Assembly: GCA_026414765.1 (NCBI GenBank)
Contig: JAOAIJ010000015.1
Coordinates: 1 to 64,000, forward strand
Direction: 5' to 3'
DNA: 64,000 nt
From: Clostridia bacterium
Lineage (GTDB): Bacteria > Bacillota > Clostridia > Acetivibrionales > DSM-27016
In this document: piece after piece, positions 1-64,000 of the stretch
Layout: every line of letters starts with the position of its first letter
Position numbering within the stretch: the stretch's first letter is position 1
Program-made: the position numbers and the translations under genes
The notes under the pieces: model-generated
Told to the model about the DNA's origin: nothing
Seen by the model: the letters and a program-made list of their open reading frames with translations, nothing else
Database searches by the model: none

Positions 1-33
1 TCGTCGGCAGCGTCAGATGTGTATAAGAGACAG
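1..33 (+). other. Illumina Nextera adapter remnant (not genomic)
   Basis: The first 33 bases match the Nextera read-1 transposase adapter, ending in the 19-bp Tn5 mosaic end (AGATGTGTATAAGAGACAG). Native sequence starts at 34. This is a library artefact left on the contig end. It creates a false start codon (frame 19) ahead of the tuf fragment. Confidence 0.97.
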
Positions 34-669
34 GAATACAAATGTATTCTCGACATTATGAACACTGTTGACAGCTATATTCCTACTCCTGAAAGAGCAA
101 CTGACAAGCCTTTCATCATGCCTGTAGAAGATGTATTCACCATCACAGGCCGTGGTACTGTTGCTACTGGTAGAGTTGAAAGAGGCGTAGTAAAGGTTAG
201 CGACGAAGTTGAAAGCGTTGGTCTGGCTGAAGCTCCCAAGAAGACTGTCGTAACTGGTGTTGAAATGTTCAGAAAGCTGCTGGATCAGGCAGTTGCCGGT
301 GACAACATTGGTGCTCTTCTCAGAGGCGTTCAGAGAAATGATATCGAAAGAGGACAGGTTCTGGCTAAGCCCGGTTCCATCAAGCCTCACACTCACTTCA
401 CCTGCCAGGTGTACGTTCTGTCCAAAGAAGAAGGCGGAAGACATACTCCTTTCTTCAACAACTACAGACCTCAGTTCTACTTCAGAACAACTGACGTTAC
501 TGGTGTTGTAGAGCTTCCTCAGGGTGTTGAAATGGTTATGCCTGGTGATAACATCACCATGACTATCAAGCTCATCACTCCTATCGCTATGGAAGAAGGC
601 TTGAGATTCGCTATCCGTGAAGGTGGTAGAACAGTTGGTTCAGGAACAGTTACTTCAATAATTGAATAA
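34..669 (+). CDS. tuf: Elongation factor Tu, 5'-truncated (domains II and III)
   Basis: EF-Tu carries aminoacyl-tRNA to the ribosomal A site with GTP. Only the last 211 residues are present, from just before the [10 protein letters not shown] linker. The domain II signature [14 protein letters not shown] and the domain III signature [10 protein letters not shown] followed by [14 protein letters not shown] are intact, and the gene ends normally with TAA. The GTP-binding domain is missing because the contig begins here, not because the gene is broken. tuf is often duplicated, which would explain an assembly break at this place. The residues encoded by 1-33 in this frame are adapter and must be left out. 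Confidence 0.96.
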
Positions 670-682
670 TTTGAGCTAACAT

Positions 683-715
683 AAAAAATCCGGTGTCATC
701 GACACCGGATTTTTT
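683..715 (+). terminator. Rho-independent terminator after tuf
   Basis: A perfect 15-bp stem (683-697 with 701-715) has a 3-nt loop. A6 on the 5' side and T6 on the 3' side make it usable from both strands, so it also serves the convergent bioY gene. Confidence 0.93.
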
Positions 716-727
716 GATTTTCAATTT

Positions 728-1273
728 TTAAAGCAAGCTGGCTTTTTTAAGAGCCATTCTTACCTGGTAGCCTAGTATAGAGGCTGCAATAAGTTTTACA
801 ATATCAAATGGGATAAAAGGTATTACAACAGCATTTATTGCCTTAACGTAATCATACCCTTTAATCAAGCCAAATTGGAGTGTTCCAAAGGTATAGCATA
901 TAATCATCCCTATTACTAAAAGTCCGATTACATCTGTCCTTGATACTTGCTTTTTACGTTCCATAACAAAACCAATAACAAAAGATATTACTGGAAAACT
1001 TAATAAAAATCCCCCTGTTGGTCCGATAAGCCATCCTAATCCACTGCCACCATTTGAAAAGACCGGCATTCCAACTATTCCAATCATAATGTAAACAATT
1101 TGCGAAAGGGCACCGTATTTACTACCTAGGATAACTGCAGACATGAATACGGCAAATGTCTGCAGTGTTATCGGTACTGGAGCGAGCGGCGTATTAATGG
1201 AAATACGGGCACAAACGGCAGTTAGAGCTGCAAATAGACTTGCTAAGATTAATCCTCTTAAATTTAGTTTCAT
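728..1273 (-). CDS. bioY: Biotin ECF transporter S component BioY
   Basis: Substrate-binding membrane subunit of the biotin energy-coupling-factor transporter. The 181-residue protein is made of hydrophobic helices and has the family pattern PLAPVPITLQTFAVF near the N-terminus and a glycine-rich GGSGLGWLIGPTGGF segment. ATG at 1273 is chosen because GAGGAGG lies just upstream; an in-frame GTG at 1306 sits inside the operator and lacks a Shine-Dalgarno. The ECF ATPase and EcfT are not adjacent, as is common for group II ECF systems. Regulation by BirA is strongly indicated by the upstream operator. Confidence 0.95.
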   Translation of the reverse strand: MKLNLRGLILASLFAALTAVCARISINTPLAPVPITLQTFAVFMSAVILGSKYGALSQIVYIMIGIVGMPVFSNGGSGLGWLIGPTGGFLLSFPVISFVIGFVMERKKQVSRTDVIGLLVIGMIICYTFGTLQFGLIKGYDYVKAINAVVIPFIPFDIVKLIAASILGYQVRMALKKASLL

Positions 1274-1289
1274 ATTAGCCTCCTCGTTG

Positions 1290-1323
1290 ATTGTCAACCA
1301 GTGCACGAAAAACGGTTGACAAT
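1290..1323 (-). promoter_or_regulatory. BirA biotin operator
   Basis: A perfect palindrome ATTGTCAACC-N14-GGTTGACAAT occupies 1290-1299 and 1314-1323. It matches the known BirA operator architecture (TTGTTAACC-N14/15-GGTTAACAA) and covers the expected bioY start of transcription, so biotin-bound BirA should repress the gene. Confidence 0.92.
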
Positions 1324-1327
1324 ATAA

Positions 1328-1356
1328 AGAATAATGTATTTACCTTTCTTTGTCAA
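1328..1356 (-). promoter_or_regulatory. Sigma-A promoter of bioY
   Basis: On the minus strand TTGACA (1351-1356) and TATTCT (1328-1333) are separated by 17 bp. The predicted start of transcription falls in the adjoining BirA palindrome. Confidence 0.85.
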
Positions 1357-1415
1357 TACGGGTATCTCATTGCAAGCAGATAAACATATATCACTAATTA
1401 ACACAGGAATTGGGG

Positions 1416-1435
1416 TTAAGAAAATCTTAAGGATT
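1416..1435 (+). promoter_or_regulatory. 11-bp-phased TTAAG direct repeat, putative response-regulator box
   Basis: TTAAGAAAA (1416-1424) and TTAAGGATT (1427-1435) are direct repeats one helical turn apart, upstream of a TATAAT at 1465-1470. The same pair occurs at 3351-3370 before the serine hydrolase. This is how OmpR/PhoB-family dimers bind DNA, so autoregulation by the regulator at 1520 is inferred. Confidence 0.65.
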
Positions 1436-1519
1436 ATTATCTGTAATTTTTAAATAATAAAGTTTATAATTTATATAATAAATACAACGGTTTTTATGTT
1501 TATTGAGGGAGTAGGATGT

Positions 1520-2227
1520 ATGGCTGGAGAAACTGTTTTGGTAGTAGATGATGAAAAGGAAATCGCGGATCTGATAGAGATATATTTATCCAATGAGGGT
1601 TATAGGGTATTGAAAGCATATAGTGGCATTGAAGGATTAAGTATTGTCGAAAAGGAGAGTTTACAACTTGTAATACTTGATATAATGATGCCTGGAATGG
1701 ATGGCTTGGAATTATGCAGAAGGATAAGGCGGGAATGGAATATTCCTATTCTCATGCTGAGTGCCAAATCACAGGATATTGATAAAATAATGGGTTTAAG
1801 CACGGGAGCTGACGACTATCTGACAAAACCCTTTAATCCTCTGGAGCTTATAGCAAGGGTTAAATCCCAGTTAAGAAGGTTTTTACAGCTGAATCCCCAG
1901 AATAATCCGGCGGCTGAAGGCTATGAAAGCTCTATAACAGTAAACGGACTTTGTATAAACACAAGAAACCATTCTGTAAGTGTGTATGGGAATGAAATAA
2001 GCCTGACACCTACGGAGTTTGGCATACTTCATCTGCTAGCCAGCAATAGAGGCCGTGTATTCAGTTCGGAGGAGATATTTGAGAGAGTCTGGAAGGAAAG
2101 ATATTTTGAATCCGATAATACTGTGATGGTACATATCAGAAAAATCCGTGAGAAGACAGAGGAAAATCCAAGAAAGCCTGTTTTTATAAAAACTGTGTGG
2201 GGGGTAGGGTATAAAATTGAAAACTAA
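1520..2227 (+). CDS. VanR-like OmpR-family response regulator
   Basis: A 235-residue regulator. The receiver domain (about 1-120) has the acidic pair DD at 10-11, the phospho-acceptor Asp54 in LVILDIMMPGMDG, and the conserved Lys in DDYLTKPF. The C-terminal winged helix (about 135-235) has LTPTEFGILHLLA and VWGVGYKIEN. ATG at 1520 is preferred over ATG at 1496 because GGGAG lies 8 nt before it. The gene overlaps the following kinase gene by 11 bases (2217-2227), so the two are translationally coupled. It resembles the VanR type; the actual signal is unknown, and no vanH, vanA or vanX genes are here. Confidence 0.93.
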   Translation: MAGETVLVVDDEKEIADLIEIYLSNEGYRVLKAYSGIEGLSIVEKESLQLVILDIMMPGMDGLELCRRIRREWNIPILMLSAKSQDIDKIMGLSTGADDYLTKPFNPLELIARVKSQLRRFLQLNPQNNPAAEGYESSITVNGLCINTRNHSVSVYGNEISLTPTEFGILHLLASNRGRVFSSEEIFERVWKERYFESDNTVMVHIRKIREKTEENPRKPVFIKTVWGVGYKIEN

Positions 2228-3308
2228 TTACTTCTCAAGCATCAGATTCAAGTTTATATTTATGTTTATTATGAGTGGTATTATAGCTTTTGCGGGTACA
2301 ATAATGATAGCTGCCGGTACATATATTGCAATTCTTCTGTTTAAGCCGCTCGGACGGGTTATTTCATTATTTGTCAGAACAGATATTGCAGTTATAGTAA
2401 TAATATTTTTATGCTTTCTTGTTTTATTTATTGTAACATATCTCCTATTTACTCAGCGGAGCATCCGGTATATAGAAGAAATATCTGCATCTTTGAGAAT
2501 TATTGCCGAAGGCAATCTTGATTATAGTATACCTATACGTTCAAAGGACGAACTGGCACATCTTGCAGAGAATATCAACTCCATGACTTTCAAATTAAGA
2601 AAATCAATAGAAGAGGAAAGATGTGCGGAGAAAACAAAGAATGATATTATAACCAGTGTATCTCACGATCTGAGAACCCCACTGACGTCTATATTAGGGT
2701 ATTTGGGACTGGTAGCAAATGATAAGTACAGGGATGAAGTTGAATTACGTTATTATATAGATATTGCATATAATAAATCACAAAAGCTTAAGAAGTTGAT
2801 TGACGAGCTATTTGAATATACAAGACTGAGTAGTGATGGGTTTGTGCCTGTTCCCGGAAGAGTCAGCTTAAATGATATGCTAGAGCAGCTTGCAGAAGAA
2901 TTTGTTCCTGTTTTTGATGATGCAGGTATGAAGTACAGATTATTCATTACCACTGAGAAGGCTTATACTTATGCTGACGGAGATATGCTGGTAAGAGTTT
3001 TTGAAAATTTGATTTCTAATGCCGTACGATACGGGAGAGACGGTAAATATGTTGATATAGAGCTTTTTAAAGAAAGCAGGGATGCTGTTGTGAGGATAAT
3101 TAACTATGGAAAGCGGATTCCTGAAGAAGAGCTGCCATACATTTTTGAAAAATTCTACAGGATTGAAAAGTCAAGGTCGGAAAATACGGGAGGCACAGGG
3201 CTGGGTCTTGCAATAGCAAAAAACATTGTTGAGCTTCACAAGGGAAGAATTACGGCATACTCTCAGAATGACAGGACTGTATTCGAAACAAGGCTTAGTG
3301 TTGTATAG
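2217..3308 (+). CDS. VanS-like sensor histidine kinase
   Basis: Membrane sensor kinase of 363 residues starting at TTG 2217, overlapping the regulator gene, with a G-rich Shine-Dalgarno inside it. Two transmembrane helices (about 12-42 and 56-78) flank a very short extracytoplasmic loop, so the sensor probably responds to something in the membrane. A HAMP linker (about 80-130) follows. The H-box SHDLRTPLTS has His150, the N-box is ENLISNAVRYG, and the G-box GGTGLGLAIAKN is near the C-terminus. The likely partner is the regulator encoded just upstream. Confidence 0.93.
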   Translation: MKTNYFSSIRFKFIFMFIMSGIIAFAGTIMIAAGTYIAILLFKPLGRVISLFVRTDIAVIVIIFLCFLVLFIVTYLLFTQRSIRYIEEISASLRIIAEGNLDYSIPIRSKDELAHLAENINSMTFKLRKSIEEERCAEKTKNDIITSVSHDLRTPLTSILGYLGLVANDKYRDEVELRYYIDIAYNKSQKLKKLIDELFEYTRLSSDGFVPVPGRVSLNDMLEQLAEEFVPVFDDAGMKYRLFITTEKAYTYADGDMLVRVFENLISNAVRYGRDGKYVDIELFKESRDAVVRIINYGKRIPEEELPYIFEKFYRIEKSRSENTGGTGLGLAIAKNIVELHKGRITAYSQNDRTVFETRLSVV

Positions 3309-3315
3309 GTGTGAT

Positions 3316-3343
3316 AGGGCTTGATAAACATCAGGCTCTTTTT
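3316..3343 (+). terminator. Terminator after the sensor kinase
   Basis: Nine-base-pair stem with two G-T pairs (3316-3324 with 3331-3339) and a short T run. It separates the two-component operon from the serine hydrolase gene. Confidence 0.7.
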
Positions 3344-3350
3344 GTTTATA

Positions 3351-3370
3351 TTAAGAAAATATTAAGGAAA
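3351..3370 (+). promoter_or_regulatory. 11-bp-phased TTAAG direct repeat before the serine hydrolase
   Basis: TTAAGAAAA (3351-3359) and TTAAGGAAA (3362-3370) repeat the arrangement seen at 1416-1435. This suggests that the VanR-like regulator also controls the hydrolase gene. No strong -10 element is visible between here and 3456. Confidence 0.62.
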
Positions 3371-3455
3371 AGTCTAACAATTTATTTAGCATTTTCAGGT
3401 AAAGTTTTATTGATATGGGATTCGGTTTAGCTTAACAATGAAAGGAGATGTTTTG

Positions 3456-5387
3456 ATGTCTGTTAAAGCGGAAATGGCAATAAAAAGACTAGCAGCTGTT
3501 ATTCTTGCAGGTTTACTTATATTGACAGCTTATACACCGGTAATAGCAGAAACGAAAGAAAAAAAGATAGAAGATAACCATGAGTTGGAGGACTTTTTTG
3601 AAAAGTGTATAGGCGCAAATATGGAAAAGCATCATGTGCCGGGGGTTGCTGTCGTGGTAGTGAAGGATGGAAAAGTCATCCTAAAAAAGGGGTATGGATA
3701 TTCAGACCTTGAGGAAAAGATTAAGGTAGACCCTGATATTACAGTATTCAGGAGCGGGTCGGTTGGAAAGCTGTTTACACAGACGGCAATAATGCAATTA
3801 TATGAGCGTGGGCAGTTGAGGCTGGACCATGATGTTAATAAATATCTCAAGAAAATCCAAGTAGATAACCGCTTCTCAAAGCCGCTGACCATGGAAAACC
3901 TTCTGACCCATACAGGGGGTCTTGATGAGATCCTATTTGATACTTCCTTTGCGGATAAGAATGATGTTAATGCTTACGAAAGCTATATGAAGAGCAATAT
4001 TCCAAAAGTAGTGGATGAGCCGGGAAAAACTACAAAATACAGCAATATAGGGACAAACCTGCTAGGGTATATCGTTCAGGTTGTTTCCGGTATCGGCTAT
4101 AAAGATTATATAAAAAACAACATATTCGAGAAACTGGATATGAGAAACAGTGTTGTTTCAACACCAATACCTAACATGTCCAAAGGGTATATATATGAGA
4201 ATAATAAATACCGTGAGATTGATTACGTATTTTTTTCTGACCCGGGATCAGGAGATATTAACTCTACCGTAGCAGATATGGGAAAGTTTATGATTGCACA
4301 TTTACAGAATGGAGAATATCAGGGTAAAAAAATTCTTCAGCCGGCTACTGTGCAAATCATGCATAAGCAGCATTTTACACATCATCCCAGGTTACCGGGC
4401 ATGGCATATGGATTTATTGAAGATTACAGGTATGGTAAGCGTGTTTTAAAGCATGAAGGTGCAGTGCCGGGTTTTGCAACAACTTTGTTCCTAATTCCTG
4501 AAACTGGTCTGGGAGTTTATATAGCAACTAACGCCCTGGGACCTATGCCGTTATACGTAGAAGATGAATTTTTTGAGCATTACTTCAAGCAGGAAAAAGG
4601 TAATCAAACGAAAGAGGTCTTTAAAAGTTTGGGCGATAACGTTGTAAAATTTACAGGAAGCTATAGAGATTATAGTGAGCTTTCTAAAACCGGTATAGCA
4701 AAATTCATGGGGTTGTTGCCTGGTAGTGAATCAAAGATTATTGATAATATGGATGGAACTCTGACTCTTGAAGAATTCAATTTTAAAAAGGAGTTTGTCA
4801 GAACTGTGCTAAAACAAGTAGAACCATATGTATTTAAGAGGGAGGATAACCAGGGTTATGTTGTATTCCGCGCAGATGGGAAAGGGAATGTGACGCATTT
4901 TTTTAACGGGAACCCAATAGTTTCTTATGAGAAATTGAAGTGGTATGAAAAACAGGGTTTACAGAGAATAATTCTGATGTGTTGCTTAGCAATATTCAGT
5001 GTTTCATCTCTGGTTTGGTTTATCAGGTATCTTGCTGTTGGTTCAAGGGGGAAGAAAAAGGCAGGTTTCGGTACTGCTGCATTTGCCAGGCTGCTGGGAG
5101 GAGTGGTCTGCTTTCTTAATTGTATTTCACTTATTGGGATTATTTTTATTGCTTCTTTAGCTGGACTTGGCCTCCAGCACTGGATGCTTACAGCAATAAC
5201 AGCATTTTTAGTTGTGCTTTTTATTACCAGTATCCTGACTTTTGGATTAGTAATGTTTGCCTCTTTAGCCTGGAGGGTTGGATATTGGACAATTGCAGGC
5301 AGGATTCATTATTCGGTTGTAACTGTGGCATCATTGGTATTTGTATGGGTATTGAATTATTGGAATCTGCTGAGATTAATACCTTAG
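3456..5387 (+). CDS. Membrane-anchored serine beta-lactamase/DD-peptidase-like hydrolase
   Basis: A 643-residue class C beta-lactamase-fold protein. A signal peptide or N-terminal anchor spans about 10-31. The catalytic motifs are Ser102-Val-Gly-Lys105 (SxxK), Tyr195-Ser-Asn197 (YxN) and His333-Glu-Gly (in place of KTG). About 130 C-terminal residues form four hydrophobic helices, so the catalytic domain is probably tethered outside the cell. ATG at 3456 is chosen over 3438 because AAAGGAG lies 8 nt upstream of it. Position and shared upstream repeats suggest control by the VanRS-like pair. Substrate could be peptidoglycan peptides or other D-amino-acid esters/amides; true beta-lactamase activity is not implied. 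Confidence 0.88.
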   Translation: MSVKAEMAIKRLAAVILAGLLILTAYTPVIAETKEKKIEDNHELEDFFEKCIGANMEKHHVPGVAVVVVKDGKVILKKGYGYSDLEEKIKVDPDITVFRSGSVGKLFTQTAIMQLYERGQLRLDHDVNKYLKKIQVDNRFSKPLTMENLLTHTGGLDEILFDTSFADKNDVNAYESYMKSNIPKVVDEPGKTTKYSNIGTNLLGYIVQVVSGIGYKDYIKNNIFEKLDMRNSVVSTPIPNMSKGYIYENNKYREIDYVFFSDPGSGDINSTVADMGKFMIAHLQNGEYQGKKILQPATVQIMHKQHFTHHPRLPGMAYGFIEDYRYGKRVLKHEGAVPGFATTLFLIPETGLGVYIATNALGPMPLYVEDEFFEHYFKQEKGNQTKEVFKSLGDNVVKFTGSYRDYSELSKTGIAKFMGLLPGSESKIIDNMDGTLTLEEFNFKKEFVRTVLKQVEPYVFKREDNQGYVVFRADGKGNVTHFFNGNPIVSYEKLKWYEKQGLQRIILMCCLAIFSVSSLVWFIRYLAVGSRGKKKAGFGTAAFARLLGGVVCFLNCISLIGIIFIASLAGLGLQHWMLTAITAFLVVLFITSILTFGLVMFASLAWRVGYWTIAGRIHYSVVTVASLVFVWVLNYWNLLRLIP

Positions 5388-5420
5388 CATATATTTATAC
5401 ACTCTGTTGGAATAAACGAG

Positions 5421-5457
5421 TTTAAACAAGCTCCAAATGGGAATATATATGTTTAAA
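5421..5457. repeat. Inverted repeat upstream of the flavodiiron gene
   Basis: TTTAAACA (5421-5428) and TGTTTAAA (5450-5457) form an 8-bp inverted repeat just before the Shine-Dalgarno of the next gene. It could be an operator or a 5' UTR hairpin; no regulator can be named. Confidence 0.4.
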
Positions 5458-5480
5458 GAAAATGAATAAGGAGTGTAGTT

Positions 5481-6662
5481 ATGCTTGAGATAAAAAAGAA
5501 AATATACTGGATAGGAATTAAAGACTGGGAGCTCAGAGTATTCCATGGGCATGAGCTATCTACGCACAGAGGTTCCACTTATAATTCCTATATTATTAAA
5601 GATGAAAAGACAGTTTTGGTAGATACTGTCTGGGATCCTTACAAGGAAGAGTTTGTAGAAAATCTTGAAAAAAAAATCGGGTTAAGAAATATAGATGCAA
5701 TTGTGATAAATCATGTTGAACCCGACCATGGAGGTAGTCTGGGTTATTTAATGGAAAAAATGCCGGATACGCCTATTTACTGTACAAAAAATGGAGCTGA
5801 AATAATAAAAAGACATTTTCATAAGGACTGGAATTTTAACATTGTAAAAACAGGAGATACTTTTAAGACAGGGGAATATGAGCTTGTATTCGTCGAAATG
5901 CAAATGCTGCACTGGCCAGACAGTATGGCAACCTATGTGAAGGGAGCCAATACTCTGTTATCCAATGATGCATTCGGGCAGCACTACTCGCCTGCATCGC
6001 TGTTTAATGATGAGGTTGACAACTGTGAGCTGTATCAGGAAGCATTAAAGTATTATGCAAATATACTTACCCCCTTTAGTGCTCTAGCAAAGAGAAAAAT
6101 AGAACAGATAAGAGAATTAAAACTGCCCATAGATATGATTGCCCCGAGTCACGGAGTTATTTGGAGGGAAAACCCTGCGCAGATAATTGAAAAGTATTAT
6201 GAGTGGGCACAGGACTATAATGAAGGTACCGGAGTTATAATTTATGATACTATGTATGATGCAACAAAAGCTATTGCAGAAGCTATCGGTGAAGGACTTG
6301 CCGACAGCGGAATAAAATTCAAAATGTACCATGCTGCCGAAACGGACAGAAGTGACCTTCTTACGGAGATTTTCAAAGCCAAGGCTGTTATTGTAGGCAG
6401 CTGTACTGTAAATAATGTTGTTATGCGTGCAATATCATCACTTTTAGATGATATTAAAGGACTTAAGTTTAAAAACAAGCTGGGAATGGGCTTCGGCAGT
6501 TATGGCTGGAGTGGTGAAGCTCCGAAGATTATTCACCAGAAGCTTGGTGATGCAGGCATTAGTATGGTACAGGAGCCTTTGGGAATCAAATACAGACCCA
6601 CTGGGGAAGAACTTGGACAGTGTGTGGAATTGGGCAGAAAAATTGCGGCAAATATGAAATAG
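5481..6662 (+). CDS. fprA: Flavodiiron protein (A-type flavoprotein, O2/NO reductase)
   Basis: Reduces O2 to water or NO to N2O, protecting anaerobes. The 393-residue protein has the metallo-beta-lactamase-like diiron domain (about 1-250) with H78-x-E80-x-D82-H83 and further ligands in MLHWPD, SNDAFG and APSHGVIW. The flavodoxin-like FMN domain (about 252-393) starts with VIIYDTMYDATK. There is no fused rubredoxin, so electrons must come from a separate carrier. It is a single gene with its own terminator; the strong GGAGTG Shine-Dalgarno precedes ATG 5481. Confidence 0.95.
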   Translation: MLEIKKKIYWIGIKDWELRVFHGHELSTHRGSTYNSYIIKDEKTVLVDTVWDPYKEEFVENLEKKIGLRNIDAIVINHVEPDHGGSLGYLMEKMPDTPIYCTKNGAEIIKRHFHKDWNFNIVKTGDTFKTGEYELVFVEMQMLHWPDSMATYVKGANTLLSNDAFGQHYSPASLFNDEVDNCELYQEALKYYANILTPFSALAKRKIEQIRELKLPIDMIAPSHGVIWRENPAQIIEKYYEWAQDYNEGTGVIIYDTMYDATKAIAEAIGEGLADSGIKFKMYHAAETDRSDLLTEIFKAKAVIVGSCTVNNVVMRAISSLLDDIKGLKFKNKLGMGFGSYGWSGEAPKIIHQKLGDAGISMVQEPLGIKYRPTGEELGQCVELGRKIAANMK

Positions 6663-6668
6663 AAGGGA

Positions 6669-6710
6669 TTAAAAAAGCTTTTATACAGTCAGGTATAAAA
6701 GCTTTTTTAA
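6669..6710 (+). terminator. Terminator after the flavodiiron gene
   Basis: A perfect 18-bp stem (6669-6686 with 6693-6710) with a 6-nt loop, rich in A on the 5' side and T on the 3' side. Confidence 0.9.
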
Positions 6711-6817
6711 TGATTGCTGAAAAAAAACCACCTACAAACAGAAAAATATCTACTTCATACTATCTTTTCAATGTGATAAGCTATACATGAAAATGGTGTG
6801 GGATGGGGGAGTTTTTT

Positions 6818-7921
6818 TTGAACAGATTTGCAAAAGAGATTATTGTGATATCAGTAATTCTTATTGTCTCCATATGCATCAGTATTCCTTCCTATATAAA
6901 AAACGATAAAGAATACAAGGTTATGAGGGAAAAGGAAGAAGCTAACTCAAAAGATTGGGTTGTTTCAACGCCTGAATCCCAGGGTATGAACCCGGAAGTG
7001 CTTAAGAGGGCGGATAAGGTGCTAAAGAGGACAGATGCTCTTAGTTTCCTGGTTGTGCGGCATGGGAGACTTGTGCATGAAAGCTATTACAGCAGCGCTG
7101 GCAGGGATGACTATAATAATGTGTTTTCAGTAACAAAAAGCTTTATTTCTGCTCTCACGGGTATAGCTATCGATAGAGGTTATATTAAAGGGATAGATGA
7201 GAAAATCAATATATATCTGCAAGGATACTATTCACAGATTAATGATACAAGGAAAGAAGAAATTACCATAAAACATCTTCTGACTATGACACCGGGGTTT
7301 GTTGAGGATTTCAGCAGCTGGACAGGAAGCACAGATTGGATAAAACATACGATTAGGCTTCCTCTTAAATATGACCCGGGTCAAAAATTCCAGTATGCAA
7401 ACTCGGCTTCACACTTGCTCTCTGCTGTTCTGACGAAAGCTGTAGGCAAGAGTATGTCTGAATTTGCCGATCAATGTCTTTTCAATGAGTTGGGTATCAA
7501 GGACAAAAAGTGGACTGCCGATCCTCAGGGTTATACTGCAGGACATGCGAATCTGTATTTAAGACCCAGAGATATGGCAAAATTCGGACTACTTTACTTG
7601 AATAAAGGGATGTGGAATAACAAAAGAGTACTGTCCGCTGAGTGGGTGGAGGAATCTACAAAAAAGCATGTTGATACTGAACCGGAAAAAACCAGGGGTA
7701 CACCGACTGGATATGGTTATAAGTGGTGGACCTTTGAGGAAAAAGGATACTACATATATGCAGCAGCGGGTTTTGGCGGACAGTATATCTGTATCATTCC
7801 CGACCTGGATATTGTATTGGTTACAACTTCGTTACCGGGAAGGCGGGGCAGCTTAGATGATAATTACCGTTCGGTACTAATAAAAGAATACATAATACCT
7901 TCAGTAAATGATAAACAGTAA
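6818..7921 (+). CDS. Membrane-anchored serine hydrolase (beta-lactamase superfamily)
   Basis: A 367-residue penicillin-binding/beta-lactamase-fold hydrolase. One N-terminal helix (about 7-27) anchors it. Motifs are Ser104-Val-Thr-Lys107, Tyr193-Ala-Asn195, and AAGFGGQY near residue 315 at the third-motif position. TTG at 6818 fits best because GGGGGAG lies 6 nt upstream; ATG 6803 is in frame but embeds that sequence. It is followed after 12 nt by moxR, so the two may be cotranscribed. It is unrelated in length and C-terminus to the hydrolase at 3456. Substrate unknown. Confidence 0.85.
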   Translation: MNRFAKEIIVISVILIVSICISIPSYIKNDKEYKVMREKEEANSKDWVVSTPESQGMNPEVLKRADKVLKRTDALSFLVVRHGRLVHESYYSSAGRDDYNNVFSVTKSFISALTGIAIDRGYIKGIDEKINIYLQGYYSQINDTRKEEITIKHLLTMTPGFVEDFSSWTGSTDWIKHTIRLPLKYDPGQKFQYANSASHLLSAVLTKAVGKSMSEFADQCLFNELGIKDKKWTADPQGYTAGHANLYLRPRDMAKFGLLYLNKGMWNNKRVLSAEWVEESTKKHVDTEPEKTRGTPTGYGYKWWTFEEKGYYIYAAAGFGGQYICIIPDLDIVLVTTSLPGRRGSLDDNYRSVLIKEYIIPSVNDKQ

Positions 7922-7933
7922 GGAGTGTGTCCT

Positions 7934-8890
7934 ATGAAACTGCATGAAATAAAAGAGCTTGGTGAAAGAATAAAAGGCAATATTTCAAAGGTGATAGTCG
8001 GTAAAGACGATACCATAGACCTGATACTTGTTGCACTTTTCTGTTCAGGGCATGTGCTGCTTGAAGATGTGCCGGGTGTAGGCAAAACCGTATTGGCAAA
8101 ATGTCTTGCTAAATCAATTGATTGCAAATTTAAGAGGATACAGTTTACTCCTGATTTGCTACCCTCGGATTTGACCGGGATAAATTTTTACAATCAGAAG
8201 GAAAGTGAATTTGTTTTCAGACCGGGACCTGTATTTGCCAATATAATACTTGCTGATGAAATTAACAGGGCGACGCCCAGAACCCAATCAAGCTTGCTTG
8301 AGTGTATGGAAGAAAGACAGGTTACCATAGATGGTGAAACCAAGGCAATAGGATTACCCTTTTTTGTTATTGCTACACAAAACCCGGTAGAGACTCACGG
8401 GACATTTCCGCTACCCGAGGCCCAGCTGGACAGGTTTTATCTGCGGCTGAAGCTCGGATATCCATCCTTGCAGGAGGGAAGGCAGATACTGGACAGATTT
8501 CAGAATGTAAGTCAGATTACATCCGTTGATTGTGTAGCAAAAGCGGAAGAAATCCTGGAAGCACAGAAGTCTTTTTCTGTTGTTAAGATCAGCAGTGAGG
8601 TAAAGGATTATATAATTAACATTATTGAAAGAACGAGAAAACATGAAAGAATATTGCTTGGAGTAAGTCCAAGAGGTAGTCTGGCACTGATGAGGGCAAC
8701 CCAGGTATTTGCGATTTTAAAGGGACGTGACTTTGTGACGCCTGATGATATTAAGAGTGTTGCTGTAGCAGTTCTTGCCCACAGGATCATACTAAAAGGA
8801 CATTCAGTTTCAGGTAGTGCTTCTTCAGCTGAAATTATTATTGAAGATATTTTAAAGACAGTTCCTGTACCTGTGGAGAATGTTATATGA
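7934..8890 (+). CDS. MoxR-family AAA+ ATPase
   Basis: A 318-residue chaperone-like ATPase. Walker A is EDVPGVGKT (about 44-52), Walker B LADEINR (about 109-115), followed by the MoxR sensor-1 segment FFVIATQNPVETHGTFPLPEAQLDRF. MoxR proteins act with DUF58/VWA partners in maturation of membrane or secreted complexes, and the next gene encodes a DUF58 protein with an ATGA overlap. ATG at 7934 has AAGGAG 8 nt upstream; the earlier GTG 7925 overlaps that Shine-Dalgarno. Confidence 0.95.
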   Translation: MKLHEIKELGERIKGNISKVIVGKDDTIDLILVALFCSGHVLLEDVPGVGKTVLAKCLAKSIDCKFKRIQFTPDLLPSDLTGINFYNQKESEFVFRPGPVFANIILADEINRATPRTQSSLLECMEERQVTIDGETKAIGLPFFVIATQNPVETHGTFPLPEAQLDRFYLRLKLGYPSLQEGRQILDRFQNVSQITSVDCVAKAEEILEAQKSFSVVKISSEVKDYIINIIERTRKHERILLGVSPRGSLALMRATQVFAILKGRDFVTPDDIKSVAVAVLAHRIILKGHSVSGSASSAEIIIEDILKTVPVPVENVI

Positions 8891-10023
8891 AAATCATAGC
8901 TTTTATGATTATAGTATTTGCAGCAATACAACTACAGAAAGTGGTTTTTACTGCACTGGGATTGAAGAAGCTTGAATACATGTGTGGTTTTAGTGAGAAC
9001 GAAGCCCATGAAGGCGATGAAGTATTTCTGGTCGAAACTGTACATAATAAAAAGCTTTTACCTGTTCCGTGGTTGAAAGTTGATATTCATTCTTCGAGAT
9101 GGCTTGAATTTGCAGGAGTAAGGTCGGTCATAACTCAGGATAACAGGAGAGTAACGAGCAGTTTTTTGCTTAAAAGCTATCAGAAGGTAACACGGAGATG
9201 GAACCTCAGATGTTTGAAAAGGGGTGTTTTCTTTACCGAGAATGTAACTTTGATTTGGGGAGATATACTCGGGATAGGAAATGATTCTGCTGCTGTCCCG
9301 GTAAATGCCAGATTGATCGTATACCCTGAGATACTGAATCTTGAGGATATGTTCATACCCGCAAATTATGTTCCGGGAGATACGATTGTTAAAAGATGGA
9401 TTGTAGATGATCCCTTTATGGTTTCCGGAGCAAGGGAATATACTGAAAGAGATCCCATGAACAGGGTGCATTGGCAGGCTACTGCCAGACATGGGAAGCT
9501 TATGGTGAGAAAAAGTGATTTTACATCCCAGCTAAGTCTTACAGTCATACTAAATATGCAGTCCGTAGAGTATGAATATGACAGGGTAATGTACAGAGAC
9601 AAGGCAGAACTGGGAATAAAGGTAGCAGCAACGGTTCTGGATAGAGCGGCAAGAATGGGAATTCCTGCAAGGCTTATATCCAATGGGCATACTGTCCATG
9701 ATGATAAAAATATGGTGTATAGTAGTGAGGCTGGAGGTATCGAGCATATCAGAGGTCTGATGAAAATCCTTGCTGAGCTGGAGCTTAAGAATTTAAAGGA
9801 TTTTGATAATTTCCTAGAGGGTGTTATTCCTGATATAGCAAACAGTCAGGTAGTATTAATCACTTCATATATGAACAGACAGACTGCTGATTCAGCAAGA
9901 TATCTTAGGCAGAATGGAAATGCTGTAAAAATAGTTTTGCTGGATTACATTTCAGAAGCGGGGAAACTCCCCGGAGATATTGATTTATTTATGCTTTCAG
10001 GAGTTGATAATATTTATGCCTGA
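8887..10023 (+). CDS. DUF58 domain protein
   Basis: A 378-residue protein overlapping moxR by ATGA. One N-terminal hydrophobic segment (about 1-24) is followed by a beta-rich region and the DUF58 signature GAREYTERDPMNRVHWQATA with ARHGKLMVRK near residues 180-205. The C-terminal part is probably a VWA-like fold. It is the usual partner of MoxR ATPases; the function is not known in detail. The stop codon overlaps the start of the following membrane protein. Confidence 0.9.
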   Translation: MKIIAFMIIVFAAIQLQKVVFTALGLKKLEYMCGFSENEAHEGDEVFLVETVHNKKLLPVPWLKVDIHSSRWLEFAGVRSVITQDNRRVTSSFLLKSYQKVTRRWNLRCLKRGVFFTENVTLIWGDILGIGNDSAAVPVNARLIVYPEILNLEDMFIPANYVPGDTIVKRWIVDDPFMVSGAREYTERDPMNRVHWQATARHGKLMVRKSDFTSQLSLTVILNMQSVEYEYDRVMYRDKAELGIKVAATVLDRAARMGIPARLISNGHTVHDDKNMVYSSEAGGIEHIRGLMKILAELELKNLKDFDNFLEGVIPDIANSQVVLITSYMNRQTADSARYLRQNGNAVKIVLLDYISEAGKLPGDIDLFMLSGVDNIYA

Positions 10024-11428
10024 AAAAATCAGAATAACTGTAATGAAGTTAACGGCGTTAACCGGAGTTTTTTTGTTTATCTATCCTGGTGTTGAGTTGT
10101 TAAGGTATACTGTTTTTAAGGGTGCATCAGAGCTGCGGGACATATTCTTTTTCGCACTGACGGTTTTTTTCGGCTATCTTACAGGAAGAGTAGTGGTGAG
10201 AGATAAATCCAAAATACTGGAAAGAATCATTTCTGTTCCTGCAGTGGAGTTTTTTCTGGATAAGCATGCTACAGTTCTCTTCATGTCAAAGCTTACTGCA
10301 TACTTAACCTCACTTGTGCCATTTTTTGCTGTAATTATTTTCTCTTCAGGAGAAAGTTTGCAAAGGCGGCTTATAGAAGCAAGTATTGCTCTTATCTTTT
10401 ATTTTATCGGGTTAAGGGCTAATTTTCGCGAGTTTGGCAGGATACTTGGCAGCACATTTTTTTATATTGCATTTATTTTCTCTATGTGCCTGCTTTTTGC
10501 AGTAACCTACTCTAAAGGCCTTAGTCACCTAAGAATTCAATTTTCCATCATGTTTTTTATTGCAGTTATAGCTTCACTAATCATACAAAATCAAGCCTAT
10601 CTGGACTTAATGGTAATGAAAAAGGAAGCACATTCTGCCGGCACTCCCAGGAATATAAGAATTTTTAATATTAAAGCAGTTGTCATGTTTTTGTTTTTTT
10701 TAGTACTTCTTTTGAATTTAAACAGTATCGTTGCATTTACTCTTAGTATGCTGAAAATGTTTGTGAGTGTGGTAGTAGAGATAATGATGAAGCTTTTTAG
10801 ACTACTTTTTCCGGATGCAGGAGGAGCTAAGATACAAACAGCAAGTGCTGAAGTCCCTTTTTTTGGGAGGATCAGGTTACCTAGCCCATTCTGGAATTTT
10901 ATTACTGAGGTTTTCAGAAATGCTATTTTTTTATATGCGATATATAAATTTATACCTGCTGCTATTCTGAAAATCAGAAATATGCTATTGTGGATAATTA
11001 AGTTGATAAAACGTTTATTGTTCAGCAATGTGGAAAGCGCTGCCGCTAATTTACCAGTAGACTATACCGATGAAACTGAGACAGTAGGGCCACCCTGGTT
11101 AAGAAAAAAGAAAGAGAGCACAGGGAAAAATATCCGTAAATTCAGGAAAGCCCTAAAGGATATCAGCGATCCTATAGTGAAAATCAGAGTTATCTATGCT
11201 TGTATAGCTGAAATCTTTATTGAAAAGAAAATTGATATCAGAAAGTCTGATACTACAGGAGAGATTCTTAAGAAAGCAATGCATATGGAAGAAATAAGGG
11301 ATGCTTTGAGCAGCGTTACATCTGTGTATGATAAAGTAAGATATGGCGATGTAATCCCCCAGGAGACAGAGGTATTTAGTACAGAAAAGAGTTTTGAAAG
11401 GATATGTGGGACAATAGATAGAAAGTAA
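10016..11428 (+). CDS. Membrane protein with C-terminal DUF4129-like domain
   Basis: A 470-residue protein with about six hydrophobic helices in residues 1-215, two more near 225-265 and 295-320, and a soluble C-terminal domain. That domain resembles the DUF4129 tail of transglutaminase-like membrane proteins, ending in a helical DKVRYGDVIPQETEVF segment. ATG 10016 overlaps the DUF58 stop codon; the AGGAG upstream is 12 nt away, rather far. In many genomes this position is held by a DUF3488/transglutaminase protein; here no transglutaminase core with Cys-His-Asp is visible, so this may be the reduced remnant of such a protein. Confidence 0.78.
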   Translation: MPEKIRITVMKLTALTGVFLFIYPGVELLRYTVFKGASELRDIFFFALTVFFGYLTGRVVVRDKSKILERIISVPAVEFFLDKHATVLFMSKLTAYLTSLVPFFAVIIFSSGESLQRRLIEASIALIFYFIGLRANFREFGRILGSTFFYIAFIFSMCLLFAVTYSKGLSHLRIQFSIMFFIAVIASLIIQNQAYLDLMVMKKEAHSAGTPRNIRIFNIKAVVMFLFFLVLLLNLNSIVAFTLSMLKMFVSVVVEIMMKLFRLLFPDAGGAKIQTASAEVPFFGRIRLPSPFWNFITEVFRNAIFLYAIYKFIPAAILKIRNMLLWIIKLIKRLLFSNVESAAANLPVDYTDETETVGPPWLRKKKESTGKNIRKFRKALKDISDPIVKIRVIYACIAEIFIEKKIDIRKSDTTGEILKKAMHMEEIRDALSSVTSVYDKVRYGDVIPQETEVFSTEKSFERICGTIDRK

Positions 11429-11430
11429 CT

Positions 11431-11481
11431 AAAAAAGAGTTGAAACACGCTGGTCTCCTTAAACACTGCCTGTTTCAACTC
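11431..11481 (-). terminator. Terminator of the minus-strand CBM25 gene
   Basis: A 10-bp stem (11437-11446 with 11472-11481) encloses a 25-nt loop. Read on the minus strand it is followed by T6 (11431-11436). On the plus strand no T run follows, so it mainly ends the leftward gene. Confidence 0.7.
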
Positions 11482-11501
11482 ATCGAAATCAATTAACTTG
11501 T

Positions 11502-11831
11502 TTATCTCGTATCTATTGATACAAACCTATTCTGTACTTCGAAGGAGTAGTTTCTTCCTGAGTTATTATCCCAGTGATTTGCACTGTCTTTAAAAGCTAT
11601 CTTTAACTGTTCACGTGAGGTTATAGGCAAGTGTGCCTCAAAACCTTCATCTGTTCTGCTCATTTTTATGTCTTTTGCATCTTTCCAGTCTTCACTATAA
11701 CCTATATGCATATAAACCGAGTCTGCTCCTTTGTTGTGCAATATCCCTTTATACATCACAGTTGCGGTATCACCTTCGGCAATTACGTTGGGCCTGATTA
11801 CGACACCGTTCTGATGATAAATATTATACAC
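11502..11831 (-). CDS. Stand-alone family-25-like carbohydrate-binding module
   Basis: A 109-residue protein consisting almost only of a CBM25-type beta-sandwich: TVMYKGILHNKGADSVYMHI, GYSEDW, a middle FEAHLPI strand, and the terminal AFKDSANHWDNNSGRNYSF, which carries the tryptophan and DNN residues typical of starch-binding modules. There is no signal peptide or catalytic domain, so it should be cytoplasmic. GTG at 11831 is preferred because GGGGTGG lies 5 nt upstream; TTG 11858 is in frame but lacks a site. It could bind stored glycogen (a debranching enzyme is encoded at 59193), which is inference. Confidence 0.8.
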   Translation of the reverse strand: MYNIYHQNGVVIRPNVIAEGDTATVMYKGILHNKGADSVYMHIGYSEDWKDAKDIKMSRTDEGFEAHLPITSREQLKIAFKDSANHWDNNSGRNYSFEVQNRFVSIDTR

Positions 11832-11855
11832 AAAACCACCCCTTATAGTTTTTTT

Positions 11856-11890
11856 CAAGAATTAAACTATTTTTATAGGTTTAATTCTTG
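11856..11890. repeat. 12-bp inverted repeat upstream of the CBM25 gene
   Basis: CAAGAATTAAAC (11856-11867) and GTTTAATTCTTG (11879-11890) are perfectly complementary around an 11-nt spacer. It lies in the presumed 5' region of the minus-strand gene and may be an operator or a UTR hairpin. Confidence 0.5.
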
Positions 11891-12015
11891 TCGGCAAAAC
11901 TGAAAAGTTACAGACAACAAATTTTCTGTGATAAGCTGTCCGTATTTATTATTTCTTGCGAGGTTTATATTATGTGAGACTCTTTTTGACTATTAAGATA
12001 CATTTAAACATTACT

Positions 12016-12045
12016 TTGCGTTTTTAAAGCAAAATATGCTATAAT
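12016..12045 (+). promoter_or_regulatory. Promoter far upstream of lon
   Basis: TTGCGT (12016-12021), 18-bp spacer, TATAAT (12040-12045). The start of lon is 386 nt downstream, so this promoter gives either a long leader or a separate small RNA. Confidence 0.6.
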
Positions 12046-12051
12046 AATTAA

Positions 12052-12430
12052 TATAATACCATTCAAAAAATTTCCACACTAGATTTGATATTTGTTTCGG
12101 CAGGCAATGAAGAAGTGGTTCCCTCTTATTCCATATAAAACAATTGAAAATAAAAAATTTAACAGTTATAATTGTTAGCATTGAGGAAGTTCGGATATTA
12201 ATGTGCTGTTTTGTGTATGCTCCTGCTAAAAGATTCTGTGAATACACCGCACTGCTAGTGGCCGAATTTAAGTATATGCCTGTTGTATATGTAATATATT
12301 TATTATTACTTGTGAAGTAACGACTATCCGTAACTTCATAAATTTATTTTTATTTCCCAAATTAGATATAAATCCAGGGAAATAAATTAACAAATATTTA
12401 TTTATTTTATTTAATTGAGGGGATGGTCAA
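12052..12430 (+). other. Long untranslated region before lon with several inverted repeats
   Basis: No convincing ORF occurs in these 379 bases. TTCGGC (12096-12101) can pair with GCCGAA (12261-12266); TGAAGTAACG (12312-12321) with a nearby CGTAACTTCA (one mismatch); TTATTTCCC (12350-12358) with GGGAAATAA (12377-12385). It could be a lon leader or an independent RNA. No known RNA family was recognised, and no CtsR-type heptad repeat was found. Confidence 0.45.
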
Positions 12431-14875
12431 ATGACTGAATCAAAAAAAGTTATTAAAAGGCAGGTACTACCGTTATTGCCTCTCAGGGGACTGACAGTGT
12501 TTCCATATATGACTTTGCCGTTTGATGTAGGTAGGATTAAATCTATAAAGGCATTGGAAGAAGCCATGATCAACAATCAGTTAATACTGCTTGTTACACA
12601 AAAGGATGCAAAAAATGATTCTCCCGGTGAAGAAGATATTTACAATGTAGGTACGATATCTAAAGTTAAGCAGCTTTTAAAACTTCCGGGAGATACGATA
12701 AGGGTACTTGTTGAAGGGGTCAGCAGAGCTGAAATTGGTGAATTCACTCAGACAGAACCGTTTTTTATGGCTGAGGTTATAGAGAAGATCTATACTTATG
12801 ATGAAGGAAGCAGTGTGGAAGTAGAGGCTCTCAAGAGGAGAGTGCTGACGACTTTTGAAGAATATGTCAAGCTGAGTAACAAGGTTCCTGCTGAAATAAT
12901 GCTTTCAGTAGGAAGCATAGAAGACCCGGGACAACTGTCTGATATTATTACTTCAAACCTGACACTGAAGGTAGAACAGAAACAGGATATTCTGAATGAA
13001 TTCAATCCCAATTCCAGGTTGGAAAAGCTTCTTGAAATACTCTTGAAAGAGATAGAGATCCTAGAAGTAGAGAAAAACATTAATGCGAGGGTCAGAAAAC
13101 AGATAGACAAGATGCAAAAGGAATATTACCTTAGGGAGCAGCTGAAAGCTATACAGACAGAATTGGGAGATAAAGACGGAGTTGCCGGAGAAGTAGAGGA
13201 ATACAAGGAAAAGCTTAAGAATGCAAATGTTTCCGAAGAGGTGGAAAAAAAGGTTCTCAAAGAGTTGGACAGACTATTGAAAATGCCTTCAGGATCCGCA
13301 GAAGGTTCTGTTATCAGAACATATCTCGACTGGATATTTGATCTTCCTTGGAATAAGACTACTGAAGAGGTAATAGATCTCAAAATAGCCAGAGATATAC
13401 TGGATGAAGATCATTATGGGCTGGAAAAGGTCAAAGAGAGAATTATTGAATATCTTGCAATCAGGAAGCTGAAAAACTCGCTGAAGGGGCCTATTCTTTG
13501 TTTAGTCGGACCTCCAGGGGTAGGAAAGACTTCTATAGCAAAATCCATAGCCAGGGCGCTTAACAGAAATTATGTAAGAATGTCACTTGGCGGGGTAAAA
13601 GATGAATCTGAAATAAGAGGGCATAGGCGTACTTATGTAGGTTCAATGCCTGGAAGACTTATTGCAGCACTCAAACAAGCGGGCTCTAAGAACCCACTTT
13701 TATTGCTTGATGAAATAGACAAGATGAGTAGTGACTTCAGGGGGGACCCTGCATCAGCTATGCTGGAAGTGCTTGATGGTGAGCAGAATTTCTCGTTCAG
13801 GGATCATTACCTGGAATTGCCGTTTGACCTTTCAGATGTTATGTTCCTCACTACGGCTAACAGCCTTGATACCATACCGAGGCCACTGCTTGACAGGATG
13901 GAAGTCATAAGCCTTACCAGTTACACAGAAGAAGAAAAGATCAATATAGCTATGAACCACTTGATTCCAAAGCAGATACAGGCTCACGGCCTTAAAAAGA
14001 ACAATATTATTATAGAGGAACAGGCTGCAAGGGATATAATTAATTTCTATACACGAGAGGCAGGAGTAAGAAATCTGGAAAGAGAGATTGCTGCTGTGTG
14101 TAGGAAAGCTGCCTGTAATTTGGTTTCAACAAATAAAAAGTCAATTAGAATTACATCAAAAAATATAGAGAAGATGCTTGGTACTAAGAAGTACAGATAC
14201 GATAAGGCTAATGAAAAGGACGAAGTAGGAATAGCTACAGGCCTTGCGTGGACGTCTGTAGGTGGTGATACGCTTTCCATAGAAGTTACACTGATGAATG
14301 GAAGTGGAAAAATTGATCTTACTGGACAACTCGGAGATGTGATGAAGGAGTCTGCAAAGGCGGCAATAAGCTATATACGTTCAAGAGTAGACCAGCTTGG
14401 TATAGACAGTGAATTCCACAATAAGTATGATATCCACATTCATGTTCCTGAGGGTGCTACACCTAAAGATGGGCCATCGGCGGGTATTACACTTGCAACA
14501 GCTATGGTTTCTGCACTTACAGGAATGCCTGTAAGGAAAAACGTAGCAATGACAGGAGAGATAACCCTTAGAGGAAGGGTTCTGCCTATAGGCGGATTGA
14601 AGGAAAAAGTACTTGCTGCTCACAGAGCAGGAATAAATACAATAATTGTTCCGTTTGACAATAAGAAGGATATAGATGATATTCCTGAAAACATACGGAA
14701 AAAATTGAAGTTTGTTATTGCGGCTGATATGGATACGGTATTGAATACTGCTATTATAAAGGGGAAGTCAAAACAGCTTACAAGTGGGGTACGTGAAGAG
14801 GGGGCAATAATATTGCCCGCAGATCAGACAGTTATGACTGGTGTCGAACAGAGTGCCAGCTTGATTGAACAGTAA
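12431..14875 (+). CDS. lon: ATP-dependent protease La (LonA)
   Basis: Cytoplasmic quality-control protease of 814 residues, the usual LonA length. Order: N-terminal substrate-binding LAN domain (about 10-205), coiled-coil linker, AAA+ module with Walker [10 protein letters not shown] (about 360-368) and Walker [10 protein letters not shown], then the protease domain with catalytic Ser in PKDGPSAG (about 677-684) and catalytic Lys in IGGLKEKV (about 725). All key residues are present. ATG 12431 follows GAGGGG. The gene appears monocistronic, with a terminator 13 nt after the stop. Confidence 0.98.
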
Positions 14876-14888
14876 TTTTACAAAAGTT

Positions 14889-14942
14889 AAAAGTGTTCAA
14901 GGAATTATGTTTAGCGATTGACAATTCCTGGAACACTTTTTT
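14889..14942 (+). terminator. Terminator after lon
   Basis: AAAAGTGTTC (14889-14898) pairs with GAACACTTTT (14931-14940) and the helix continues inward through AGGAATT/AATTCCT after one mismatch; T6 follows. Confidence 0.9.
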
Positions 14943-15015
14943 CTCTATTCAGTTGTAAAAAAGCACTGCAAAATGTTAGAATCTATTTTATCGGATTGAC
15001 TATAAAGGAGCTCCT

Positions 15016-16704
15016 ATGAAGGCGGTAAGAGAATCAATAAAGCAATCGGCAAGGTATAATAGCTATATATTTCTTGCGTCAATTATTTTATCTGCATTGG
15101 CCGTATTTCTTGCAGCATATTTCCTGGAACATGAATTCAGTCAGGTGATGAGTGTAGCCAGCTACCTTACATGGCACAATCTTTTTGAATTTATAAGCAT
15201 TCTGGTCTCTTTTTCCATTTTTGCTGTTTCATACTATACATATGAGCAGACGCGTAGACTAAGATCTATATTTATTGGCAATATACTGCTGCTGACAGGC
15301 ATGCTTGATGCATTTCATACTCTGAGTTTTAAAGGGATGCCAGACTTTTTTGTAGCTAATGATGGAGCAAACAGGGCGACAACACTCTGGATAATTTCGA
15401 GGCTGATAATATCTGCAGGGTTCTTTGCTTCTTGCTTTATTCCTAAGGAAAAACGCTCTTTACTAAATAGAAAGATTTTCATCATACCGTCATTAGCGGC
15501 AAGTGTGTTGATATTGGTTACAGTAACCTATTATCCGGAAGTTTTCCCCCTAATGTTTGATGAAAAAAGTGGGATTACCGGCATAAAAAAGATACTTGAG
15601 ATACTGGTAATAGTTTTGTTCTTATTGACAACTGCTAAATTTCTGTATGAGTATGAAAAAACCAGGGATTATCTTATAGTAATGCTTGCAGCTGCGTTGA
15701 TTCTTGGTGTTTTTAGTGAATGGGCCTTTGTTTCCTACAAGAATGATGTGCACAATATCTATAACTATTTGGGGCATGTATATAAATTTGTTTCATACTT
15801 CATTATTTTCAGAGTGATATTTATTTACAATGTAAAGCAACCGTATATCGAATTATCCCTGGCAAAAAATGAACTGAAGGAGTATGCAGAAAATCTTGAC
15901 AGGACTGTAGAAAAGAGGACACAGGAATTAAGACTAATAAATCAAAGGCTTTTAGAGGATTTGGAGTATGCGAGGGATATACAGAAGGCAATACTGCCAT
16001 CCACACTTCCTAAAGAGCAAGGAGTAAGCTTCTGTGCACGATATTTTCCGGCAGAACGTGTAAGTGGAGATTTTTATAATATATTTAAAATTGATGAAAA
16101 CAATATCGGCATGTATATAGGGGATGTGGCCGGGCATGGTGTTCCTGCTGCGATGCTGATGGTATTTCTCAATCAAAGTATAAAAACAATAAGTGAAGCA
16201 AATGAAAAAAAGAGTGAAATACTGAAACCCTCAGAAGTATTGAAATCCTTGTATACATCCTTTAATAGGACCAACTTCAAGGAAGACGTTTACGTTGTTT
16301 TGATATATGCAGTTTATAATATTAAGGATAAGAGGCTTACGTATTCTTCGGCAGGTATAAATGTTCCCCCATTAATAATTAAGAAAGACACAGGAGTAAC
16401 TGAAATGGAGGTTAAAGGATTTCCCATATGCAAGTTCATTGAATATTATAGCGCCGAATATGCTGATGAGACTCTGCAACTAAAAAAAGGCGATAAAATC
16501 TTTTTTTATACAGATGGTCTGGTAGAAGCGGAAAATGAAGTAAGGGAACTATTTGGAGAAAATAGGCTGAAAGGGCTTCTTAGAGAAAACAGAGAGTATA
16601 CGTGTTTAAAGCTGATAGAAAAAATAGAAAAAACGTTTTTTAGGTTCTTAGATAAAAAAATATTAAAGGACGATATAACGTTTTTTGTTATGGAGGTACA
16701 ATAA
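15016..16704 (+). CDS. MASE3-type membrane sensor fused to a SpoIIE-like PP2C phosphatase
   Basis: A 562-residue protein. Residues about 18-275 hold seven or so helices with MASE3-like motifs (WHNLFEFISILVSFSIF, GMLDAFHTLSFKGMPDFF). A coiled coil (about 280-325) leads to a PP2C/SpoIIE phosphatase (about 330-562) with the metal-binding GDFYNIF, GDVAGHGVPAAM, FFYTDGLVEAEN and terminal DDITFFV motifs. It should dephosphorylate a serine on an anti-anti-sigma-type protein in response to a membrane signal. No such partner is next to it. AAGGAG precedes ATG 15016. Confidence 0.88.
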   Translation: MKAVRESIKQSARYNSYIFLASIILSALAVFLAAYFLEHEFSQVMSVASYLTWHNLFEFISILVSFSIFAVSYYTYEQTRRLRSIFIGNILLLTGMLDAFHTLSFKGMPDFFVANDGANRATTLWIISRLIISAGFFASCFIPKEKRSLLNRKIFIIPSLAASVLILVTVTYYPEVFPLMFDEKSGITGIKKILEILVIVLFLLTTAKFLYEYEKTRDYLIVMLAAALILGVFSEWAFVSYKNDVHNIYNYLGHVYKFVSYFIIFRVIFIYNVKQPYIELSLAKNELKEYAENLDRTVEKRTQELRLINQRLLEDLEYARDIQKAILPSTLPKEQGVSFCARYFPAERVSGDFYNIFKIDENNIGMYIGDVAGHGVPAAMLMVFLNQSIKTISEANEKKSEILKPSEVLKSLYTSFNRTNFKEDVYVVLIYAVYNIKDKRLTYSSAGINVPPLIIKKDTGVTEMEVKGFPICKFIEYYSAEYADETLQLKKGDKIFFYTDGLVEAENEVRELFGENRLKGLLRENREYTCLKLIEKIEKTFFRFLDKKILKDDITFFVMEVQ

Positions 16705-16748
16705 GACGGATCTGGTTTTTGAAATAAATCTATCTGGTACACGATCTA

Positions 16749-17279
16749 TCAGTATTTCTGGTTTATATAGCTATCTATCAGAGACTTGCGTTCCTCGTTT
16801 GAAAATGCATTTTCATATATCAGCATGTTTAGTATGCTTTCACTTGTAGAGTGAAGGATCACGCTTTCGTATTCCTTTAATACTATCTCAAAAAGCCTGT
16901 TTTTCAGATTCGGAGATTTAACTTTCACAAAATATGCTTCAATACCCCTGAAGTCAAGCAGCTTCAAAAGCTTTTCAGTGACATGATCTTTCTTTGAATA
17001 ATAATAGTTTGACAGCTCAAAAAAATCTTCTCTGGATGCATTTCTTTTATTAAGATCATGAGCACGCTTCTGATAGTATTTTGCAAGTACATTATAATAC
17101 TGATAGTTGTAAATTGCTTTTTTTACATTGTCAATCTTCTGGAAGGGCTTTATATCCAAAGCATTTATACAGGCATAATTTTCTTCGATGAATTCTTCCT
17201 TTGAAAGATCACCTTTTGCATATTGATCGATCAGGTTTTGTCTGTTTCTAAGGAACTGTTCAAATTTGTTCAATGCCAT
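16749..17279 (-). CDS. Conserved protein of unknown function, 176 residues
   Basis: A soluble, mainly helical, Lys/Tyr/Asn-rich protein beginning MALNKFEQFLRNRQNLIDQY and containing NYQYYNVLAKYYQKRAHDLNKR. There is no signal peptide or membrane helix. It reminds me of a small clostridial DUF family (possibly DUF6648), which I cannot confirm. It converges on the phosphatase gene with only 44 nt between them. The ribosome-binding site is weak. Function unknown. Confidence 0.75.
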   Translation of the reverse strand: MALNKFEQFLRNRQNLIDQYAKGDLSKEEFIEENYACINALDIKPFQKIDNVKKAIYNYQYYNVLAKYYQKRAHDLNKRNASREDFFELSNYYYSKKDHVTEKLLKLLDFRGIEAYFVKVKSPNLKNRLFEIVLKEYESVILHSTSESILNMLIYENAFSNEERKSLIDSYINQKY

Positions 17280-17712
17280 TTAATCAATCCATTCTATGCG
17301 TAGTGGGCTATGTATATACTAAATTATAATGATAAAAAAGTAAAGTGTATAAGCATAATGAAATATTATGCAGGAATAGCGGCATGAAGATACACATTTT
17401 CAGGTGTTACCTTAATAAATAAATTAATGTATTATAGAAAAAGTATTGAAGAAAATGAGAAAATTGCACGATAGATATATATAGCAAATATATTTTTTGC
17501 GATTTTAGCAGGAATTATTGCGGATAATAGCGAATATCTCTTAGGATTATAGAAAAATATCATAATTATTTATTATCAGTGAAAAACCGCATTATATCTT
17601 GTTAAAACACTTTTTATCTGCTATATATGGAAATCTATCAAGTGATACGGAAGTCAGCCTGAAGACAGGAAAATAAACATACAAAAGAGAAAGTGTTTAA
17701 TGGGAGGACATT
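17280..17712. other. Intergenic region between divergent genes
   Basis: AT-rich, 433 bases, no ORF and no recognised RNA. It should hold promoters for both flanking genes. The only clear signal is GGGAGG just before ATG 17713. Confidence 0.5.
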
Positions 17713-19239
17713 ATGGGGATTTATACTATTGGAATGATTTCAATGGTAGTTTTATCAACCGCAGCGTTAGTGTATATACTTAAGAAAAACAGCCTTCTAA
17801 ACCTCAATATGGTTGCTGCAATAGCTGTCAGCTCAGTTTCAATCTGTCTGTTAATCCCTTTTATATTTTCTAAAATAAGCCTGGTTGGACTAAATTTCAT
17901 TCCTGCCATTCTTATAACTATTTTACTATATATAACTGTTGTTTTCGTGGTAGCCGTAGCCATATCAGTATTTGTTACTGAGAAGAAAGCCGGGGAAATC
18001 CTGGATAAAATATTAAAATCAAAAGTATTACAAGCTTGCAATACACTATATACAAAAATTACACAAAAGGTCAAAACCAGAAAAACAAAGTATGACGATA
18101 ATGTGCTAATAGAAATAGAACCTTCTGCAAAAGATGACAAATTAGGGGAAACTTTGCAGGACAGTACCAAAGAAAATTCCGATATTAATATGGTAAACAT
18201 TGCTCAGGATGGCTCTGAAATAGAGAATGAACCACCACTTGATGAAAATGGCATGGATTATGTTGATGGGCAAGTTGAAAATATCTTAGAAAAACATGTT
18301 GACACTGAGCGAATTATTGATAAAATGGGAATAGAAAATGTTAATGAGGATATACTGGGAATAAGTGTATCTTTAGAATGCGACAAAAATCTACAGAGTA
18401 TCGAACAACCTGAGCTTGATTCCTCATTATATGAAAACAAAGAAGATAATACTGATGACGCCCAGCATACTGAGAAGTACGAAGTGAGTATAGATTACTA
18501 CAATACCGGCTATTTTGAAGAAAATACAGAAAAAGAAAATATTGTGTTTCAAACAGATTATACAGAGCAGTGTGATGAAACGGCAGTGTTTGTATCAGAT
18601 GAAGTTGAAGAAAACCTGTTTGGGAATGATTTGGGAATGATTGAACTTCCGCTTCAAAGCTCAGCAGACGTCTTAAAAGAAGCTGAGGAAGATGCTGCAC
18701 CCGTAATAGAAGAATTTACTGCGATAGAAGAAACTGCAATAGAAGAAACTGCAATAGAAATAAAGGATTTACTGCAAGAGAAAATACCTGTTCAGGAAGA
18801 ATATGTGCCGGATGGGGTTGAAACTGTTGATGAGTCACCTGTAGAAACCGTTAAGGATCCCGCAAATATAAATGATTCCATAAGTGGAGACACATGGTGC
18901 TTGCAAACAGAGCAATCAATTGGTAATATTGATATTGCAGAAGATATTGTGAAAATCGACAAAGAGGATAATCGGGAAATAAATGATTTTATAAATGAAG
19001 CTTTCAGACTTAAGGAAAATGGTGACAAGGAAGGGGCAATACTTCATTATATGTACGCCCTGGAAAAGAATCCTGAAATAGATGCTGTGTTTTGGATTGT
19101 ACTTGATACCTGTGTATTGTATAAGGAATTGGGACAAGTTGATTTGGCAAAAGAGATACTGGAGGGTTATGTATCTGATTTTGGAGATGTAATAAATCCG
19201 GATATTAAGGCGGAGATTGAGAGAAATTTATCAAATTAG
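17713..19239 (+). CDS. Membrane-anchored acidic protein with C-terminal TPR-like module
   Basis: A 508-residue protein. Three hydrophobic helices lie in about 5-95. A long, strongly acidic, low-complexity region (about 110-410) includes a short internal repeat of AIEET around residues 336-350. The C-terminus (about 415-505) has TPR-like helices (INEAFRLKENGDKEGAILHY, ALEKNPEIDAVFW, LGQVDLAKEILEGYV). The acidic part is presumably disordered and cytoplasmic. GGGAGG precedes the ATG. It is followed 70 nt later by a PRC-barrel gene. No named family recognised. Confidence 0.82.
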   Translation: MGIYTIGMISMVVLSTAALVYILKKNSLLNLNMVAAIAVSSVSICLLIPFIFSKISLVGLNFIPAILITILLYITVVFVVAVAISVFVTEKKAGEILDKILKSKVLQACNTLYTKITQKVKTRKTKYDDNVLIEIEPSAKDDKLGETLQDSTKENSDINMVNIAQDGSEIENEPPLDENGMDYVDGQVENILEKHVDTERIIDKMGIENVNEDILGISVSLECDKNLQSIEQPELDSSLYENKEDNTDDAQHTEKYEVSIDYYNTGYFEENTEKENIVFQTDYTEQCDETAVFVSDEVEENLFGNDLGMIELPLQSSADVLKEAEEDAAPVIEEFTAIEETAIEETAIEIKDLLQEKIPVQEEYVPDGVETVDESPVETVKDPANINDSISGDTWCLQTEQSIGNIDIAEDIVKIDKEDNREINDFINEAFRLKENGDKEGAILHYMYALEKNPEIDAVFWIVLDTCVLYKELGQVDLAKEILEGYVSDFGDVINPDIKAEIERNLSN

Positions 19240-19309
19240 CAGATTTGGAACTTGTTTTGTGACTGGTAAGGGATTGGCTTAACGTAATCAGAAGGGGGAA
19301 TTGTAAGCA

Positions 19310-20416
19310 ATGAAAAAAACTCAGGAAATAATAGGCTTACCGATAATCAGCATATCTGACGGGATGGAAGTGGGCAAGGTAAAAAGCATTATAATAAATG
19401 CGGATAAGGGTGCCATTGACTACATAGTTGTTGACAGCGGTATTCAGATTCTAAGTGCAAGAGTTATCCCTACAGACAGTGTTCAGGGAATAGGAGAGTA
19501 TGCGCTTACTATAGAAAATGAAAATGCTATTAACGATATCAGCAAAATTCCCGCGGCTATAGATCTTCTTCAGAAAAACATTCAGGTCAAGGGAACCAAG
19601 GTTCTCACCAAAAAAGGCAGATTGATTGGTGAAATAGGCGATATTTATATTGATGAAGATGAGTGCTGTAAAATAACCGGTCTTGAGTACATTGCCGATA
19701 TTACCCAGAAAAGGATAAGGCTTATTCCGCGTAAGAGCGTAATAACATTTGGTAAGAATTTAGTAGTAGTTACAGAAGATGTAGAAAGTACTCTGGTAGA
19801 TAAAATAACAGAATTAGCCACTGGGGAAGGAAGCCTGGGGGCCGAAAAAAAAAATCTGACGGATTCTGATTCTGGTAATTTGGGCGCAGAAATCGTTATG
19901 CCTGATAGCGAAGAAAGTAATAATTATGTAGCACCTGTAGATTATAGCAGCTCCTTACCACATATTGAGAAAATAGTTGCAGATGGTGAAGCTTTGTATA
20001 AGGATAATACTGCTGAAAATGAAAAGCAGGAAAGCAGGCAGCAATCTACAGAAACATATACTATAGAAGCAGATACTACGGATAGCCTTAAGAATAATGA
20101 TACTAATTTACTCAGCGGTTTTGATACAACCGTTGGACAGGAGGCCCCCGATAATGGGGGAATGTTTCCCGGACAAGAACAGATTGCTCGACAGGATGTA
20201 CAGCCTGCTAGTGATGCTCAGACAGAAAGCAGCGCTGCTAATTTATTCGAACAAAGGCAAAGACAGTATCTTAATGGCAGAAGGGCTACAAAAACGATAG
20301 TGGATAACAATGGTAATACTATTGTGAGCGAAGGGACACTTATAGATAACGGCATTATAGATATGGCAAAAGAAAGTGGAAAACTAATTGAGCTGGTTAT
20401 GAACAATAAGGCATAG
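19310..20416 (+). CDS. Tandem PRC-barrel protein with disordered linker
   Basis: A 368-residue soluble protein. Two PRC-barrel repeats occupy about 1-80 (EIIGLPIISISDGMEVGKVK) and 85-165 (VKGTKVLTKKGRLIGEIGDI). Residues about 175-320 are acidic and Gln-rich, probably disordered. A short, apparently conserved end follows (KTIVDNNGNTIVSEGTLIDN, then IDMAKESGKLIELV). PRC-barrels bind RNA-processing factors or sit in photosynthetic and sporulation proteins; the role here is unknown. GGGGG lies about 11 nt before ATG 19310. The neighbouring membrane TPR and VanW genes suggest an envelope connection (inference). Confidence 0.82.
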   Translation: MKKTQEIIGLPIISISDGMEVGKVKSIIINADKGAIDYIVVDSGIQILSARVIPTDSVQGIGEYALTIENENAINDISKIPAAIDLLQKNIQVKGTKVLTKKGRLIGEIGDIYIDEDECCKITGLEYIADITQKRIRLIPRKSVITFGKNLVVVTEDVESTLVDKITELATGEGSLGAEKKNLTDSDSGNLGAEIVMPDSEESNNYVAPVDYSSSLPHIEKIVADGEALYKDNTAENEKQESRQQSTETYTIEADTTDSLKNNDTNLLSGFDTTVGQEAPDNGGMFPGQEQIARQDVQPASDAQTESSAANLFEQRQRQYLNGRRATKTIVDNNGNTIVSEGTLIDNGIIDMAKESGKLIELVMNNKA

Positions 20417-20556
20417 AGGTAAATATAGATATATCGATAATACAGATTGAGAAGTATAAAACATAAGAGTTTTATACTTCTTGTATATTGAGGGTAGTTT
20501 GAAATATCCCGATTGTTTTAATTCAATTACAAAACCCGGAAGTTGGAGTGACTCTT

Positions 20557-21927
20557 GTGACCAAGGTACAGAAAAGTGTTTTTATAGTTTTCATATCAGT
20601 ATTGGTTCAGACCGTATTAGGGCTCTCAGTTGGGCTTGGGATGCTGTACATTTCCTCCAGGGACCACATAAACGATAATGTTTATATAGGCAATACTCCT
20701 TTAGGCAATCTGAACAGGGAGGAAGCCGCGGCAAAGGTTGAGGAGATGTACAAAGCTACTATATCCAACGGGTCTTTTACAATTATATATGGAAGCAATA
20801 AGAAATTTCTGGTCAAGTATAGTGAGATTGATGCATTTTTAGATATTGCAGCTACTATCAGAACTGCATTTGGCAGTACCGGATCAGAATCCTTTGAGAA
20901 TATGATAAGAGGGCATTTCTCATCTCAAAAAAGGGAAATCACGCCTGTAATAACATTTAACGAAGGCAAATTGCGGGAAAAGCTCAATGAGCTTGCAATT
21001 TATATTAATAAAGAACCTGTTGATGCAGACATAGAGGTAAAAGAAGGCAAGGTAGTAAAAATTCCTGAAGAGAAGGGATTAAAGCTAAATTTCAATAAAT
21101 CATTAAAAAGAATAGAGTCGGAAATAGGAAAGAGTATAGGCGGTTTTATTAGCTTCAGAGAAGCAGATGATCTTGAAGTGGAAACTATTGCTGCTGAATA
21201 CACTTTAAGCAGTTATGATGGGCTGAATGAGATAATCTCACAGCATACGACAAAAGTGCTTGATTTAGACGTTGCTGATTCACTTATTCAGGCGGCTTTT
21301 GCAATAAACAAAGTTTGTGTTCCTTGTGCGGATTTAAAGAATAGAAAAGAGCCTTCAAGCTTTTCTTTTAACAAATACCTAGTCATAGAAGGCGGGATTA
21401 TTAATAAAAATGATGAGGGATATAATCAGGTGGCATCTACGCTATACGCAGCTGTGCTGAAAGCTGGAATTGATCCCAAATTTATAACACGGACACCGCA
21501 TAAAAATACCGTTGACTATATCCAGCCGGGCTTAGATGCTGTTGTTATAAGTAATACCTATGACTTCAAATTTGTGAATACACTAGACAGTCCGGTACTG
21601 ATTTATACTGAGATACATGGAGATACTCTGACAGTAAGTATAATAAGTAAAAAAAAACAGTCTCAGGTGACTGGCAATCTGGAAACTGAAGTGATTCAGA
21701 AATACACTCCTACAGTTGAATATGTAGAGAATGAAAAAATGGCAGCCGGAGAGAGAAAAATGGTCAGTTCCGGAAGAGAAGGGCTTTTGGTAAAGGTATA
21801 CAGGACTGTACCCAATAGTACATCGGAAGATACAAGAAGGTTTTTGTATGAAGATAGATACGAGGCGGTAAAAGCTATTATTGAGATAGGCCCTAATACT
21901 CGTTGGGGAGATGACAGTATAAAATAA
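20557..21927 (+). CDS. VanW family protein with G5 domain
   Basis: A 456-residue exported protein. One N-terminal helix (about 6-30) anchors it. A peptidoglycan-binding-like region (about 40-215) precedes the VanW domain (about 255-365; INKNDEGYNQVASTLYAAVL, DYIQPGLDAVV). A G5-like domain (about 370-445) ends it. GTG at 20557 is preferred over GTG 20548 because GGAG lies 8 nt upstream. VanW proteins occur in some vancomycin clusters and widely in Clostridia; biochemical function is unknown. It ends at a terminator shared with the convergent mecA. Confidence 0.9.
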   Translation: MTKVQKSVFIVFISVLVQTVLGLSVGLGMLYISSRDHINDNVYIGNTPLGNLNREEAAAKVEEMYKATISNGSFTIIYGSNKKFLVKYSEIDAFLDIAATIRTAFGSTGSESFENMIRGHFSSQKREITPVITFNEGKLREKLNELAIYINKEPVDADIEVKEGKVVKIPEEKGLKLNFNKSLKRIESEIGKSIGGFISFREADDLEVETIAAEYTLSSYDGLNEIISQHTTKVLDLDVADSLIQAAFAINKVCVPCADLKNRKEPSSFSFNKYLVIEGGIINKNDEGYNQVASTLYAAVLKAGIDPKFITRTPHKNTVDYIQPGLDAVVISNTYDFKFVNTLDSPVLIYTEIHGDTLTVSIISKKKQSQVTGNLETEVIQKYTPTVEYVENEKMAAGERKMVSSGREGLLVKVYRTVPNSTSEDTRRFLYEDRYEAVKAIIEIGPNTRWGDDSIK

Positions 21928-21959
21928 ATCCCAAGCTAAAGAATTCTGGCTTGGGATTT
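21926..21959 (+). terminator. Bidirectional terminator between vanW-like gene and mecA
   Basis: AAATCCCAAGC (21926-21936) pairs with GCTTGGGATTT (21949-21959) across a 12-nt loop, with T4 and A-rich flanks. It overlaps the stop codon of the upstream gene. Confidence 0.85.
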
Positions 21960-21967
21960 TACATTTT

Positions 21968-22594
21968 CTAAAAATAGTTATTTAGTATTTCTATTGCATT
22001 ATACTCAATAATCTTTGTTCCGTATTCATTCAGGTAGCCTTCATAAAATCCGGTATTGGGTACTTTATTACCATATTCGCCGAGCATTACCTCAAAGAGT
22101 TTTGTATTCGAAATAGTAAGACTGCTTCTGGTCAATACAAGGTAGTAGGTTTCCTTATATTTAAATAGAGAGCTGTCTCCTGAATACAAGGAACTGATTT
22201 TCTTGCTCAGGGAACATAAATCCTCAAATTCTCTAAAAGAATAAATCATTAAAGTCGAATAGATTTTCCTGTTTTTTCTCTTTACCTTTAAATCATTCTT
22301 TTTAAACTTATTCTTAATGTACTTCTGTATTGACTCAAAATCTCCATCTTCGTCCATCTTTGTTATTGTTACTATAAAACCCTCGTCCGAATCCGGCAGT
22401 GCTTCTATGCACAATTGAGAATCTGATGTGTTGAAACCGTACTGCACCTCGGCTTGCTCCATCATATCCCAGAATAATTCCTGGGCTGCAGGTGAATTAT
22501 AGTTAAGAGAGTTCAAATCAATATTTCTTTCCTCCAGATCGCTGATAGAAATAGTAACCTTTATTTCATTTTCACTTATCTTTTCAATTTTCAT
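21968..22594 (-). CDS. mecA: MecA-like ClpC adaptor protein
   Basis: MecA proteins deliver substrates to ClpCP. The 208-residue protein has the typical N-terminal domain starting MKIEKISENEIKVTISISDL, an acidic central linker, and a C-terminal ClpC-binding domain (about 115-208; YSFREFEDLCSLSKK). Length is within the family range. ATG 22594 is preceded by GGTGAT; an upstream GTG (22606) coincides with that site. It converges on the VanW gene. Targets in this organism are unknown. Confidence 0.9.
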   Translation of the reverse strand: MKIEKISENEIKVTISISDLEERNIDLNSLNYNSPAAQELFWDMMEQAEVQYGFNTSDSQLCIEALPDSDEGFIVTITKMDEDGDFESIQKYIKNKFKKNDLKVKRKNRKIYSTLMIYSFREFEDLCSLSKKISSLYSGDSSLFKYKETYYLVLTRSSLTISNTKLFEVMLGEYGNKVPNTGFYEGYLNEYGTKIIEYNAIEILNNYF

Positions 22595-23022
22595 TGATAT
22601 CACCACAATCTAATTTTATATTTTTTCACTTGCAGGTGACAGAAAACCTGTGCCTGATTAAGCATATATCATTTATACTTTAAGTTTACTCACTATAGGA
22701 ACTATAAGAAGTTTTTGAATAGCTGCTGCAAAATGTAAAAATGCTTATTATATATATATATTATACTAATTATTGAAAGAAAAGAGAAGTATTAAAATTT
22801 TTACAGGTTGATGAAATATTAGTTATAGTAGATTACTTGTTTTACTCAAATAATATACTAAAGAAAGTAATAGATCAGCTTTTATGTATGGGTCGCATGA
22901 CTTCTCGAGAAACAATTTGAATGTATACAGGATCAAATTTATTCAGGAGAAAATTCACATAATCCAGCGCGGGTTATTGTCCCGGTTAGAGTATACAAGA
23001 GTAATTTCCGGAGGTGAAAGTA
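22595..23022. other. Intergenic region between divergent mecA and unknown gene
   Basis: 428 AT-rich bases with a TATATA tract near 22750-22766. No ORF, RNA family or clear operator was recognised. The promoter pair for the flanking divergent genes must lie here. Confidence 0.5.
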
Positions 23023-23979
23023 TTGGAAAACGAAGACGTAAATAATGATGAGATTGAAAAGGATAGCAGGGGTTCGGAAGTAGTTTACAGCTCTGAAAAG
23101 GATTTCTATAAAGGAATAAGTGGAGAACTCAGGTATAAGGCAGAGGGGCTTTTTAAAAAAGCCAAGGAAAAGGGAATATCTATTGAAAACGTGAATATTG
23201 AAATGTTGAAGGAAAGTCAGGCCGAATTTCCCGGTATAGGTGCAGTGAGTCTGCCGGCCTTTCTGGTAACAGTTAAAGGCAGGCACCTTCAGAGCGGACA
23301 ATTGATGGTAGATGGCAAGCAAATCGATTATTTTAACATCTACCAAAAGTATGTGGCTGATAAGATTGAGAAGAAAAACTGGGCGCGCGATGATACAGGC
23401 AGGGTCATAAAGCAAAACAACAGACCTAAAATAAAGAGCGAAACAGAACTGGTGCTGACTGAATGGGAAAGATTTGAAATCGGAAAGAACGTAGTGGATG
23501 ACAAGGAGTTTGGAATAGAAAAGACTATAACGGGAGCATGTGACAGGGTTATCAGAAAGCTTATGGGTGAAAATGACTGGCTTTATCCTGGAGAAGCCAG
23601 GCTATTGGATGAAGAGTTCAAAAGTGTACAGGAGAAAATTGCATCAGATAAGGAATCCCGAAAAAACAATGCTGCTAGTGAAGCGTATGGAGGTGCAGCT
23701 CAAAAGAAAGCAACTGATAGGCAGATAAACTACTTAAAATCCAGAATCAAGAATTCAGGCGTAGACCCGGATAATGATGCGGTAATGCGGGAAATACTCA
23801 AACAAAGCGGGTTTGATGATACTAATATTAATGATTTGACCACAACTGATATGAGTAAGATAATTGACAGTGTAAATATTGTAGTTCCCAAGATAAAGGA
23901 AACTTTGACCAGAGTCAACACAGTAAATAACCTTGGGCAAAATGATCAGATCAGAACAGGAAATACAGTTAAGCAATAG
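23023..23979 (+). CDS. Protein of unknown function, 318 residues, possibly DNA-related
   Basis: TTG at 23023 has GGAGG 8 nt upstream; GTG 23014 lies within that site. The soluble, charged protein has a conserved-looking core (LPAFLVTVKGRHLQSGQLMV, DGKQIDYFNIYQKYVADKIE, KTITGACDRVIRKLMGENDW) and a separate C-terminal segment (ATDRQINYLKSRIKN) resembling a short helical module common in phage and mobile-element proteins. I recognise no enzyme motif. Composition is like the neighbours and no phage genes surround it, so recent transfer is not evident. Confidence 0.75.
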   Translation: MENEDVNNDEIEKDSRGSEVVYSSEKDFYKGISGELRYKAEGLFKKAKEKGISIENVNIEMLKESQAEFPGIGAVSLPAFLVTVKGRHLQSGQLMVDGKQIDYFNIYQKYVADKIEKKNWARDDTGRVIKQNNRPKIKSETELVLTEWERFEIGKNVVDDKEFGIEKTITGACDRVIRKLMGENDWLYPGEARLLDEEFKSVQEKIASDKESRKNNAASEAYGGAAQKKATDRQINYLKSRIKNSGVDPDNDAVMREILKQSGFDDTNINDLTTTDMSKIIDSVNIVVPKIKETLTRVNTVNNLGQNDQIRTGNTVKQ

Positions 23980-24071
23980 GAATAAACATTTTTGGATATA
24001 ATTGTTTATTAAAATAATGTAAAACAACCTGAAATGACAGACAGATAATACGAATAAGTATATGGTTATAG

Positions 24072-24118
24072 AAAAGGAAACGAAATTTAGCGATTAATCA
24101 CTAAATTTTCCTTATTTT
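24072..24118 (+). terminator. Possible terminator after the unknown gene
   Basis: AAATTTAG (24083-24090) pairs with CTAAATTT (24101-24108) around GATTAATC-containing sequence, with AAGGA/TCCTT extending the stem after a bulge and a T-rich tail. Low GC makes it weak. Confidence 0.45.
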
Positions 24119-24187
24119 GTTGAAAAGGGTTTAATGTATAGTTATAATTAGGATTAATGGAAGAATAGTAGGTTTTACGAGGGTTAT

Positions 24188-24766
24188 ATGAAGGAAATAG
24201 TGCTTGCATCGGCCTCGCCGAGGCGGTTTGAACTACTAAGGCAAATTGGTCTTGAATTTAAAGTAATGCCTTCAGCTATCGAGGAAATTATTGAAAATGA
24301 GCTTATGCCTGAGCAGATAGCATGTAATCTTGCTCTCATTAAAGCGGAGGATGTAGCTGGTCGTCTGAACGGGGATTTTGTTGTTATAGGAGCGGATACG
24401 ATAGTAGTTTGCGATACCATTCTAGGCAAGCCTGAAGACCGGGAAAGCGCATTCCGGATGCTTCAAATGCTGCAAGGCAAGTGGCATGAGGTAATCACAG
24501 GGGTTGCAGTTATTGATTGCAGGACTTTGAAAAAAGAAAGCTTTTATGAGAGAACCCGTGTTAAGATGCGCAGCATGAACGACGGAATGATTAATGCATA
24601 TATAAATACCGGCGAACCGATGGATAAAGCCGGAGCGTATGGTATTCAGGGTATGGGGGCCGTACTTGTTGAAAAAATTGATGGGTGCTATTTTAATGTA
24701 GTAGGATTTCCTATTATGAAGTTTACCCAGATAGCAGAGGGTTTTGGAATAAAAGTACTTGGATAG
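24188..24766 (+). CDS. maf: Maf family nucleoside triphosphate pyrophosphatase
   Basis: Hydrolyses non-canonical or pyrimidine NTPs and is linked to septum control. The 192-residue protein has the Maf signature ASASPRRFELL at 7-17, the catalytic ADTIVVCD segment (about 70-77), GKWHEVITGVAV and the terminal GFPIMKF. It begins the maf-radC-mreBCD-minCDE block typical of Firmicutes. ATG 24188 follows GAGGG. Confidence 0.95.
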   Translation: MKEIVLASASPRRFELLRQIGLEFKVMPSAIEEIIENELMPEQIACNLALIKAEDVAGRLNGDFVVIGADTIVVCDTILGKPEDRESAFRMLQMLQGKWHEVITGVAVIDCRTLKKESFYERTRVKMRSMNDGMINAYINTGEPMDKAGAYGIQGMGAVLVEKIDGCYFNVVGFPIMKFTQIAEGFGIKVLG

Positions 24767-24808
24767 AATAAAGAATAGAAGCTTGGTATTATAGATGTGG
24801 GGGCACAG

Positions 24809-25516
24809 ATGATTTACGAACATCAGAGGCTGAAAATAAAAGACCTGCCGGCAGGTGAAAGACCCTATGAAAAGCTTGAGAGATACGGCCCTCAGATTTT
24901 ATCTGATGCAGAGCTCCTGGCTATAATTATTAAAACCGGAAGTAAAAGTGATACATCGGTTACTCTGTCGCAAAGGCTACTTAAGGAGGATAAGAGTGAA
25001 AAAGGATTAAGCTTTTTATATGACTTATCTTTAGAACAGCTTAAGTGCATCAGAGGAATAGGTAAAGTAAAAGCAATACAGATTAAAGCATTGACAGAAT
25101 TGTCAAAAAGAATTGCTGCTTCTTTCGGTTTAAGTGAAAGACCGGTAGTAAAATCACCGGATGATGTAAGCAGGTTACTTATGGAAGAAATGAGACACTT
25201 GAAAAAGGAAGTTTTTAAGATTATTCTCCTAAGTACCAAAAATCATGTGATAAGAATACTTGATATATCTGTGGGTAGCCTTGCTTCATCGATAGTCCAT
25301 CCACGGGAGGTTTTCAGCGAAGCAGTTAAGGCAGGATGCTCAGCGATTATTCTTATACATAATCATCCCAGCGGAGACCCTGAACCGAGCAAAGAAGATA
25401 TAGAAACTACAAACAGGTTGGTAAGCGGCGGGAATATATTAGGTATCAAGATATTGGATCATATAGTGATTGGAAATGGAAAGTATGTAAGCCTCAAGGA
25501 AAGAGGATTGCTTTAG
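24809..25516 (+). CDS. radC: RadC/MPN-type JAB domain protein
   Basis: A 235-residue protein with an N-terminal helix-hairpin-helix region (GIGKVKAIQIKA near 78-90) and a C-terminal JAMM metal-binding motif IHNHPSGDPEPSKED (about 183-197). Historically called a DNA repair protein; the true activity is unresolved. ATG 24809 is chosen because the run of G at 24798-24802 acts as Shine-Dalgarno; GTG 24797 overlaps it. Confidence 0.94.
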   Translation: MIYEHQRLKIKDLPAGERPYEKLERYGPQILSDAELLAIIIKTGSKSDTSVTLSQRLLKEDKSEKGLSFLYDLSLEQLKCIRGIGKVKAIQIKALTELSKRIAASFGLSERPVVKSPDDVSRLLMEEMRHLKKEVFKIILLSTKNHVIRILDISVGSLASSIVHPREVFSEAVKAGCSAIILIHNHPSGDPEPSKEDIETTNRLVSGGNILGIKILDHIVIGNGKYVSLKERGLL

Positions 25517-25564
25517 TATAAAAAATAGCAATGTGAAAACGAACAACTACAGGAGGAGAAAACA

Positions 25565-26587
25565 ATGAGTTTTTTTTCTAGGGATATAGGAATAGATTTG
25601 GGAACGGCAAATACACTGGTTCATGTCAAGGGCAAGGGTATAATATTAAGAGAGCCTTCAGTTGTAGCTGTAAATAAAAAGACTAATGATATACTTGCGG
25701 TTGGTGATTCTGCAAAAAGCATGATAGGAAGGACACCGGGGAATATAGTTGCCATAAGACCTATGAAAGATGGTGTAATAGCTGACTTTGACATAACACA
25801 AAGTATGTTGAAGTATTTCATTAAGAAAGTTATGTCCAAGGGGTTATTTGGTAAGCCAAGAGTTGTTATTTGTGTACCTTCGGGTGTTACAGAAGTTGAA
25901 AAGAGAGCTGTAGAGGAAGCTACACTGCAGGCAGGTGCAAAAGAAGCATACCTTATAGAAGAGCCTATGGCAGCGGCAATTGGTGCTAATTTGCCTGTGG
26001 AAGAGCCTTCAGGAAGCATGGTTGTCGATATAGGTGGCGGAACCAGTGAAGTAGCAGTAATATCTCTTGGGGGAATTGTTACCAGCAAGTCACTAAGAAT
26101 AGCAGGAGATGAACTTGACGAATCTATTGTACATTATGTAAAAAAAGAATATAATTTAATGATAGGAGAAAGAACAGCAGAGGAAATAAAGGTAACGATA
26201 GGTGCGGCCTATCCTAAGCCTAAGGAAGAAACAATTGAAATCAGAGGCAGAGATTTGATTACTGGACTTCCCAAAAACCTCTCTATTACTTCATCCGAGA
26301 TAACAGAGGCATTAAAGGAACCCGTGAATTCAATAGTTGATTCCATAAAGTATACTTTGGAAAAAACACCTCCTGAGTTAGCGGCAGATATTATGGACAG
26401 AGGTATTATGCTTACTGGCGGCGGCGCTCTTTTAAGCGGCCTTGATAAACTGATAAAGGAAGAGACAGGAATGCCAGTATCTATTGCAGAAAATCCTCTG
26501 GATTGTGTTGCGCTTGGAGCAGGTAAAGTTCTTGATGAAATAGAAGTATTAAAGAAAGTTTTGATTTCACCCAAAAAACTGAGGTAA
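25565..26587 (+). CDS. mreB: Rod-shape actin homologue MreB
   Basis: Bacterial actin of 340 residues that guides lateral cell-wall synthesis. Phosphate-1 [19 protein letters not shown] (about 7-25), phosphate-2 [12 protein letters not shown] (about 156-167) and the adenosine motif [12 protein letters not shown] (about 282-293) are all present. GGAGGAG precedes ATG 25565. First of mreBCD, with mreC 35 nt downstream. Confidence 0.98.
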
Positions 26588-26622
26588 TGATATTTGTTTT
26601 TATTTAGAAGGGAGATACACGG

Positions 26623-27480
26623 TTGTTACGTCTTTTTAGAAACAAGTTGTTTGTAGTGATACTTGTGACAGTAACAATATTTATTATTATGGGGGTTACA
26701 GCAACACCGGGCAGCAGACTGGCCTATATAGGAGATGCTGTCAGTGTACCGCTATCCCCTTTTCAGAGTTTCTTTTCCTTTATCGGGGAGAAAGTTGAGG
26801 GCAGCTTTACTTTTTTCAAAGATATGAAAGAGCTAAAAAAGGAAAATGAGGAACTTAAAACTAAAGTTGACGAACTTGAAAATGAAAGAAGAAATCTTTT
26901 AAGATATGAAAAAGAAAACAAGGAATTAAGGGATGCTCTTAATCTGAAAAACCAGTTTAGTAACTATGAATCCGTAGGTGGTAATATAATTGCAAAGGAT
27001 GTCGGTAACTGGTTTAACATTTTTACTATTGATAGGGGAAACAGTGACGGTATTACCGACTTTTCTCCCGTTATTACAAGTAAAGGTCTTGTAGGCTGTG
27101 TAAATGATACCATGCCTTTTACGTCAAAAGTCTTATCGATAATTGATGTTGACAGCACTGTAAGTGTATTAATATCGAAATACTCGGAGATGGCTATAGT
27201 CAGAGGAGATTTGAAGCTAAAGGACGAGGGTTTCTGTAGAATGGACAATATTGGGGACGAAATAGAGTTAAGTGCCGGTGATACCATAGAAACATCAGGT
27301 ATGGGAGGTATTTATCCAAGGGGAATTCTGGTAGGGCGTGTTAAAGAAACCAGAAGGGATAGCGGTGAATCCAGAAAATATGCCGTTATTGAACCAGCTG
27401 TTGACTTTAAAAAACTTCAGGAAGTGTTTGTTCTGAAAAGCAAGAACAAGAATACAGACATAGGTAGTGCAGGCAAATGA
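26623..27480 (+). CDS. mreC: Rod-shape-determining protein MreC
   Basis: A 285-residue bitopic protein: one N-terminal helix (about 9-27), a coiled coil (about 62-110; LKKENEELKTKVDELENERR) and two beta-barrel lobes (about 115-270; GNIIAKDVGNWFNIFTIDRG). It scaffolds the elongasome outside the membrane. TTG at 26623 is the start, with GGGAG 9 nt before it. Overlaps mreD by ATGA. Confidence 0.95.
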   Translation: MLRLFRNKLFVVILVTVTIFIIMGVTATPGSRLAYIGDAVSVPLSPFQSFFSFIGEKVEGSFTFFKDMKELKKENEELKTKVDELENERRNLLRYEKENKELRDALNLKNQFSNYESVGGNIIAKDVGNWFNIFTIDRGNSDGITDFSPVITSKGLVGCVNDTMPFTSKVLSIIDVDSTVSVLISKYSEMAIVRGDLKLKDEGFCRMDNIGDEIELSAGDTIETSGMGGIYPRGILVGRVKETRRDSGESRKYAVIEPAVDFKKLQEVFVLKSKNKNTDIGSAGK

Positions 27481-27992
27481 AGTCAAAGATTTTTATTTAC
27501 ACAATTACCATTTTAATTATTACTATAATACAGTGCACGGTGTTGGATTATATCAGGGTATACAATGTCAAGCCCGACCTTATGATAGTTTTTGTCATAG
27601 CGGTTGCACTCCTGCGGGGCAATGTTGAAGGGGCTGCTATCGGGTTTGTTATGGGACTTCTTCATGATGTGATATCGGGAAAGATTTTGGGTTTTTATTC
27701 TTTATTGGGACTATATCTTGGGTTAATAATAGGGTCTGTAAATAAAAGACTGTACAGAGAAAACTTTCTCGTAATAATTTTCTTTACATTTATTTCATCT
27801 ATTGCATATGAAGGTGGTGTGTATTTCCTTTCAACTCTTACCAACGGAAATGCAGATTTTGTTTATGCTTTTAAAGCTCTGATATTGCCGGAAGCTGTTT
27901 ATAACAGCATTGCATCAATAATTATCTATATTTTGGTTATAAAAATGAACTACAGGTTTGAGGATGTAGGAAAAACAACCCGGAAATACTAA
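27477..27992 (+). CDS. mreD: Rod-shape-determining protein MreD
   Basis: Integral membrane partner of MreC, 171 residues with about five hydrophobic helices (FIYTITILIITIIQCTVLDY, LMIVFVIAVALLRGNVEGAA and others). It overlaps mreC by 4 bases. In many Clostridia the next gene is PBP2 (mrdA); here minC follows after 56 nt. Confidence 0.93.
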   Translation: MKSKIFIYTITILIITIIQCTVLDYIRVYNVKPDLMIVFVIAVALLRGNVEGAAIGFVMGLLHDVISGKILGFYSLLGLYLGLIIGSVNKRLYRENFLVIIFFTFISSIAYEGGVYFLSTLTNGNADFVYAFKALILPEAVYNSIASIIIYILVIKMNYRFEDVGKTTRKY

Positions 27993-28048
27993 TATTTAAG
28001 AGTCAATAGCAATAGTAAAGAATTGTATCATGCGTGGGGGTTAATTCA

Positions 28049-28723
28049 ATGAGTGAAGCTAGTGTTACTTTTAGGGCCACAGTAAATGGTTTGATTATCA
28101 TTATGAGGGAAGAAGACAGTTTTGAAAATATTTACGAACAGATTGAAAAGAAGGTGGCTTCTGCCGGAAAATTTTTTAAGGGGGCAAGTCTTTCCGTAAA
28201 ATACCGTGGGAAGAAACTGAGTAAAGATGAAGAAATAAAAATAAGTGAGCTTATGACTACGAAAACAGGTGCAGAAATCAAGAGCTTTGAAGAGGATGCC
28301 GAAGAGCCTGTAAAAGTTCAAAATCCTGTTCCCGCACAACAAAAGATAAAATTACGCAAATACTTCTTTAACGGCATAGACGAAGGAATTACCAAGTTCT
28401 ACAGGGGAACAGTGCGTTCCGGTCAGTTGATAAACTTTGATGGTAATCTGGTAGTCATAGGTGATGTAAATCCTGGAGGAGAAGTAGTAGCAACAGGCAA
28501 TGTAATTATCATGGGTTCGCTGAGGGGAATAGTTCATGCAGGGGCTGATGGTAATAAGTCTGCTATTGTAGTAGCATTTAATCTGCAGCCTACACAACTT
28601 AGAATCGCGGACGTTATTACCCGCTCACCGGATGAGAAATCAAACAAGGGAGCTTCTATTCCGGAGTTGGCGTACGTAAAGGATGATACGGTATATATAG
28701 AGAGATTTCTTCCACAAAGGTAG
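28049..28723 (+). CDS. minC: Septum site-determining protein MinC
   Basis: Inhibitor of FtsZ ring assembly, 224 residues. N-terminal domain about 1-95; C-terminal beta-helix about 115-220 with the family pattern VRSGQLINFDGNLVVIGDVN, PGGEVVATGNVIIMGSLRG. ATG 28049 has a GGGGG Shine-Dalgarno (28035-28039); GTG 28034 is inside it. A 199-nt gap with its own promoter separates it from minD. Confidence 0.95.
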   Translation: MSEASVTFRATVNGLIIIMREEDSFENIYEQIEKKVASAGKFFKGASLSVKYRGKKLSKDEEIKISELMTTKTGAEIKSFEEDAEEPVKVQNPVPAQQKIKLRKYFFNGIDEGITKFYRGTVRSGQLINFDGNLVVIGDVNPGGEVVATGNVIIMGSLRGIVHAGADGNKSAIVVAFNLQPTQLRIADVITRSPDEKSNKGASIPELAYVKDDTVYIERFLPQR

Positions 28724-28761
28724 GCCGGCCTGAAGATATGTCTGCATCCAGTCATTATTAA

Positions 28762-28790
28762 TTGACAAATGTATAAAAGAAATATATATT
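28762..28790 (+). promoter_or_regulatory. Internal promoter for minDE
   Basis: TTGACA (28762-28767), 17-bp spacer, TATATT (28785-28790). It allows minD and minE to be expressed apart from the mre-minC genes. Confidence 0.8.
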
Positions 28791-28846
28791 TTATTTATGA
28801 GCTTATAGACATTACATAATATTTAAATAAATCTGTGGTTTGCAGG

Positions 28847-28883
28847 GATATTGGATGTTAACATTCACTGATTGTCCAATATC
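28847..28883. repeat. 9-bp inverted repeat in the minD leader
   Basis: GATATTGGA (28847-28855) and TCCAATATC (28875-28883) are perfectly complementary and enclose 19 nt. No T run follows, so a regulatory hairpin or protein site is more likely than a terminator. Confidence 0.5.
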
Positions 28884-28922
28884 GGCTGTTAATTTTCAAC
28901 TAATTTCGGGGGGTAAGTATAA

Positions 28923-29723
28923 ATGGGAGAAGTCATTGTAATAACTTCCGGTAAGGGTGGAGTAGGGAAGACTACTACAACCGCTAATATTGGTACAGGC
29001 TTGGCTTTACAAGGCAAGAAGGTTGTATTGATAGATACCGATATCGGGTTAAGAAATCTGGATGTAGTTATGGGTCTTGAAAACAGGATAGTTTATGACC
29101 TGGTTGACGTTGTGGAAGGTACATGCAGAATAAAGCAAGCATTGATCAAGGATAAACGTTATGAAAACCTTTATCTCTTACCGGCTGCACAGACAAGGGA
29201 CAAGTCCGCAGTATCTCCGGAACAGATGATAAAGCTTTGTGATGAACTGAAAGAGGAATTTGACTATATATTAGTAGATTGCCCTGCAGGTATTGAGCAG
29301 GGATTTAAAAATGCTATTGCAGGTGCAAGTAGAGCTATTGTTGTTACGACTCCTGAAGTTTCTGCGGTTAGAGATGCAGATAGAATAATAGGATTGCTTG
29401 AAGCTAATGAACTGAGGAACCCCAAGCTGCTGGTAAACAGGGTAAGAATAGACATGGTAAAACGCGGTGATATGATGAATATAGATGATATCATCGATAT
29501 TCTTGCGATAGACCTTATAGGGGTAGTTCCGGATGATGAAAAAATTGTCGTATCTACAAATAAAGGTGAACCTGCGGTAACCGATAATAAATCATTAGCC
29601 GGACAAGCATACAGAAATATTACAAAAAGAGTGATGGGTGAGGATATTCCTTTACTTGAGCTTGAAGCAGATGAAGGCATTGTATTTAAACTAAAAAAAC
29701 TTTTTGGTTTAAAAACCACTTAA
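28923..29723 (+). CDS. minD: Septum site-determining ATPase MinD
   Basis: Membrane-binding ATPase of 266 residues that recruits MinC. Deviant Walker A GKGGVGKTT (10-18), switch I DIGLRNLDVV, switch II DCPAGIEQG, and a C-terminal amphipathic membrane-targeting helix (IVFKLKKLFGL). Followed by minE 13 nt downstream with AAAGGGGGG as ribosome-binding site. Confidence 0.98.
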   Translation: MGEVIVITSGKGGVGKTTTTANIGTGLALQGKKVVLIDTDIGLRNLDVVMGLENRIVYDLVDVVEGTCRIKQALIKDKRYENLYLLPAAQTRDKSAVSPEQMIKLCDELKEEFDYILVDCPAGIEQGFKNAIAGASRAIVVTTPEVSAVRDADRIIGLLEANELRNPKLLVNRVRIDMVKRGDMMNIDDIIDILAIDLIGVVPDDEKIVVSTNKGEPAVTDNKSLAGQAYRNITKRVMGEDIPLLELEADEGIVFKLKKLFGLKTT

Positions 29724-29736
29724 AGGGGGGATAAGT

Positions 29737-30021
29737 ATGTTGCTGGATTTATCAAAGTTATTTGGAAGGTCTAAAAACTCAAAAGATGTAGCCAAAGAAA
29801 GGTTGAAACTCGTACTTATCCACGATAGAGCAAATGTTTCGCCACAATTTCTAGAGATGGTGAAAGGTGAGATAATTAAAGTTATATCAAACTATATGGA
29901 TATAGAAGAAAGTGAGCTGGATATTCAACTCACCAGGACAAAAAGCGAGGAAGGTGACAGAACAGTTCCCGCTTTGGTGGCAAACATTCCTATTAAAAAA
30001 GTTAAAGACAGTGGAAAATAG
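29737..30021 (+). CDS. minE: Division topological specificity factor MinE
   Basis: A 94-residue protein that drives MinD oscillation. The N-terminal amphipathic segment (MLLDLSKLFGRSKNSKDVAK) and anti-MinCD region ERLKLVLIHDRANVSP (about 22-37) are clear, followed by the dimerisation beta strand. Its presence implies an oscillating Min system rather than the DivIVA-anchored one. Confidence 0.97.
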   Translation: MLLDLSKLFGRSKNSKDVAKERLKLVLIHDRANVSPQFLEMVKGEIIKVISNYMDIEESELDIQLTRTKSEEGDRTVPALVANIPIKKVKDSGK

Positions 30022-30028
30022 AAACACT

Positions 30029-30063
30029 AAAAAAAGACCGGTTTATATAAACCGGTCTTTTTT
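30029..30063 (+). terminator. Bidirectional terminator between minE and ykuS-like gene
   Basis: A 17-bp, nearly loopless palindrome containing AAAGACCGGTTTA with T7 downstream. On the minus strand it reaches the stop codon of the next gene (30062-30064). Confidence 0.93.
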
Positions 30064-30319
30064 ATTCAAATTTCTTTTGCAACTCGTGATATACCTGCTC
30101 AGCAGTCAATCCCTTTGCATTTATTACAACAGCCTTGCTGTTTGTATCGCTTATTCCCATAAAGTTGGTGTCTATTCCTGTGACAATGAATGCGTCATAA
30201 TTTTTATCAGACTTGATTATCTGCTCACCGAAATTTATACTATCAACACTGTATCCCTTATTGGACAAAAAGTCCTTAATCGGTGTAAGATTAGGCTCTA
30301 TAGCTATCTTTTGTTTCAT
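30062..30319 (-). CDS. UPF0180 family protein (YkuS-like)
   Basis: An 85-residue protein, MKQKIAIEPNLTPIKDFLSN at the start and VYHELQKKFE at the end, with the family pattern DAFIVTGIDTNFMGI. Length fits the family (about 80). ATG 30319 follows a strong GGAGGTG. Function unknown. It converges on minE. Confidence 0.88.
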   Translation of the reverse strand: MKQKIAIEPNLTPIKDFLSNKGYSVDSINFGEQIIKSDKNYDAFIVTGIDTNFMGISDTNSKAVVINAKGLTAEQVYHELQKKFE

Positions 30320-30542
30320 AAAACTCACCTCCTCCAATATTATCTGTTTCAGCGGATTAATATATTCACTCACTAAAAAAAACTTATTTCCCAATAATAA
30401 AAGTTTTTGCTATTTATATAAATCAATGATAATAAATCTCTCCTCTTAAAAATATAAATAATATAAAACCGTTTTATGAAATTTTATACCTTTGCTGCTT
30501 TAACTTAAAACATGAATGAACAAGAGAGAAGGAAGTGGAATT

Positions 30543-31406
30543 ATGGATGAGACAGTATCCAGGTCAAGGTATTCGCACAGAAGTACACCTGTAAGAAGAA
30601 GGAAAAAGAGTATAAGGGAAACAAATACTTTCTTCGAAAATTTTATGAGACAGGTAGTTTTTGCTTTGGTTATCCTGGCAGTTGTGGGTATTACTAAGAG
30701 TGTAAATACGCAGGTAACAAATTTTTTATGTGACAAATTCAAAGCTGTTATTTCGCATGATATAAAAGTAAAGGAAATATACTATGAGGCTAACGACTTC
30801 CTCGACAAGATTTTAAATAAGGAGGGCAGAGAGACTACCGGAGAGGGTAAGATTGATGAAATCAATACAGAAGATGGTATTTCATCCCGGTATGCAAATG
30901 ATTCCTCTGGTACTGCTGCTGAAAGTAATGAGGATGCGGAGATTGCAGATAAAGATGCTGTCAAGCAGTCTGCTGAAGACACTGATGAATTAATAGAGGC
31001 AGTCAAAGAAAAACATTCATTCACAACTCCGGTTTTGGGAACTGTAACTTCAGGCTTTGGAATGAGGATACATCCGGCGTTTAAAAATGAATCCTTTCAT
31101 ACCGGCATTGATATAGAAGCTGAGAAAGGTGTACCGATAAAGGCTGCTTTGGATGGCAACGTGATAGAAGCCGGCAGTTCTAAAGTTTATGGCAAATACA
31201 TAAAAGTTGAACATGGTGATGGTATAGTGACACTTTACGGCCATTGTTCGCAGCTACTTGTAAAAAAAGGCCAGAAAGTTGCGAAAGGGAAAACTATAGC
31301 AAAAGTAGGCAATACAGGTGTAGCGGTAGGAACACACCTGCACTTTGAAGTGTGGAAGGAGGGTAAGCCTCTGGATCCCAGTGAGTTTATTGAGGTTCCC
31401 GGTTAG
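30543..31406 (+). CDS. M23 metallopeptidase-domain membrane protein, SpoIVFA-like
   Basis: A 287-residue protein with a basic N-terminus (SRYSHRSTPVRRRKKS), one membrane helix (about 36-54), an acidic linker (about 95-160) and a C-terminal LytM/M23 domain (about 165-285) with FHTGIDIEAEKG, GDGIVTLYGHCSQL and HLHFEVWKEG. All zinc ligands are kept. It directly precedes an M50 protease gene with no gap, the arrangement of spoIVFA-spoIVFB, where FA holds the protease inactive until engulfment signalling. ATG 30543 is supported by AGAAGGA upstream. Confidence 0.85.
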   Translation: MDETVSRSRYSHRSTPVRRRKKSIRETNTFFENFMRQVVFALVILAVVGITKSVNTQVTNFLCDKFKAVISHDIKVKEIYYEANDFLDKILNKEGRETTGEGKIDEINTEDGISSRYANDSSGTAAESNEDAEIADKDAVKQSAEDTDELIEAVKEKHSFTTPVLGTVTSGFGMRIHPAFKNESFHTGIDIEAEKGVPIKAALDGNVIEAGSSKVYGKYIKVEHGDGIVTLYGHCSQLLVKKGQKVAKGKTIAKVGNTGVAVGTHLHFEVWKEGKPLDPSEFIEVPG

Positions 31407-32309
31407 GTGAAAAGAGAATTAAGCTTTAAGGTTGGAGACATTAATATACTATTTGACTGTCTGATTATGGTGGTTATTTTTATAATGCTGGCTACCGGGT
31501 ATTTATTGGAATTTTTCATTATACTGGCCAGCATTTTTTTGCATGAACTTGGACATATATTAACAGCAGTACGTTTTGGGTGTAAAATCACATTTTTAAA
31601 GATACTTCCCATAGGCATGAATGCTGTGGTGGATACAGATATATGCAGTCGGAGTGAAAGAGTTTTGATTGATATCAGTGGGCCATTAATAAATATTTTG
31701 TTGGCTTTTTTTTCTTTTATTGCATACATATGCTGCATACCGTTTAAAAGCATCTGGCATTTTCTCATGCTCGCCAACATATACCTTGCCCTGTTCAATC
31801 TGCTTCCGGTAATGCCGCTTGATGGGGGGAGGATACTAAAGGATATACTGATTGAAGTATTTGGAATTTTTTTTACAAACAGGCTTATAAAATATCTTTC
31901 AATTTGTTTTTCTTTTGTTGTAATATCAGCTGGGATTTGTCAACTTACGCAAGAAACCAGCAATTTCAGTTTAGTTGTTATAGGATTTTATATATTAACA
32001 TCCAGCTTTAAAGGAATGGAGGCAGCAATAATGAATATAAAGAATGTTATCTACAGGCGTTCGCGACTGTTGAAAAAGGGAATTTATCAGGCAAGAGACC
32101 TTGTTGTGGTTAGAAACATGCATTTGAGTGATATTATAAAAAATCTTGATTTCGACAGGTTTCACATAATTCATGTGCTTGACGATGAGCTGAAGCTGAT
32201 AAAAACTTTTACCGAACATGAAGTTATAGAAGGTATACTGAGACATAGCTCTGAGTTGACTTTTGGGGAATTCATAGAAAAAGACTACAGCAGTAATTGC
32301 AGCAAGTAA
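31407..32309 (+). CDS. spoIVFB: M50 intramembrane metalloprotease, SpoIVFB-like
   Basis: Site-2-type protease expected to cleave pro-sigma-K in the mother cell. The 300-residue protein has HELGH at 46-50 in the second helix and NLLPVMPLDGGRI (about 131-143) carrying the third zinc ligand. About six helices are followed by a C-terminal CBS-like region (about 225-300). GTG 31407 starts immediately after the preceding stop, so translation is coupled. sigK is not in the window. Confidence 0.87.
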   Translation: MKRELSFKVGDINILFDCLIMVVIFIMLATGYLLEFFIILASIFLHELGHILTAVRFGCKITFLKILPIGMNAVVDTDICSRSERVLIDISGPLINILLAFFSFIAYICCIPFKSIWHFLMLANIYLALFNLLPVMPLDGGRILKDILIEVFGIFFTNRLIKYLSICFSFVVISAGICQLTQETSNFSLVVIGFYILTSSFKGMEAAIMNIKNVIYRRSRLLKKGIYQARDLVVVRNMHLSDIIKNLDFDRFHIIHVLDDELKLIKTFTEHEVIEGILRHSSELTFGEFIEKDYSSNCSK

Positions 32310-32399
32310 AAGTTTGAAGAGTGTTTAAAAAAGTATTAATTTGATGAAAAATCAGTTATAATGTAAAACATAACTGCTATTTACAAAGGATGAAGGGGC

Positions 32400-33401
32400 A
32401 TGTCAAAAAGAATTGTGTTCACAATACTGATAGGTGCTGTAATTGTAATTACATATACGGCATTTTCATTTTTGAAAATCAGAGCTAATAGGCAATTACC
32501 TGTGTTTGTTAATAAATATGATGAAGACAGATCTGTAAAATTCCCTGAGACTATAGAAGACTCAATAAAAAAAGAAAAGGCACTGAAAGAACTTGCAGAA
32601 GCAATAAAAAAGCAGGAAGAGGGCTTGCCGGACAAGGAAGAAAAAAATACAGATGATGAGAGCCGGCAGGACAGTCCAGATAGTTGTAAGGTACTGGATT
32701 ATGAAAAGCTTAAGACTCTGAGCGCTACAAGACTTGCGTGGTGGATAAAGCTGAACAGTGAGCACAAGCCTACGACAATATCTCAGGACATTCAGGATAT
32801 GATATCTGAATATGACGGTATATATATAGGTGACATATCTCAGAAAAAAATTTATCTCACATTTGATGAGGGATATGAAAACGGATACACCTCAAAGATC
32901 CTTAATACATTAAAGGAAAATAGCGTAAAAGCAGCTTTTTTTGTTACAAGTCCATATATAAAAGGGAATTCCGGCTTGGTTAAGAGAATGATTGATGAAG
33001 GTCATGTAGTGGGTAATCACACTATGCGCCATCCAAGTCTTCCTTCACTAAAAGCAGCTGAATTGGAAAATGAGCTTTTGGGACTGGAAAAACAATTTAA
33101 AGAAATGTTTGGTACAGGTTTCAAGTATATGAGGCCACCTAGAGGTGAATATAGTGAAAGAGTTCTTGCGGCAAGCAAACAGTTAGGATATAAAACAGCC
33201 TTCTGGAGTTATGCATATAAGGATTTTGACGTAAGCGACCAGAAGGGGGCAGATTATGCATATAAAAAGGTAATGGACAATTTGCATAATGGAGCAGTAA
33301 TACTTCTTCATGCAGTCTCAAAAGATAATGCAGATGCTCTGGACAGAATCATAAAGGATGCTAAATCGCAAGGATATGAGTTTAGTCCCTTTGATCTGTA
33401 A
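32400..33401 (+). CDS. Polysaccharide deacetylase, PdaA-like
   Basis: A 333-residue protein with an N-terminal anchor (about 4-24), a charged linker, and a NodB-type deacetylase domain (about 135-330). The metal/catalytic motifs are TFDEGYENG, GNHTMRHPS, RPPRGEYS and ILLHAVSKDN. The form TFDEGYENG matches PdaA, which removes acetyl groups from muramic acid to make spore-cortex muramic-delta-lactam. Location behind spoIVF genes supports a sporulation role. GGATGAAGGGG precedes ATG 32400. Confidence 0.88.
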   Translation: MSKRIVFTILIGAVIVITYTAFSFLKIRANRQLPVFVNKYDEDRSVKFPETIEDSIKKEKALKELAEAIKKQEEGLPDKEEKNTDDESRQDSPDSCKVLDYEKLKTLSATRLAWWIKLNSEHKPTTISQDIQDMISEYDGIYIGDISQKKIYLTFDEGYENGYTSKILNTLKENSVKAAFFVTSPYIKGNSGLVKRMIDEGHVVGNHTMRHPSLPSLKAAELENELLGLEKQFKEMFGTGFKYMRPPRGEYSERVLAASKQLGYKTAFWSYAYKDFDVSDQKGADYAYKKVMDNLHNGAVILLHAVSKDNADALDRIIKDAKSQGYEFSPFDL

Positions 33402-33485
33402 AATAAATTCCAACTCTACAGTAATTTCCGGAATAGAAATCATCCATATGTGGAAAATAGGAGTAAAGCATGCAAAGGAAGGTTG

Positions 33486-34868
33486 ATGCAATTGAAAGGC
33501 ATGATGTTTACTCTTGGAGATGTTGATGGCTTAAGTAGAAAAAGTGTAACAGAGCTTTATAAAAAATACCTGAATTCGGGATTTGTGACTCTGGCGTCAC
33601 TGATTAATTTTGATAAAATCTATCTAAAGGCTGAGGGCAGTATCATAACAGATGAGCAAGGCAACAGGTATATAGATTTTCTCGGGGGTTACGGTGCGTT
33701 AAATGTTGGGCACAACCACCCTGAGATATTGCAGGGATTGGAAAAGGTAAAGGAAAAGCCTAATATTCTGCAAGCAGGCTTGAATCCATATGCAGCTGCA
33801 CTGGCATCCAATCTGGCAGTGATGAACGATGGAGTGCTGAATCGTTCATTTTTCTGCAATAGTGGAGCTGAAGCTGTAGAGGGAGCGCTAAAAATGGCTA
33901 GGGCGGCTACGGGCAGAACAAAGATAGTTTATTGCAAAAACTCATTTCATGGAAAAACCTTCGGAGCCTTGTCTGTAACAGGCAGGAAAAAATACAGGGA
34001 ATGCTTTAATCCTCTCTTGCCCGGGTGCGAAGAAGCAGCATTTGGGGATATCGATGAGCTTGATGATAAACTGAATAAAAAAGATGTTGCAGGTTTTATT
34101 GTGGAGCCCATACAGGGAGAAGGCGGGGTTCTGATCCCTCCGGAAGGTTATCTGAAAGCAGCAAGAGAGTTGTGTACACTTCATGGGACACTTATGATTA
34201 TTGATGAGATACAAACCGGGTTGGGAAGAACAGGAAGAATGTTTGCATATGAGCATGATAATATAATGCCTGACATCATATGTCTTGCAAAATCCTTAAG
34301 CGGTGGCATTATGCCGATAGGAGCATTCGTAACCAAAGATGAGATTTATCATAAGGCGTATGGAGGTATGGAAAAATGCCTGCTGCACACTTCAACATTT
34401 GGGGGGAATACATATTCATGCGCTGCAGGTCTTGCTGCCATTGAGGTTATTTATAAGGAAAATCTTATCCATGAAGCAAAGAAGAAGGGAGAGTATCTCT
34501 TAGAAAAACTGGCCGTACTAAAACAAAAGTACGATATGGTAAAAGATATACGAGGCAAAGGTCTTTTGTTAGGCATAGAATTTAATAACAAAACGTCAAG
34601 ATTTTTAAATGCTTTGACAAAAGGGAATCTGGACAATATATCGAAAGAATACTTTGCTTCCCTGGTGGCAGGAAAACTTCTGACTGAATATGGAATACTT
34701 ACTGCGTATACGCTTAATAACCCAAATGTCATAAGGATTGAACCGCCTCTAAATATAAGCTATAAACACCTGGATAGGCTTGTGGAGGCTCTGGAAGGTA
34801 TTTTAAAGGACAATAAAGGTTTTATCGGTATGGCTCTGGGGAATGTAAAAAATATGGTTAGAACGTAA
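33486..34868 (+). CDS. Class III PLP aminotransferase (putrescine/ornithine type)
   Basis: A 460-residue fold-type I aminotransferase. Motifs: FLGGYGALNVGHNHP, the PLP phosphate-binding FCNSGAEAVEGALKMAR, SFHGKTFGALSVTG, EPIQGEGGV, IIDEIQTGLGRTG and the lysine in CLAKSLSGG. An N-terminal extension of about 35 residues resembles putrescine aminotransferase (PatA). Substrate cannot be fixed from sequence; putrescine, ornithine or N-acetylornithine are possible. ATG 33486 with AAAGGA upstream is chosen; TTG 33492 is also possible. Confidence 0.85.
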   Translation: MQLKGMMFTLGDVDGLSRKSVTELYKKYLNSGFVTLASLINFDKIYLKAEGSIITDEQGNRYIDFLGGYGALNVGHNHPEILQGLEKVKEKPNILQAGLNPYAAALASNLAVMNDGVLNRSFFCNSGAEAVEGALKMARAATGRTKIVYCKNSFHGKTFGALSVTGRKKYRECFNPLLPGCEEAAFGDIDELDDKLNKKDVAGFIVEPIQGEGGVLIPPEGYLKAARELCTLHGTLMIIDEIQTGLGRTGRMFAYEHDNIMPDIICLAKSLSGGIMPIGAFVTKDEIYHKAYGGMEKCLLHTSTFGGNTYSCAAGLAAIEVIYKENLIHEAKKKGEYLLEKLAVLKQKYDMVKDIRGKGLLLGIEFNNKTSRFLNALTKGNLDNISKEYFASLVAGKLLTEYGILTAYTLNNPNVIRIEPPLNISYKHLDRLVEALEGILKDNKGFIGMALGNVKNMVRT

Positions 34869-34871
34869 AAC

Positions 34872-34899
34872 AAGGGCAGTTTTGACTGCCCTTTGTATT
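34872..34899 (+). terminator. Terminator after the aminotransferase gene
   Basis: AAGGGCAG (34872-34879) pairs with CTGCCCTT (34886-34893), loop of 6, then a short T-rich tail. Confidence 0.75.
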
Positions 34900-34965
34900 A
34901 CTTATCCTGTTTACAATAAATGTATCCGTGTTTTATTCATAGAATGACTATCATAGCTCCTAGAG

Positions 34966-35829
34966 TCAATTGAGTCCTGCCTGTTCCAATATTTCTCTTG
35001 TAGATTTCTTCCTGTTCATTGTATATAAATGAACGCCCGGTGCTCCGTTTGCTATCAGGTCTCTGATTTGTCCGGCTGCATATTCTACTCCTGCTTTTCT
35101 TAAGTCCTCTGCGTTATCAGAATACTTATCTATCATAAGTACAAGCTTTGCAGGGATTGAACAGCCGCTTTTTGCTGTCATTACCTTAATATTGGTATTA
35201 AATATCGGCATTATCCCAGGCATAATAGGGCAAGAAATGCCTATGGAAGCAGCCTTCTCGATAAAATCATAATATAATCTGTTATCGAAGAAAAATTGTG
35301 TCAAAAGAAAGCTTACTCCCTCGTCAACTTTATTCTTTAAGTTTCTCAGATCATCTCTCAGGAGTCTGCATTCGGGATGTCCTTCAAGATAAGCAGCCGC
35401 AGCTATACAGAAATCATTTTTGCTCTTGATATGCTTTATAAGCTCATTGGCATATTTATATACATTTTTACTGAAGTCGAAATCAGGTTGGTTTACAGGA
35501 GCATCCCCTCTTAATGCCAATATGTTTTCCAGTTTGTGTTCCTTCATTAGCTCAAGCATGTTGTCAATCTCTTCACAAGAATGACCTACACAAGTAAAAT
35601 GAGCCATACTCTCAATACCGTATTCATTCTTTATCTTTGAAGCGATTTCTACAGTTCTGCCTTTCTGGCTTCCTCCGGCTCCATATGTAACACTGATGTA
35701 ATCAGGTCTTAAGGACTTAAACTCTTCAAGGGAATCGAAAATGCTTTCAAGCGGTACATCCGGTTTTGGTGGAAACATTTCAAAAGCCAGTACCGGTTTT
35801 TTTGTCTTGAAAATATCTATAATTTTCAT
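34966..35829 (-). CDS. metF: Methylenetetrahydrofolate reductase
   Basis: FAD enzyme reducing 5,10-methylene-THF to methyl-THF for methionine synthesis or acetyl-CoA metabolism. The 287-residue TIM barrel has FEMFPPKP near the N-terminus, DYISVTYGAGGS, LRGDAPV and the HLYTMNR segment close to the C-terminus. It is a single minus-strand gene with its own promoter. No S-box leader was found upstream, and no metV partner is adjacent. Confidence 0.95.
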   Translation of the reverse strand: MKIIDIFKTKKPVLAFEMFPPKPDVPLESIFDSLEEFKSLRPDYISVTYGAGGSQKGRTVEIASKIKNEYGIESMAHFTCVGHSCEEIDNMLELMKEHKLENILALRGDAPVNQPDFDFSKNVYKYANELIKHIKSKNDFCIAAAAYLEGHPECRLLRDDLRNLKNKVDEGVSFLLTQFFFDNRLYYDFIEKAASIGISCPIMPGIMPIFNTNIKVMTAKSGCSIPAKLVLMIDKYSDNAEDLRKAGVEYAAGQIRDLIANGAPGVHLYTMNRKKSTREILEQAGLN

Positions 35830-35935
35830 CTATTATCTTGCCTCCACTTCACTTTATCAAATTAATTATACGATTGAATAAATAAAAATACAATGCAACA
35901 AACATTTTGTGATGTTTATTTGGTTACTTAAAGTT

Positions 35936-35963
35936 ATTATAACATAATATTAAATTCAGTCAA
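35936..35963 (-). promoter_or_regulatory. Promoter of metF
   Basis: On the minus strand TTGACT (35958-35963), 16-bp spacer, TATAAT (35936-35941). Confidence 0.7.
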
Positions 35964-36022
35964 GTACAATTAAATGCAACTAAATACAATTAAACAAAAT
36001 TTGCTGACTAAACAAAATACTA

Positions 36023-36051
36023 TTGAAGTAATGCACATTTTCCAGTACAAT
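36023..36051 (+). promoter_or_regulatory. Promoter of the symporter leader RNA
   Basis: TTGAAG (36023-36028), 17-bp spacer, TACAAT (36046-36051). Transcription should start near 36058, about 300 nt before the first coding gene. Confidence 0.72.
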
Positions 36052-36057
36052 AAATTT

Positions 36058-36340
36058 AAGTAGAATGGTATTAAGGTAGGTTAAGTGTAATAATTAGCGG
36101 CACACTCAGGGACTGGATTCGGGAAATATTCTCCTGCATCTTACAAGGTTACTCGGTCCTTTTATGTGTTTATTATTGGAATTCATTGATACCCTCTATA
36201 CAGGGTATTTTTTTATTGTAAAGATCCTAATGCCGAAAAGTGGTGCGACCACCTTTGGCTTTTATAAACAGTTTTGTTTTTCAAATGTTCGTGGAGTACG
36301 CGAGTTTGTGTAAAGTGAAACTTCAGGCTCTAAGATTATT
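36058..36340 (+). promoter_or_regulatory. Structured leader RNA with intrinsic terminator (putative riboswitch/attenuator)
   Basis: Nested helices can form: AATAAT 36089-36094 with ATTATT 36172-36177, ACAC 36102-36105 with GTGT 36166-36169, and GGACTG 36110-36115 with CGGTCC 36154-36159. A terminator (ATACCCT 36189-36195 with AGGGTAT 36202-36208, then T7) follows at once. Beyond it, a second hairpin centred on GTGGT-GCG-ACCAC (36240-36252) is extended by GCC/GGC pairs. This looks like an aptamer plus expression platform. It does not match the SAM-I, T-box, TPP, FMN, cobalamin, glycine or c-di-GMP-I consensus as I remember them. Confidence 0.6.
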
Positions 36341-36358
36341 ATGAGAGGAGGAGTTAAT

Positions 36359-36538
36359 GTGTTGGGAATTCCTGATTTCTGGATATGGAGTGCTTATGTT
36401 CTTTGTGTATTAAGTGCGGTTGCTTGTGTCATATACGGTTTATACAACTGGAATAAGGGCGGAGACGATGAGGCTCAGCAGATTCTTGAAGAAAGCAAAT
36501 GGGAAGAAGCGGAAGCAGAACTGGAAGCAAAGCTATAA
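36359..36538 (+). CDS. Symporter small accessory protein
   Basis: A 59-residue, single-helix protein starting MLGIPDFWIWSAYVLCVLSA and ending in a charged tail (KWEEAEAELEAKL). Such small proteins are encoded right before SSS-family symporters in many anaerobes and presumably assist them. GTG at 36359 is chosen because AGGAGG lies 7 nt upstream; ATG 36341 precedes that site. The symporter gene follows after 207 nt. Confidence 0.85.
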   Translation: MLGIPDFWIWSAYVLCVLSAVACVIYGLYNWNKGGDDEAQQILEESKWEEAEAELEAKL

Positions 36539-36745
36539 TCAGATTTAGGTTATTTGAAGCTGATTGTGGAGCTTAATTCAAGCGGTAATATAGCAGGTGG
36601 GATAAGGGTTATTGAAAATAAACTTTTAATAATTGCCTGGTGCAAGGCGGAGAATGTTGTTTAGGATAGGCGAGCGGATCGCAAATCCGGGAAATGCAAG
36701 CTCCTTGGGAAAACATGCAAAGTGTTTATTTTGAGGAGGATTAAC
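36539..36745 (+). other. Structured intercistronic region between accessory protein and symporter
   Basis: No ORF. CGGAT (36675-36679) pairs with ATCCG (36685-36689) around CGCAA, and GGAG near 36649-36652 can pair with CTCC at 36701-36704. The spacing of 207 nt is unusual within an operon. It may be a second RNA control element or a processing site. Confidence 0.4.
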
Positions 36746-38374
36746 ATGTCGATTTATGTTGGTGTTGTTGTCTTTATTTATCTGGTCATTACAGCTGTTC
36801 TGGGCTATATTGGATTCAAACAAACAAGAACTTCACAGGATTATTTGGTAGCGGGAAGGAAAACACATCCGCTGATAATGGCGTTATCGTATGGCTCAAC
36901 CTTTATAAGTACCTCTGCCATAGTAGGATTTGGCGGATTGGCTGCAAATCTGGGTATGGGACTTCTCTGGCTTACATTTTTCAATGTATTCATCGGAATT
37001 TTTATTGCTTTCATATTCTTTGGGAAACGGACGAGAAAAATGGGTCATACCCTGGATGCACACACATTTCCTGAACTACTGGGAAAAAGGTTTGACTCAA
37101 GATTTCTGCAAGGATTTGCTGCGGCGATTATATTTATATTTATGCCTATATATGCCGCAGGAGTAATAAAAGGTGGAGCGAATTTTGTACAGACTTATTT
37201 GCATATACCTTATGAAACTGCTCTTCTGGGATTTGTACTTATTGTTGCCATATATGTATGGATGGGTGGAATGAAAGGGGTAATGTATACGGATGCCTTC
37301 CAGGGTAGTGTTATGTTTGTGGCTATGCTTACTCTTCTGGTGGTTGCATATGCCAATCTTGGGGGTGTTTCATCCGCTCATAAGCAGTTAACGGATCTTT
37401 ACACTAATCCTGATATACAGCAGGATATTGCAAAGTCCATCAAAGTAGGCTTCCAGGGTTGGACCGCGATGCCTAAAGGAGGTTCACCCATGTGGTGGAG
37501 CCTTGTATCAACAATAGTAATGGGAGTTGGTATAGGGGTACTTGCTCAACCACAGCTTGTCGTCAGGTTTATGACTGTCAAAAGCAACAGGGAGCTTAAT
37601 AGAGCTGTTCTTTCAGGCGGTATCTTCATATTGGCTATGACAGGAATCGCATTTGTGGTAGGCGCATTATCAAATGTTCTTTTATATAAAGATATGGGGA
37701 TGATTGCAATAAAAGCTGCAAAGGGTGTAAATGACAACATTATCCCAATGTTTATAAGTAAATATATTCCTGAGTGGTTTAGTGCGATATTCCTCATCTC
37801 AATGCTTGCAGCAGCAATGTCTACCCTCAGCTCACAGTTTCACGCCATGGGTACTGCAGCAGGAAGGGATTTATACGAGAAAAGCTTTGGAAGAAAGGGC
37901 AACAGCGTGATAATTACAAGGACTGGTATTCTCGTAGTAATATTCATCAGTACTGCACTGGCATGGATGGCAAGCAGCCTTCCCGTAGCAGATGGTATTA
38001 TAGCAAAGTTTACCACTATGTTTTTTGAGTTGACAACAGCAGCATTTCTTCCTGTTTATATTGGTACATTGTATATCAGAAATCTTCCTAAAGCAGCGGC
38101 AATATCAGGAATGATTTCAGGTACGGTTGTGTGGTTTATATGGACCTTCTTTATCCATTCAAATGCTTCCATAATGCAGATATGCAAGCTGATATTCGGA
38201 AAAGCGCCGTTGGTGGCAGATACAGCACTTAAGGATTGGTCCATGATAGGAACCACGTTTGTAGCACTTCCGGCCTCGATTATTGTAACGCTTGCTGTAT
38301 GGGCAGCTTATACAGCTCGTAAGAAATATGATTTGGATAAAAAGCACATAGCAAAGTGTTTTGAGGGGATATAG
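36746..38374 (+). CDS. Sodium:solute symporter (SSS family)
   Basis: A 542-residue integral membrane transporter with about 13 helices. SSS features include FKQTRTSQDYLVAGRK after helix 1, SYGSTFISTSAIVGFGG, GGMKGVMYTDAFQG and FLISMLAAAMSTLSSQFHAM near the Na2 site. It is presumed to import a small organic solute with Na+; the substrate cannot be set from sequence. ATG 36746 follows GAGGAGG by 6 nt; the upstream TTG frame is rejected. A terminator follows the stop by 6 nt. Confidence 0.93.
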   Translation: MSIYVGVVVFIYLVITAVLGYIGFKQTRTSQDYLVAGRKTHPLIMALSYGSTFISTSAIVGFGGLAANLGMGLLWLTFFNVFIGIFIAFIFFGKRTRKMGHTLDAHTFPELLGKRFDSRFLQGFAAAIIFIFMPIYAAGVIKGGANFVQTYLHIPYETALLGFVLIVAIYVWMGGMKGVMYTDAFQGSVMFVAMLTLLVVAYANLGGVSSAHKQLTDLYTNPDIQQDIAKSIKVGFQGWTAMPKGGSPMWWSLVSTIVMGVGIGVLAQPQLVVRFMTVKSNRELNRAVLSGGIFILAMTGIAFVVGALSNVLLYKDMGMIAIKAAKGVNDNIIPMFISKYIPEWFSAIFLISMLAAAMSTLSSQFHAMGTAAGRDLYEKSFGRKGNSVIITRTGILVVIFISTALAWMASSLPVADGIIAKFTTMFFELTTAAFLPVYIGTLYIRNLPKAAAISGMISGTVVWFIWTFFIHSNASIMQICKLIFGKAPLVADTALKDWSMIGTTFVALPASIIVTLAVWAAYTARKKYDLDKKHIAKCFEGI

Positions 38375-38380
38375 AGACTT

Positions 38381-38407
38381 AACACCTGGGGCTTCCAGGT
38401 GTTTTTT
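38381..38407 (+). terminator. Terminator after the symporter gene
   Basis: AACACCTGG (38381-38389) pairs with CCAGGTGTT (38395-38403), 5-nt loop, then T6. Confidence 0.92.
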
Positions 38408-38412
38408 ATTGT

Positions 38413-38473
38413 TTGTCAAGTAAACTAACAGTGCAATTAATTGCTTGACAAGTATAATATGGGAATATATACT
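38413..38473 (+). promoter_or_regulatory. tetR promoter with overlapping inverted repeat
   Basis: Promoter TTGACA (38445-38450), 17-bp spacer, TATACT (38468-38473). TTGTCAAG (38413-38420) is perfectly complementary to CTTGACAA (38444-38451), which contains the -35 box. Binding of the TetR protein here would give autorepression (inference). Confidence 0.7.
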
Positions 38474-38520
38474 AAAATTAATCTGCATTATACTATGTGT
38501 TATAGAGAAAGGAATTTGAG

Positions 38521-39162
38521 ATGGGCTCCTGCCAAAGAAAAGAAAAAGAAAAAAGTATTAGGACAGAAGATATACTAAATGCTGCTGAAAAAGTATTCTT
38601 TTCAAAAGGCGTTGAAAATTCTACTATGGATGATATAGCAAAGGAGGCGGAGTATAGTAAAAGGACACTGTATGCGTATTTTGAAAGCAAGGAACAGCTC
38701 TATAATGCCATAATCCTCAGGGCATTCAATGTTTTGAAAGTAATATGTGATGGCGAACTGAACAAAAGCAGTGCTATGTCCGGGTTGGAAAAAACAATTT
38801 TGATAGTCAGAACGTTTATGGCATTTATGGATAAATACCCCAATTATTTTAAAGCAATATCACAATATGAAAGCTGGAAGATCGAATTAACTGAAACAGA
38901 TCGTATAAAAGCTGCTTGCCACAGCGAAGAGGGAAACAGTTTTAATACTGTGATAAGGCTAGTAAATGAGGGTATCAGGGATGGAAGCATAAGAGATGAC
39001 ATTGATGCTGTCAGTACAGCATACATCCTTTATGCCAATGTACTCGGAGTAGGGAACATTATTATGAACAAGGGAAAACATATATGTCGGAATTATGATA
39101 AGCAAACAACAGAAGTAATTGAGGAAATGTTCAGATTCATAGAACGTTCATTAAGAAAATAA
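38521..39162 (+). CDS. TetR/AcrR family transcriptional regulator
   Basis: A 213-residue repressor. The HTH domain (about 12-60) has ILNAAEKVFFSKGVENSTMD, DIAKEAEYSKRTLYAYFESK. The C-terminal ligand domain is typical in size. It is followed after 49 nt by the nitroreductase-like gene, which it may regulate together with itself. AAAGGA precedes ATG 38521. Confidence 0.92.
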   Translation: MGSCQRKEKEKSIRTEDILNAAEKVFFSKGVENSTMDDIAKEAEYSKRTLYAYFESKEQLYNAIILRAFNVLKVICDGELNKSSAMSGLEKTILIVRTFMAFMDKYPNYFKAISQYESWKIELTETDRIKAACHSEEGNSFNTVIRLVNEGIRDGSIRDDIDAVSTAYILYANVLGVGNIIMNKGKHICRNYDKQTTEVIEEMFRFIERSLRK

Positions 39163-39211
39163 ACTGCAAGCGGGATAATTCATTTATCATACGCTGGAAA
39201 GAGGGGCTAAA

Positions 39212-40045
39212 ATGGATGTTTATAAAAGTATAAAGAACAGGATTTCAATAAGAAAGTACAGTGGAAAAATATTTGATGAGGAAACAATAGGTCTTGTAAA
39301 AGAAAAATTAGAAGGTCTTATTCCTTTGTATGAAGACATCAAAGTGAGATTTGAGCTGGTTACTGATCCTGAGACTTCAAAATCGTTACAGACCGGACTT
39401 ATAGGAAGTTATGGGAAAATAAATGCGCCACATTGTGTAGTAGCTGTAACGGAAGAAAAACCAGGACATAAGGAAAATATTGGGTTCATACAGGAGCAAC
39501 TAGTGTTGGAATTGACTGATATGGGAATCGGGACATGTTGGGTGGCCGGATCACTTGACCGGGATAAAGCAGGAAAAGCAATAGAACTGAAGGAAGGCGA
39601 AAAAGTAATTGACATAATAACTCTAGGCTACCCCCAGGACAGCTTTTTAAACAATGGATTGAGAAAAATTATTGGCAGTCATAAGAGAAGACCAAGAAAT
39701 GAGGTTGCTTACTACAATAAATGGGGAGAAGATATAGAAGCTTATTTAAATATGAATCCCAGCATGACTAGAATGCTGGAAGCATCCATTCTTGCACCTT
39801 CTGCTGCAAATAAACAACCGGTGAGGGTAGTTTTATGTGACAATAGCGCAGCTTTTTTTGTACAGGAGGATCAAGGAGCTCATAGAGAGTATGCAAGGGT
39901 AGATGGGGGGATACTGTTAAGTCATTTTTATCTTTCTGCTTTAAAGGAAGGTAAAAAAGCTGGTTTTTGCAAGGAAATAAATGCACTGGAAAAATATACT
40001 GTACCAACCGGCTATGGCTATATAACTACTTTAAAATTGGATTAA
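39212..40045 (+). CDS. Nitroreductase-like flavoprotein (duplicated half-domain type)
   Basis: A 277-residue protein resembling the TM1586-like nitroreductase family. The N-terminal part starts KSIKNRISIRKYSGKIFDEE; a central GTCWVAGSLDRDKAGKAI and the second half SMTRMLEASILAPSAANKQP show two related parts. FMN binding and NAD(P)H use are expected but the substrate is unknown. Preceded by tetR in the same orientation. Confidence 0.82.
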   Translation: MDVYKSIKNRISIRKYSGKIFDEETIGLVKEKLEGLIPLYEDIKVRFELVTDPETSKSLQTGLIGSYGKINAPHCVVAVTEEKPGHKENIGFIQEQLVLELTDMGIGTCWVAGSLDRDKAGKAIELKEGEKVIDIITLGYPQDSFLNNGLRKIIGSHKRRPRNEVAYYNKWGEDIEAYLNMNPSMTRMLEASILAPSAANKQPVRVVLCDNSAAFFVQEDQGAHREYARVDGGILLSHFYLSALKEGKKAGFCKEINALEKYTVPTGYGYITTLKLD

Positions 40046-40133
40046 TCCCAACACTGCTGGCTTGGGAAATACTCAGCGAAAAGAAAAGTGGAAAAGCAGC
40101 GAGTACATAGTAATACACCGGCAGGACAGTTAA

Positions 40134-40162
40134 TTGACAAAGACATGCGTTGATATTAAAAT
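40134..40162 (+). promoter_or_regulatory. Promoter of nfnAB
   Basis: TTGACA (40134-40139), 17-bp spacer, TAAAAT (40157-40162); the first gene starts 69 nt downstream. Confidence 0.82.
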
Positions 40163-40230
40163 TAAGCTGTATATAAGATGGGGAAATAATAATTTCTTAT
40201 AAATCAGTAATAAACCAAGGGGGTCATGGG

Positions 40231-41064
40231 ATGTTCAAAATAGTAAGGAAGGAAACACTGAATCCTGCCGTAAAGCTTATGGAGATTGAAGCTCCATATG
40301 TGGCAAAGAAAGCTCAACCCGGTCAATTCATAATATTCAGAATAAATGAAGATGGCGAGAGAATTCCTCTAACAATTGCTGATTATGATCGTGAAAAAGG
40401 TACTGTTACCATTATATTTCAGGAAGTTGGGAAATCCACAAGAATGCTGGGAGCTTTGAATGAAGGCGACTTTTTGCTTGACTTTGTGGGGCCATTAGGC
40501 ATAGCTTCACATTTTGGCGGACTAAAAAAAGTTGCTGTAATAGGGGGTGGGCTGGGAACTGCCATTGCATATCCTCAAGCCAAGCATTTGCACGCTTTAG
40601 GGGTTGAAGTACACTCCATAGCCGGTTTTAGGAATAAGGAACTCATTATACTTGAAAAAGAAATGGCAGCTGTAAGTGAAAAGTTAATTATTGCTACTGA
40701 CGACGGATCTAACGGCAATAAAGGCTTTGTGACTGACGCGTTAAAGAAACTAATAGAGGAAGGCAATCAGTATGATCTGGTAATAGCAATCGGACCACTG
40801 ATCATGATGAAGGTAGTGAGCAATCTCACGAAACAATATGGCATTAAAACCGTAGTAAGTATGAACCCCGTAATGATTGACGGTACAGGGATGTGCGGAG
40901 GATGCCGGGTAACTGTAGGTGGAAAAACCAAGTTTGCATGCGTTGACGGACCTGACTTTGATGGACATGAAGTTGATTTTGATGAAGCGATGAGGAGACA
41001 ACTGATGTATAAATCAGAAGAAAAACAAAGTGTGGAAAATCATGAGTGCAGGTTGGCGAAATAA
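40231..41064 (+). CDS. nfnA: NADH-dependent ferredoxin:NADP+ oxidoreductase small subunit NfnA
   Basis: Subunit of the electron-bifurcating transhydrogenase that makes NADPH from NADH and reduced ferredoxin. The 277-residue protein has an FAD-binding barrel (QPGQFIIFRINEDGERIPLT, about 30-50), an NAD-binding fold (VAVIGGGLGTAIAYPQAKHL, about 100-120) and a C-terminal [2Fe-2S] site with GMCGGCRVTVGG and a later Cys in KFACVDGPDFDGHEVD. It also resembles dihydroorotate dehydrogenase electron-transfer subunits, but the partner gene settles NfnA. Confidence 0.94.
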   Translation: MFKIVRKETLNPAVKLMEIEAPYVAKKAQPGQFIIFRINEDGERIPLTIADYDREKGTVTIIFQEVGKSTRMLGALNEGDFLLDFVGPLGIASHFGGLKKVAVIGGGLGTAIAYPQAKHLHALGVEVHSIAGFRNKELIILEKEMAAVSEKLIIATDDGSNGNKGFVTDALKKLIEEGNQYDLVIAIGPLIMMKVVSNLTKQYGIKTVVSMNPVMIDGTGMCGGCRVTVGGKTKFACVDGPDFDGHEVDFDEAMRRQLMYKSEEKQSVENHECRLAK

Positions 41065-41107
41065 TATGAGTTAACCGACTATAAGAATTATGTGGGGGAT
41101 GGGAAAT

Positions 41108-42499
41108 ATGCCAAATATGTCTTTAAATAAAGTAAGCATGCCTGAACAGGATCCCAATGTGAGGAATAAAAACTTCACTGAAGTAGCATTGGGATATACT
41201 GAAGAAATGGCTAAAGAAGAAGCGCAGAGATGTTTACAGTGCAAGCATAAGCCCTGTGTGGAAGGTTGCCCGGTAAATGTTCAGATACCTGAGTTTATTA
41301 AACTTGTAGCAGAAGGTAGATTTGAAGAAGCATATGAAAAAGTAAGGGAAACTAACAGCCTTCCTGCTATATGCGGCAGGGTTTGCCCGCAGGAGACACA
41401 ATGCGAACAGTTGTGTGTAAGAGCCAAAAAAGGTGAATCAGTAGGTATAGGACGACTTGAAAGGTTTGTAGCCGATTGGTATATGTCAAAAAAAGAAGTT
41501 AAGCAGGAAAAGGCGGAGAGGCTGAACAGAAAGGTTGCTGTAATCGGTTCGGGACCTGCAGGTTTGACATGTGCTGGAGACCTGGCAAAGAAAGGTTATG
41601 ATGTCACTATATTTGAAGCCTTCCATACTCCGGGCGGTGTGTTGATGTACGGTATTCCTGAATTCAGGCTTCCAAAAGCGCTGGTTCAGAAAGAAATCGA
41701 TACAGTAAGACAGCTTGGTGTGGAAATAAAAACAAATATGGTTATTGGAAAGGTGCTTTCCCTGGATGAATTGATTGAGGAAGGCTATGAAGCCGTATTT
41801 ATCGGTTCGGGAGCAGGACTGCCCAGCTTTATGGGTATACCTGGCGAAAACCTGAATGGTGTTTACTCGGCAAATGAGTTTCTTACAAGAATTAATCTTA
41901 TGAAAGCATACAAATTCCCTGACTGCGATACTCCGGTCAAAGTAGGCAGAAATGTTGCAGTAGTAGGCGGCGGTAATGTTGCTATGGATGCTGCAAGGAG
42001 TGCAAAAAGGCTTGGAGCTGAAAATGTATATATAGTATACAGACGTTCAGAATCAGAAATGCCTGCAAGACTTGAAGAAGTGCATCATGCAAAGGAAGAA
42101 GGAATTATATTTAAGCTGCTGACTAATCCTACAGGTATTATCGGAACAGATGACGGATGGGTAAAAGGTATGGAATGTGTGGTAATGGAGCTTGGAGAAC
42201 CGGACAGCTCTGGCAGGAGAAGACCAGTTGCTAAACAAGGATCCGAGCATATAGTTGATGTTGAGACTGTGGTTATTGCCATAGGGCAGAGTCCAAATCC
42301 TCTTATCAAATCAACTACACCGGGTCTGGAGACGCAAAAGTGGGGCGGAATTATAGTGGAGGAAGAAACCGGGGCTACCAGTAAATCAGGGGTTTATGCC
42401 GGAGGCGATGCTGTCACGGGTGCTGCAACTGTCATACTGGCAATGGGAGCAGGTAAGAAGGCTGCAAAAGCAATAGATGAATATATACAAAGTAAATAA
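41108..42499 (+). CDS. nfnB: NADPH-dependent bifurcating oxidoreductase large subunit NfnB (GltA-like)
   Basis: Catalytic partner of NfnA, 463 residues. Cysteine clusters for two [4Fe-4S] centres (CLQCKHKPCVEGCPV and CGRVCPQETQCEQLC) lie in the first 105 residues. Then come FAD-binding GSGPAGLTCAGDLAKKGYDV and NADP-binding VVGGGNVAMDAARSAKRLGA, and the C-terminal YAGGDAVTGAATVILAMG. ATG 41108 is chosen over 41090 because GGGGGA lies between them. The stop codon sits in an array of heptad repeats. Confidence 0.95.
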   Translation: MPNMSLNKVSMPEQDPNVRNKNFTEVALGYTEEMAKEEAQRCLQCKHKPCVEGCPVNVQIPEFIKLVAEGRFEEAYEKVRETNSLPAICGRVCPQETQCEQLCVRAKKGESVGIGRLERFVADWYMSKKEVKQEKAERLNRKVAVIGSGPAGLTCAGDLAKKGYDVTIFEAFHTPGGVLMYGIPEFRLPKALVQKEIDTVRQLGVEIKTNMVIGKVLSLDELIEEGYEAVFIGSGAGLPSFMGIPGENLNGVYSANEFLTRINLMKAYKFPDCDTPVKVGRNVAVVGGGNVAMDAARSAKRLGAENVYIVYRRSESEMPARLEEVHHAKEEGIIFKLLTNPTGIIGTDDGWVKGMECVVMELGEPDSSGRRRPVAKQGSEHIVDVETVVIAIGQSPNPLIKSTTPGLETQKWGGIIVEEETGATSKSGVYAGGDAVTGAATVILAMGAGKKAAKAIDEYIQSK

Positions 42500-42528
42500 T
42501 AAATAATAAATAGTAAATAGTAAATAGT
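42494..42528 (+). repeat. Five tandem heptads (AAATAAT x2, AAATAGT x3) spanning the nfnB stop
   Basis: Units begin at 42494, 42501, 42508, 42515 and 42522. The nfnB stop TAA lies in the first unit. A period of 7 places stop codons in all three frames. Part of the array also forms the 5' arm of the following terminator. A similar array is at 46148. Confidence 0.85.
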
Positions 42529-42579
42529 AAAGCAAGGGAGCATATCAGACACATGTGTCACCCCTTGCTTTATTATTTA
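42521..42579 (+). terminator. Long terminator hairpin after nfnB
   Basis: AAGCAAGGG (42530-42538) pairs with CCCTTGCTT (42562-42570); A-T pairing extends the stem to 42521/42579. The loop contains the perfect palindrome GACACATGTGTC (42548-42559), which can form its own small hairpin. Confidence 0.85.
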
Positions 42580-44557
<1,978 letters not shown>

Positions 44558-44580
44558 GATCCGAGTTAACAAAATATATT

Positions 44581-44618
44581 GGCTGTAGACTTACGAAATG
44601 TAGGCCTACAGCCTTTTT
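44581..44618 (+). terminator. Terminator after gdhA
   Basis: GGCTGTAG (44581-44588) pairs with CTACAGCC (44606-44613), with further CTTAC/GTAGG pairing inside, followed by T5. Confidence 0.9.
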
Positions 44619-44712
44619 GATTTAGAGACATGTAAGTGTTGTGTTTGCTTGTTGTTTTTCCATTCTTTACATGTGGTATGTAGCATTGTATAATTATTAA
44701 AAGGTGAGAATC

Positions 44713-45105
44713 ATGTATACTTTAAATGTAAAAACCCAATCGCGGACTTCTATGATTGATATTACTTCAAAGGTTCAGCAAGTGGTCAAAGAAAGCGGAA
44801 TAAAATCAGGTGTATGTACGGTTTTTGTTCCTCATACCACAGCTGGTATTACAATAAATGAGAACGCAGATCCAGATGTTGTATCAGATATGTTGAAAGA
44901 AATCAATAAAATTGTTCCGTTTGACGATAATTATGCCCATATGGAGGGTAACTCAGCGGCACATATAAAAGCAAGCATGTTTGGTTTTTCATTACAAGTT
45001 ATTATTGAGAACAGTGAGCTTCAGCTAGGTACATGGCAGGGTATATACTTCTGTGAGTTTGACGGTCCGAGGAGCCGAAAGGTTTATGTGAAAATTACAG
45101 GATGA
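44713..45105 (+). CDS. YjbQ family protein (UPF0047)
   Basis: A 130-residue conserved protein with CTVFVPHTTAGITINENADP (about 35-54), DDNYAHMEGNSAAHIKASM and GTWQGIYFCEFDGPRSRKVY. The family is annotated as secondary thiamine-phosphate synthase because of a weak activity in E. coli; the true role is unclear. ATG 44713 is used, since AAAGGTGAG (44699-44707) is its Shine-Dalgarno and contains the in-frame GTG 44704. Confidence 0.92.
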   Translation: MYTLNVKTQSRTSMIDITSKVQQVVKESGIKSGVCTVFVPHTTAGITINENADPDVVSDMLKEINKIVPFDDNYAHMEGNSAAHIKASMFGFSLQVIIENSELQLGTWQGIYFCEFDGPRSRKVYVKITG

Positions 45106-45526
45106 TACTTACGTATAGCCTCCACATACCCGGTATGCCCCTTTGACAATTATCTTAAAAGCATGTTTTTCTGCGTTAATAGTGAATGTGAATATTTTTT
45201 ATAATTATATGTAATAAATTGTCATATTTGGTGCACAAAGAAACAAAGTGCTTTTGTAGGGTAAAATTCAGCATAGAGCACCTTCCAAACATCAGATATG
45301 CATCAGCCTTCCAGAATAAAGCCTTTCAAGCTGATAACGGTTTTGTTATCCGGATTTATGGTAGTTAATGATTACCTGGATTTATTTCAATTGTAGTTTA
45401 TCTGAAGAAACAATAACTGAATATACTTGTTAATAAAATATTTGCTTTCGCAGTAATTACCGAAAATCAGAGATGACACTCTGTCTTAATAGAAATATTT
45501 TTATGCTAATGTTCGGAGGTGCTGGT
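45106..45526. other. Intergenic region before the PilZ gene
   Basis: 421 bases with no ORF. A TTGACA at 45143 lacks a good -10. ATCAGC and GCTGAT arms near 45300-45335 can pair but have no T run. No c-di-GMP riboswitch was recognised despite the PilZ gene downstream. Confidence 0.45.
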
Positions 45527-46153
45527 GTGTATACTGTTCATTTAAAAGCCGGAGATATTGTGTCAATACGGCACTACTCGGGAATTAATCCGTTTAAAAG
45601 TGTTGTACTTGATGCAAATGAGGATATACTTCTGGTAAGACTTACAAAGGATTTTGCTTTAATGAATTTCCTTGAAGGCGACCCTATTGTATTTGGTTAT
45701 GAACTGGAGGGACAGATTTTTGTATATGGGGGGAATATATCCTGTATCAACAATAATGAGTCAATAGTAGAACTGAATGTTGACAAAGTTGAGGAAGGGG
45801 CTGAAAAAAGGCAGTACGAGAGATATCCGGTTTCCCTTTATGCGGATATGAGGGAAAGAGTTAGCAGAAAAAAGTATCTTGCTACAATAAAGGATATAAG
45901 CTACTATGGAATAAAAATATATTCCAAATCAGATATAGAGCTGAAGCAGGAACTGGAAATAGATATTTATATGGATAAAAATATGTTGTTTCTGAAAGCT
46001 ACTGTCTTAAGAAAGAATATGCTTGGCAAGTTCTTTGAGTATGGTATGGGAATACATTATGAAGATACAAATTCAATAAATGCTATGAAAGAGTATATAA
46101 AACGTCTTATAAACGAGCAGGAGGAAGCGATAAGGAAGCTAAGGGGCAAGTAG
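45527..46153 (+). CDS. PilZ domain c-di-GMP-binding protein
   Basis: A 208-residue YcgR-like protein. The N-terminal domain (about 1-95) begins YTVHLKAGDIVSIRHYSG. The PilZ domain (about 97-205) has the c-di-GMP motif RQYERYPVS (RxxxR) and DISYYGIKI (D/NxSxxG), both intact. It should act as a cytoplasmic c-di-GMP effector, perhaps on motility or polysaccharide export. GTG 45527 is chosen because GGAGG lies 7 nt upstream; the longer frame from 45473 has no site. No cyclase or flagellar genes are nearby. Confidence 0.88.
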   Translation: MYTVHLKAGDIVSIRHYSGINPFKSVVLDANEDILLVRLTKDFALMNFLEGDPIVFGYELEGQIFVYGGNISCINNNESIVELNVDKVEEGAEKRQYERYPVSLYADMRERVSRKKYLATIKDISYYGIKIYSKSDIELKQELEIDIYMDKNMLFLKATVLRKNMLGKFFEYGMGIHYEDTNSINAMKEYIKRLINEQEEAIRKLRGK

Positions 46154-46164
46154 TAAGTAGTAAG
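46148..46164 (+). repeat. Heptad repeats (AAGTAGT) spanning the PilZ gene stop
   Basis: AAGTAGT at 46148 and 46155 followed by AAG; the stop TAG lies in the first unit. Arrangement parallels the heptads at 42494. Confidence 0.75.
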
Positions 46165-46334
46165 AGTTCTGCCTTCGTCTGGCAAGACATGTCCGATAGT
46201 ATAATCATGCTTGTGCGTTGACCGGTTTGCTTAAATGCTATACTTGTCACCGCTTTTATTTTTTTAGCTAAAAATAGTAATAATATGATATAATATCTTT
46301 TAAAATATAAATTGCATATCGGCAGCGTGGTTTT

Positions 46335-46402
46335 GGATAACCCCGGGTTGATCTGGGTAAACCTTGGGAATGGATACTTCCAGGGTTTATCCGGGTTTAC
46401 CC
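46335..46402 (+). promoter_or_regulatory. gltX leader with alternative pairings
   Basis: Four related segments occur: A 46335-46344 (GGATAACCCC), B 46355-46363 (GGGTAAACC), A' 46383-46392 (GGGTTTATCC), B' 46393-46402 (GGGTTTACCC). B pairs perfectly with B' (9 bp) and, with one G-T pair, with A'; A can also pair with A'. The leader can therefore switch between structures. No T-box sequence is present. The gltX start is 57 nt downstream. Confidence 0.55.
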
Positions 46403-46458
46403 GTTTATCATGGTTTGCTGTGAACAGCTGTGTAATATATTGAAAAGGAGAATAACAT

Positions 46459-47919
46459 ATGGCATCAGAAGTTAGAACAAGGTTTGCACCCAGTCCTACG
46501 GGATATATGCATATAGGAAATCTGAGGACGGCTTTATATGAGTATTTGATTGCAAAATCAAAAAATGGAAAATTCATTCTGAGAATAGAGGATACAGATC
46601 AGGACAGATATGTAGAGGGTGCTGTTGATGTAATATATAAAACGTTAAAGCTTACAGGATTAAAGCATGATGAGGGTCCCGACGTAGGTGGTGATTACGG
46701 CCCGTATGTGCAGAGTGAAAGAAAACCCATGTACATGCCTTATGCAAAACAGCTTATTGAAAACGGTAAAGCCTATTACTGCTTTTGCACAAAAGAAAGG
46801 CTTGCCAAACTGAAAGAAGAGCAAGAGACTTTGGGTATTCCTCATAGGTATGATCGGTGCTGCGAAAAACTTGATAAGGAAGAAATAGAGAAGAAGCTTG
46901 CTAACAATGAGACCTTTGTAGTCAGGCAAAAGATGCCCGATACGGGAACTACTACATTTGAAGATTCCGTATATGGAAGCATAACAGTTGAGAACAGTAC
47001 TCTGGATGATCAGATACTGATAAAGTCAGATGGACTTCCAACTTACAATTTTGCAAATGTAATAGATGATCACTTAATGAAAATTACACATGTAGTGAGA
47101 GGGAGTGAATACTTATCTTCTGCACCCAAATATAATCTGCTTTATAATGCTTTTGGATGGGAAGTACCGGTTTACGTACATCTGCCGCTAATTACAAAGC
47201 CTGATGGCACAAAGATAAGTAAAAGGGCGGGAGATGCGTCTTTTGAAGATTTGGTTGCTATGGGCTATCTCGTAGAGGCTGTAATAAACTATGTTGTTCT
47301 GTTAGGTTGGAGTCCTGGAGATAATCAGGAGATATTTTCCTTAAGTGAGCTTGAAAAAGTATTTAGCATAGAAGGTATCAGTAAATCACCGTCTGCCTTC
47401 GACTTTAACAAACTCAACTGGTTTAACGGAGAATATATTAGAAAAATGGGCCTGGATGAATTCCACAAAGTAGTAGAGCCGTATTATGAGGGAGTAATTA
47501 AGAATAAAAATATTGACCTTAAAAAGGTAAGTAAAATTTTACAGGCTAGGGTGGAAATACTAACTACTATTCCTGAAAAAGTGGATTTTCTGGATGAGTT
47601 GCCTGACTATGATGAAGCAATATATATACATAAAAAGATGAAAACTACCTTGGAAAACTCGCTGGAAAGCTTAAGAGCGGCACTTCCGATTTTGGAAGAA
47701 CTTCCTGACTGGAACGAACAGTCTGTTCATGACAGCCTGCTCCAACTGGTGGAAAAAATGGGTATAAAAAACGGACAGATGCTATGGCCTGTAAGGACAG
47801 CCATAACTGGAAAGGATGTAACTCCCGGAGGAGCAATAGAGATTGCAGATATCCTCGGTAAGGAGGAGACCCTGAAGAGGATAAGGCAAGGTATCGAAAA
47901 GCTTTCGGCTAAAGTTTGA
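46459..47919 (+). CDS. gltX: Glutamyl-tRNA synthetase
   Basis: Charges tRNA-Glu; 486 residues, normal length. Class I signatures: [20 protein letters not shown] (HIGH motif, about 9-28) and [10 protein letters not shown] (KMSKS motif, about 252-261). A helical anticodon-binding domain forms the last third. AAAAGGAG precedes ATG 46459. glnS follows after 45 nt, so the two are probably cotranscribed. Confidence 0.97.
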
Positions 47920-47964
47920 CATTAATTAAAGATAGCAATAGATATGGTTAAGGAGGATATGGTA

Positions 47965-49683
47965 ATGGCAGGTATAGATGAAAAAGTAGAGAATCCTTTG
48001 GGAGATGATTTGAGTGAGTATTTGAATTTCATTCAGGAATTTGTAACTGAGGACTTAAAGGCAGGCAAGAATGATGGAAGGGTGCACACGAGATTTCCGC
48101 CGGAACCAAACGGGTATCTTCATATTGGTCATGCAAAGGCTATTTGCATAGATTTTGGAATTGCTGAGAAGTTTGGTGGGTTATGTAACCTGCGTTTTGA
48201 TGATACCAATCCGACCAAGGAAGATGTGGAATATGTGGAGTCCATCATGGAAGATGTACGTTGGCTTGGATTTGATTGGGGCAACAGACTTTTCTTTGCT
48301 TCTGACTATTTCGACAAGCTTTATTTGTTCGCAGAAGAACTGATTATGAAAGGACTTGCATATGTTGATGATCTTAGTGTTGATGAAATCAGGGAATATA
48401 GGGGAACCTTGACACAGCCGGGAAAAGAAAGTCCTTATCGCAGCCGTTCTGTTGAGGAAAATCTGGATTTGTTCAGAAGGATGAAGGCGGGTGAGTTTTC
48501 TGACGGCTCGCGTGTTCTCCGTGCAAAAATCGATATGGCATCACCAAATCTTAATATGCGGGACCCCGTTATATATAGAATCAGAAGGGATCACCACCAT
48601 AGAACAGGTGATAAATGGTGTATCTATCCGATGTATGATTTTCAGCATCCGCTTTCTGATTCAATTGAGGGAATAACTCACTCTTTGTGTTCTCTTGAAT
48701 ATGAGGATCACCGTCCACTTTACGATTGGTTTGTGAATAATGTAAGCGTGCCAAGCAAGCCAAGACAGATTGAATTTGCCCGGCTTAACCTTACTTATAC
48801 AGTTATGAGTAAGCGTAAGCTCATAGAGTTGGTTAAGAACGGATATGTATCTGGTTGGGATGATCCAAGAATGCCTACATTATCAGGGCTTCGCAGACGA
48901 GGATATACACCTGAGTCAATAAGAGATTTTTGTGACAGAATAGGTGTTGCAAAAACTGACAGTACAGTAGATACAGCCTTATTAGAGCATTGTATAAGGG
49001 AAGATCTGAACAAGAAGGCTTTACGTGTTATGGCTGTATTAAGACCATTGAAGGTTATAATCGATAATTATCCTGACGGACAGGAAGAGGAGTTGGAGGC
49101 TGATAACAACCCGGAGAATCCGGATTCGGGAACAAGGAAAGTACCGTTTTCCAAAGTAATCTATATAGAGAAGGATGACTTTATGGAAAATCCTCCGAAA
49201 GGTTATTTCCGCCTGTTTCCTGGTGCTGAGGTCAGATTGAAGCATGCATACTTTATAAAATGTATCGATTATAAGAAGGATGAAAGTACAGGTGAAATAA
49301 TAGAAGTACATTGTACTTATGACCCTGACTCAAGGGGAGGGAATTCTCCTGATGGCCGTAAGGTTAAAGGGACTCTTCACTGGGTGTCCGAAAAACATGG
49401 ACTTAATGCAGAGGTAAGACTATACGATAGATTGTTCAGTGTTCAGAATCCGGGCGCGGACGAAGGACGCGACTATAAAGACGAAATGAATCCAAACTCA
49501 CTTGAGGTTTTGACATCCTGCAAAGTTGAACCAAGCCTGGGGGATGCAAAACCTGGAAGCAGATATCAGTTTTTAAGAATGGGTTATTTTTGTACGGATT
49601 CCGGCGATTCAAAACCGGGATTATTGGTTTTCAACCGTGTTGTCGGCTTAAAGGACTCATGGGCCAAGGTGGCAGGGAAGTAA
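47965..49683 (+). CDS. glnS: Glutaminyl-tRNA synthetase
   Basis: Directly charges tRNA-Gln; 572 residues. HIGH motif in [20 protein letters not shown] (about 43-62), KMSKS-like VMSKRKL (about 280), and the two C-terminal anticodon-binding barrels. ATG 47965 is chosen as AAGGAGG lies 8 nt upstream; ATG 47944 and 47959 are too early or too close. Many Firmicutes lack GlnRS and use the GatCAB route, so its presence is notable. Confidence 0.96.
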
Positions 49684-49697
49684 ATATTGGGATTATC

Positions 49698-49732
49698 AGC
49701 TGCCGTTATGTTTTGAATAATGGCAGCTTTTT
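49698..49732 (+). terminator. Terminator after glnS
   Basis: AGCTGCCGTTAT (49698-49709) pairs with ATAATGGCAGCT (49717-49728, one G-T), then T5. Confidence 0.9.
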
Positions 49733-49814
49733 CACACCCTTATATAATTAGCTAGCATTACTGACTAATCTTATACTTCTAAAAAACGGTAAATAGTATT
49801 CTTTCAATAGACTG

Positions 49815-50717
49815 TTAGTGGGCGAATCGTAATGTTTCACCATCCTCAGGGATTGCTATTCTATCCAGCATATTTCTCTTCTTCAAATATTCCCTCAGAT
49901 TATTTCTTGTCAGGCCGCAGTGGTTTATTGCATCCATGTGTACAGTTATGATGTTTGCATAGGGCAGCGTATCAGCTATTGAGACAATATCTTCCGTATT
50001 CATGGTGATGGGCTTGCCAAACAGCATTCTGGCCTCACCGGCATTGGCTACTATAATATCAGGCTTGCAATCATTGAGGGTTTTTCTTAAAGCTTTATCG
50101 TATAGTGCATCTCCTGAAATGAATACAGATTTCTTTCCATTACTTATCAAAAATGATGAAGAATTACCCATGATCTTTCCAAGTAGGCCTGTTCCATGGT
50201 TTGCATCAAATCTGCCGAAAAGTAAATTTTCCCAGACAAATTCCTTTTCAACCGCTGTAACCTTTTTAAAGCCATGCTTTCTAAGTTTGTTCTCATCTGC
50301 AGGCTGGCAGAATATCTGAATATCCTTTGGGAAAAACTTTTGGGCTTCTGTATCGAAATGGTCGAAGTGGTAGTGTGTTATTAATATTGCATCTGCATGC
50401 TGAAGCTCACTAATATTTACCGGCAGGGGAACCATTGGATTTCTCAGTCTGTTTGAAGTCAGGGGAACAGGGGGCAATTTATTTACATCAGATATCATCG
50501 GATCAATCAGTATTTTTTTTGAGTTGATACTTACCATTACAGTTGCATGCCTGATATGCTGAACATATATTTCGTCTTCATTTTCGGGGTCTGTTATGTT
50601 CATATTTAGTTTTGCCGCATTATCCGATATATGGTTGGAAGTGACAAAGATATATCCTTTTAAATATAAGCAGGCTATAATTAACAATGCTATTATGGAA
50701 GCTAATATTATTTTCAT
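49815..50717 (-). CDS. Membrane-anchored metallo-beta-lactamase-fold hydrolase
   Basis: A 300-residue protein with one N-terminal helix (about 3-22). The metal motif THYHFDHFD (about 113-121) is preserved, with later ligands in FDANHG, ISGDALYD and the terminal VHMDAINHCG. It resembles UlaG/NAPE-PLD-like lipid or nucleotide phosphodiesterases (QHIRHATVMVSINSKKILID). Substrate unknown; active site probably faces outside. Single minus-strand gene upstream of, and divergent from, the tRNA operon. Confidence 0.86.
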   Translation of the reverse strand: MKIILASIIALLIIACLYLKGYIFVTSNHISDNAAKLNMNITDPENEDEIYVQHIRHATVMVSINSKKILIDPMISDVNKLPPVPLTSNRLRNPMVPLPVNISELQHADAILITHYHFDHFDTEAQKFFPKDIQIFCQPADENKLRKHGFKKVTAVEKEFVWENLLFGRFDANHGTGLLGKIMGNSSSFLISNGKKSVFISGDALYDKALRKTLNDCKPDIIVANAGEARMLFGKPITMNTEDIVSIADTLPYANIITVHMDAINHCGLTRNNLREYLKKRNMLDRIAIPEDGETLRFAH

Positions 50718-50856
50718 GCCTTTAGACCTCTCTTATCATAATACTACAAACTTAACTTAGGTACCACAGCAACATTATAAAGTATGTAGTAAGTACAATG
50801 TCAATAAGAAATATATTTGACATATGTATGTGCCATAAAATTCCTTCACAAATTCC

Positions 50857-50885
50857 TTGACAAAGATTAACGTACTGTGTATAAT
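50857..50885 (+). promoter_or_regulatory. Consensus promoter of the tRNA-Gly genes
   Basis: TTGACA (50857-50862), 17-bp spacer, TATAAT (50880-50885): a perfect sigma-A promoter, 13 nt before the tRNA. Confidence 0.93.
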
Positions 50886-50898
50886 AACTTTTGCAGAT

Positions 50899-50973
50899 GC
50901 GGGTTTAACTCAGCGGTAGAGTGTCACCTTGCCAAGGTGAAAGTCGCGAGTTCAAATCTCGTAACCCGCTCCA
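50899..50973 (+). tRNA. tRNA-Gly (anticodon GCC), CCA encoded
   Basis: Acceptor GCGGGTT/AACCCGC, D-arm ACTC/GAGT, anticodon stem TCACC/GGTGA with loop TTGCCAA, T-arm GCGAG-TTCAAAT-CTCGT, discriminator T and genomic CCA. All cloverleaf stems close. Confidence 0.97.
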
Positions 50974-50975
50974 TT

Positions 50976-51052
50976 TTAGAGACTGGATGCTGGAAACTGG
51001 GTACTGGAGTAGAATTATTTCCAGTATATGGTTTCCAACATCCAGCTTCTAA
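50976..51052. repeat. Long imperfect hairpin element between the tRNA-Gly genes
   Basis: Arms pair in blocks: TTAGA 50976-50980 with TCTAA 51048-51052; TGGATG 50984-50989 with CATCCA 51039-51044; TGGAAAC 50991-50997 with GTTTCCA 51031-51037; TACTGGA 51002-51008 with TCCAGTA 51020-51026. It looks like a small palindromic (REP/MITE-like) element inserted in the tRNA operon, or a processing signal. Confidence 0.75.
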
Positions 51053-51069
51053 CATTTAGCATCTAATAT

Positions 51070-51143
51070 GCGGGTGTAGTTCAATGGTAGAACATCAGCC
51101 TTCCAAGCTGATTGCGTGGGTTCGATTCCCATCACCCGCTCCA
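51070..51143 (+). tRNA. tRNA-Gly (anticodon TCC), CCA encoded
   Basis: Acceptor GCGGGTG/CACCCGC, D-arm GTTC/GAAC, anticodon stem TCAGC/GCTGA with loop CTTCCAA, T-arm GTGGG-TTCGATT-CCCAT, then T and CCA. A terminator follows directly. Confidence 0.97.
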
Positions 51144-51176
51144 AAATACATCCGGCTGCCGGATGTATTTTTTTTT
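51144..51176 (+). terminator. Terminator of the tRNA operon
   Basis: AAATACATCCGG (51144-51155) pairs with CCGGATGTATTT (51159-51170), 3-nt loop, T9. Confidence 0.95.
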
Positions 51177-51525
51177 GCCTTGTATATTGAATATTTACTT
51201 TATGCATATTATAATGTACTCTGGTATGATTTTTTTCTATATCTTCCTCTATGGGAAGATTTGAAATATATTTTTCTATATAGGTAGTGAGCCTTATCCA
51301 CAATTGTAAATATCCGGAAAAAAAGAGATGTTTTTGTGGGAAAGACCGATTCTACATTTTCAACAGCAGTTGGTTTTTCCGGCAAGGAATGTACTGAATA
51401 CCAACAATACAGCTTTCATTATTTATTTTTTTATTAACTGTATCAGTAACATCGCATCCCATATTTACTCTAGGTGTAAGTAGCGTTATCTATAACAACA
51501 AATTTAAAAGGGAGGTTGTCAACTA
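51177..51525. other. Leader region of the membrane pyrophosphatase gene
   Basis: No gene. ATCTTCC and GGAAGAT form a hairpin near 51240-51260; CCGGAAAAA (51314-51322) and TTTTTCCGG (51374-51382) can pair across 51 nt. A single DnaA-box-like TTATCCACA is at about 51295. AAGGGAGG precedes ATG 51526. Confidence 0.5.
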
Positions 51526-53982
51526 ATGAGTCAAAAAAAGACGAAGAAGTTAACAAAGGCAACGGTAACTGGTTTGATCAGCTTGGTTATGGCAATGTTT
51601 TCACCGGTAATTGCTTTTGCCAGCGAGGCAGATTTGAAATTACCTCAGGAAATCAAATCTGAAAAAATTCTTTATGGCGGTTTTGTTATTACACTATTAG
51701 GGCTTTTATTCGGTTTATACCAGTTTTTAAAAGTTAAAAAGCTGCCGGCGCACAAATCGATGCTTGAGGTGTCAGACGTAATTTACAAGACCTGCTCAGC
51801 GTACCTTAAGCAGCAGGGTAAGTTCTTAGCAATTCTTTTTATATTTATTGGTGCAGCAGTAGCGGGATATTTTGGACTGCTTGCAAAAGATCATGAAGGT
51901 CATGCTCTTTTCGGTATTGGAGGAGTTGCTCTTATACTTTTCTGGACAGTTGTAGGCATAATGGGTTCATATGCTGTTGCAGCATTTGGTATCCGTATGA
52001 ATACTCTTGCAAACAGCAGAATGGCTTTTGCTTCGCTTGAAAAGAATCCGTTAAAACTTCTTAATATTCCTTTGAATGCAGGTATGAGTATAGGAGTTAT
52101 GCTTATTTGTATCGAACTTATAATGATGTTGATCATACTTCTTCTTATGCCTGGAAACCTTGCAGGTGCATGCTTCATAGGTTTTGCTATTGGAGAATCA
52201 CTTGGAGCCTCAGCACTCCGTATAGCCGGAGGAATTTTTACGAAGATAGCGGATATAGGATCTGACTTGATGAAGGTTGTTTTCAAAATTGGTGAGGATG
52301 ATCCGCGTAACCCGGGAGTTATAGCTGACTGTACAGGTGACAATGCCGGAGACAGCGTAGGACCTACTGCAGACGGTTTTGAAACTTATGGTGTAACAGG
52401 TGTTGCTCTTATATCATTTATATTACTTGCTGTGGCTGCAGCAGGGCTTCAAGTTGAACTTCTTGTGTGGATTTTCGCAATGCGTATCTTAATGATAATA
52501 ACATCCGTAGTTTCCTTTTGGATTAATGGAGCTATAAGCAAAGTCAAATATGGAAATAAGGAAGATCTTGATTTTGAACAGCCTCTGACAAACCTTGTTT
52601 GGATTACTTCAGTTTTATCTATAATAGTTACATTTGTTTCAAGCCGCATACTGATTCCTGATATCAACGGGAATACAAATATGTGGTGGATACTTTCAAC
52701 AATAATAAGCTGCGGTACTCTTGGCGGAGCCCTGATACCTGAGTTTACAAAGATATTCACTTCACCTAAATCGGGCCATGTAAATGAAGTGGTTAATTCA
52801 GGTAAAGAAGGTGGAGCTTCACTTACCATTCTTTCCGGTTTTGTTGCAGGAAACTTTAGTGCGTTCTGGAAAGGGCTTGTATTCTTTGCGCTGATGTTTG
52901 TTGCATATTTCCTCAGCACGTTCGGCCTTGGCGACTTCATGATTTATCCTTCAATATTCGCCTTTGGACTTGTTGCATTCGGTTTGTTGGGTATGGGACC
53001 AGTTACAATAGCTGTTGACAGTTATGGTCCTGTAACAGATAATGCTCAGTCGGTTTATGAGCTTTCACTTATTGAGGAAATACCTAATATAGAAAAAGAA
53101 ATACAAAAAGACTTCGGATTCAAGCCTGATTTTGAAAAATCTAAGCATTATCTCGAAGCAAATGACGGAGCAGGAAATACGTTTAAGGCAACTGCAAAGC
53201 CTGTTCTTATCGGAACAGCTGTAGTAGGGGCGACAACTATGATTTTCTCGCTCATACTTATGATACAAAAAACACTTGGTGTTAAGCCGGAAGAATTGCT
53301 TAACCTCCTGAATCCATATGCGATACTCGGTTTCCTGCTTGGCGGTGCTGTAGTTTACTGGTTTACCGGTGCTTCAACGCAGGCTGTTACAGTAGGTGCT
53401 TTCCGTGCAGTAGAGTATATTAAGAGACATATAAACCTCGACCCGAATGCGCCGAAAAAAGCAGATGCAAAGTCATCTACTGAAGTTGTTAAGATATGTA
53501 CACAGTATGCGCAAAAAGGTATGTTTAACATATTTATTGCAATATTCTTCTTTGCACTTGCATTTGCATGTATGTCATCACCATCAGGTATTGGGGGCAA
53601 TAATGCAGTTGCACTCTTTGTAAGTTACCTTATTGCTATAGCAGTATTCGGACTTTATCAGGCAATATTTATGGCAAATGCCGGCGGGTGCTGGGATAAT
53701 GCTAAGAAGGTTGTAGAAGTTGATTTGAAGGCGAAGGGAACTGACCTACATGCTGCTACTGTTGTAGGTGATACAGTAGGAGATCCTTTCAAGGATACTT
53801 CATCAGTTGCTCTAAATCCTATCATCAAGTTTACAACTCTTTTTGGACTTCTTGCCATGGAAATAGCTATTTCCAAAGACTTCAGGGATATAGCACCTTA
53901 CATCGGCGTAGGATTCCTGGTAGTAGCTCTTGTATTTGTATGGCGTTCATTCTATGGTATGAGAATCAAGTCTAATAAATAA
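51526..53982 (+). CDS. hppA: Membrane-bound ion-pumping pyrophosphatase, divergent type
   Basis: Couples PPi hydrolysis to H+ and/or Na+ export. At 818 residues it is longer than the usual 670-720, with an N-terminal signal-like helix and about 16 helices. The pyrophosphate site is recognisable (GEDDPRNPGVIADCTGDNAG, DSVGPTADGFETYG; AVDSYGPVTDNAQ; GDTVGDPFKDTSSVALN). But the canonical GADLVGKVE reads SDLMKVVFK, and the Na+/K+ determinant region reads GNTFKATAKP, with Lys where K+-dependent enzymes have Ala. This suggests K+-independence and membership in a divergent clade; ion specificity is uncertain. Confidence 0.93.
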   Translation: MSQKKTKKLTKATVTGLISLVMAMFSPVIAFASEADLKLPQEIKSEKILYGGFVITLLGLLFGLYQFLKVKKLPAHKSMLEVSDVIYKTCSAYLKQQGKFLAILFIFIGAAVAGYFGLLAKDHEGHALFGIGGVALILFWTVVGIMGSYAVAAFGIRMNTLANSRMAFASLEKNPLKLLNIPLNAGMSIGVMLICIELIMMLIILLLMPGNLAGACFIGFAIGESLGASALRIAGGIFTKIADIGSDLMKVVFKIGEDDPRNPGVIADCTGDNAGDSVGPTADGFETYGVTGVALISFILLAVAAAGLQVELLVWIFAMRILMIITSVVSFWINGAISKVKYGNKEDLDFEQPLTNLVWITSVLSIIVTFVSSRILIPDINGNTNMWWILSTIISCGTLGGALIPEFTKIFTSPKSGHVNEVVNSGKEGGASLTILSGFVAGNFSAFWKGLVFFALMFVAYFLSTFGLGDFMIYPSIFAFGLVAFGLLGMGPVTIAVDSYGPVTDNAQSVYELSLIEEIPNIEKEIQKDFGFKPDFEKSKHYLEANDGAGNTFKATAKPVLIGTAVVGATTMIFSLILMIQKTLGVKPEELLNLLNPYAILGFLLGGAVVYWFTGASTQAVTVGAFRAVEYIKRHINLDPNAPKKADAKSSTEVVKICTQYAQKGMFNIFIAIFFFALAFACMSSPSGIGGNNAVALFVSYLIAIAVFGLYQAIFMANAGGCWDNAKKVVEVDLKAKGTDLHAATVVGDTVGDPFKDTSSVALNPIIKFTTLFGLLAMEIAISKDFRDIAPYIGVGFLVVALVFVWRSFYGMRIKSNK

Positions 53983-53998
53983 TGGTTTGCAGTTTTAG

Positions 53999-54037
53999 GA
54001 AACCATATGAAGTGCTCTTCATATGGTTTCTTTTTTT
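53999..54037 (+). terminator. Terminator after hppA
   Basis: Perfect 14-bp stem GAAACCATATGAAG (53999-54012) with 54017-54030, 4-nt loop, T7. Confidence 0.95.
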
Positions 54038-54138
54038 ATATTTTTGGAGTATAATTGATAGCAGTAGAATTTTGTAAGTAAACTTTAGAAATATTATCCT
54101 TTAAAACCAGAACATAAGAATTTATGGGGGTATTAAAT

Positions 54139-55086
54139 ATGTATTCCGTTACTCTTAGTGAAGTAGTCAAAGAATTTCAACTTGAAGTTATCAGTGATAC
54201 TAAAAATCTGGATGATATTATTATTTATACATCGGATATAAACAGGCCGGGTCTACAACTGGCAGGTTACCTTGAGTATTTTGGAACAGACAGGATACAA
54301 ACTATGGGAAAAGGGGAATCTGCATTTCTTTCACAGTTGACTTCGGATGAGCGCTATAAAAGACTTGATGAGTTTTTTAAGTGTGGTTTTCCTTGCATGG
54401 TTGTAGCCAGAGGACTTGAGATTTTTCCGGAAATGGTGGAAGTATCAAAGAAGTATTCAATACCTGTATTGAGAACAGATGATGTTACCTCAAGATTTTT
54501 AAGCGGTCTTATAAGGTATTTGAATATTCAGCTTGCTCCAAGAACTACCAAGCATGGAGTACTGGTTGAGGTATATGGTGAGGGAATACTCATACTGGGA
54601 GACAGCGGAGTAGGGAAAAGTGAAACTGCACTGGAACTTGTAAAAAGGGGACACAGGCTTGTTGCCGACGATGTTGTAGAAATCAGAAAGGTTTCAGACA
54701 AGACGCTTGTGGGCACAGCTCCTGATATTATAAGGCATTTTATTGAGATTAGGGGTATTGGCATACTTGATGTCAAGAACCTGTATGGTGTGGGCTCAGT
54801 AAAAGTTACTGAAAACATTAACCTCGTAATTCATCTCGAATTCTGGGATACACAAAAGACATATGACAGGCTAGGCTTGGTAGATGAATATACAGACATA
54901 CTTGGGATTATGGTACCTTCACTGAATATACCTGTAAGACCGGGTAGGAATCTGGCAATAATAGTAGAAGTAGCAGCAATGAACAACAGACAGAAAAAGA
55001 TGGGCTATAATGCTGCTAAGGTTTTAAATGAAAGAGTAATGGGAGAAATTAATAAGGATATGAGCAGTGAAGACAAACAACTATAA
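54139..55086 (+). CDS. hprK: HPr kinase/phosphorylase
   Basis: Phosphorylates and dephosphorylates Ser46 of HPr for carbon catabolite control. The 315-residue protein has an N-terminal domain (about 1-130), Walker A GDSGVGKSE (about 153-161), RLVADDVVEI, and the K3/signature segment EIRGIGILDVKNLYG. ATG 54139 is used because GGGGG lies 8 nt upstream; ATG 54124 overlaps it. The HPr gene is about 8 kb downstream in the same orientation. Confidence 0.97.
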   Translation: MYSVTLSEVVKEFQLEVISDTKNLDDIIIYTSDINRPGLQLAGYLEYFGTDRIQTMGKGESAFLSQLTSDERYKRLDEFFKCGFPCMVVARGLEIFPEMVEVSKKYSIPVLRTDDVTSRFLSGLIRYLNIQLAPRTTKHGVLVEVYGEGILILGDSGVGKSETALELVKRGHRLVADDVVEIRKVSDKTLVGTAPDIIRHFIEIRGIGILDVKNLYGVGSVKVTENINLVIHLEFWDTQKTYDRLGLVDEYTDILGIMVPSLNIPVRPGRNLAIIVEVAAMNNRQKKMGYNAAKVLNERVMGEINKDMSSEDKQL

Positions 55087-55101
55087 TCAGGAGGATGAGC
55101 T

Positions 55102-55812
55102 TTGAAAATCGTAGTTGATTCACATACCCATACTGTAGCCAGTGGACATGCATACAGTACTGTACAGGAAATGGCCAGGGAAGCTCCGAATAACGGTATT
55201 AAGATGTTTGCAATAACTGACCATGGTCCGGCTATGCTTGGCGGGCCAAGCTTATACCATTTCGGCAATCTGAAGGTAATACCTTCAGAGCTGTACGACG
55301 TAAGGATAATAAAAGGTGTAGAAGCAAATATTATAGATTTTGACGGCAAAATAGACATGCCTGAAGAGTACTTGAAAAGATTGGATTTTGCAGTAGCAGG
55401 TTTCCATGAAATTTGTATTAAGCCGGCAACGGTCGAGGAGCATACAAATGCGATAATCAATGTACTGAAGAACCCATATATTGATGCAGTTGCACATCCT
55501 GGGAATCCTCAATTCCAGGTGGATGTGGAAAAAGTGGTAAAAGCAGCAAAGGAAAATAATAAGTGTCTGGAGATAAACAACCACTCCTTTATTATCAGGA
55601 CCGGAAGTGAGAAGAACTGCAGGGATTTTGTCTTGATGTGCAAGGAATACGGTGTGAAAGTTGTATGTGGCAGTGATGCCCACATAAGCTTTAGTGTAGG
55701 AAATTTCGGAAAAGTATTAAGTCTCTTTGATGAACTCAAAATGCCTGAGGAACTTGTTCTTAACACTTCAGTAGAAAAATTTGAGCAATATTTGAGAGAA
55801 AAGAAAAAGTGA
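55102..55812 (+). CDS. PHP-domain phosphatase (YcdX-like)
   Basis: A 236-residue polymerase/histidinol-phosphatase-fold protein. Metal motifs DSHTHTVASGHAYST (about 6-20), ITDHGP, AGFHE, AHPGNPQ and GSDAHIS (about 192) match the YcdX subfamily, a trinuclear zinc phosphoesterase. TTG 55102 is the start, with AGGAGG 8 nt upstream. It lies 15 nt after hprK, so cotranscription is likely. Substrate unknown. Confidence 0.9.
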   Translation: MKIVVDSHTHTVASGHAYSTVQEMAREAPNNGIKMFAITDHGPAMLGGPSLYHFGNLKVIPSELYDVRIIKGVEANIIDFDGKIDMPEEYLKRLDFAVAGFHEICIKPATVEEHTNAIINVLKNPYIDAVAHPGNPQFQVDVEKVVKAAKENNKCLEINNHSFIIRTGSEKNCRDFVLMCKEYGVKVVCGSDAHISFSVGNFGKVLSLFDELKMPEELVLNTSVEKFEQYLREKKK

Positions 55813-55889
55813 GATTAATATAAGTGGAAAATTTTCAAGTTTAAAGTGTTTGATCTATATAATATAATTATTACAGGTACTATTCTTAA

Positions 55890-55919
55890 TTGACATTTGG
55901 GAGTATTTTATGCTATAAA
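55890..55919 (+). promoter_or_regulatory. Promoter of the murB-rapZ-yvcK operon
   Basis: TTGACA (55890-55895), 18-bp spacer, TATAAA (55914-55919), 35 nt before murB. Confidence 0.72.
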
Positions 55920-55954
55920 CCATATGTCAATTATTATTTAAGGAGCTGGGGTTA

Positions 55955-56869
55955 TTGATAAATGAGAAAGTTGCAGGTTTAATAAGGAACATAGCAGGCG
56001 AGGAAAACATAAAGATAAATGAACCGATGAAACTGCATACGTCATTCAAGGTTGGCGGACCTGCAGATATTCTTGTAAAACCTGCAAGCGCTGTTGAACT
56101 TGCGAAGATAGTTGATGTCTGTAATAGTTTTGATATGGGTTTTTATATCATGGGTAACGGAACCAATCTTGTAGTCAGGGATAAAGGAGTAAGAGGTGTC
56201 GTTATAAAAATCTTTGAGAATTTCTCAGGGTATTGTGTGAAGGGTGACGTGATAGAGGCAGAGGCCGGATTGCTATTGTCCAGGATATCGAACATTGCCT
56301 TGCAACACAACTTGTCAGGCTTCGAATTTGCTTCAGGAATACCGGGAACACTTGGCGGAGCGGTGGCAATGAACGCAGGTGCTTACGGCGGAGAAATGAA
56401 AGATGTGATTTTAGCGACGGATTACATGGATAAAAACGGACATGTTCATACTGTCGAGGGTGACAAACATGAGTTTGGATATAGAACAAGCTTTATACAA
56501 AGAGAAGGCGGTATTATTCTCAAATCCGTAATTAAGCTGAAAAAGGCTGATAAATCAGAGATTGAAGCAAAAATTACTGATCTTACAAAAAAGAGAACAG
56601 ACAAACAGCCGCTGGATATGCCGAGTGCCGGAAGCGTTTTTAAAAGACCTGAGGGGCACTTTACCGGTAAGCTTATTGAAGATTGCGGACTAAGAGGTTA
56701 TAGGATAGGCGATGCCGAAGTATCCTGCAAGCATTGCGGATTTATTGTAAATGCTGGGGATGCAACTGCAGCAGAAATAATAAAACTGATAGAGTACATC
56801 AAATCAGAGGTGAGAGGGCGGTTTGGTGTAGAGCTTCAGACAGAAGTGAGAATTATTGGAGAGGAATAA
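55955..56869 (+). CDS. murB: UDP-N-acetylenolpyruvoylglucosamine reductase
   Basis: NADPH/FAD enzyme completing UDP-MurNAc synthesis. The 304-residue protein is of the Firmicute MurB type: [33 protein letters not shown], the catalytic region [20 protein letters not shown] and [20 protein letters not shown] with its proton-donor Ser. TTG 55955 starts the gene, with AAGGAG 9 nt before it. It is placed ahead of rapZ (15 nt gap). Confidence 0.97.
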
Positions 56870-56884
56870 GCAGGGGAGGTACAA

Positions 56885-57760
56885 ATGAGGTTCGTAGTAA
56901 TTACTGGAGTATCAGGTGCTGGGAAGAGCCAAGTAGTTAAGTTTTTGGAGGATTTGGGATATTTTTGTGTCGACAACCTGCCACCCTCATTGATTCCTAA
57001 ATTTACCGAGATTTGCTTCCAGAGCGGGGGCAAGATGGATAAGATAGCCCTTGTAATAGACATTAGGGGTGGGGAACTGCTGAAGGATTTGTTTCCTGGA
57101 CTAGAAGCCATAAAGGAAGCGGGGTTTTCTTATGAAATTCTATTCCTTGAAGCTTCGGACGAAGTTCTTATCAAGAGATATAAGGAGAGCAGGCGTGCAC
57201 ATCCTTTAGCGCCCGAAGGAAGGCTTATTAAAGGAATTAAGGAAGAAAGAAAGATATTGCAGGGAATAAAGAGCAAGGCAAACCATATAATAGATACCTC
57301 AAACCTCACGACAAAACAGCTCAGAGAGGAAATATCAGGCATTTTTGTTGAGGGTAAAACTTTTGAGGGTTTGATAGTAAGTATAATGTCTTTTGGATTC
57401 AAATACGGCATTCCGATAGATTGTGATTTGGTTTTTGATGTAAGGTTTATACCAAACCCTTATTATATACCATCAATGAGGAAATATACCGGAAAAAATG
57501 AAAATGTCAAAGAGTTTGTACTTAAGTGCAATGAAACAAATACATTTTTATGCAAGCTTGAGGATATGCTGGAATTTCTCATTCCTAACTATATAAAGGA
57601 AGGGAAATCACAGCTTGTCATAGGTATAGGCTGCACAGGCGGCAAACATAGGTCCGTCGCCATTGCGGATGCATTAAGCAGAATCCTTATAGACAAACAA
57701 CACAGGGTAATAATAGATCATAGGGATATAGAAAAGGATAATAAGGCACTGAAGGGATAA
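56885..57760 (+). CDS. rapZ: RNase adapter/nucleotide-binding protein RapZ (YvcJ)
   Basis: A 291-residue P-loop protein: Walker [10 protein letters not shown] (about 8-16), [15 protein letters not shown], and the conserved C-terminal half with [15 protein letters not shown] and [14 protein letters not shown]. In E. coli it controls GlmS by binding GlmY/Z RNA; in Gram-positives it binds nucleotides and its role is less clear. GGGGAGG precedes the ATG. Confidence 0.96.
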
Positions 57761-57778
57761 TTCATATAGCAAGTTCAT

Positions 57779-57802
57779 AGGGCAATCCCAAGTGATTGCC
57801 CT
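57779..57802. repeat. Hairpin between rapZ and yvcK
   Basis: AGGGCAATC (57779-57787) pairs with GATTGCCCT (57794-57802), 6-nt loop, followed by TTAAAAT rather than a T run. It is at best a weak terminator or an mRNA stabilising hairpin. Confidence 0.55.
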
Positions 57803-57849
57803 TAAAATAACTGTTGCTTTCAGAATTACCTGTTATAGTGGAGGATTGT

Positions 57850-59181
57850 ATGAAATTTCTTGACTGGTTCAGACCCGGTATAAGGGTAAAACGATGGATA
57901 ATGCTTGGAATCGTAGGTATTGCAAGTATTAGTTTTGGTCTGTCATTTCTTGTTACTGAAATATATCTGAGTCTTATAAAGATTATTCTTTCCACACTGC
58001 TTATTATAGCCGGATGTGTATTTATTTTTCTCTCTATAAAGTATATTGCAAAAACATTTTTTCATGCAATCTCACACAGTGGTTTTAAGATATCTCTTGA
58101 TTCCGATAAATTAAGCAGTATGCTGTATGAGAAGAGAATATTGATAAAAGGCCCCAAAATAGTAGCTATTGGCGGTGGGACGGGGTTGTCAACCATGTTG
58201 AGGGGACTTAAGGCGTACAGTTCAAATATTACAGCCATTGTTACCGTAGCGGACGATGGGGGCGGATCTGGGGCACTGAGGCAGGATCTGGGCATGTTGC
58301 CTCCTGGCGATATAAGAAACTGTATACTTGCATTGGCTGACACCGAGCCGATAATGGAAAAACTCTTACAATACAGATTCTCTGACGGTGTGCTGAAAGG
58401 ACAGAGCTTCGGGAATCTGTTCCTGGCAGCTATGGATGGGATTTCTTCGAGTTTTGAAGAAGCTGTAAAAAAGATGAGTGCTGTACTTGCAGTTACGGGA
58501 AACGTCCTTCCTATTACTCTGGATAACGTAAATCTTTGTGCGGAGCTTGAAGACGGTTATGTTATTTGCGGGGAATCTAAAATAGGCAAGCATAATATAT
58601 TTCATCCTGGAGAAATTAAAAAAATATTTTTAGACCCTGAAACTGTAAAGCCGTTACAGGAGGCACTGGATGCTATTGCGGAAGCGGATATGCTTATACT
58701 AGGTCCGGGGAGTCTTTATACAAGCATAATACCAAATTTGTTGGTAAGTGGTGTAACGGATGCAATCAGAAGCTCAAACGCTGTTAAGGTATATGTATGC
58801 AATGTCATGACTCAGCCCGGTGAAACGGAAGGATATTCAACCTATGATCATATCAGCGCGATAGAGCGACATACATATAAGGGTATTGTCAATTACTGTG
58901 TTGTAAACACGGCTGATATTCCTGAAGACTTAAAGAGGCATTATGCAAATGACGGAGCAGAAACGGTCAGGGTTGATTCCGATATACTGGACAGCAATGG
59001 TATAAAGGTTATTTGTTCGGATTTTGTCAGTATAAGGAATAAACTTGTCAGGCATGATCCTGACAAACTGGCAGGCACAATTATGGATCTTGTAGCTGAA
59101 ACAGTGCTTGCCAAGGATAAGAAGAGAATAATTGATTACTACTATGTAAAAGATAGATTGAGGAAGATAATCACGAGGTAA
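57850..59181 (+). CDS. yvcK: Gluconeogenesis factor YvcK family protein
   Basis: UDP-sugar-binding protein needed for normal cell shape on gluconeogenic carbon sources. Two N-terminal helices (about 18-38, 45-65) make this a membrane form (443 residues). The catalytic-like fold starts VAIGGGTGLSTMLRGLKAYS, then VTVADDGGGSGALRQDLGML, PPGDIRNCILALAD, and GPGSLYTSIIPNLLV. ATG 57850 follows GTGGAGG; a TTG at 57814 is rejected. Confidence 0.95.
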   Translation: MKFLDWFRPGIRVKRWIMLGIVGIASISFGLSFLVTEIYLSLIKIILSTLLIIAGCVFIFLSIKYIAKTFFHAISHSGFKISLDSDKLSSMLYEKRILIKGPKIVAIGGGTGLSTMLRGLKAYSSNITAIVTVADDGGGSGALRQDLGMLPPGDIRNCILALADTEPIMEKLLQYRFSDGVLKGQSFGNLFLAAMDGISSSFEEAVKKMSAVLAVTGNVLPITLDNVNLCAELEDGYVICGESKIGKHNIFHPGEIKKIFLDPETVKPLQEALDAIAEADMLILGPGSLYTSIIPNLLVSGVTDAIRSSNAVKVYVCNVMTQPGETEGYSTYDHISAIERHTYKGIVNYCVVNTADIPEDLKRHYANDGAETVRVDSDILDSNGIKVICSDFVSIRNKLVRHDPDKLAGTIMDLVAETVLAKDKKRIIDYYYVKDRLRKIITR

Positions 59182-59192
59182 GGGAAAAAAAT

Positions 59193-61160
59193 ATGGAATT
59201 TGGTAAAGAAAACTGGAGAACTTTTGACAAAGGCATAGAGAAGGAATGGCTTTTAACCAACGGAATTGGTGGATTTGCTTCATCTACGGTAATCGGAGCC
59301 AACACTAGAAGATATCACGGACTTCTTGTTGCATCTCTCAGACCGCCTGTAAACAGACATCTTATTATCTCAAAAATAGATGAAACCATAACTGTTGGCG
59401 GGAAAAAATATGATCTTCACTCCTATCGGACCCCAGGGTATACGATGGAAGGTTACAAAAATCTTCAGAGAGTAACGGTTGATCCGCTTCCCAGGTTTGT
59501 TTTTTCCATAGAAGATTTGTTTATCGAAAAAAAGCTATGCATGGTTTACGGAGAGAATACTGTGGTAATAGTATACCGTATTATAAATGGCGGCAGCAAA
59601 TCTCGCTTTAGTCTCACACCACTTATGAATTTCAGGGATTATCACCATAACTCATGCCGTGATCATTTGAGATTCAGCCGCAGCAGATACAAAAGCGGTA
59701 TAATCGTAAAACCGGACTTTTATGATCTTGATATTAATGTTTTTTGCAGTGAAGGAGAGTTTCACGAGCTGAATGATTGCTATTTCATGGGAATGGAATA
59801 TGCTGTTGAAGCCGAAAGAGGCCTGCATTCCATAGAGGATCACTATATTCCGGGATATTTCGATATAGATATACTGCCTGGAGAAGAAAAAAATATCACG
59901 GTTATTGCATCAGTTGAAAAGGAAATAGTAAATGTTGACGGTCCGGAACTCATGGCAAAAGAAGAAGCAAGATACAGGAAACTAGTGCAGGATGCGGGGT
60001 ACAGGGATAGACTAGCAAAGGAACTTGTAATAGCGGCAGACAGTTTTATTGTATACAGAAAATCAACTGATGCAAAGACTATAATAGCAGGTTACCCATG
60101 GTTTACAGACTGGGGAAGGGACACCATGATAGCCTTTACGGGCTTGACTTTGGTAACTAAACGTTTTCAGGATGCACGGGATATTTTATATACATTTTCA
60201 AGATACGTGAAGGATGGCCTGATACCCAATATGTTTTCGGATGTGGGACAGGAGCCTGCGTACAATACTGTTGACGCGGCCTTATGGTACTTTGAGGCAG
60301 TAAATAAGTATATAGAATATACTGGAGATTATACTTTTATTAAAAAAGACATCTATGATGCTTTGACGCAAATATTAAATAAATATATTGACGGAACACA
60401 TTTCAAAATAAAAATGGATAAGGATTACCTTATCGGAGCAGGAGATGAAAAAACTCAACTTACATGGATGGATGCCAAGGTAGGTGACTGGGTGGTGACT
60501 CCAAGACACGGTAAAGCGGTCGAAATAAATGCTTTGTGGTATAATGCACTTATGGTTATGAGCAAGCTGTCAGCCCAGTATGGTAAGGATACGGGATACT
60601 ATGAAGGTCTGGCACGAAATGTGAAGGATTCATTCCTGAAAGTTTTTTGGAATGTACAGGATGGATACTTATACGATGTTGTAACAAACGAGTATAGGGA
60701 TGGAAAGGTACGTCCGAATCAGATTATGGCAGTAAGTCTTTCATACCCTGTCCTAGAGGGATTTCAGGCTGAAAAGGTCGTGCGTAGGGTATGGAAGGAA
60801 CTCTACACAGCCTATGGACTTAGAAGCCTTTCACCCCACGACAATGAATACAGAGGTATATATATAGGTGACAGTTATCACAGGGATGGGGCATACCATC
60901 AGGGAACGGTCTGGACCTGGCCGCTGGGACAGTTTATAACTGCATACGCAAGAGTATTTGGCAGCAGTGAAAAAAATAAAAGTATTTTAAGAAGATTCTT
61001 TGAACCTTTTAGGGATCATCTGGAGGATGCGTGTATCGGATCCATATCTGAAATATTCGACGGTAATGAGCCCCTAACTCCAAGGGGATGCTTTGCGCAG
61101 GCGTGGAGTGTCGGTGAAATACTGAGAGCATATATAGAGTCCGGGATATATGACGGCTGA
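59193..61160 (+). CDS. Glycogen debranching enzyme (amylo-alpha-1,6-glucosidase type)
   Basis: A 655-residue GH133-like protein. The N-terminal beta domain (about 15-235) begins KEWLLTNGIGGFASSTVIGA, NTRRYHGLLVASLRPP. The catalytic (alpha/alpha)6 barrel (about 260-650) has AGYPWFTDWGRDTMIAFTGL, EINALWYNALMVM, and YHQGTVWTWPLGQF. It removes alpha-1,6 glucosyl branches in glycogen and is cytoplasmic. It is placed 11 nt after yvcK and splits the usual yvcK-whiA pair. A terminator follows. Confidence 0.93.
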   Translation: MEFGKENWRTFDKGIEKEWLLTNGIGGFASSTVIGANTRRYHGLLVASLRPPVNRHLIISKIDETITVGGKKYDLHSYRTPGYTMEGYKNLQRVTVDPLPRFVFSIEDLFIEKKLCMVYGENTVVIVYRIINGGSKSRFSLTPLMNFRDYHHNSCRDHLRFSRSRYKSGIIVKPDFYDLDINVFCSEGEFHELNDCYFMGMEYAVEAERGLHSIEDHYIPGYFDIDILPGEEKNITVIASVEKEIVNVDGPELMAKEEARYRKLVQDAGYRDRLAKELVIAADSFIVYRKSTDAKTIIAGYPWFTDWGRDTMIAFTGLTLVTKRFQDARDILYTFSRYVKDGLIPNMFSDVGQEPAYNTVDAALWYFEAVNKYIEYTGDYTFIKKDIYDALTQILNKYIDGTHFKIKMDKDYLIGAGDEKTQLTWMDAKVGDWVVTPRHGKAVEINALWYNALMVMSKLSAQYGKDTGYYEGLARNVKDSFLKVFWNVQDGYLYDVVTNEYRDGKVRPNQIMAVSLSYPVLEGFQAEKVVRRVWKELYTAYGLRSLSPHDNEYRGIYIGDSYHRDGAYHQGTVWTWPLGQFITAYARVFGSSEKNKSILRRFFEPFRDHLEDACIGSISEIFDGNEPLTPRGCFAQAWSVGEILRAYIESGIYDG

Positions 61161-61178
61161 TTAATATATAGTGTGTTT

Positions 61179-61214
61179 AACGGATTGTGATGCATTTCAC
61201 AATCCGTTTTTATT
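61179..61214 (+). terminator. Terminator after the debranching enzyme gene
   Basis: AACGGATTGTGA (61179-61190) pairs with TCACAATCCGTT (61197-61208), loop of 6, T-rich tail. Confidence 0.93.
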
Positions 61215-61485
61215 TTTAGGTTAATAAATTGTTTAAGTTTGCAAATAATATTAGAAGCAATAAAATCTAGTGAAAGCTAACCAAATACAGCATGCGTTAA
61301 GAGTCGCTAAGTTGCTGGAAATTATGAATATTTACAACCTTATTAATATTGTGATATATTTATCTAATGAAATACTATTATTGTCTACACTGATTATTCA
61401 TATACACACTTTGTTTGGGACTTTATTGCAAAAAGTAAAAACTTATGTACTGATAATATAAATGTTTTAGGATGGGGTGTAGAGA
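61215..61485. other. Intergenic region before whiA
   Basis: No convincing gene; AT-rich. It must contain the whiA promoter, because a strong terminator lies just upstream. GATGGGGTG precedes ATG 61486. Confidence 0.5.
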
Positions 61486-62463
61486 ATGTCATTCTCATCA
61501 TCTGTCAAAAATGAGCTATGCAGGCTGGATATTTCCCAGAATTGCTGTATGCTCTCAGAGTTGGCTTCAGTTATTAGAATCAGCGGCACTATAAAGGTAA
61601 ATGGCAATGGAGAAGTTAATATCAGAATTGTTACGGAAAATGCTGCTTTTGCACGTAAGCTGCTTACATCCATCAAGAAAATACATAATATTCATCCTGA
61701 GGTGATAGCAAGAAAAAGCAGGAAGCTGAAAAAGCATACATCTTACATTCTGGTAATTACTGATTCGATGGGAGCAAAAAGCTTACTCAGTAACATAGGA
61801 ATTTCCTTTAAGGCTGGAAAGCTTGCTGAAAGTTCAGACTTAAAGCTTGAGTATTCAAATTTGTCAGACAAACTGTTTAAAAAAGTGTGCTGTAAGAAAG
61901 CATTTCTCAGAGGAGCTTTTCTGGCAGGAGGATCTATAAGTGATCCGGAGAAAACCTATCACCTTGAGATAGCAAATCATAGTGAAGAATTAGCCCATGA
62001 GGCCTGTGAGTTAATGAACAGATTTAGCCTGAATTCAAAGGTCATAAAGCGTAAGGGGATATATATTACTTATCTAAAAGAAGGGGAAAATATTGTCGAC
62101 TTTTTAAATATAATTGGTGCGCACACTTCACTTCTTGAACTTGAAAATGTTCGTATACTTAAAGAAATGCGGAATAATGTGAACAGAATTGTGAATTGTG
62201 AGACTGCAAACCTGGAAAAAACCGTTAATGCATCTTTGAGACAAGTAGAAAATATCAGGTTTATAAGGGATAAGATAGGGCTGGATAATCTACCAGAAAA
62301 CCTGAAGGAAATAGCAGAGTTAAGGCTTATATATAGTGATGCCAACCTTAAGGAACTTGGTGAAATGCTGAATCCTCCTTTAGGGAAATCGGGCGTAAAC
62401 CATAGATTGCGGAAGCTCGATGAAATTGCTGAAAGTGTTAGGAATTTGAAAGGGGAGCTGTAA
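61486..62463 (+). CDS. whiA: Sporulation/division regulator WhiA
   Basis: A 325-residue DNA-binding protein: degenerate LAGLIDADG-type N-terminal domain ([20 protein letters not shown], about 144-163) and C-terminal HTH ([38 protein letters not shown]). In Bacillus it affects chromosome segregation and division; in Streptomyces sporulation. It abuts the HPr gene with no gap. Confidence 0.96.
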
Positions 62464-62727
62464 ATGATAGAAAAGGCCGTAAAAGTAACAAATCCAACCG
62501 GACTCCATGCAAGACCGGCAGCTTTGTTTGTACAAACAGCCGGTAAATTTACTTCTCATATCTGGATATCCAAATCGGACAAAAGAGTAAATGCTAAAAG
62601 TATAATGGGATTAATGTCTCTGGCTGTTTCATGCGGGACAGAAGTGGTTATCGGAGCAGAGGGTGAAGATGAACATTTAGCTGTAAAGGAATTGGTTGAT
62701 CTGATTACTTCCGGCTTTAAGGAGTAA
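62464..62727 (+). CDS. Phosphocarrier protein HPr
   Basis: An 87-residue HPr-fold protein. His15 (GLHARPAA) and the regulatory Ser46 (NAKSIMGLM) are both present. In Bacillus the homologous position after whiA holds crh, which lacks His15; this copy keeps it, so it may serve both PTS phosphotransfer and HprK-dependent catabolite control. Starts immediately after the whiA stop. No other PTS gene is in the window. Confidence 0.95.
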   Translation: MIEKAVKVTNPTGLHARPAALFVQTAGKFTSHIWISKSDKRVNAKSIMGLMSLAVSCGTEVVIGAEGEDEHLAVKELVDLITSGFKE

Positions 62728-62774
62728 AATCAGTAACAGATATAAATAGAGGATGGGGATTTACGATAAAGGAT

Positions 62775-62801
62775 AAAACTGGTGAATACACCGGTTTTTT
62801 T
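62775..62801 (+). terminator. Terminator after the HPr gene
   Basis: AAAACTGGTG (62775-62784) pairs with CACCGGTTTT (62789-62798, one G-T), 4-nt loop, T7. Confidence 0.88.
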
Positions 62802-62857
62802 GTATTTTATTGACGTAAGAAATATTTATTTCTACAAAAGCTTACATAATTTTATGA

Positions 62858-62883
62858 AGGGATTGCTTAGTATTGAGGAGAAT
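62858..62883 (+). promoter_or_regulatory. Putative sigma-H promoter of the spoIIA operon
   Basis: AGGGATT (62858-62864), 14 nt, AGAAT (62879-62883). Spacing and sequence match the sigma-H consensus AGGANNT-N14-HGAAT with one mismatch. It lies about 85 nt before spoIIAA, which is known to be sigma-H-dependent in Bacillus. Confidence 0.6.
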
Positions 62884-62968
62884 TACTATCTCAAATGAAA
62901 TGAACTATGTTTCTTATAGGCATAGTTACTGATTCTTTATATTAATTGTATAATAGGAGGCGAAAACC

Positions 62969-63304
62969 TTGCAGGTGAAATTTTCTAACAAGGGTTCTAC
63001 GTTAATAGTAAGCATTATCGGGGAATTGGATCATCATTCTGCAGAATATATACGGGAAAAAGTTGATGCGGAAATGATGAAATCTACTACTAAAAACATG
63101 ATATTTGATTTTTCAAAAGTAAGCTTTATGGACAGTTCAGGTATAGGAGTAATAATGGGAAGATATAAAAATATTCAGAAACTGAATGGAAAAGCAGTTA
63201 TAGTCAGTGTCAGTGACCAAATCAAACGTATATTTGATATGTCCGGGCTTTTGAGAATAATGCCGGTATATGATAATATAGATACTGCTATCAATGGAAT
63301 GTGA
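62969..63304 (+). CDS. spoIIAA: Anti-sigma F factor antagonist SpoIIAA
   Basis: A 111-residue STAS-domain protein. The phosphorylated serine is in SFMDSSGIGVIMGRYK (about 52-67). Unphosphorylated it frees sigma F from SpoIIAB in the forespore. TTG 62969 starts the gene behind AGGAGGCG. Followed by spoIIAB after 11 nt. Confidence 0.95.
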   Translation: MQVKFSNKGSTLIVSIIGELDHHSAEYIREKVDAEMMKSTTKNMIFDFSKVSFMDSSGIGVIMGRYKNIQKLNGKAVIVSVSDQIKRIFDMSGLLRIMPVYDNIDTAINGM

Positions 63305-63315
63305 GGGGATAAACT

Positions 63316-63753
63316 ATGGAACCAATAAATGAAATGAAGCTTGAGTTCTTAAGTAAATCGAGCAATGAAGCTTTTGCACGGGTTGTTGCAGCTGCTTTTG
63401 TATCACAACTTGACCCTACTCTTGAAGAACTGGCGGATATAAAAACTGCCGTATCAGAAGCAGTTACAAATGCTATTATACATGGATATGAAAATAAAGA
63501 GGGATATGTAAAAATGTCCTGTGAGTTATATAGTGATTCCGTACAGATTACAATTTCTGACGAAGGAAATGGTATAGATGACATAGAGATGGCAAGACAG
63601 CCTTTATACACTTCTAAACCTGAGCTTGAGCGTTCAGGTATGGGATTTACGGTAATGGAGACATTTATGGATAGCATAGAAATTGTTTCACAGCCTGGTA
63701 TGGGAACTACGGTTAAGATGATTAAAACCTTTGTATCCCTGAAAGAAAAATAG
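63316..63753 (+). CDS. spoIIAB: Anti-sigma F factor / serine kinase SpoIIAB
   Basis: A 145-residue GHKL-fold kinase that binds sigma F and phosphorylates SpoIIAA. N-box [13 protein letters not shown] (about 47-59), G1 DEGNGIDD (about 83-90) and G2 [15 protein letters not shown] (about 103-117) are present. GAGGGG precedes ATG 63316. Unlike the common tight spacing, sigF starts 163 nt later. Confidence 0.96.
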
Positions 63754-63773
63754 CGGACATATAAAATAGTTTA

Positions 63774-63800
63774 TTTCACAGGAAGAGTGAAAATTTTTTT
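63774..63800 (+). terminator. Terminator-like hairpin between spoIIAB and sigF
   Basis: TTTCAC (63774-63779) pairs with GTGAAA (63787-63792), 7-nt loop, then A and T7. A second CCCAT/ATGGG hairpin follows at about 63806-63833. The stem is short, so termination would be partial. Confidence 0.55.
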
Positions 63801-63916
63801 ATTCTCCCATGTAAAAAAGAGTAAAATATGGGCAATTATGTTAAATAGAATACATATACCGGAACCTTAGATGTTTATTGCGTGGAATAATGCCTACGAA
63901 AGGTTTAGGAGAAATT

Positions 63917-64000
63917 ATGAATGACTATTATAATAATGAATATACTGAGGAAAACGCTCTGGAGCTTATTAAAAATGCAAAAACAGGAGATAAGGATGCA
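63917..64000 (+). CDS. sigF: RNA polymerase sigma factor SigF, N-terminal fragment
   Basis: Twenty-eight residues (MNDYYNNEYTEENALELIKN, then AKTGDKDA) run off the window end. The opening resembles sigma-F/G region 1.2, and the location after spoIIAA-spoIIAB identifies it as the forespore sigma factor. TTAGGAG lies 5-6 nt before ATG 63917. The rest lies beyond 64000. Confidence 0.85.
   Translation, partial: MNDYYNNEYTEENALELIKNAKTGDKDA

Follow-up and report, generated by a model that had tools for sequence, protein, structure and literature searches.

The leader ahead of an operon for a symporter small accessory protein and an SSS-family sodium/solute symporter, found in a 64,000-nucleotide stretch of a Clostridia bacterium genome (the window), is a real attenuator, but the structure drawn for it in an earlier sequence-only reading is not its conserved part. 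Comparison of related sequences makes it probable that the leader is a protein-controlled attenuator belonging to a HutP-family regulon for aromatic amino-acid acquisition. Two conserved parts were absent from the earlier reading: an array of NAG triplets at the 5' terminus of the transcript (element A, 36060-36079) and a structured RNA (element B, 36272-36320).

Architecture of the leader

The features of the leader and the genes behind it are as follows.
36023..36051, + strand: promoter-like site TTGAAG-17-TACAAT, 9/12 match, weak alone
about 36058-36060, + strand: predicted transcription start, downstream of the promoter-like site
36060..36079, + strand: element A, NAG array GTAGAATGGTATTAAGGTAG, proposed HutP-family site and 5' half of the putative antiterminator
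36089..36177, + strand: nested helices of the earlier reading, foldable, not conserved
36188..36214, + strand: intrinsic terminator, hairpin 36188-36209 followed by a U run
36232..36259, + strand: hairpin of the earlier reading, not recognisable in relatives
36272..36320, + strand: element B, structured RNA, covariance-model match of 44.6 bits, covariation, without Rfam match
36346..36351, + strand: Shine-Dalgarno AGGAGG, from the sequence
36359..36538, + strand: symporter small accessory protein, NF045580, 63.5 bits vs cut-off 35
36746..38374, + strand: SSS-family sodium/solute symporter, TIGR00813 and TIGR02121 below cut-offs, superfamily clear

The GTG start of the accessory-protein gene is a putative one, taken from homologue alignment. 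The sequence-only reading had placed an attenuator ahead of this operon, and that part holds: the intrinsic terminator is real, and the terminators of relatives lie at the same place. What it called a clear promoter is a site that does exist, and its position is backed independently by homologous sites of the motif, 29 of 56 of which follow a TATAAT-like box at a distance of 6-9 nt; its score, however, is only 9/12, with 6 such sites found in the search vs 3.7 +/- 1.9 expected. The three nested helices can fold, but they are unrecognisable by eye in the same-family relative L014 and in others and bring no excess stability, the whole leader being no more stable than its shuffles (z 0.04). The hairpin at 36232-36259, described as a second strong one, is likewise unrecognisable by eye in L014.

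Respecting the proposal of a new riboswitch, the leader indeed belongs to no Rfam class: a covariance-model search with Rfam 15, its riboswitches and T-box included, gave no family at the gathering threshold, and at E<=10 only two weak, chance-like matches. For the drawn helices, a new riboswitch is not supported. As a ligand-sensing aptamer they lack conservation, and the 5' end that is conserved is the NAG array, which resembles a protein site; the suggestion of Na+ as the ligand found no support. On the minus strand, a methylenetetrahydrofolate reductase gene (window 34966-35829) runs divergently from the leader, and a strong sigma-70-like site lies at 35963-35936.

Element A and the genes behind it

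The symporter small accessory protein occurs in 15 of 100 relative genomes, and 80 loci were drawn from the genome collection. Comparison of upstream sequences revealed element A as GUAGAAYGGUAnnaYGG at the 5' end of the transcript, with the consensus GUAGNAYG-GUAGNAYG-GUAG. In the window, the transcript from about +1 bears GUAGAAUGGUAUUAAGGUAG (36060-36079), one copy of this Clostridia repeat and the only site in the window scoring 16/20 or better; its first and third triplets are canonical, and the middle one is UAU. One array of three triplets is the rule, and the window copy is a single array with two canonical triplets. The pattern GTAGNAYGGNANNAYGGNAG yielded 32 matches in the 100 relatives against 2 for the reversed control, and 44 matches in 38 of 391 genomes across the class against 5. 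All matches judged genuine are in the sense orientation. Three pattern matches (L112, L177, L197) were set aside as chance-like, given their odd context, lack of a gene or position inside an open reading frame. We found nothing on this motif in the literature.

Element A precedes genes for DAHP synthase, chorismate mutase (AroH-cmk), TrpX-like ABC binding proteins, a tryptophanase-subfamily enzyme, an HMGL-like aldolase, DctP binding proteins, AMP-dependent acyl-CoA synthetases, PaaK-like proteins and oxoacid oxidoreductases, and two types of SSS symporter, as well as IOR/phenylacetate-CoA ligase operons. Among the best matches of the window's own genome are the window site and the sites before aroF (L166) and the aldolase gene (L173); a variant precedes aroH. 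Together these genes make up a coherent regulon for aromatic amino acids and aryl acids. In several genomes an SSS-IorA-IorB-PaaK-ACT_8 operon begins with the second SSS type. In L210-L213 and L217-L219 the order is SSS, indolepyruvate ferredoxin oxidoreductase, phenylacetate-CoA ligase and ACT domain pair protein, a gene neighbourhood that suggests import of aryl acids by this SSS. Downstream of the array, the aldolase leaders L097, L109, L110, L111 and L125 have TTCTCCGTTTCCAACRATACAAACC in common.

A putative HutP-family partner and the switch

The HutP family was tried as the partner because arrays of three NAG triplets are a known HutP target: HutP of Bacillus subtilis binds clusters of three such triplets (PMC7430163). 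The window's own genome encodes a protein matching PF09021 (HutP) at 164 bits vs a cut-off of 25. Members of the family occur in 46 of 50 genomes with the motif vs 14 of 30 others (Fisher p 1e-5, phylogeny ignored); genomes that lack a perfect motif often have the family too, and it was not found in four motif genomes, among them G376 (99% complete) and G095 (96%). In most of 30 loci, hutP is followed by aroH and cmk. The array itself lies between hutP and aroH in L259, L271 and L280, with near matches in L276 (the window's own genome), L277 and L278. Sequence and profile searches of the PDB with the clostridial protein found no HutP. An AlphaFold2 model built on 12 sequences (pLDDT 89), however, has only HutP structures as its best PDB matches (Z 17.9, rmsd 2.2 over 128 residues), the next unrelated fold scoring 7.6. 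By sequence and predicted fold, the protein thus belongs to the HutP family. Taken together, the array, the co-occurrence and the gene order lead us to favor, as the partner of element A, the genome's own HutP-family RNA-binding protein, whose gene lies elsewhere in the genome in an operon with chorismate mutase. The analysis shows the motif with its orientation, position and gene set, the HutP fold, the gene linkage and co-occurrence, and the potential for base pairing. We infer that the protein binds the array, and likewise which way control runs, what the ligand is and which solute is carried; the ligand is probably an aromatic amino acid or a related metabolite. Aligning the protein to B. 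subtilis HutP proved too unreliable for its ligand residues to be read.

The array's pairing with the leader it belongs to exceeds its pairing with shuffled leaders (combined p 2e-10 for 33 leaders, which are not independent), most clearly in the SSS-type-1, DctP and TrpX classes; in the same test the signal was absent for the AroF and aldolase leaders. In the window, the 5' arm and loop of the terminator (36188-36199) can pair with 36060-36072 to form an antiterminator. In relatives L013 and L014, array and terminator region are base-paired in the free leader, an arrangement from which a bound protein would release the terminator; blocking the array in the fold model raised the terminator from 0.06 to 0.75 in L013 and from 0.00 to 0.63 in L014. 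The switch of the window is softer, with the terminator helix at about 0.62 when free and about 1.0 when blocked, and the antiterminator at about 0.35. L004 folds the other way in the same model; either the mechanism varies among leaders or the model does not hold for L004. In TrpX leaders the array can pair with CCCUCCGU, which may alternatively pair, as judged by eye, with the Shine-Dalgarno; this suggests a translational version of the switch.

We thus propose a putative model for the window leader. A HutP-family protein with its ligand would hold the GUAG array at 36060-36079. The held array could not pair with the terminator arm, the terminator at 36188-36214 would form, and the symporter operon would be off. 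Without ligand, the antiterminator could form and transcription would continue. At other genes the same array might block translation, either by covering the Shine-Dalgarno or by freeing an anti-Shine-Dalgarno hairpin. Against this model stand the 5-nt spacers, the single window array with its two canonical triplets, the four motif genomes in which HutP was not found, the frequency of the family where a perfect motif is lacking, the opposite folding of L004, the absent pairing signal of the AroF and aldolase leaders and the soft switch of the window.

In B. subtilis, HutP is the histidine- and Mg2+-activated antiterminator of the hut operon and is known as the histidine switch of this one Bacillus operon; the spacer in hut RNA is 4 nt. 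The proposed regulator shares with it the family and fold and an RNA target of three-NAG clusters, at some leaders perhaps two of them. The HutP target has two such clusters about 20 nt apart; here extra half-arrays lie near some of 55 leaders, and the window has one array. It differs in its 5-nt spacers, in an array placed at the mRNA 5' end or on the Shine-Dalgarno, in a predicted effect of repression, and in a sequence too distant to retrieve HutP from the PDB. Judged by target genes it is not a functional HutP orthologue, since aromatic genes stand behind the motif and none of the genes read there was a hut gene. HutP-family genes are widespread in Clostridia beside chorismate mutase, a pairing on which the open-access literature searched held nothing; the proposal offers them a function, an RNA motif and a list of targets. 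More tentatively, and with considerable doubt, the HutP-family proteins of Clostridia may act globally on the acquisition of aromatic amino acids: they would sense an aromatic metabolite and exert repression via NAG arrays located at the 5' ends of mRNAs, in the manner of TRAP but with an unrelated protein, and element B may be a further RNA class, new and separate, that helps to control part of the regulon.

Competing explanations and element B

TRAP (MtrB) regulates the trp genes of Bacillus, and its site consists of about eleven KAG triplets with 2-3 nt spacers. The array could be a site of unusual spacing for this tryptophan-activated 11-mer, which we consider unlikely. TRAP is encoded in the window's own genome and in 22 of 38 motif genomes vs 67 of 353 others, the regulon includes Trp genes, and the control logic is the same in that repeats compete with an antiterminator or the Shine-Dalgarno is covered or sequestered; the gene set is aromatic as well. 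TRAP is missing, however, from 16 motif genomes, and families f23 and f55 divide by genus: those bearing the motif have no TRAP, and sister genera that have TRAP have no motif. The trpE leader of the own genome carries a classical TRAP site whose spacers are 2-3 nt, in contrast to the 8-nt period and three triplets of element A. If a HutP-family protein is the partner, an unrelated protein would have arrived at the control logic of TRAP, and in a genome that has TRAP too. In that genome TRAP lies at G000:C21:103552 (L127), and the multi-KAG leader at trpE at G000:C21:229168 (L142); nearly all of this order has TRAP, which in the loci read sits in a dnaE-mtrB-pfkA neighbourhood. T-box leaders share amino-acid responsive attenuation, and the trpE leaders of G004, G018 and G027 look T-box-like by eye, but the window leader has no T-box match in Rfam.

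The idea of a riboswitch, unsupported for the drawn helices, survives in element B, which the sequence-only reading had missed. Element B is a conserved, covarying structured RNA. It comprises an outer stem, an invariant U/YGU internal loop, a CARA:UYUG stem and a variable upper hairpin, and appears in the upstream sequences of relatives as YUCARA-hairpin-UYUGYGURAA ahead of the start codon. Among 18 sequences, 93% of cells are in pairs, with changes on both sides in 25 cells vs 10 in shuffles; the covariation score is 0.475 vs 0.251 shuffled, slid versions reaching at most 0.212. No Rfam family matches it. Its covariance model also matches before LctP-like permeases (L229, L236) and an aldolase (L234), families that recur behind element A. 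The aldolase and LctP-like leaders L097, L229, L234 and L236 have, between the gene and element A or B, a third conserved stretch of roughly GGWAATRRCYTRCTTCTRAARATYAATGTATT. Conservation, covariation and the functionally related transporters and aldolase behind it make element B the remaining riboswitch candidate. That a metabolite riboswitch with element B as its sensing RNA controls the operon is nevertheless improbable: element B lies 3' of the terminator and so cannot act through it, it is small and absent from most array-bearing genes, and the helices at 36089-36177 are not conserved.

The array often begins 6-9 nt after a TATAAT-like box and hence at or near +1, and position alone would fit a DNA operator bound by a repressor, for instance the TrpR-like YerC/YecD protein. 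The E. coli relative of this protein binds in tandem with a step of 8 bp. The 8-bp period agrees with this, and a TrpR-like protein is present in all 66 genomes tested, a ubiquity that makes it uninformative as a test of partnership. The array, however, has no dyad symmetry and a single orientation. Extra half-arrays near the main array of some of the 55 leaders number 23 in sense vs 1 in antisense (about 5 expected). Some of them sit away from the promoter, on the Shine-Dalgarno or the start codon (L099, L101, L181). For many genes of type-2 symporters and acyl-CoA synthetases, the Shine-Dalgarno is part of the array itself. Given this sense bias, the arrays on Shine-Dalgarno and start codons and the pairing with the leader, the sequences are best read as an array acting as RNA rather than DNA, and we regard an operator as quite unlikely.

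It is very improbable that the ACT_8 protein (PF19571) is the sensor acting on the array: its presence in 34 of 38 motif genomes vs 192 of 353 others and within several motif-led operons is consistent with a partner but not decisive, as its background presence is high and it may simply follow the IOR/PaaK enzymes, and we know of no RNA-binding precedent for it. Gene clustering around the motif loci, mostly in TRAP-less genomes, returned the IOR-PaaK-ACT operon and no obvious RNA-binding protein.

The gene set of the HutP-family regulon proposed here hints at the substrates of both SSS symporter groups and of the small accessory protein; the family models used assign no solutes to them. Methanothrix and other archaea have the small accessory protein too, as do Planctomycetes and Omnitrophota (L031, L035, L041, L070 and others).
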